Positions 1-24,689 of a DNA stretch of 24,689 nucleotides are shown here, piece by piece. The notes beneath the pieces are model-generated. The model did not search any database. It was not told where the DNA came from and saw only the letters and a list, made by a program, of their open reading frames with translations. The first letter of the stretch is position 1. The number at the start of each line of letters is the position of its first letter. Source of the DNA: a virus. The position numbers were made by a program, and so were the translations under genes. The stretch is taken from positions 4,813 to 29,501 of IMG/VR virus record IMGVR_UViG_3300030102_005083; one strand, given 5' to 3'.

Positions 1-96
1 CAAGAAACTCCTCCACCCAACGAATCAGATCCCTCTACTAATATACCCCAAGAAATTGATCCATTCGACGAATCAGATCCCTCTTCTGATGAAAAT
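1..96 (+). repeat. Two-copy 48-bp in-frame tandem repeat (16 aa) in the gp48-like gene
   Basis: Bases 1-48 and 49-96 align codon by codon, 35 of 48 bases identical by hand count, with an exact 17-bp core at 20-36 and 68-84. The encoded units both start with Gln-Glu and share Glu-Ser-Asp-Pro-Ser. Because the repeat begins at the window edge, more copies may lie upstream. Confidence 0.7.
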
Positions 97-1695
97 TTTA
101 GCGATGCAGAGTTGAGAAGACAAGAACGCATCCGCCTCGGCATCCCCCCTGACGAAGCCGAAGGGCTTGAATCTACTACATCCGCAGAGTCCGGTGACGC
201 TTTGTTTGAAGAGATGCAGGCTCTTCTCGAATCAGAGGCGACAGATGAATCTGGCAGTGGTGGTGGTGATGGTGACGGTAGTGGCGGTGGCAATCCAATT
301 GATGAAATAGGCACAAATGCCACAAATTTTGAAGAACTCTTAGAGGAACTAGAAGTCGGATTTGGTGAGTCCCGGTTCAGTGATCGTGGTGTTTTGGGTG
401 AAGAAAACATTGAACGTGACATGAGATATCCGATTGATATTTTCGAAAACTCGGGTAAACTCCCCAACTTGATTTCGTTTGAGTTTTTCCACAAGAAGAG
501 TCCAAAACTCAATGCTGCGAGTGTGGTTGGCAATGTTAAGTCGGCGATTCAGGGTATCGGAAACGCCGCCGTTGAAATCGGTCAAGATCTTGGACTTTTA
601 TCGGAGGGAAGTTTACCATTTTCAGCCGGAGCGGATGGTGGTGGTGATTCTTTTACAGGCAATATGTCAAAAGAGCAAATCAGAATTATTAAACAAAATC
701 AGTATGCACAAGGTCCGTATACCACCAGACAGGGATTGGTTACAGAAATGTTTGGGAGTAAATATGGTGGTGCTTTCGATCCAGCAGGCGGTTTAAGTTA
801 TTCAGATCTGACTGCGGACGAACAGGCAGCGGTTGATGCTGCGGTCGCACAAGGGCAACTAAGACAGGTCACTGATGTTCGAATTAATAAAGCAACTGAA
901 AGATCTAAGGACAGAATTTTCATGTATGTGCCGAACTCTTTATCCTTCTCGGACACAATTGACTACGATGACGGCAGCCAATCTGCGTTGAGAACCTTTT
1001 ATGAAGTTTCAGCGGGAAACACACAAACTTTAAAGAGCGCACTAAAACTTGGTATTGCGGATGCAGTTTCATCCAAAATTGGAGATGCGACTCAAAGTCT
1101 CTTGGGTGAGGCAGGGAGATTTGATCCTTACGGATCGTTGAAGGCACAGTTAGGTCTTGCGACAAACCCATTCAACGAACTCGCCTTCAAAGGCATGGCA
1201 CGAAAATCCTTTCAGTTTAACTTCACCTTTGCACCAACCAGTCCCAAAGAAGCAAAGATGATGCGAAACATCATTCAATCATTTAGATTTCACTCGTTGC
1301 CCGAACTCTCAGAAAGCACCCTTCAATATTTTGCACCCCATGAGGTCGAGGTAAAGTTTTATCGTACGACTCTAACTGATAACGTTGATGCAACAGATAA
1401 GTTTGGTCGCAGTGTTGTATCCTCAGAAGCCTCAGATATATTGGGAGAGGCTGAAGTCAGAGAGGGTGGCTTCTTAGGCATTGGTGGAAAGAAAACAAAA
1501 GTTCAACAGAGGCTTCAAGAGAACACAGAAATTCCAAGAATTGGTCGCTGCTTTGTAAACTCTGTGTCGTTGAATTATTCACCACAAGCAAAGTCATCCT
1601 TCTTTGTAAATGGCACACCGACAGAGGTGCAAATGAGTATTTCGCTATCACAAGCAATCACAATGAATAGGCAGTTCGTCCTGAAAGGTTTCTAA
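1..1695 (+). CDS. 48: Baseplate tail-tube cap protein, gp48-like, 5' end outside window
   Basis: The reading frame is open from base 1, so the gene very probably begins upstream. A TTG at 112 is the first recognised start in the window but has no SD before it. The C-terminal half resembles T4 gp48/gp54: a stretch near 'KGMARKSFQFNFTFAPTSPK' followed by a helix with 'MMRNIIQSFRFHS', and an end near 'IGRCFVNSVSLNYSP' running to the stop. In T4, gp48 binds the hub and, with gp54, starts tail-tube polymerisation. The first roughly 135 visible residues are acidic, Pro/Ser/Gly-rich and look disordered, with a 16-residue repeat at the very start. T4 gp48 is 364 aa, while over 560 aa are visible here, so the extension is an oddity. 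gp54 is the alternative assignment; the family is fairly sure, the exact paralogue less so. It overlaps the next gene by one base (TAATG). Confidence 0.8.
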   Translation, partial: QETPPPNESDPSTNIPQEIDPFDESDPSSDENFSDAELRRQERIRLGIPPDEAEGLESTTSAESGDALFEEMQALLESEATDESGSGGGDGDGSGGGNPIDEIGTNATNFEELLEELEVGFGESRFSDRGVLGEENIERDMRYPIDIFENSGKLPNLISFEFFHKKSPKLNAASVVGNVKSAIQGIGNAAVEIGQDLGLLSEGSLPFSAGADGGGDSFTGNMSKEQIRIIKQNQYAQGPYTTRQGLVTEMFGSKYGGAFDPAGGLSYSDLTADEQAAVDAAVAQGQLRQVTDVRINKATERSKDRIFMYVPNSLSFSDTIDYDDGSQSALRTFYEVSAGNTQTLKSALKLGIADAVSSKIGDATQSLLGEAGRFDPYGSLKAQLGLATNPFNELAFKGMARKSFQFNFTFAPTSPKEAKMMRNIIQSFRFHSLPELSESTLQYFAPHEVEVKFYRTTLTDNVDATDKFGRSVVSSEASDILGEAEVREGGFLGIGGKKTKVQQRLQENTEIPRIGRCFVNSVSLNYSPQAKSSFFVNGTPTEVQMSISLSQAITMNRQFVLKGF

Positions 1696-2585
1696 TGTTA
1701 TTCAAAAGTTACCCAAAAATTAGCCGAGTGATTGAGGACAACATTGTTGAAGTTCAAGATATTCTTCGCAAGGTGGTTTTCACAGACGAGTCCATTGAAA
1801 AAGACAAACAGTTTAGCACTTACAAAAAGAGAGATGGTGACACACTAGAATCTATCGCAAGAAAATTTTATGGTCGAGATGAATTGTCTTGGGTCATTAT
1901 GTTGTTCAATAAAGTTATTGATCCATTTTACGGGGTGAGTTTGTCAACCTCATCACACGACAAATACATGCAGAAGAAGTACCAAGGGCAAACTCTGTTT
2001 TTGTCCGCTGTGGGTTCATCATTTCCGCTATCGTTGAACAGTGCTGGCATCACGACTGGAACACTTGCACTTACAAAAACAATAAACTCTGATGGATCAT
2101 TAAGTTACTTAAATGAACCAAGAGGCACTATCAAATCATTCAATAACAATTTTGGCTCTGTTCAGTTATACGAACAAACTGGAAAGTTCAAAGTAAACGA
2201 CACCCTTTCAATTTTGGAAGGTCGAGTTGAGGTTCTGTCTGCAACAGTTCAAAAAGCAGTTGATAGCATAGATGCACCAAGTTACTTTGCTGAAAGCCTT
2301 GAGGGTGCTAGTTCCGATCCACTCAACCCGCTGGCATCAGTCCCAAATGCTCACGGTGTCCAAACATCAATTGGAACTACAAGTGCTGACTTTGCGACCG
2401 CAGTAACATATGGCACTCCAACTCTTCTATTCGATTACGTTTACAATAATGTAGGAACGTACGTTGTGACTAACAGGACGAAAGAGTTTAAAGACAACTA
2501 CGATAAATCCGTTCTAAACCTAATCGACCCAAAATTCGTACCAGCGTTGGAACTTGAAATGAGGAAGTTGTTCCGAAATGCGTAA
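1695..2585 (+). CDS. 53: Baseplate wedge protein, gp53-like
   Basis: This 296-aa protein has the N-terminal signature of the T4 gp53 family. Residues about 41-80 form a LysM-like segment with 'DGDTLESIARKFYGR' followed by 'LSWVIMLFNKVIDPF', which matches the family pattern of a short helix, Tyr-Gly, Trp and a conserved Asp-Pro. In T4, gp53 (196 aa) joins the six wedges around the hub during baseplate assembly. This copy is about 100 aa longer, the extra being a Ser/Thr/Asn-rich region of likely beta structure after residue 90. The start is fixed by the TAATG overlap with the upstream gene and an AAGG-type SD in the preceding gene's last codons. It overlaps the hub gene by 8 bases, consistent with coupled expression. 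Confidence 0.85.
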   Translation: MLFKSYPKISRVIEDNIVEVQDILRKVVFTDESIEKDKQFSTYKKRDGDTLESIARKFYGRDELSWVIMLFNKVIDPFYGVSLSTSSHDKYMQKKYQGQTLFLSAVGSSFPLSLNSAGITTGTLALTKTINSDGSLSYLNEPRGTIKSFNNNFGSVQLYEQTGKFKVNDTLSILEGRVEVLSATVQKAVDSIDAPSYFAESLEGASSDPLNPLASVPNAHGVQTSIGTTSADFATAVTYGTPTLLFDYVYNNVGTYVVTNRTKEFKDNYDKSVLNLIDPKFVPALELEMRKLFRNA

Positions 2586-4020
2586 TAACTATGAACGCCA
2601 AGGTGACTTTGAATTCGAGGCACTGTACGCTGTAAGAGGTGACTCTTCTTTTAACCTTTTACAGTTTGCGAACAACTTATCAATTTATGAGGGTGTTGAG
2701 CAAAAGTTCATGACTGGTTCTTTGACCTTTACAGACGCGAACAATGTTTTGCGTTTTTATGATTTCAAAAATGACGTATACATCGTTGGTGCATTTAGAA
2801 CACCACTCCCTGATGTTACTAAAAACAACATCGGAGGATTCTTTTCAAGGGATGACACTGACACAAGATCTGTGTTTGTTCTCAAAGTAACTGATGTGTC
2901 ACGGACAAAGATGCCAACACAGCAGGGTGATTTTGTTGAACTTACTCTTGTTTCCCCATCTATGTTTTTTGACTCTAACAAAATGATTAGTCGAAGTGTC
3001 GGTGGTGTTGGATTTGATCCAGTGTTGCAACTGATGAATGAGTTTTACTTTGATAGGTTAAATCCTAATCGTGTTGGGCTGCCGAACTTTCTGAGTGATT
3101 CGGTTTTTCAGACTGGTGGTATTCGCACACTTGACCTTGTAGATACTAGATATGCGTTTTTAAGAATTACAAAAGGATCTGAAACTCAAACACCACTGCG
3201 ATACTGCTTTCCATTCATGCGACCGTCACAAATGATTGGCTCTGCCATGAATGACTTGATATCAGAGTCAAATGACTTTGGATACTTCATGTGGGAAACT
3301 TTGACAGGATTCAAAACCGCAACAATTCAGGGTGTGCAAGAGGGAACTCCAGTCATCGGCTACAGTAAAAAATACACTGAGAATAGGTTTGATGAATCAA
3401 TTGATGAAAGGCTGGCATCATTGTTTACCATTGAGACTATGGATTTTCCAACAACGGGCAATCGCATGATGCAAACAATGGGTGGTGCATTTGCCTCAAA
3501 GATGTATGAGTTTGACATCACGACTAAGCGATTAGATCGAAGAGTTTTCGACTACTCAACACAAAATCCATATGTAGATGCAATCAATAAGTTTCCAATT
3601 CAACTTCCAGAAGTCTCACAAAACGAGTTTTCTGGATTTGGAAACATCGTGTCTTTTGATGTGGCGAGTTTTAACTTTAACACACCCAGCGGTGACCCAG
3701 ATGAAAACCTTTACATTGACGATGAAGGTCATTTGAATATGATCAGTCAAAAAACTCTCATGTACGATACGCAGTTAGAGATCACTGTTCCGGGCAATCA
3801 CATCATAGAGGCAGGCATGACTGTTAACATTGACGTTCCGCCAAACACCATTTCTGAGGATTCAGTCGATGAAGATATCTCGGGGTCTTACTTAGTCAAT
3901 GCACTTAGTCATAACTTTGAGTTTCAAGGGAATACACATAAGATGTCACTTGGGCTAACAAGAAACTTTAGGAATACACCAAAGCGTGCGGTGCAATATA
4001 ACAATATGGAGAGAGCATGA
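2578..4020 (+). CDS. 27: Baseplate central hub protein, gp27-like
   Basis: This 480-aa protein lies directly before the gp5-like spike gene, and its N-terminus ('FANNLSIYEGVEQKFMTGSL' near residues 30-50) looks like the first beta domain of gp27/phage-Mu-gp44-type hub proteins. These form a trimeric ring that adapts the six-fold tail tube to the three-fold spike. The C-terminal part ('LEITVPGNHIIEAGMTVNID', then 'YLVNALSHNFEFQGNTHKMS') matches the last beta-barrel typical of such hubs. T4 gp27 is 391 aa, so this copy is somewhat longer. A GAGGAAG SD at 2561-2567 supports the start at 2578, which overlaps the gp53 stop by 8 bases. The assignment rests on sequence character plus position and has not been aligned against a database. 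Confidence 0.75.
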   Translation: MRNNYERQGDFEFEALYAVRGDSSFNLLQFANNLSIYEGVEQKFMTGSLTFTDANNVLRFYDFKNDVYIVGAFRTPLPDVTKNNIGGFFSRDDTDTRSVFVLKVTDVSRTKMPTQQGDFVELTLVSPSMFFDSNKMISRSVGGVGFDPVLQLMNEFYFDRLNPNRVGLPNFLSDSVFQTGGIRTLDLVDTRYAFLRITKGSETQTPLRYCFPFMRPSQMIGSAMNDLISESNDFGYFMWETLTGFKTATIQGVQEGTPVIGYSKKYTENRFDESIDERLASLFTIETMDFPTTGNRMMQTMGGAFASKMYEFDITTKRLDRRVFDYSTQNPYVDAINKFPIQLPEVSQNEFSGFGNIVSFDVASFNFNTPSGDPDENLYIDDEGHLNMISQKTLMYDTQLEITVPGNHIIEAGMTVNIDVPPNTISEDSVDEDISGSYLVNALSHNFEFQGNTHKMSLGLTRNFRNTPKRAVQYNNMERA

Positions 4021-4943
4021 ATTTGAATATGGTATGGTTTCAGGGTGTAGTTGAGGATCGAAATGATCCTTTGCAACTTGGTCGCGTTCGTGTTCGATGT
4101 GTTGGGTATCACACCGAAAACAAAGAGGATCTACCTACCGAGGACTTGCCATGGGCGCATCCCGTACAGCCTATGACATCGGCGGCAATGAGTGGAATCG
4201 GCACTACACCACTCGGACCCGTTGAGGGGACTTGGGTTGTTGGATTTTTTAGAGATGGTGCAGATGCCCAGCATCCAGTCATTTTTGGAACTCTCGGTGG
4301 CTTACAAACAGGAACCTCACTCGCACCGACTGATGGATTCCAAGACCCTAACAAAAACTATCCTTTGACAGAGGGACCAAACACAGACACCGACACGAAC
4401 TCACTTGCTCGCGGAGAGGGTGGCGTGCCAGTCGAAACAAGGCTAAACAATCTTGATGTGATGCTCTCAGCCGACGCAGACATTCCTCTCGCTTTCAATC
4501 CTGTACGCGAACCACCACCAAGATATGCCGCACAATATCCGTTCAACCATGTCAAGTTCACCGAGAGTGGTCACGTTGAAGAGTTTGATGACACTCCGGG
4601 TGCAGAGAGAATGCACCGCTACCATCGTTCAGGAACCTTTGAAGAAATCGGTCCTGATGGTGAAAGAACTTTGAAGGTTGTAAACAAAAACTATACAGTT
4701 GTCATGGGTGAAAATGACCTGCATGTTGTGGGTCCATGTAATGTTCAACTTGACGGAGCAACAAGTGTTATTCTATCGCAAGGTGCGAAGATCACTTCAC
4801 TCAGAGATTTAGAAGTGACTGTCGTCGGCGACTTCGATTTGAATGTTCTTGGTAAAGCAACAATCGGAGGGCTTCGCACAGACATTCGTGGATTCCCAAT
4901 CAATCTCAACGGTGGGTTTGATCCAGATGACATCCCAGCGTAA
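4017..4943 (+). CDS. 5: Baseplate central spike protein, gp5-like, lacking lysozyme domain
   Basis: Residues 1 to about 105 are an OB-fold of the gp5/VgrG type: 'WFQGVVEDRNDPLQLGRVRV' at the start, then 'EGTWVVGFFRDGADAQHPVI' ending in Gly-Thr-Leu-Gly-Gly. From about residue 180 there is a spike module ('HVKFTESGHVEEFDDTPGAE', 'HRSGTFEEIGPDGERTLKVV') leading into a beta-rich region of short repeating strands, as in the gp5 beta-helix. T4 gp5 is 575 aa with a lysozyme domain between these parts; here (308 aa) only a linker of about 60 residues stands there, and no lysozyme motif is seen. In the virion it should form the membrane-piercing needle on the gp27 trimer. It overlaps the hub stop (ATGA), with a GGAGAG SD before the start. 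Confidence 0.88.
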   Translation: MNLNMVWFQGVVEDRNDPLQLGRVRVRCVGYHTENKEDLPTEDLPWAHPVQPMTSAAMSGIGTTPLGPVEGTWVVGFFRDGADAQHPVIFGTLGGLQTGTSLAPTDGFQDPNKNYPLTEGPNTDTDTNSLARGEGGVPVETRLNNLDVMLSADADIPLAFNPVREPPPRYAAQYPFNHVKFTESGHVEEFDDTPGAERMHRYHRSGTFEEIGPDGERTLKVVNKNYTVVMGENDLHVVGPCNVQLDGATSVILSQGAKITSLRDLEVTVVGDFDLNVLGKATIGGLRTDIRGFPINLNGGFDPDDIPA

Positions 4944-4954
4944 GGAGTTTTGCA

Positions 4955-5602
4955 ATGCCAGAGTATATTGAAGTAAAAGGTATAAGTGAGGCAGGTAAAA
5001 GATTTATCCAATATATCCTTGCCTCTGGGTTTGAGTTTTTTGTTTTCGTTGAGGAACCAAAGTATGCTGAGTATCTAAAGTCACATCCGTCAGGCGTGAC
5101 TGCAAGATATCACTTTATTGAAATGATCACCGAGGGTGGTCATGGTATCAATCGTCCCATGCTCAATGGTGAGATTATCAAAGCACACCCAGAACTTACA
5201 TTATCTCGAATCACTGAACTCAGAAACCTTTACGATAACAACAAAAACAGAAGACCGTTTAAGGTTCCTTTGGAGACAACAATCGCACCCATCCCTCCTC
5301 AGATTGTTGCAGGTGCGAACACCTTTTTGAGTGACTTTGAATTGTATTTTAAGACAACAAGACCACTCAACGATTTCAGAACAAAAAGTGCTGTAGGTAT
5401 TACAAAAGAGATTGTAAATTCATCACTCAAAAATTTCTCTAGGTCAACCGCTAAATTTGTCGGTCCAAACCTACCCACTGTGGCTAACGTTGGCGATGCT
5501 TGGCTAAATACACAGTCGGGTAAATTATTTTTTTACATGTCCGATGGCACGACTGGTGGAACAAGTGGAACGGGCATGACAAGTGCATGGGTGGAGATCT
5601 AA
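4955..5602 (+). CDS. Unrecognised virion protein with fibre-like C-terminal module
   Basis: This 215-aa protein is not recognised as a whole. It starts after a good AAGGAG SD at 4942-4947. Residues 1-110 look mixed alpha/beta and contain 'GGHGINRPMLNGEIIKAHPE'. Residues 110-165 include a hydrophobic helix and a basic stretch. The last 45 residues resemble a short module seen in many phage fibre and adhesin proteins: 'GPNLPTVANVGDAWLNT' followed by a Gly/Thr loop and a terminal Trp-Val-Glu-Ile. Its place between the spike gene and the PAAR gene suggests a part linked to the spike tip or tail end, but this is inference. No lysozyme or peptidase motif is seen. Its stop overlaps the next start by one base if PAAR begins at 5602. 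Confidence 0.75.
   Translation: MPEYIEVKGISEAGKRFIQYILASGFEFFVFVEEPKYAEYLKSHPSGVTARYHFIEMITEGGHGINRPMLNGEIIKAHPELTLSRITELRNLYDNNKNRRPFKVPLETTIAPIPPQIVAGANTFLSDFELYFKTTRPLNDFRTKSAVGITKEIVNSSLKNFSRSTAKFVGPNLPTVANVGDAWLNTQSGKLFFYMSDGTTGGTSGTGMTSAWVEI
5591..5596 (+). promoter_or_regulatory. Ribosome binding site that sets the PAAR gene start
   Basis: GTGGAG lies 5 bases before the ATG at 5602. The earlier in-frame ATG at 5587 has no such sequence before it, so the later start, which gives the expected PAAR N-terminus and a TAATG overlap, is preferred. Confidence 0.6.
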
Positions 5603-5862
5603 TGAGTATTGCAACGTTTGGAGATAGAGTCGCGTGTGGAGGAACAGTGATTGGAGGAAGTTACACTGTTCGTGCTAACGGTAAGCCTGTTGCATTTGTT
5701 GGCTGTGCTGTGACACCGTGTCCAGATAAACCACCATCCTTTGTTGCGACTGGCAACTACACGGTGCTTGTGAACGGTTCACCCTGTGCAAGACTTGGTA
5801 GCGTCAACTCACATGGATCTCCTATTGTCACTACTGGAGCCTACACGGTGTTTGTGCCATGA
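5602..5862 (+). CDS. 5.4: PAAR-domain spike tip protein (gp5.4-like)
   Basis: This 86-aa protein is a PAAR protein, which forms the sharp cone that caps the gp5/VgrG spike and usually binds a metal ion. It shows three repeats of a Tyr-Thr-Val strand at residues about 21, 53 and 81 ('GGSYTVRANGKPVAFVG', 'TGNYTVLVNGSPCARLG', 'TGAYTVFV'), the hallmark of the fold. Candidate metal ligands are Cys12, Cys35, Cys40, Cys62 and His71; which ones bind is not known from sequence alone. T4 gp5.4 is 97 aa, a similar size. An in-frame ATG at 5587 would add five residues but lacks an SD. It overlaps the next gene through ATGA. Confidence 0.9.
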   Translation: MSIATFGDRVACGGTVIGGSYTVRANGKPVAFVGCAVTPCPDKPPSFVATGNYTVLVNGSPCARLGSVNSHGSPIVTTGAYTVFVP

Positions 5863-6815
5863 GTGCCTATCCAAATTCAAATCTAAATTTACCAAGCATC
5901 AATCAAGACTTCATTGACCTGTCTGGATGTAATGTTATAGATTTGTTACCGATTGATGATAAGCAAAAGGAACTGTTAAACAAAGCAATCAGTGGCGAAC
6001 TATTTTTCAATCCTGTTCAGGCTGCAATCACTGAGGGGTTGAACACAATCGGTGGCTTTGTTGAAGAGGTTGAGACTGCCGTGGCTGGACAGGCGGCAAA
6101 TGAAATTCAACGAATGGTAGATGCAGCGGGCAACCGGCTCGCCGGTGTTAACTTCATTATCATTGGAACTGACCCAATCACAGGACTGCCATTGACCAGA
6201 CCCGAGAATGTTTTCGAATACATTTCTCGAAAGTCAAATGAACTCAACGCCGGTATTCAGTATTTTCAACAGCAAACAGAAATCTTGTCTGGGGTTTCAC
6301 TGCTTCCAAAAGATCAACGGGAAAGTAATTTTGATTACAACACTGACGGAGGGATCGATGAGTTTCCCGGTCTTGTTGGCATAACAAATATTGCACAAGG
6401 TTTTCAACAAACTGTAAACTCTCTCGATCCCGATAATCTTGAGGACAGGTTCTCAGGATTCTTTGACTCTGTGACTGGAAAGGGAAGTGAAATCATGGAC
6501 GCGGTGAATGCGGCTGTAAAGGGTGATATCTCTCAGGCACTATCAATTTTCCGAAATGCGGATGGAAACATTTCAATCCCGCAATTTGATCCAGATAACC
6601 CAAACGGAGGGTTTGATCTCTCTCAAATTACTGAAGCATACCAAAGTGTCAAACAAGCGGTAAACACACTGGAGTCACTCGTAAACAATGAAAGAGCCTT
6701 GACCGCACTCGCAACAGATTATCTTACAAAAACGGTATTCGGGTTTAGCGTGCTTGCCCTTCTAGCCGATCCGTGTTTTGGAAAGAAAATAGCCGAGAAG
6801 ATCTTTAATCTTTGA
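5859..6815 (+). CDS. Unrecognised structural protein between PAAR and gp25
   Basis: This 318-aa protein is not recognised. It appears mostly helical: amphipathic stretches at residues about 50-90 ('FNPVQAAITEGLNTIGGFVE') and 255-300, with an acidic Gly/Asp-rich middle ('NTDGGIDEFPGLVGI'). The last 35 residues are hydrophobic and include 'FGFSVLALLADPCFGKKIAE'; this is too short and charged at its end to be a confident membrane segment. There is no signal peptide. Its start (ATG 5859) overlaps the PAAR stop by four bases, and it is followed by gp25, so it is very probably expressed with the baseplate proteins and may belong to the baseplate. The function is unknown. Confidence 0.75.
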   Translation: MSAYPNSNLNLPSINQDFIDLSGCNVIDLLPIDDKQKELLNKAISGELFFNPVQAAITEGLNTIGGFVEEVETAVAGQAANEIQRMVDAAGNRLAGVNFIIIGTDPITGLPLTRPENVFEYISRKSNELNAGIQYFQQQTEILSGVSLLPKDQRESNFDYNTDGGIDEFPGLVGITNIAQGFQQTVNSLDPDNLEDRFSGFFDSVTGKGSEIMDAVNAAVKGDISQALSIFRNADGNISIPQFDPDNPNGGFDLSQITEAYQSVKQAVNTLESLVNNERALTALATDYLTKTVFGFSVLALLADPCFGKKIAEKIFNL

Positions 6816-6826
6816 TAGATAGTAGT

Positions 6827-7207
6827 ATGGCACGCTTTGTAGACATTGACCTTGACTTCACACGAAACCCTATCACGGGTGATGTGTCCACCAAAAAAGA
6901 TGCACTGGCTGTGTTGCGTTCTATCAAAAATATTGTTAACACAATGGCAGGAGAAAAAAAGTTTGATCCGACATTCGGAGGGGACGTTCGACGGCTTTTG
7001 TTTGAGCCGATCTCGCCAACGACAACCTTGAAAATGGAAGATGCGATCAGGCGAGCGATTAATGATTTTGAGTCTAGAGCGATTGTTGAAGAGGTTCGAG
7101 TTTTGTCAAACTCTGATGAAAATGAGTATTTCGTCGGCATCATATTTAAGGTCGTAAATGATCCTAGACCAATTTCATCAACTATAACGATCAAGAGGGT
7201 TCGATAA
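6827..7207 (+). CDS. 25: Baseplate wedge protein gp25
   Basis: This 126-aa protein matches the gp25 (gpW/gp25 lysozyme-like fold) family in length (T4 gp25 is 132 aa) and in landmarks: the N-terminal 'FVDIDLDFTRNPITGDVSTK', a helix with 'AVLRSIKNIVNT', then 'KFDPTFGGDVRRLLFEP', which is the family's Gly-Asp-x-Arg-x-x-Leu-Phe signature, and a C-terminal beta hairpin. gp25 sits at the wedge core and is thought to start sheath polymerisation. The ATG at 6827 is chosen over an upstream TTG at 6812, which overlaps the previous stop, because it gives the family N-terminus; no clear SD is visible before it. It overlaps gp6 by one base (TAATG). Confidence 0.93.
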   Translation: MARFVDIDLDFTRNPITGDVSTKKDALAVLRSIKNIVNTMAGEKKFDPTFGGDVRRLLFEPISPTTTLKMEDAIRRAINDFESRAIVEEVRVLSNSDENEYFVGIIFKVVNDPRPISSTITIKRVR

Positions 7208-9132
7208 TGGCACAGAGTATTCAAGTCAATTCACTAAACTTTGACGAAATCAAATCAAATCTAAAGGGATATCTCTCCAACACTGATGTGTTTACGGACT
7301 ACGATTTTGATGGTTCTGGACTATCGACTATTCTCGATCTGTTGGCGTACACAACGTACTACCAAGGTGTGTATAACAATTTTGTTGCGAATGAGATGTT
7401 CATCTCTACGGCTGAAAGTAGAGCGGCTGTTAGTTCACATGCCAAAAGCCTTGGGTATACTCCAAGATCTCAGACGGCTCCGACCGCTATTGTTAATGTT
7501 ACCTTTGGTTCAACTGCTGGCTTGTCAACTACGTTTAGACGCGGTGCTATTTTCACCACTAAAATTGATAGCAGAACGTATCGCTTTACGAACACTGAGT
7601 CGATCACAGTTGATCTTAATCCTTCTGGCACAGGTGAACACATCACGGGTTTGCCAATCAAAGAGGGTGTGATCAGAACCATATCATCTGTAATTAGCAA
7701 CAATCGTGATTATCAAAAAGTCACCATCCCTGATTTCAAAGTTGACACATCCACGATTAAAGTTACGGTTCAAGACTCGATTACTGACACGACGGGAATC
7801 ACAAACACTTGGTCTTCTTCAACGAGTCTAGCCTCGATCACTGGTGGGTCGAGAGCATATTTCATTGAGCAAGACTACACTGGTAATTATTCGGTGAATT
7901 TTGGAGACGGTGTGATTGGAGCCACGCTTGCTTCAGGAAACTTGGTGACTGTATCATATCTCTCAACTAACGGTCCTGTGACAAATGGTGTTGGAAGAAA
8001 CGATGCTACTTCATCGGTTAACTCATTTACATATTTAACAGGCAACACGGTCGATACGGTTACGCCCGCATCGGGTGGGGGATTCCCCCAGAGTGTCGAG
8101 AGCATTCGTAAAGTTGCACCAAAAACATATGCGTCACAAAATCGTGCGATCACCGCGTCTGACTTTGAGGCTATTGTTGAAAACAACTTTAGTGGGTTCA
8201 CATCAGTCTTTGCATATGGAGGTGAGCAACTTAGTCCTCCTCAATATGGAAGGGTATTTGTTTCACTAAAACCAAGAGCGAACCAAGTCATCACTGAAAG
8301 TCTGAAGAATGAAGTCACCAGTTTTTTGAAAACCAAATGCTCACTTGGCGTTGAGCCTATTGTTGAAAGTCCAGACTTGGTTCGTGTTCAAGTGACAACA
8401 AACTACACTTATGATCCTAAAACAACGCCGCTAAACGACGCATCGCTTTCTGAATTATTGGTTTCTTTGATCAATAATTATGTGGAAACTAACACTATTG
8501 ATTTCCAGTCAACAGTTAGTAAAACCTTGCTTGAGAAATCCATCTTGGACACGGAAACTTCCCTAACGTCTTTGAACACGACTTTTAGATTAGAAAAGCG
8601 TGCTGAGTTTTTGCCACAAAAGACAGCGTACTCATTTGATTTTGCAAATGCAATCTTTCATCCTCACGATGGACACTCAAGTGTTGTTTTCTCTAATGAC
8701 TTCACCTACTATGATCCAGACACCGCAACAAACAAAATTGCTAGGGTCAGAGATGATGGTAGAGGTAAGTTGATTCTGTTTCAATTGAACAACAACGTTG
8801 AAACAGAAATCACCAATGACTTTGGAAGCGTAGACTACGATGCTGGTTTGGTAACCTTTAATTTGGCACTACTGTCTGCGGCATCAACAAACGCTGAAAT
8901 TAGAGTAAATGCTGTTTCTGCAAATAGCATCATCTCATCATCTAACAACATGGTGTTAATCTCTGATCCGACCTCCACAAGAGCAACGTCAACACCAATC
9001 ACTCTTTCTGCACCACAAACAGGCACTTCAACAACGACAACGACTGTCACCAACACCCCTGCCGTGAGCGGCGGAGAGGCTTCCAGTGGTAATGGTGGCG
9101 GCGGTGGCGGTGGTGGCTACGGAGGTTATTGA
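7207..9132 (+). CDS. 6: Baseplate wedge protein gp6
   Basis: This 641-aa protein is gp6-like (T4 gp6 is 660 aa), the protein whose dimers make the inner ring of the baseplate. The N-terminal 100 residues are typical: 'DYDFDGSGLSTILDLLAYTT' followed by Tyr-rich helix and 'NEMFISTAESRAAVSSHAKS' and a Leu-Gly-Tyr-x-Pro. A baseplate-J-like core follows, with 'SVNFGDGVIGATLASGNLV' near residue 238 and 'IRKVAPKTYASQNRAITASD' near 301. The C-terminal part varies more. The last 17 residues are an unusual tract of almost pure glycine ending in Tyr-Gly-Gly-Tyr, which T4 gp6 does not have. The start is set by TAATG overlap with gp25 and a GAGGG SD. The stop overlaps the next start (TGATG). Confidence 0.92.
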   Translation: MAQSIQVNSLNFDEIKSNLKGYLSNTDVFTDYDFDGSGLSTILDLLAYTTYYQGVYNNFVANEMFISTAESRAAVSSHAKSLGYTPRSQTAPTAIVNVTFGSTAGLSTTFRRGAIFTTKIDSRTYRFTNTESITVDLNPSGTGEHITGLPIKEGVIRTISSVISNNRDYQKVTIPDFKVDTSTIKVTVQDSITDTTGITNTWSSSTSLASITGGSRAYFIEQDYTGNYSVNFGDGVIGATLASGNLVTVSYLSTNGPVTNGVGRNDATSSVNSFTYLTGNTVDTVTPASGGGFPQSVESIRKVAPKTYASQNRAITASDFEAIVENNFSGFTSVFAYGGEQLSPPQYGRVFVSLKPRANQVITESLKNEVTSFLKTKCSLGVEPIVESPDLVRVQVTTNYTYDPKTTPLNDASLSELLVSLINNYVETNTIDFQSTVSKTLLEKSILDTETSLTSLNTTFRLEKRAEFLPQKTAYSFDFANAIFHPHDGHSSVVFSNDFTYYDPDTATNKIARVRDDGRGKLILFQLNNNVETEITNDFGSVDYDAGLVTFNLALLSAASTNAEIRVNAVSANSIISSSNNMVLISDPTSTRATSTPITLSAPQTGTSTTTTTVTNTPAVSGGEASSGNGGGGGGGGYGGY

Positions 9133-9176
9133 TGTCCGGCTTTGATATTGGTGGCGTCGGTGGTGGCGGTGGTGGC
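9103..9176 (+). repeat. Glycine-coding GGTGGC repeats on both sides of the gp6 / next-gene junction
   Basis: The 15-mer GGTGGCGGTGGTGGC occurs at 9103-9117, at the 3' end of gp6, and again at 9162-9176, near the 5' end of the next gene. Each copy lies in a longer GGN tract that encodes five to eight glycines. The spacing is 59 bases, so the two copies are in different reading frames of the window yet both read as glycine in their own genes. Confidence 0.75.
9121..9126 (+). promoter_or_regulatory. Ribosome binding site for the gene after gp6
   Basis: GGAGGT ends five bases before the ATG at 9132. It supports that ATG over the TTG at 9129, which directly precedes it in the same frame. Confidence 0.6.
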
Positions 9177-11384
9177 TTGCAACCAGCATCTGTCAGTGAC
9201 CTTAACCCAAAAAGGATCGAGGATATTTTAGGAGATAGAAGGCGTGTTGCCAGAGGTAATCCAGTGCCGCCTACCGCCGCCGGAAATGAACTGGCAGGCT
9301 TGTTGCTTGGTCTTGTTCAACCACAAGATCCTCTTCAAGATGTTCAACAAACCATTGGTGAAGAACCATCAATTGACGAGAGAATATCAACCATCGTCAC
9401 CGACATCTTACCATCATACATTGGGGAAGACCATCCGACTTTTGTTCTTTTCATGAAGTCATTTTATGAATACCTTGAATACGAGGGCGAGGCGAGATAT
9501 GAGGCTGTAAAACTTCAAACAAACTTTGACATTGATCAAACCCTTGACTCATTTGTTCAATATTTTATGAGTCAATATGCCAGTGACTTCCCCGAAACGC
9601 TTGATAGCGGAATGAGTAACAGACAACTCGTTAAGCGAATCAACGAGTTTTACAAAGAGAAGGGTGGCACAATCTCAGTTAGTTTGCTTTTCAGAATACT
9701 GTTTGGCAAAGAGGCGGACATTGATTTTCCGAGAGAACGGTTGTTTGAGATATCGGGGGGTGACTACCTAACGTCCTCTATTATCAAACTAAGTCGAACA
9801 AACACTGTTAGTGATCTCAAGTCAGTTGAGGGTGGTATCCTGAGACAATACCCATATGATGATTATGGTGCTGTCAACAGATACGCAGAGCCTTTTGCTA
9901 CTGCACTAATTGATAGCGTTGCAGTCACTAAAATTGATGGGATCAATCAAACTACAATCAACTTGAAAACGGTAAACGGAAACTTTACACCAAACAGAGA
10001 AGTCGAATTGGTAAAAGGCTCTACGTTGTTACAAGAGCATGTGTTTGAATTGATCGGAGGAATCACAATCTCTGACGCTGGTGTTAGTTATGACATCGGT
10101 GACTCGATTGAAATCAAAGACTCAAAAGGATTTGTTATTGCATCTTCAAGTGTGAGAGGCATCAACAGAAATGGCTCAATCAAAACTCTGGAGCCTGTTA
10201 GAATCGAATCCATTTACAGACCATATGAAACATACTCATTTGACATTACTTCATCAGCCGGAGTTGGTGCATCACTTTCATTTATTAATGGTTATGGCAA
10301 CTTGCCAAGTAGGAAGATTAGGAGAACAGCAAAATCAACTGCGTCCTCTAAATCTGTCATCCCAGATCACTTTAGAAATCAACAACACTCGTATGTGATT
10401 CGTGTCGAGGAGCAACTTAAGACTTTTAAACAATTGGTTCTAGACATCATCCATCCGGCTGGTTCTAGAATGTTCAATGATCATGTCATTAACAGAAAGT
10501 TTAGTGCAACAACTTTTGACTTCGTGTCTCCACAATCCTCAACAACATCAAGCAATCCAACTCGCTTTACCCCTGCCATTGGACACTTTACTCCTTACAT
10601 TTTCAGTGGAACGTTTGATCTACGGGGCGATACGTTTGGATCGACTTACATCGATTACTATCCTACCGGATTTAATGGTCTTACGATGGCAACCATTGGA
10701 ACATCTGCAACTCATGATCCGATCACCGCAGGGTTTACGATTGGTGCGATGGGAGGACCGTCTGCTGGAACACAAAACCCCGAAGCATTCGGTTACACAT
10801 TCAGTGTTAATGCAGGTGTTACACTACCCGGATATACTGTTGAAAACATAAACCAAAAAATTCAAGTCACCGGAACAGACTCAATCACCGCACCTTTTTG
10901 GATTATCTACAAACATCCAAAAAACACTTTGATTAATCCACCAGCCTCCGGTCTTGCATCATCAAACTTTGTCACAATTCCACTTGATCCTGCGGGATTC
11001 ACTGCTGGTCATTTCACTAGTTTTACCGCAGGGATGACTACTGGTGACGTTATTGTTCAAAGATCTTCAAGCAGGCAAACGGCAATAGGTATTGTCTCTG
11101 GAATTACATCACAGAATCCACGAACTGATCCAACACGATTTGCATCGTCCGCTGCAACTCTCGGCATAGTCATGACCATAAATGTTAGAAACGGTGAGTT
11201 CACAAACGAAAGTAACTCTGATGGAACTCCTCGCTTGCTACTAAATACTCGTAACAGTGCAACGTTCGATACTCTAGGCACTGGTGGGAATCTTTCGATC
11301 AGAACGGCAGCGGGGACTGGATTGAACAGATTTGCTTGGACTGATTTGGTCATTGGCGATTTTCTTAATACGACTATTTACTAA
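9132..11384 (+). CDS. Baseplate wedge-associated structural protein in the gp7 position
   Basis: This 750-aa protein begins with a Gly-rich tract (residues 7-14) and a flexible region. The conserved part is residues about 90-205: 'ILPSYIGEDHPTFVLFMKSF' then Tyr-Glu-Tyr-Leu-Glu, 'TNFDIDQTLDSFVQYFMSQY', 'INEFYKEKGGTISVSLLFRI' and Leu-Phe-Gly-Lys-Glu. This pattern is, as I recall, that of virion structural proteins encoded after gp6 in marine T4-like phages, where they take the place of gp7. T4 gp7 (1032 aa) is the long wedge protein that binds gp8, gp10 and gp53. The remainder looks beta-rich and variable. The position between gp6 and gp8 supports a wedge role; direct similarity to T4 gp7 is not evident. 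It starts on a TGATG overlap. Confidence 0.7.
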   Translation: MSGFDIGGVGGGGGGLQPASVSDLNPKRIEDILGDRRRVARGNPVPPTAAGNELAGLLLGLVQPQDPLQDVQQTIGEEPSIDERISTIVTDILPSYIGEDHPTFVLFMKSFYEYLEYEGEARYEAVKLQTNFDIDQTLDSFVQYFMSQYASDFPETLDSGMSNRQLVKRINEFYKEKGGTISVSLLFRILFGKEADIDFPRERLFEISGGDYLTSSIIKLSRTNTVSDLKSVEGGILRQYPYDDYGAVNRYAEPFATALIDSVAVTKIDGINQTTINLKTVNGNFTPNREVELVKGSTLLQEHVFELIGGITISDAGVSYDIGDSIEIKDSKGFVIASSSVRGINRNGSIKTLEPVRIESIYRPYETYSFDITSSAGVGASLSFINGYGNLPSRKIRRTAKSTASSKSVIPDHFRNQQHSYVIRVEEQLKTFKQLVLDIIHPAGSRMFNDHVINRKFSATTFDFVSPQSSTTSSNPTRFTPAIGHFTPYIFSGTFDLRGDTFGSTYIDYYPTGFNGLTMATIGTSATHDPITAGFTIGAMGGPSAGTQNPEAFGYTFSVNAGVTLPGYTVENINQKIQVTGTDSITAPFWIIYKHPKNTLINPPASGLASSNFVTIPLDPAGFTAGHFTSFTAGMTTGDVIVQRSSSRQTAIGIVSGITSQNPRTDPTRFASSAATLGIVMTINVRNGEFTNESNSDGTPRLLLNTRNSATFDTLGTGGNLSIRTAAGTGLNRFAWTDLVIGDFLNTTIY

Positions 11385-11393
11385 GGGTGAAAT

Positions 11394-13280
11394 ATGGCTA
11401 CTGCAACTTTAGACGCACAACTTAAAACACAACTATCAAAGGCGTTTCTTGATCAGTTTGATCCGTTCAGACAAGAGAACCTTTTTGTTGGTTTCGCTAA
11501 GATCGCAGGAAGTGGTCAAGCGACACGAACTGAAACGGCAGACACTCTGACTAGAAAGAATATTCTATACGCAAAGATGGTTTCACCATCCGATATTGCG
11601 TTTGTAATTGATAGAGTTGATTGGACATCGGGGACAAACTATGACGAGTTTGATCCATCTCTTGACATGTCCACAAAAAACTTTTATGTTTTAGGTGGTG
11701 AGGACTCCGCGTCACCAAACATTTACATCTGCACTAAAAAGGGCGGGGCAACATCAGTAGAAAAACCAGTTGGCACAACTCCCGAAGTTGAAATAAAAGG
11801 TGACGGATATGAATGGAGATTTGTTGCAAAGGTCACCGGAGACTTGACAAAATTCTTAAACTCTAGTTATATCCCGATCAAGGTGGTTCCCTACTATAGC
11901 GACTTGCCTCCAGCAAGTTACGATCAAACCGACGAGGATATTTTCCAATACGCTTCACAGTACGATGCTAGGGCTAATGTCAATAGCGGAAAAATTCAAA
12001 GTGTCAAGGTAACCGCTGCGGGAACCCCATCTGTTTACAGTAAAACAGTAAAGGCTGGTGCAAATCAACAAGTTGTTGCAAGCACATCTACGACAACTCA
12101 AATTTCATCTCTCGCCTCCTCTGTAGATGACTTTTACAACGGCTATGCGATTAAGTTTAACACTGGTCCCAGAGCAGGACTGCTTGCAAAAATTACTGAC
12201 TATGTTGGATCTACTCGATTGATCACACATGCTGCACTTTCTGTTAACGCAGGCGCAGGGGACAGGTATGAAATTTATCCTCTTGTCGAGTTTACAGGTG
12301 ATGGCTCCGGTGCTACGGCACATGCGTTTACTGACTCCAGTGGACAGGTGCAGTCTATTGAACTATTGAACGGTGGTACAAATTACAAAAATGCAACCGC
12401 GACAATCACCACATCTCAAGATAGCGGAACTGATCCAACACTGACCCCACGCATCTTTAAGGATGTCGGTCAAGATCCAGTGTTTGAACTTTTTGCATCA
12501 GCGGTAAAACTTTATGTTGCACTTGGCGATGATAACGACGAGATTATGAAGCAAAATGAATACAAAGAAATTTTCCTTGCTTCGGGTTTCAATGTTGGTG
12601 CTAGTTATGACAACGCCGGGAAACTTGCCGGACATGATAATTCAACTGTTACAAGAATTGATGTTTTGAACAATGGCACTGATCCAGTTGCGATTAATGA
12701 TTATGTTTATGGGCAAGATAGTTTTGCCTTTGGTCGAGTGCAAACTTTTACCATCAATAACTCTGATGGTCACTTGAATGTTAAAAACATGCGAGGTGAG
12801 TTTATCAAAGACGAAAAGTTGTCTGTTCTTGATTCAGGAAGCACACTTTCATTCAAGAATGAGAACCTCACTGTAGTGAGAACAAGAAAAGGTGATACAA
12901 CTCTTACAATTCCAAAACAGAATTGGAGAGGAACTCATGAGGTTGGTATCTCTTTCGATACTGTTCCTGTCATTGATACTTCAGTTACAGGTGGCTCCGG
13001 TGGTGTTGGTTTGATTGCTGAAATTTTTAATATACAAGAAACTGGTGACCCCACCGCCACTATTAGACTGACCCAAGTGTATGGTGGAACCGCATCTGGA
13101 ACTGTTGATTTCACAGTTGGCGAGACACTTACAACAAGCGTTGGTCAGGCAACAATTAAAACGATTAGCGGTCCAGAAATAGATCTAGATTCTGGACGGA
13201 TGTTATACATAGAAGGTATCACTGCTGTTTCTAGGCAAGATGAACAAGAAGATGTAATTGAATTTGTCTTTGATTTTTAA
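11394..13280 (+). CDS. 8: Baseplate wedge protein gp8-like, with large central insertion
   Basis: Both ends of this 628-aa protein match T4 gp8 (334 aa). Near residue 135 is 'GDGYEWRFVAKV', matching gp8 'GDGYVWEYLFEI', preceded by a 'NIYICTKKGG' strand like gp8's Val-Tyr-Arg-Cys segment. The last 29 residues ('SGRMLYIEGITAVSRQDEQE' and on) match the gp8 end 'SGEMIYMENRPPIIMAMDQT'. gp8 dimers sit on the wedge beside gp7 and gp10. About 300 extra residues lie between, including a beta module near residues 300-320 ('GDGSGATAHAFTDSSGQVQS' then 'LLNGGTNYKNA'). The start follows an AAGGGTGA SD, nine bases after the preceding stop. Confidence 0.88.
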   Translation: MATATLDAQLKTQLSKAFLDQFDPFRQENLFVGFAKIAGSGQATRTETADTLTRKNILYAKMVSPSDIAFVIDRVDWTSGTNYDEFDPSLDMSTKNFYVLGGEDSASPNIYICTKKGGATSVEKPVGTTPEVEIKGDGYEWRFVAKVTGDLTKFLNSSYIPIKVVPYYSDLPPASYDQTDEDIFQYASQYDARANVNSGKIQSVKVTAAGTPSVYSKTVKAGANQQVVASTSTTTQISSLASSVDDFYNGYAIKFNTGPRAGLLAKITDYVGSTRLITHAALSVNAGAGDRYEIYPLVEFTGDGSGATAHAFTDSSGQVQSIELLNGGTNYKNATATITTSQDSGTDPTLTPRIFKDVGQDPVFELFASAVKLYVALGDDNDEIMKQNEYKEIFLASGFNVGASYDNAGKLAGHDNSTVTRIDVLNNGTDPVAINDYVYGQDSFAFGRVQTFTINNSDGHLNVKNMRGEFIKDEKLSVLDSGSTLSFKNENLTVVRTRKGDTTLTIPKQNWRGTHEVGISFDTVPVIDTSVTGGSGGVGLIAEIFNIQETGDPTATIRLTQVYGGTASGTVDFTVGETLTTSVGQATIKTISGPEIDLDSGRMLYIEGITAVSRQDEQEDVIEFVFDF

Positions 13281-13292
13281 TAGGAGAGTTGC

Positions 13293-16200
13293 ATGACAAT
13301 CGGCAAAAACACAGATGACAGTGCTTTCGACACAAGCCTCATGGCTCGTAGTCCATATTATGATGATTTTGATCCACAGAAGAAATTTCTAAAGGTTCTG
13401 TTTAAGCCGGGTCAAAGCGTGCAGGCACGCGAACTTTCAACTCTGCAATCGATCCTTCAAAACCAAGTCGAAAGATTTGGTCGCCATGTTTTTCAAAACG
13501 GGTCTTTGGTTAGTGGTGGTGAAGTTGCTGTCTCGAATGGTTTCTATGCGAGAATTAACTCAGATAAACCACTCACAGACACTAATCTCAAATCTTTGGT
13601 TGGTCGTAAAATTACAACTACTGACGTAAGCACCGATACTATCGCCACAGTCGTTTCTGTTCTCGACACTCCCGTTGGCACGAACGATGTCACTTCACTT
13701 ACGAATGACAATGAACAAGTTGTCATCTTTAACTATAACAATGCAGGTACTTTCACCGGAAGTGTTTTTTCAACCACTGGTGATAACGACACTTCACTGA
13801 CTTTTGAAAGTGCGGCAAGTGTAGCACCAAGAAGTGGTGTTGTGTCAAACATTGTTTCTGTCGATCAAGGCATTTACTTCATTGATGGATACTTTGTGCT
13901 TAACAATCAACAGAGTCTCGCTGCGTATAGCATCACACAAGGTTACAGAAACTTTACCAAGCCATCTGCATCCGTTGGGTTTGACGTTACGAAGACAATC
14001 GTTGATGTCAGTGATGATTCAAGCCTTAACGATCCCGCTGCTGGTTTCAATAACTTCAATTCACCCGGAGCAGATAGATTTAAGATTGAGCCAACTCTCA
14101 ACCAAAGATCTTTGACCGGCACTGGCGACTCGTCGTCTTTCGGCATCTCTGGAGGCACAAATGATTACGTTGAATTGGTTCGTATTGATGAAGGAAGCGT
14201 ATCAAAACGAGTCAAGTTTGCTCAGTATGGTGATCTCTTAAGAACGCTCGCAAGAAGAACATTTGATGAGTCTGGAAACTACACCGTTAAACCATTTACG
14301 CTGACGATTGATGAACACGAAAATGTGTTCGGTTCGGCGGATGCAACGAAACTTGGTGTCGTGCTTGCTCCCGGTAAGGCATACATCTCAGGATATGAGT
14401 TTGAGACAGCAGGACCGACAAAGTTTACTTTGAACAAAGCGAGAACGACTCAGAAGATTAATCTTGTTGATCTGACAACAAAAGAAAGCACTTTCATTGA
14501 CACCGATGATTATACTCTTCCGGTTAGTGGAACCGCTTCTGAACGCGCACTGCTTAATGGTTCAGAATTTGCAATCTTCAGCGAAGCATCAGATCAAAGC
14601 AGAACCTTTATTGGTCGATGCAACATCAGAAACGTTCGAGGCTCGACAACCAGTCAAACTGGTGCTAAACCATTCTTGAGATTTCATATTAGTCGTTTCA
14701 ACATGGAGGTGAATCCGGCATCCGGGAAAAAGTTTAGTCTCTTCAATCAGAACAAACTCGTTCTCTTTAACATCAACAACGATGCAAACACCTCACGCGG
14801 AGGAGGAACTCCATCCTTTACCACTAATAATAAGTTTGTAATCACCGTTAATAACCCCGCCTTGAATATTAGGAATCTCAACAACGGTAGAAATATCTTT
14901 AAACTGCCTAATGCCTTTGCGACATCTGCGATTGATGGTGCAAACCACCAGTTTGAACTAACAGTCACTAAAATGTTTACCGGAACAACTAATGCAGCAG
15001 GCATTGTTGAAATCACTCTTCCCGCTGGTTCTGGAAATGTAGACTTCATTGACAGCAGCACGAATATGACTGTGCTTGCTGTTGATAGATCGGGTGGTAA
15101 TGACAATACCGCAGCCATGTCGTTGGCAACAATTGAAAGTGTAAGTATTGATCAAACTAACAATATCATTAGAATTCAACTCCCGAATAATAAATTTGCC
15201 AATGCGGATTTCATTGCAAACATTCCGTTGAAATACAAAAATGATGCACAAAACAAAACAATTAGAACTGCGTCACTTGTCACCGAAACCGTAACGGTCA
15301 AACCCGACTCTGGGAATGATGCGTTCTATGTTTTCGATGGGAATAATGGAAATGGTTATGTAACTGCACTTCTTGATGTTTTGACAATTCTGGATGACAC
15401 GGGTACTGATGTTACATCCAAGTTCAAAGTTGATGATGGTCAACGTATTGATATTTTTGACTTTGCAACACTAACTCTTCTGAAAGGTGAAACTCTTAGC
15501 AACGCTGGTAGTCAACTCACTGTCACTCTTCGAAGGTTCAATCATACACAAGCGGGTATCGGATCGGCACTTACTAGACAAAGTTATGCGTCAATCCCAG
15601 AACTTGACACTTATGACAAATCACCCATCTTCAATGATCCTGACACTGGAGAGGTTTTGCGTCTGTTTGATGCAGTGGACTTCAGACCAAGAAGAAGAAA
15701 TCCATCCCGAGGTGATATTGATTACTCTTCCGAAGAGGTGACGTACCCATTTGACTTTACTTCAGACCCCTCCAAGGTTTCGTTTACCACGTTCCTTCCG
15801 AGAGTTGATGTTATTGTTCTCGGCGAGGATCGTGTTCTTAGAAAAATTGAAGGCACTCCTTCCCTTTCTCCAATCATTCCTGCCGTAAACGAACGAGATA
15901 TGGAATTGTACCGTATCTTTGTTGATGCGTTTACAGTTGATGATAATGCAACATCTGTTAGGTACATTGATACACAACGCTTTACGATGCAAGACATCGG
16001 TGACATTGAAGATACAACCTTCAACGATTCAGAATTCATCTATCGACAGTCTCTTGAGGCAAAGGCTATCTCAGCCGCTCTTGGTCTATTCCCCGGTGCT
16101 GAAAATGTAGACTCCGGTGTGTTTGTAGATGAATTGATTGGACACGCGAACGCTGACGTTACCAAACAACAACATAACGTTTCAATCGACCCTGTTACCG

Positions 16201-18938
16201 CAACGCTGCATCCTCCTTTTGAAACGTTCTCAAAAGGTGGCACGCTCAGTCAAGGACAAAACAGAACAATTTACGACACGAACTACGGTAGAATCGTCAC
16301 CTCTGCTGGTGTGACTACAAACTTTGTTGAAAACACAAGTGAAGATAATGGCTTGGGAGAGGCATTGTCGCCTAACCCATTCGGGATTGTTGACTATCTT
16401 GGAACAATCAAACTCAATCCAACCTTTGACCGATATTGGAGTGAGACAAAAGCACCAAAAGTTTTGGTTAACGCTGCCGGTGAAAACAACGCTTGGAAAA
16501 AAGCGATCTCTGCGCCAACGGGAGTCGGCGGAAAACGATTTGGTTTTGGCACTCAGTGGAAAGACTGGGAAAGTTTGTGGTTCGGTCGAGTCTCAGGAGA
16601 TGAGTCTGACACGAGTTCAGATTTGAGTGATCCAGATAACAATCAGTATAGAAGTAACAACACACGCTCTGGGTTTGTGAGAAGAGTGTTGGCAGAGAAA
16701 ATCACCAACAAAATTGGTAACCGAATTGTTGACCTTTCAATCGTTCCTTATATGAACACTGTAACGATCACTGGTCTTGTTGAAAATGTCAGACCAAACT
16801 CCACTCACTACTTGTATTTTGATGATAATCTCATCGGTGCAACGGTAGATGGATATGATGCAGGATCAACCGGATCATTTAACTTTAGTGTTACAGTTCC
16901 CGCTGATGAATATCTGACAGGTGAAAAACTTGTTCAAGTTTCAAATGGCTTGACCAATGGTGATATCAGCACTGCAACATCTTCAGCCGATGCGACTTTC
17001 TACGCCCTTGGTAACTACAGAACTGTGGGGGATGGAATTGATTCGGTCAGACCTGCAATCCGTAGACGGGATGCCTCAAATACCGACTCCTTCCTTGGTG
17101 CTGAGTATACTGACTCGGTTGGCGGAATCGGTGTGAGTGTGTTTAATAGTCTTGACCCACTTTCACAAACCTTTAAGGTAGATGCAAACCTTTTCAACGA
17201 TGGCTTGTGTCTTGAGTCTGTTCGTTTGTCTTTTGCATCAAAACCACAAGACACTGGCGGTGTTGTCGCCCTGCAAATCAGACCTGTCGATGATAATGGT
17301 TCTCCTAGAAGAAACTTTGTCGTTCCTTTCTCTGAGAAGACTTTAACTCCGAGCGAGGTGACTACTACTGGTCTTACAGACTTTACCTTTGAAAGTCCAG
17401 TCTATCTTGGACCGGGAACTTATGCGATCTCAGTTTTGACTAACGACTCTGAATATACGCTCAACACGACCGGCGCACCTTCACCAAACAGTCCGCTTGA
17501 AAGAATGTTTGTTGCAAGAAACGATGGACAGCGGACGGTTTACTCCGACACATCTCTCGTTTGCACACTGGTGAGACACTCATTCACAGTTGATAATACT
17601 TCAATCGTGTTTACTCCAGACACTCCTTTCTCTTCAAGTCTCACGCCAAGTGCAGTGTATTTTGCAAATGCAAGAAATATTCTTTCTCGGGCAAAGATTA
17701 GTGCTGCGTTTGACCTTGATGGTGCTGCTACTGATAAGACGGCGATTCCAAACAAAACTCTTAACTTCTTAAATCAGACATCAAGTAGGACTAATAGTGT
17801 CACTCTTAGTTTTACTCCGACCGAAAAAGTCAGTCCGATCATTGATGAGTCGCAATGTAAACTTTTGAACATCGAATCATTTACTTCTTCTTCTATTAAC
17901 GTTGACTCAGAAACGCAATCGAGCAATCAGAAGTCTGATAGTATTGCGACTTACTACTCTAAGATTATTACACTTAACAATACGGCGGATAACCTAAACG
18001 TGAGAATTGCTGGTGTGTTGACTAATCAGGCAAAGGTCAGAGTTTTTGTCAAGGTGGCAGGAGAAAGTAATCCTGATCTTGAGACTGCTCCATACATTGA
18101 ACTTGAATTTCAGTCGGGTGCATCCTCAACATCAAACAACAATAGACAAGTTGTTGTGCAGAACTATGCATCCCCTAACGATGAAAATTCAGAACAGTCA
18201 GCACTTGGAACATTCGATCAGTATATGTTCAAAATTTGCTTGATAAACTCGGACGACGAGGCGAAAGATTTGCCTTTGATTACAAGCATTGCGGCTGTTC
18301 CTTTGGGTAAGAAAGTTACGTCTGAATTCTTCGAGTCACTCGCACCGACTGGAACCATTGTTGCATATGGTGGTCTTGGCGGCAATAATAACGTTCCTGC
18401 TGGCTGGCTTTTGTGTAATGGAGATACACTTACGAACAACCTAGAAGTGCAGGATTTGAGACAAAGACTTGGGACAAAGTTTAATCAACCCAATGATAGT
18501 GCTGAAACCGTTCGCTTGCCTGACTTGAGGGCTAGAATTCCAATTGGTCATAATGAAGATCTCAATGTTGGCAAGTTGAGAAGCAGAGGCAGTTACGGAG
18601 GCTCTCACAAACTCCAAGGTCACAATCACATCAACCCCAAAAAGGTAGACGGTTTGCACGCTGGGCAGCGGTGGGTTTGGAGTGATCAGCAAAACGGATA
18701 TGGACCCACCAGACCCGAACACTTTGGAAAAGAAGATGCTGATGCCGGTAGAAATTATCTCGGCGACGGCTTATACAGTGGTGAAAACGGCGGTTACGCA
18801 CGCGACCAGCAAGGTCAGGGCAACTCAAGAGGTCTTTTGCTTCACCATGGCGAGGATGTTACTGGTGCTGAATTGGATATTAATTTGACTGAACAGATGC
18901 CTCCGTTTATGGTCATCGACTACATAATTAAGTTGTAA
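13293..18938 (+). CDS. Giant baseplate/fibre protein: DUF4815-like N-terminus plus tail-collar C-terminus
   Basis: At 1881 aa this is the largest gene here. The N-terminus ('SPYYDDFDPQKKFLKVLFKP' then Gly-x-x-Val-Gln-Ala-Arg-Glu-Leu) is typical of DUF4815 proteins, large virion proteins of marine T4-like phages thought to sit at the baseplate periphery. A later segment near residues 1150-1220 ('TVTITGLVENVRPNSTHYLY') looks like the small beta domain of that family. From about residue 1684 a phage tail-collar domain begins: 'APTGTIVAYGGLGG', 'VPAGWLLCNGDTL', 'VRLPDLRARIPIGH'. The last 120 residues contain 'GSHKLQGHNHINPKK', a His-x-His pair that could bind metal as in T4 gp12, and end with 'LTEQMPPFMVIDYIIKL'. 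It may combine jobs that T4 splits between gp10 and gp12. The SD is AGGAGA at 13282-13287. Confidence 0.85.
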   Translation: MTIGKNTDDSAFDTSLMARSPYYDDFDPQKKFLKVLFKPGQSVQARELSTLQSILQNQVERFGRHVFQNGSLVSGGEVAVSNGFYARINSDKPLTDTNLKSLVGRKITTTDVSTDTIATVVSVLDTPVGTNDVTSLTNDNEQVVIFNYNNAGTFTGSVFSTTGDNDTSLTFESAASVAPRSGVVSNIVSVDQGIYFIDGYFVLNNQQSLAAYSITQGYRNFTKPSASVGFDVTKTIVDVSDDSSLNDPAAGFNNFNSPGADRFKIEPTLNQRSLTGTGDSSSFGISGGTNDYVELVRIDEGSVSKRVKFAQYGDLLRTLARRTFDESGNYTVKPFTLTIDEHENVFGSADATKLGVVLAPGKAYISGYEFETAGPTKFTLNKARTTQKINLVDLTTKESTFIDTDDYTLPVSGTASERALLNGSEFAIFSEASDQSRTFIGRCNIRNVRGSTTSQTGAKPFLRFHISRFNMEVNPASGKKFSLFNQNKLVLFNINNDANTSRGGGTPSFTTNNKFVITVNNPALNIRNLNNGRNIFKLPNAFATSAIDGANHQFELTVTKMFTGTTNAAGIVEITLPAGSGNVDFIDSSTNMTVLAVDRSGGNDNTAAMSLATIESVSIDQTNNIIRIQLPNNKFANADFIANIPLKYKNDAQNKTIRTASLVTETVTVKPDSGNDAFYVFDGNNGNGYVTALLDVLTILDDTGTDVTSKFKVDDGQRIDIFDFATLTLLKGETLSNAGSQLTVTLRRFNHTQAGIGSALTRQSYASIPELDTYDKSPIFNDPDTGEVLRLFDAVDFRPRRRNPSRGDIDYSSEEVTYPFDFTSDPSKVSFTTFLPRVDVIVLGEDRVLRKIEGTPSLSPIIPAVNERDMELYRIFVDAFTVDDNATSVRYIDTQRFTMQDIGDIEDTTFNDSEFIYRQSLEAKAISAALGLFPGAENVDSGVFVDELIGHANADVTKQQHNVSIDPVTATLHPPFETFSKGGTLSQGQNRTIYDTNYGRIVTSAGVTTNFVENTSEDNGLGEALSPNPFGIVDYLGTIKLNPTFDRYWSETKAPKVLVNAAGENNAWKKAISAPTGVGGKRFGFGTQWKDWESLWFGRVSGDESDTSSDLSDPDNNQYRSNNTRSGFVRRVLAEKITNKIGNRIVDLSIVPYMNTVTITGLVENVRPNSTHYLYFDDNLIGATVDGYDAGSTGSFNFSVTVPADEYLTGEKLVQVSNGLTNGDISTATSSADATFYALGNYRTVGDGIDSVRPAIRRRDASNTDSFLGAEYTDSVGGIGVSVFNSLDPLSQTFKVDANLFNDGLCLESVRLSFASKPQDTGGVVALQIRPVDDNGSPRRNFVVPFSEKTLTPSEVTTTGLTDFTFESPVYLGPGTYAISVLTNDSEYTLNTTGAPSPNSPLERMFVARNDGQRTVYSDTSLVCTLVRHSFTVDNTSIVFTPDTPFSSSLTPSAVYFANARNILSRAKISAAFDLDGAATDKTAIPNKTLNFLNQTSSRTNSVTLSFTPTEKVSPIIDESQCKLLNIESFTSSSINVDSETQSSNQKSDSIATYYSKIITLNNTADNLNVRIAGVLTNQAKVRVFVKVAGESNPDLETAPYIELEFQSGASSTSNNNRQVVVQNYASPNDENSEQSALGTFDQYMFKICLINSDDEAKDLPLITSIAAVPLGKKVTSEFFESLAPTGTIVAYGGLGGNNNVPAGWLLCNGDTLTNNLEVQDLRQRLGTKFNQPNDSAETVRLPDLRARIPIGHNEDLNVGKLRSRGSYGGSHKLQGHNHINPKKVDGLHAGQRWVWSDQQNGYGPTRPEHFGKEDADAGRNYLGDGLYSGENGGYARDQQGQGNSRGLLLHHGEDVTGAELDINLTEQMPPFMVIDYIIKL

Positions 18939-18948
18939 GGGAAACTAA

Positions 18949-20877
18949 ATGGCTGGAAATGCATTCACCAACTTAAATACGATTAGCCTATCTGACAACT
19001 TCAGAGCATGGTTTGATAAAACCAACGAAATTGTTGGTGCATTGAATCCGGTTGAAGTTTACGGTGTTACTGCGGGGACTGGAATTACAGTTGCAGTTGA
19101 CGCTAATGGTCTTGCTACTGTGGGTTTGTCACTCGCAACAGCAACAACGGGTGATACGACTTTTACTGGAACGATTACCTTTGGTAACGAAGTTCAGTTT
19201 GAGGGCAAAACTGTTGACTTTACTGGAGTGACAGCGTACGGGCGAATTGTTAGAAGTATAAATGGCAGCACCGGAGATGTCACCATTGGGTTGACTGGCA
19301 TTAACGATCCAACCTCGGCTACTGGCGATATGCTTATTAAGTCGGGCGGAACCTTCGCAGCATACTCGGCTTTCAACGGTCAGACGTTCATTCAAAATAT
19401 GCCGTTTAGATTTGCCGCTTCGGGTGGTATGCTTCTTGGTGGTAATACTGGTGGCTCCGCAGGTGTTCATGTTTTCAAAAACGGACCACTTGGTACTTTG
19501 CAGATTGCAACCGATGGCGGAACCCTTGGTTCTACTCTTGCATTTGTTCATCTTTTAAACACAGGCTACACTGGAAGTGACGTTGCCGAACGAGGAACAC
19601 AAATGTTCTTTGGACGCATTGGCGGTGCTGGAACTGACGGGGCTGGCTTGGTCATTCGTGCAGGTGGCACGGCTGCTTTCGACGCTGACGGACCTATGGT
19701 CGTTATCGATCAAACTAATAGAAGAGTCGGAATCAACGGAATTACATCCACAGAGGGACCGCTTCACATTAAAGGCGAATCAACCAGTGCCACCTCCGCA
19801 AATGACATTGTAATTCAAAGTACGACAGGGAAAACTGCTGCTATTCGTGCTGCCGTTGCAGGAACCACTGGTGAATATACTGGTCTTGAAGGATCGACGA
19901 GTATCACTACCCCAAGATTCCGTGGGTTTAACGATCTTGACAGACTAAGAACAATTATTGGTGCGACCTCAATGCCTGTTTCGGGAGTGGAACTGCGACA
20001 CAACTCGGATGTTTCATCGTTTGGTATCTTTGGTCAACATTCCAGTGGTGCTTCACTGTCTCCAGTCTTGGTTGCGAAACAAGAAGGCTCAGTTGTCATC
20101 GGTGGCATTAGTTCGGATGATGGTTCGGGATCTACCTTCGGCACACTTAACATTGCAAGTGGTAGTCTGCTTTTTGGTGGCACGCATGGAGCAACAATCG
20201 CACAAGATGGTGGGGTTCTTTCAGTAATTAGTAAAGATGGCAAGTCATCATTTACGAATCTTTTTGCTGAAACTCCTAACGGTGGGGGGTCAACATCAGC
20301 GTTTACAAATGTTTGCTTTAATGGCGTAATCACTGACGATATGGTTCTTGATTTGCGAAAGCCGGATGGCTCAAGCCCATTGAGTGCCGTTGATGAAACT
20401 GGAGAGGATCTACCCTCTGAAGATAATAACTTGGACATTCTTGCCTTGGAGTTTATTGATTTTGATTCGTCTGGGAATAAAAGGCAAGCAGTTGGAAATT
20501 TCGAAATTGATATCACAATGCCAAGTTACATTTTCATAGATGAATTCAGACAGTCACAACATCACTCAGTTATTGGTGTAATCCCTGCCATAGATTCAAA
20601 ATTGGATCAGAACATACCATCACAGTTCGGACTCAGTGATAGTAGCGGAAATGACTTGGGCTTGGTCGCTCCGTCTGAATCTGGGCAACTTATTAGAATG
20701 AGTGACTTAACACCCAACAGCACGCAACAATTGACATTCAAGTTGAAAGGTAATTGTTCGACTGGTGTTAGAGTTGGACTTGTCGTATCAAAAACTCATG
20801 GGGACGTTGGAAATAGAAATGGTGCTATCTATCGCTCGCCCGGATCATTCAGTGCTAAATTCTTTAACGTGGAGTAA
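18949..20877 (+). CDS. Tail-fibre-like structural protein
   Basis: This 642-aa protein starts with a short anchor-like helix ('LSDNFRAWFDKTNEIVGALN', residues about 14-33) like those at the N-terminus of fibre proteins in marine T4-like phages. A long Gly/Thr/Ala-rich beta region follows, with repeating short strands such as 'GDTTFTGTITFGNEVQFEGK' and 'GPMVVIDQTNRRVGINGITS', typical of trimeric fibre shafts. The C-terminal 150 residues look like a globular domain ('NLDILALEFIDFDSSGNKRQ', 'NFEIDITMPSYIFIDEF') and probably form a tip or attachment domain. No self-cleaving chaperone signature is seen. It follows the collar-domain gene by ten bases with a TAAGGGA SD. A host-contact role is likely but inferred from position and composition. 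Confidence 0.7.
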   Translation: MAGNAFTNLNTISLSDNFRAWFDKTNEIVGALNPVEVYGVTAGTGITVAVDANGLATVGLSLATATTGDTTFTGTITFGNEVQFEGKTVDFTGVTAYGRIVRSINGSTGDVTIGLTGINDPTSATGDMLIKSGGTFAAYSAFNGQTFIQNMPFRFAASGGMLLGGNTGGSAGVHVFKNGPLGTLQIATDGGTLGSTLAFVHLLNTGYTGSDVAERGTQMFFGRIGGAGTDGAGLVIRAGGTAAFDADGPMVVIDQTNRRVGINGITSTEGPLHIKGESTSATSANDIVIQSTTGKTAAIRAAVAGTTGEYTGLEGSTSITTPRFRGFNDLDRLRTIIGATSMPVSGVELRHNSDVSSFGIFGQHSSGASLSPVLVAKQEGSVVIGGISSDDGSGSTFGTLNIASGSLLFGGTHGATIAQDGGVLSVISKDGKSSFTNLFAETPNGGGSTSAFTNVCFNGVITDDMVLDLRKPDGSSPLSAVDETGEDLPSEDNNLDILALEFIDFDSSGNKRQAVGNFEIDITMPSYIFIDEFRQSQHHSVIGVIPAIDSKLDQNIPSQFGLSDSSGNDLGLVAPSESGQLIRMSDLTPNSTQQLTFKLKGNCSTGVRVGLVVSKTHGDVGNRNGAIYRSPGSFSAKFFNVE

Positions 20878-20879
20878 TC

Positions 20880-21926
20880 ATGTCTTTTACTAATCAACCA
20901 TATGCAGGCGATCAAAATGGCGAGAGAAAACTTCTCGTATTCAAAGGTGGAGACTTTATTAGTGGCATTAAAGTTGATTCAACAACCACTGAGTATGTTG
21001 CCGCAGGTGGTGATACATTTGCAACCGCAGCGGAATTGAATCAGTTTAAGGCAAATAGAGCATACTTAAAGTATGCACAAAGTTCCATGTCTGCATCAAC
21101 AATCAAAACAACCACATCGGGACTTTTCACGAACAGTGGATCTATAGGGGAAACTGGAAATGGATCTGGAGATGTCAAGCCCATTCCAGATCCCAGAATT
21201 TCACATAGAGTCACATTCGGAGCAACAAATGGAATTGGTGCTTCCGGTGGTGCAGCGATCAGTCACGGTCAGCAAATTGTTATCTCTGACTCTTCGTCAT
21301 CATTAACTTTTGATTGTTACTTTGCAAGATTCTTTGATGGACTCACCACTGGGGTTACAAGTCAGGCAGAAATTATGCTTGTCGGTGCTACGGGAGGGAG
21401 AGTCACTGGTGGATTTTCGAATGTTACTGGTCCGTTTATCTTTACAACACCAGCAGGCAATACGGCGGAGGTTGTAAAGGGTACTGGTATCAAAACTCTC
21501 AAGAATCTCAACTCGTTCAGAGAGTTTATGAAAGATCAAATCGCTGCGTCCCTTGATGGAAGCACGTTCGATTCGATTACATACGGAGTCTCAGCGAATA
21601 AGACTGCTGTGTTCTTCCGAGGCTCTACCGATCTTACAGAACTTGCCACGATCAGCAGTCTATTGGTTGCAAATCAAAAAGGACGTAGTGCTGACTATAT
21701 CTCAAATATTCACCTTCCGCTGGTTGGCTCGACAAGCCCAACTCTTGGTGTCGTTGGTTTGACATTCAATGCTGTTACTGGTGGATCTGCCACAAACTCA
21801 GAGTTTGACGATGCCGTTGGCAAATTGTTCAAGGTTCGAACTGACAAAAAAGCGACTCTTGATACGACCCTTCGCACCTTTGATACTCTTAAGTCTCTTC
21901 GTGATATGACGAACACTGCGTTCTAA
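20880..21926 (+). CDS. Unrecognised structural protein before the neck genes
   Basis: This 348-aa protein is not recognised. It is rich in Gly, Ser and Thr, with beta-like stretches ('GDVKPIPDPRISHRVTFGAT', 'LTFDCYFARFFDGLTTG') and a helical, charged C-terminus ('LFKVRTDKKATLDTTLRTFD'). There is no signal peptide or membrane segment. It starts two bases after the fibre-like gene's stop, with GTGGAG as SD. Position between fibre genes and gp13 suggests a fibre-associated, whisker-like or baseplate part, but no motif proves this; T4 fibritin (wac), which sits in a comparable place, has coiled coils that are not evident here. Confidence 0.65.
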   Translation: MSFTNQPYAGDQNGERKLLVFKGGDFISGIKVDSTTTEYVAAGGDTFATAAELNQFKANRAYLKYAQSSMSASTIKTTTSGLFTNSGSIGETGNGSGDVKPIPDPRISHRVTFGATNGIGASGGAAISHGQQIVISDSSSSLTFDCYFARFFDGLTTGVTSQAEIMLVGATGGRVTGGFSNVTGPFIFTTPAGNTAEVVKGTGIKTLKNLNSFREFMKDQIAASLDGSTFDSITYGVSANKTAVFFRGSTDLTELATISSLLVANQKGRSADYISNIHLPLVGSTSPTLGVVGLTFNAVTGGSATNSEFDDAVGKLFKVRTDKKATLDTTLRTFDTLKSLRDMTNTAF

Positions 21927-22099
21927 TGAGCGATTCTGAGCGTAAACCAAAGGGTGGGTTCAAAAGACGTAGGAAGCCTCGTTCCAATACATATAAAAGG
22001 ACAAGGAGCGACCTAGATGGCAACACCCACGACAAGAGAAGAACTAAAACAGTATGCTCTAAGAAAACTCGGCGCACCAGTGATCGAGATCAATGTTGA
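21926..22099 (+). CDS. Possible small, very basic protein overlapping the gp13 start
   Basis: A 57-codon ORF begins on the TAATG formed with the preceding stop and ends inside gp13 in another frame. Of its 57 residues, 21 are Lys or Arg; the first 30, outside gp13, hold 12 of them, e.g. 'KPKGGFKRRRKPRS'. Such composition would suit a nucleic-acid-binding or scaffold peptide. Against it, no SD stands before the ATG, unlike almost all neighbours, and the last 27 codons are constrained by gp13. If it is not a gene, the 90-base stretch 21927-22016 is only a leader for gp13. Confidence 0.3.
   Translation: MSDSERKPKGGFKRRRKPRSNTYKRTRSDLDGNTHDKRRTKTVCSKKTRRTSDRDQC
22003..22008 (+). promoter_or_regulatory. 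Ribosome binding site of the gp13 gene
   Basis: AAGGAG ends eight bases before the ATG at 22017, and fixes that start. The upstream TATAAA at 21992-21997 is too near the start codon to act as a late promoter for it. Confidence 0.65.
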
Positions 22100-22811
22100 T
22101 GACTCACAACTTGAAGACGCACTCGATGACGCTTTGCAGATTTTTGCAGAGTATCACTTTGACGGTGTAGAGAAGGTTTTCTACAAATACGCTGTCACTG
22201 CCAGCGATATTACCAATGGGTTTATTGATGTAAACAATATCGGTTCGACGGGACCGAATGACTCTCCACAGGTGTCTCCCGGCTCAAGTATCGTATCTGT
22301 TTACAAACTCTTTCAGTTTGACGAGAGTGGCTCTGGGTCAAATATGTTTAGTGTCAATTACCAATTGGCATTGAATGATGTGTATGGTCTTCGTGCGCCG
22401 GGAAATATGTCAAACTATGCCATCACGCAAAGTTACATCCAAATGTTGGGTGACATGCTGTCTCCCGAAAAGGCTATTCGATTTAGTCGTGTGACAGACA
22501 GAATCTATATCGATGCGGATATGGATGAGTTGTTGGATGCTGGTGATTTTGTTCTTATTGAGGCGTATGCGTCACTTGATCCAAACACATATACAGAAAT
22601 TTACAATGACATTCTGCTCAAGAAATATACGACCGCTGCATTTAAGTATCAGTGGGGTATGAACCTTTACAAATACCAAGGGATTCAACTTCCGGGTGGT
22701 GTTCAGTTCAATGGTGACCAACTCATGTCAACGGCAAAAGAGGAAATGGATCGCATTGAGGAAACGCTGCAAGACAAGTACGAACTACCCGCTAACTTCT
22801 GGGTCGGCTGA
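22017..22811 (+). CDS. 13: Neck protein gp13
   Basis: This 264-aa protein matches gp13, a neck component that with gp14 forms the collar closing the filled head and joining it to the tail. Landmarks are the N-terminal 'EELKQYALRKLGAPVIEINV' followed by 'QLEDALDDALQIFAEYHFDG', the Phe/Tyr-rich middle, and the C-terminal half with 'LLKKYTTAAFKYQWGMNLYK' and 'LPGGVQFNGDQL', then a helical tail and a final Asn-Phe-Trp-Val-Gly. T4 gp13 is 309 aa, slightly longer. It follows a strong SD and overlaps gp14 by one base (TGATG). Confidence 0.92.
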   Translation: MATPTTREELKQYALRKLGAPVIEINVDDSQLEDALDDALQIFAEYHFDGVEKVFYKYAVTASDITNGFIDVNNIGSTGPNDSPQVSPGSSIVSVYKLFQFDESGSGSNMFSVNYQLALNDVYGLRAPGNMSNYAITQSYIQMLGDMLSPEKAIRFSRVTDRIYIDADMDELLDAGDFVLIEAYASLDPNTYTEIYNDILLKKYTTAAFKYQWGMNLYKYQGIQLPGGVQFNGDQLMSTAKEEMDRIEETLQDKYELPANFWVG

Positions 22812-23686
22812 TGGCAACAAATCAATACTTCAACAAGTTTGCTTTTAAGAATGAGCAAACACTCGTTCAAGATCTCGTCGATGAAACGATCAAAATTCAC
22901 GGCGTGGATATGACGTACATTCCGAGAGTCGTTGACGATCTTGATGACACTCTCGGAGATGCAAAAAATGTATCTTTTACGGATGCCCGTGAGATTGAAA
23001 TGTACGTCGAAAATTTTGACGGGTTTGAAGGAGAGGGTGAGATCATGTCTCAATTTGGTTTGGAGATCAAAGATGAGATGACCGTCACTGTTTCAAGTAG
23101 AAGGTTTACTTCAACATTTAAAGACAAAAATTTCACTAGCCCAAGAGAGGGTGACCTCATCTTCTTCCCACTTAATAATTCACTTTTTGAGGTCAACTTT
23201 GTTGAAAGAGAAAAGAACTTCTTTAGTTTTGGTAAAACCTTTACCTTTCAAATGAAGTGCAGTTTCTTCAAGTATACCGGAGAGGACTTTACCACTGGCT
23301 TCGATTCAGTCGATGGTGTGACATCCTCCGCATTTGACCAATTGGTGGTCGTAGGATTGACTTCAGGGACGGGTGAGTTCAGAGATGGGGAAAGAGGTCA
23401 TCTTTACACGAACGCAGCAGGGAGCATCACAGGGGCTACAATCGACGTTATCGAATGGGATACTTTGACCGATACTGCAACAATTAGAGTCCTTGGTGGG
23501 ACGATTGGTGGGGCAACGCTGATGGTCGGTCAAGCCTCCGGTGCTTCCTTTGGTATTCACACCATCGGAGCCACGCAAGAATACTTTGCTAAAGACGGTC
23601 TTGAAGATAACACAGAAATTGACTTTGAGGCATCGAGTTTTCTTGACTTTACTGAATCTGATCCGTTCTCGGAGGGTAACTTCTAA
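22811..23686 (+). CDS. 14: Neck protein gp14
   Basis: This 291-aa protein is gp14-like (T4: 256 aa). The N-terminus reads 'NQYFNKFAFKNEQTLVQDLV', then 'HGVDMTYIPRVVDD', which matches the family, followed by 'SFTDAREIEMYVENFDGFEG'. A central beta region ('REGDLIFFPLNNSLFEVNFV', 'FSFGKTFTFQMKCSFFKYTG') is also characteristic. Residues about 165-255 contain a Gly/Thr-rich stretch that may be the extra length relative to T4. It acts with gp13 in head completion. It starts on a TGATG overlap with only a weak GGGTCGG-type SD, so translation may depend on coupling to gp13. Confidence 0.92.
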   Translation: MATNQYFNKFAFKNEQTLVQDLVDETIKIHGVDMTYIPRVVDDLDDTLGDAKNVSFTDAREIEMYVENFDGFEGEGEIMSQFGLEIKDEMTVTVSSRRFTSTFKDKNFTSPREGDLIFFPLNNSLFEVNFVEREKNFFSFGKTFTFQMKCSFFKYTGEDFTTGFDSVDGVTSSAFDQLVVVGLTSGTGEFRDGERGHLYTNAAGSITGATIDVIEWDTLTDTATIRVLGGTIGGATLMVGQASGASFGIHTIGATQEYFAKDGLEDNTEIDFEASSFLDFTESDPFSEGNF

Positions 23687-24537
23687 TGTTTACTACATTT
23701 TACAATGAAACAATTCGTAAAACTGTGATTGGATTCGGCAGTCTCTTTGATGACATTTATGTTCAGAAAATCAACGCATCAGGACAAACATCAAAAAAGA
23801 TTCTCGTACCAGTCTCCTACGCTCCAAAAGAGAAATTTATTCGTATGTTACGAGAGTTTCCATTGCTCAAGGGCGATCAAGCAGAGACAGCAATCGGTGG
23901 CGTTTTACCAAGAATGGGGTTCTCGATTACAAACATTGATTACGATGGGTCGAGAAAACGAAACACCGTTTTTAAGAGATTTGTGACGAGTGAACCGAAT
24001 CCAACGACTGGTCTTGTTGAGCAATCTCAATCTCAGTTTACCGAGGTTCCGTACAACATCGGGTTCAACCTTGCTATCGGTGCGAGAAGCACAGATGAGT
24101 GTTTGCAGATCGTTGAACAAATTTTACCTTACTTCACGCCAGAGTTTACTCTAACCATAAACTTTACTGATAGCATGAATACAAAGGTTGATGTACCAAT
24201 TATCCTGAATGCTGTTTCGCCAGAGTTTGAATTTGAAGGTGATACCTCAACACAAAGAAACGTAATTTTCAACCTTACGTTTACTGCTTTGTCTTATGTT
24301 TTCTCACCTGTCAAGACAAACAAGATCATTCGCAAAACCGATGTTACGACACTCATCAGTGGTTTCAATTCAGACGGGTCTATCACTGGACCGACTGGTG
24401 CTATCGCAAGATCAATTTCGTCCATCACAGGTCCGTCCGGTGCAAGCAGTATGCCGCCTAACGCATCCGTCACAACTGAAAACTTTGAGTTTGGAAGTAT
24501 TACTGGTGGACTAAGTATAACCGGAGGCACTATGTGA
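23686..24537 (+). CDS. 15: Tail sheath stabiliser and completion protein gp15
   Basis: This 283-aa protein matches gp15 (T4: 272 aa), which forms a hexameric ring on the last sheath/tube layer and docks the tail to the neck. The start 'MFTTFYNETIRKTVIGFGSL' parallels T4 gp15, and residues about 141-151 ('QIVEQILPYFT') are almost identical to the T4 segment 'QIVEQILPYFQ'. 'VPVSYAPKEKFIRML' parallels 'VPITYASKEHFMMKL'. The last 55 residues are Gly/Ser/Thr-rich with four Ser-Ile-Thr-Gly motifs, unlike T4's Pro-rich end. GGAGGG is the SD, with a TAATG overlap to gp14. Confidence 0.94.
   Translation: MFTTFYNETIRKTVIGFGSLFDDIYVQKINASGQTSKKILVPVSYAPKEKFIRMLREFPLLKGDQAETAIGGVLPRMGFSITNIDYDGSRKRNTVFKRFVTSEPNPTTGLVEQSQSQFTEVPYNIGFNLAIGARSTDECLQIVEQILPYFTPEFTLTINFTDSMNTKVDVPIILNAVSPEFEFEGDTSTQRNVIFNLTFTALSYVFSPVKTNKIIRKTDVTTLISGFNSDGSITGPTGAIARSISSITGPSGASSMPPNASVTTENFEFGSITGGLSITGGTM
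24379..24525 (+). repeat. Four Ser-Ile-Thr-Gly motifs in the C-terminal tail of gp15
   Basis: The motifs start at 24379, 24421, 24496 and 24514. The first two are followed by Pro-(Thr/Ser)-Gly-Ala. Each copy uses different synonymous codons, so the likeness is at protein level rather than from recent DNA duplication. Confidence 0.65.
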
Positions 24538-24689
24538 TGAAAGATGAAAATCCACTAGAGGACGCACTCAACATTGAGCCTGTTGAAAAAGAGGAAAAGA
24601 TGCCATTGCGAAAGCCTGTGGAAATCGACTTGTCAAAGTTTCCTGAGCGAAAGCAAATGCACCAAAGACAAGATTACTCTGAGGTGCGT
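24537..24689 (+). CDS. 16: Probable small terminase subunit gp16, 3' end outside window
   Basis: The first 51 codons of an open frame are present, starting at the ATG that overlaps the gp15 stop by one base, with GGAGG at 24523-24527 as SD. The N-terminus is hydrophilic: 'MKDENPLEDALNIEP', then a Lys/Glu-rich linker and 'RQDYSEVR' at the window edge, which is the kind of start seen in marine T4-like gp16. In T4 and its relatives gene 16 follows gene 15 directly, and its product recognises phage DNA and regulates the gp17 packaging motor. The call rests on gene order plus this short N-terminus. Confidence 0.72.
   Translation, partial: MKDENPLEDALNIEPVEKEEKMPLRKPVEIDLSKFPERKQMHQRQDYSEVR

Follow-up and report, generated by a model that had tools for sequence, protein, structure and literature searches.

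Analysis of the window (the whole stretch of 24,689 nucleotides, a tail-baseplate gene cluster from a 29.5-kb record of an uncultured virus of the T4-like type) indicated that the ORF at 4955-5602, here termed X215, is a genuine gene under purifying selection, conserved in uncultured T4-like viruses. Its product is best explained, with a probability that we put near 0.45, as a trimeric, fibre-like accessory of the hub or spike in a group of these viruses. The original prediction had set this unknown ORF between the spike and spike-tip genes, and it was found exactly there. Genes for a gp48-like cap, a gp53-like, a probably gp27-like and a gp5-like protein are located 5' of X215, and those for PAAR, a conserved 318-aa protein, gp25-like, gp6-like and wedge proteins are located 3'; the order spike, X215, tip is kept in divergent relatives. 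The features are as follows.

2578-4020, plus strand: tail/hub protein, probably gp27-like (phrog_350).
4017-4943, plus strand: gp5-like spike, an OB domain followed by beta-helix-like repeats.
4942-4947, plus strand: putative ribosome-binding site of X215, AAGGAG, 7 nt 5' of the ATG.
4955-5602, plus strand: X215, 215 aa, ATG at 4955 and TAA at 5600-5602.
4955-5368, plus strand: N-domain, residues 1-138, with the motif ARYHFIEMITEGGH...RRPFK and no classified relative found.
5372-5446, plus strand: linker, residues 140-164, pLDDT below 50, mean column identity 0.34.
5447-5599, plus strand: C-module, residues 165-215, GDxWxNT...WVE(I/V), also present in phage fibres and probably a trimerization module.
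5602-5862, plus strand: PAAR tip protein (PF05488, 7.8e-16), its ATG overlapping the X215 stop (TAATG).
5859-6815, plus strand: ORF5859, conserved, with a weak DUF7217 match under the family cut-off.

Comparison of X215 with its relative in contig L002 gave a dN/dS of about 0.13 at a dS of about 1 (simple Nei-Gojobori counts), and purifying selection acted on both halves, the N-domain and the C-module. Since dN/dS is low and relatives with 32-89% identity are present on 35 IMG/VR contigs, X215 is no chance ORF. The IMG/VR profile scans, in which the profile was enlarged stepwise, returned 17, 35, 36 and 51 loci; the 51 loci of the widest scan include seven that match by the C-module alone and one fragment (L207). 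The gp5 gene was located directly 5' of X215 in 35/35 contigs and PAAR directly 3' in all 31 that were long enough, the remaining four ending within X215. The spacer between gp5 and X215 measured 7-11 nt in 24 of 26 cases, and of 24 intact contexts 21 had the X215 stop overlapping an ATG. Because of the TAATG overlap, 5602 is preferred as the PAAR start, and the mechanical ORF start at 5587 is probably wrong. Occurrences of the T4 late-promoter consensus, TATAAATA, were not above those in shuffled sequences. An extra N-terminal region was observed in some relatives (roughly 90 aa in L095 and L206), and a variant at L201:2428-3624 has an N-terminal addition of roughly 190 aa that matched nothing in Pfam. 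Further downstream, ORF5859 carries a 'DPCF' motif, and its relative in L204 has 755 aa.

The gp5 protein of the window (4017-4943) matched Gp5_OB (2.2e-29) and phrog_430 'baseplate hub subunit and tail lysozyme' (4.8e-91), and no lysozyme domain was detected in it with Pfam. It was less than 60% identical to each of 2,293 matching cultured-phage records, the best among the matches listed having 48% identity at 90% query coverage and 51% at 76%. X215 itself matched no family in PHROGs, Pfam or NCBIfam at E <= 1 and no sequence by tblastn at E <= 1 among 50,697 cultured phage records, and PDB sequence searches with X215, the family profile and two C-module profiles returned chance-level rows only. 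The Pfam PAAR profile was not matched by X215, the PAAR protein being the next ORF, and no copies of the N-domain or C-module were found elsewhere in the window. Searches of open-access literature, several of them aimed at other points, listed no description of the gene.

The N-terminal domain had been predicted to be novel, and it is new to the libraries searched: no convincing match was obtained in Pfam, PHROGs, NCBIfam, the PDB or the 50,697 records of cultured phages, nor in GTDB genomes, where a search with two peptide patterns only gave 49 pattern matches and no relative of X215. When three divergent relatives were used for tblastn against the cultured phages, C-module matches were obtained, mostly from Synechococcus phages, together with weak scattered ones, and an N-domain relative was absent among the matches listed (for two of these searches, the best 30 of 93 records and the best 15 of 23). 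A Pfam row for Cloacin_immun (0.04, in one of 12 X215 members) and NCBIfam rows for relatives (0.01 and 0.09) were taken as chance. In the libraries searched, neither the N-domain family nor its location between gp5 and PAAR had a precedent.

The AlphaFold2 monomer of full X215 (21 aligned sequences) had a pLDDT of 77.9, with a confident N-domain and a disordered linker; for the N-domain alone (22 sequences) the pLDDT was 92.5 and the pTM 0.83. Alignment of 21 sequences (A7), including the divergent L095, revealed that E34, Y37, A50, R51, H53, M57, T59, H63, P68, H78, R90, R100 and F102 of the N-domain are invariant. A fold search of the PDB with the N-domain gave mainly weak winged-helix-like rows, which cover residues 31-104 and reach at best Z 5.0 (2.6 A, 59 residues of the DUF433 protein 2ga1), and led to no family assignment; these Z values may reflect just a common arrangement. 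Foldseek of the models against the PDB and BFVD returned nothing at E <= 0.001, and among the 50 BFVD matches listed 20 carried names of collagen-like proteins or of tail fibres, spikes or collars, the matched part of the model not being given. A catalytic or metal site at H53/E56/H63/H78 was considered and rejected, because E56 differs in L095.

A spike-delivered effector, in which the winged-helix-like N-domain would enter with the PAAR tip and act in the host, could draw on the position of X215 beside PAAR, on these weak matches (Z up to 5.0) and on the invariance of H53, H63, H78, R90 and R100. We regard it as very improbable: no convincing toxin or enzyme family was matched, the best rows (0.01 to 0.09) are mutually unrelated, E56, G61 and G62 are altered in L095, and the winged-helix-like values may be due to a common arrangement alone. 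The tip-bound effector of the original prediction gained no positive evidence.

The fibre-type C-terminal module, also proposed earlier, was recovered by homology in the relatives of X215. The GDAWLNT...AWVEI stretch corresponds to residues 180-215, and although X215 of the window had no PHROG row, the C-module of its relatives matched phrog_9729 'tail fiber protein' (best 3.5e-5), and six of ten module sequences matched phrog_3304 (best 9.8e-5). There was also a match to the PHROG 'L-shaped tail fiber protein assembly'. By tblastn the C-module of the relatives matched cyanophage fibres (best 6e-3), and by eye the fibre of Synechococcus phage S-B68 has three tandem copies near its end. L213 and L214 also contain the module, in ORFs judged fibre-like by eye and with E-values that refer to a small set. 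W183 and W212 are present in 21/21 sequences, as is N or D at position 185, and P174 in 18/21; the tripeptide W212-V213-E214 is invariant (21/21). As a separate observation, the 101-aa ORF at L208:2839-3144 joins a CBM5/12 module (PF02839, 3.3e-6) to a C-module of the X215 type, and the ORFs adjoining it look replication-related by eye.

The C-module was modelled as three-stranded with moderate confidence (AlphaFold2 monomer). Structural superposition of the X215 model (VIA-align 2) gave matches for the C-module that were all below Z 4, a level that unrelated chains also reached (for example 5ngm_Av, Z 3.1, rmsd 6.8 A). In this range residues 165-215 superposed on residues 583-622 of CBA120 TSP3 (Z 3.8, 1.7 A, 38 aa), and the trimerization domain of collagen XV was matched by the same residues (Z 3.0, 2.0 A, 38 aa). 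Residues 162-215 superposed on residues 36-86 of JBD30 baseplate chain 8rk3_E, which we take to be the receptor-binding protein gp54 (Z 3.2, 2.7 A, 46 aa), and residues 163-215, more weakly, on the N-terminal end of Bordetella phage Mtd. The resemblance to TSP3 is a structural likeness only, because the C-module sequence profiles did not recover TSP3 above shuffled controls; no trimerization domain was among the rows of the PDB profile searches with the C-module. According to the respective papers, domain D4 of TSP3 forms a beta-prism II trimer with a lining of Asn, Trp and Pro (PMC6517402), the thigh domain of JBD30 gp54 (residues 1-118) joins the trimeric receptor-binding protein to the hub (PMC11445458), and a Klebsiella phage lyase starts with a collagen XVIII-type trimerization fold (PMC8822698). 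On the models, the C-module is probably a trimerizing module and only possibly a binding module. Because a cyanophage fibre has tandem copies of it (by eye), and because the modelled fold bears a weak likeness to trimerization domains, the C-module more likely serves structure than receptor binding, and the 'adhesin-like' end of the original prediction found no support in that wording.

To determine what occupies the slot between gp5 and PAAR, the best 80 of 579 relatives from a gp5-profile scan were inspected, and the 78 loci with an intact gp5 were classed. X215 was present in 27, one of which (L118) is truncated at the contig end and was classed by eye. In 16 loci gp5 was followed directly by PAAR, in eight by a collagen-like fibre and in 11 by an ORF of 619-809 aa that carries a DPC motif; the remaining 16 were other or undecided. 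No X215 was seen in the examined flanks of the loci with an empty slot. In seven records with a collagen-like fibre that were searched, PAAR was located further 3' in four and was lacking in three, which may be fragments. In L167 the order was gp5, a 1030-aa collagen-like fibre (PF01391, 1.6e-11), a 380-aa protein, PAAR, a counterpart of ORF5859 and a gp25-like gene. Collagen triple helices are trimers, and the presence of a collagen-like fibre in the slot of a related clade was counted as support for the trimer reading.

Several other arrangements were observed. The region L167:967-5201, between gp5 and PAAR, comprises the fibre gene and the 380-aa protein, which has no family match. An additional 209-aa ORF lies 5' of PAAR in L168, and in another clade (L131, L140 and others) the ORF 5' of PAAR is the one with the DPC motif (619-809 aa). 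Three Vibrio phages have phrog_1168 proteins in the slot (L021:7152-7652, L080:5239-5721 and L079:4867-5364); the phrog_1168 profile gave no row for X215 or the relatives scanned. In Pelagibacter phage Mosig gp5 is distant from PAAR, and in Melnitz a second gp5-type gene lies 5' of PAAR.

The length of the gp5 tail, counted after the GTFEEI motif, was 93-103 residues with X215 (26 of 27 loci measured), 94 with a collagen-like fibre (8/8), 102-118 with the DPC ORF (10 of 11 measured) and, where the slot is empty, 102-134 with a median of 124 (16/16). Usually gp5 is 20-30 residues shorter with X215 or a fibre than with an empty slot, but the tails of the empty-slot loci L136 and L139, at 102 residues, are inside the X215 range. 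In a tree of 48 distinct gp5 cores, from which the class 'other' was omitted, three changes suffice for the four slot states. The link with gp5 length rests on few events because slot content follows gp5 clades, and a causal reading of it was rejected on this ground.

The end of gp5 was screened for the pattern [IVL]x[LVI][NS] within the last 18 residues. It was found in 27/27 X215 loci (shuffle mean 5.7), 16/16 empty-slot loci (3.0), 8/8 fibre loci (1.5) and 11/11 DPC-ORF loci (1.0), and in seven of the 16 'other' loci (2.1), being absent in nine; the gp5 clade of the window itself has about 10 additional residues beyond it. In T4 the last strand of gp5 binds the PAAR protein gp5.4 (PMC4576200), and the tip complex consists of a gp5 trimer and one gp5.4 (PMC7600766). 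Since the end pattern is kept, PAAR likely still caps gp5 and X215 likely lies beside the axis. A position of X215 wedged between the two was rejected for the same reason, by argument rather than proof. The adaptor between gp5 and PAAR foreseen by the original prediction became less likely, because the end strand of gp5 is kept and relatives with an empty slot exist. With this strand kept, X215 probably decorates the spike or hub.

The main rival, which we hold to be unlikely, is that X215 is an assembly factor outside the virion, which would chaperone folding of the gp5 beta-helix or load PAAR and then be released, in the manner of T6SS Tvp proteins. It agrees with the gene position, which is that of Tvp genes (PMC13373197), with the overlap of the X215 stop and PAAR start, and with the match of the C-module to the PHROG 'L-shaped tail fiber protein assembly'. 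However, DUF2169, DUF4123 and DUF1795 gave no Pfam row at E <= 1 with 12 X215 members, and no adaptor name appeared in NCBIfam with 21 members, the presence of each model in the libraries being assumed. Tvp proteins accompany long VgrG proteins (PMC13373197) whereas X215 accompanies a shorter gp5, and relatives in which gp5 is followed directly by PAAR manage without X215.

A further reading, to which we give a low likelihood, takes X215 for an ordinary receptor-binding fibre or adhesin of the tail periphery that just happens to be encoded in the spike operon. The C-module is of the fibre type and the slot of L167 holds a collagen-like fibre with a 380-aa protein, as this reading would expect. 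Receptor-binding ends usually vary fast, however, and since both halves of X215 are conserved, with W212-V213-E214 invariant in 21/21, the peripheral fibre is disfavoured. The X215 gene also tracks the gp5 phylogeny, and 215 aa is very short for a peripheral fibre.

As a trimeric accessory, X215 would be a small fibre-like virion protein at the central hub or spike. Through the C-module it would form trimers, in keeping with the threefold symmetry of the gp5 spike, and the family-specific N-domain would attach it to the hub or spike, and perhaps to gp5 itself, at a site alongside the gp5-PAAR axis. X215 is presumably made from one operon with gp5 and PAAR and could co-assemble with them; it may serve to strengthen or extend the end of the spike, or to touch the cell envelope late, as the spike is driven in. 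In a wider proposal, which we consider quite unlikely, the gp5-PAAR slot of T4-like viruses would be a cargo port, where interchangeable trimeric modules (X215, collagen-like fibres and perhaps the phrog_1168 proteins) ride the membrane-piercing spike, so that the needle itself, in addition to peripheral fibres, makes receptor or envelope contact, the X215 N-domain being a new domain family there.

Envelope piercing by the tail is the task of the gp5-PAAR spike, and a conserved third gene, exchanged in relatives for fibres, other ORFs or nothing, suggests lineage-specific spike attachments. X215 offers a small, expressible test case for spike decoration, a question common to type VI secretion, and supplies a motif by which a gene family that has no annotation in the searched libraries can be recognized.

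A small spike or hub accessory with a fibre module is of a kind known in outline. T6SS Tvp proteins are likewise encoded between spike (vgrG) and tip (paar), but X215 matches none of their families, and Tvp proteins belong with long VgrG, not with short spikes. The phrog_1168 proteins of Vibrio phages (160-166 aa) share the gp5-PAAR slot with X215 and are a different sequence family. The domain of JBD30 8rk3_E whose residues 36-86 superpose on residues 162-215 of the X215 model is N-terminal there and C-terminal in X215. Domain D4 of CBA120 TSP3 and the collagen XV trimerization domain are, like the C-module, small and three-stranded with a weakly similar fold, and the Asn, Trp and Pro of the D4 core recall the conserved Trp, Asn/Asp and Pro of X215; the C-module differs from both in having no sequence-profile match to them and a trimer that is predicted only. 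Cyanophage fibres (S-B68; phrog_9729) share the GDxWxNT...W module with X215, which differs from them in its single C-terminal copy, its other N-domain, its length of only 215 aa and its location in the spike operon.
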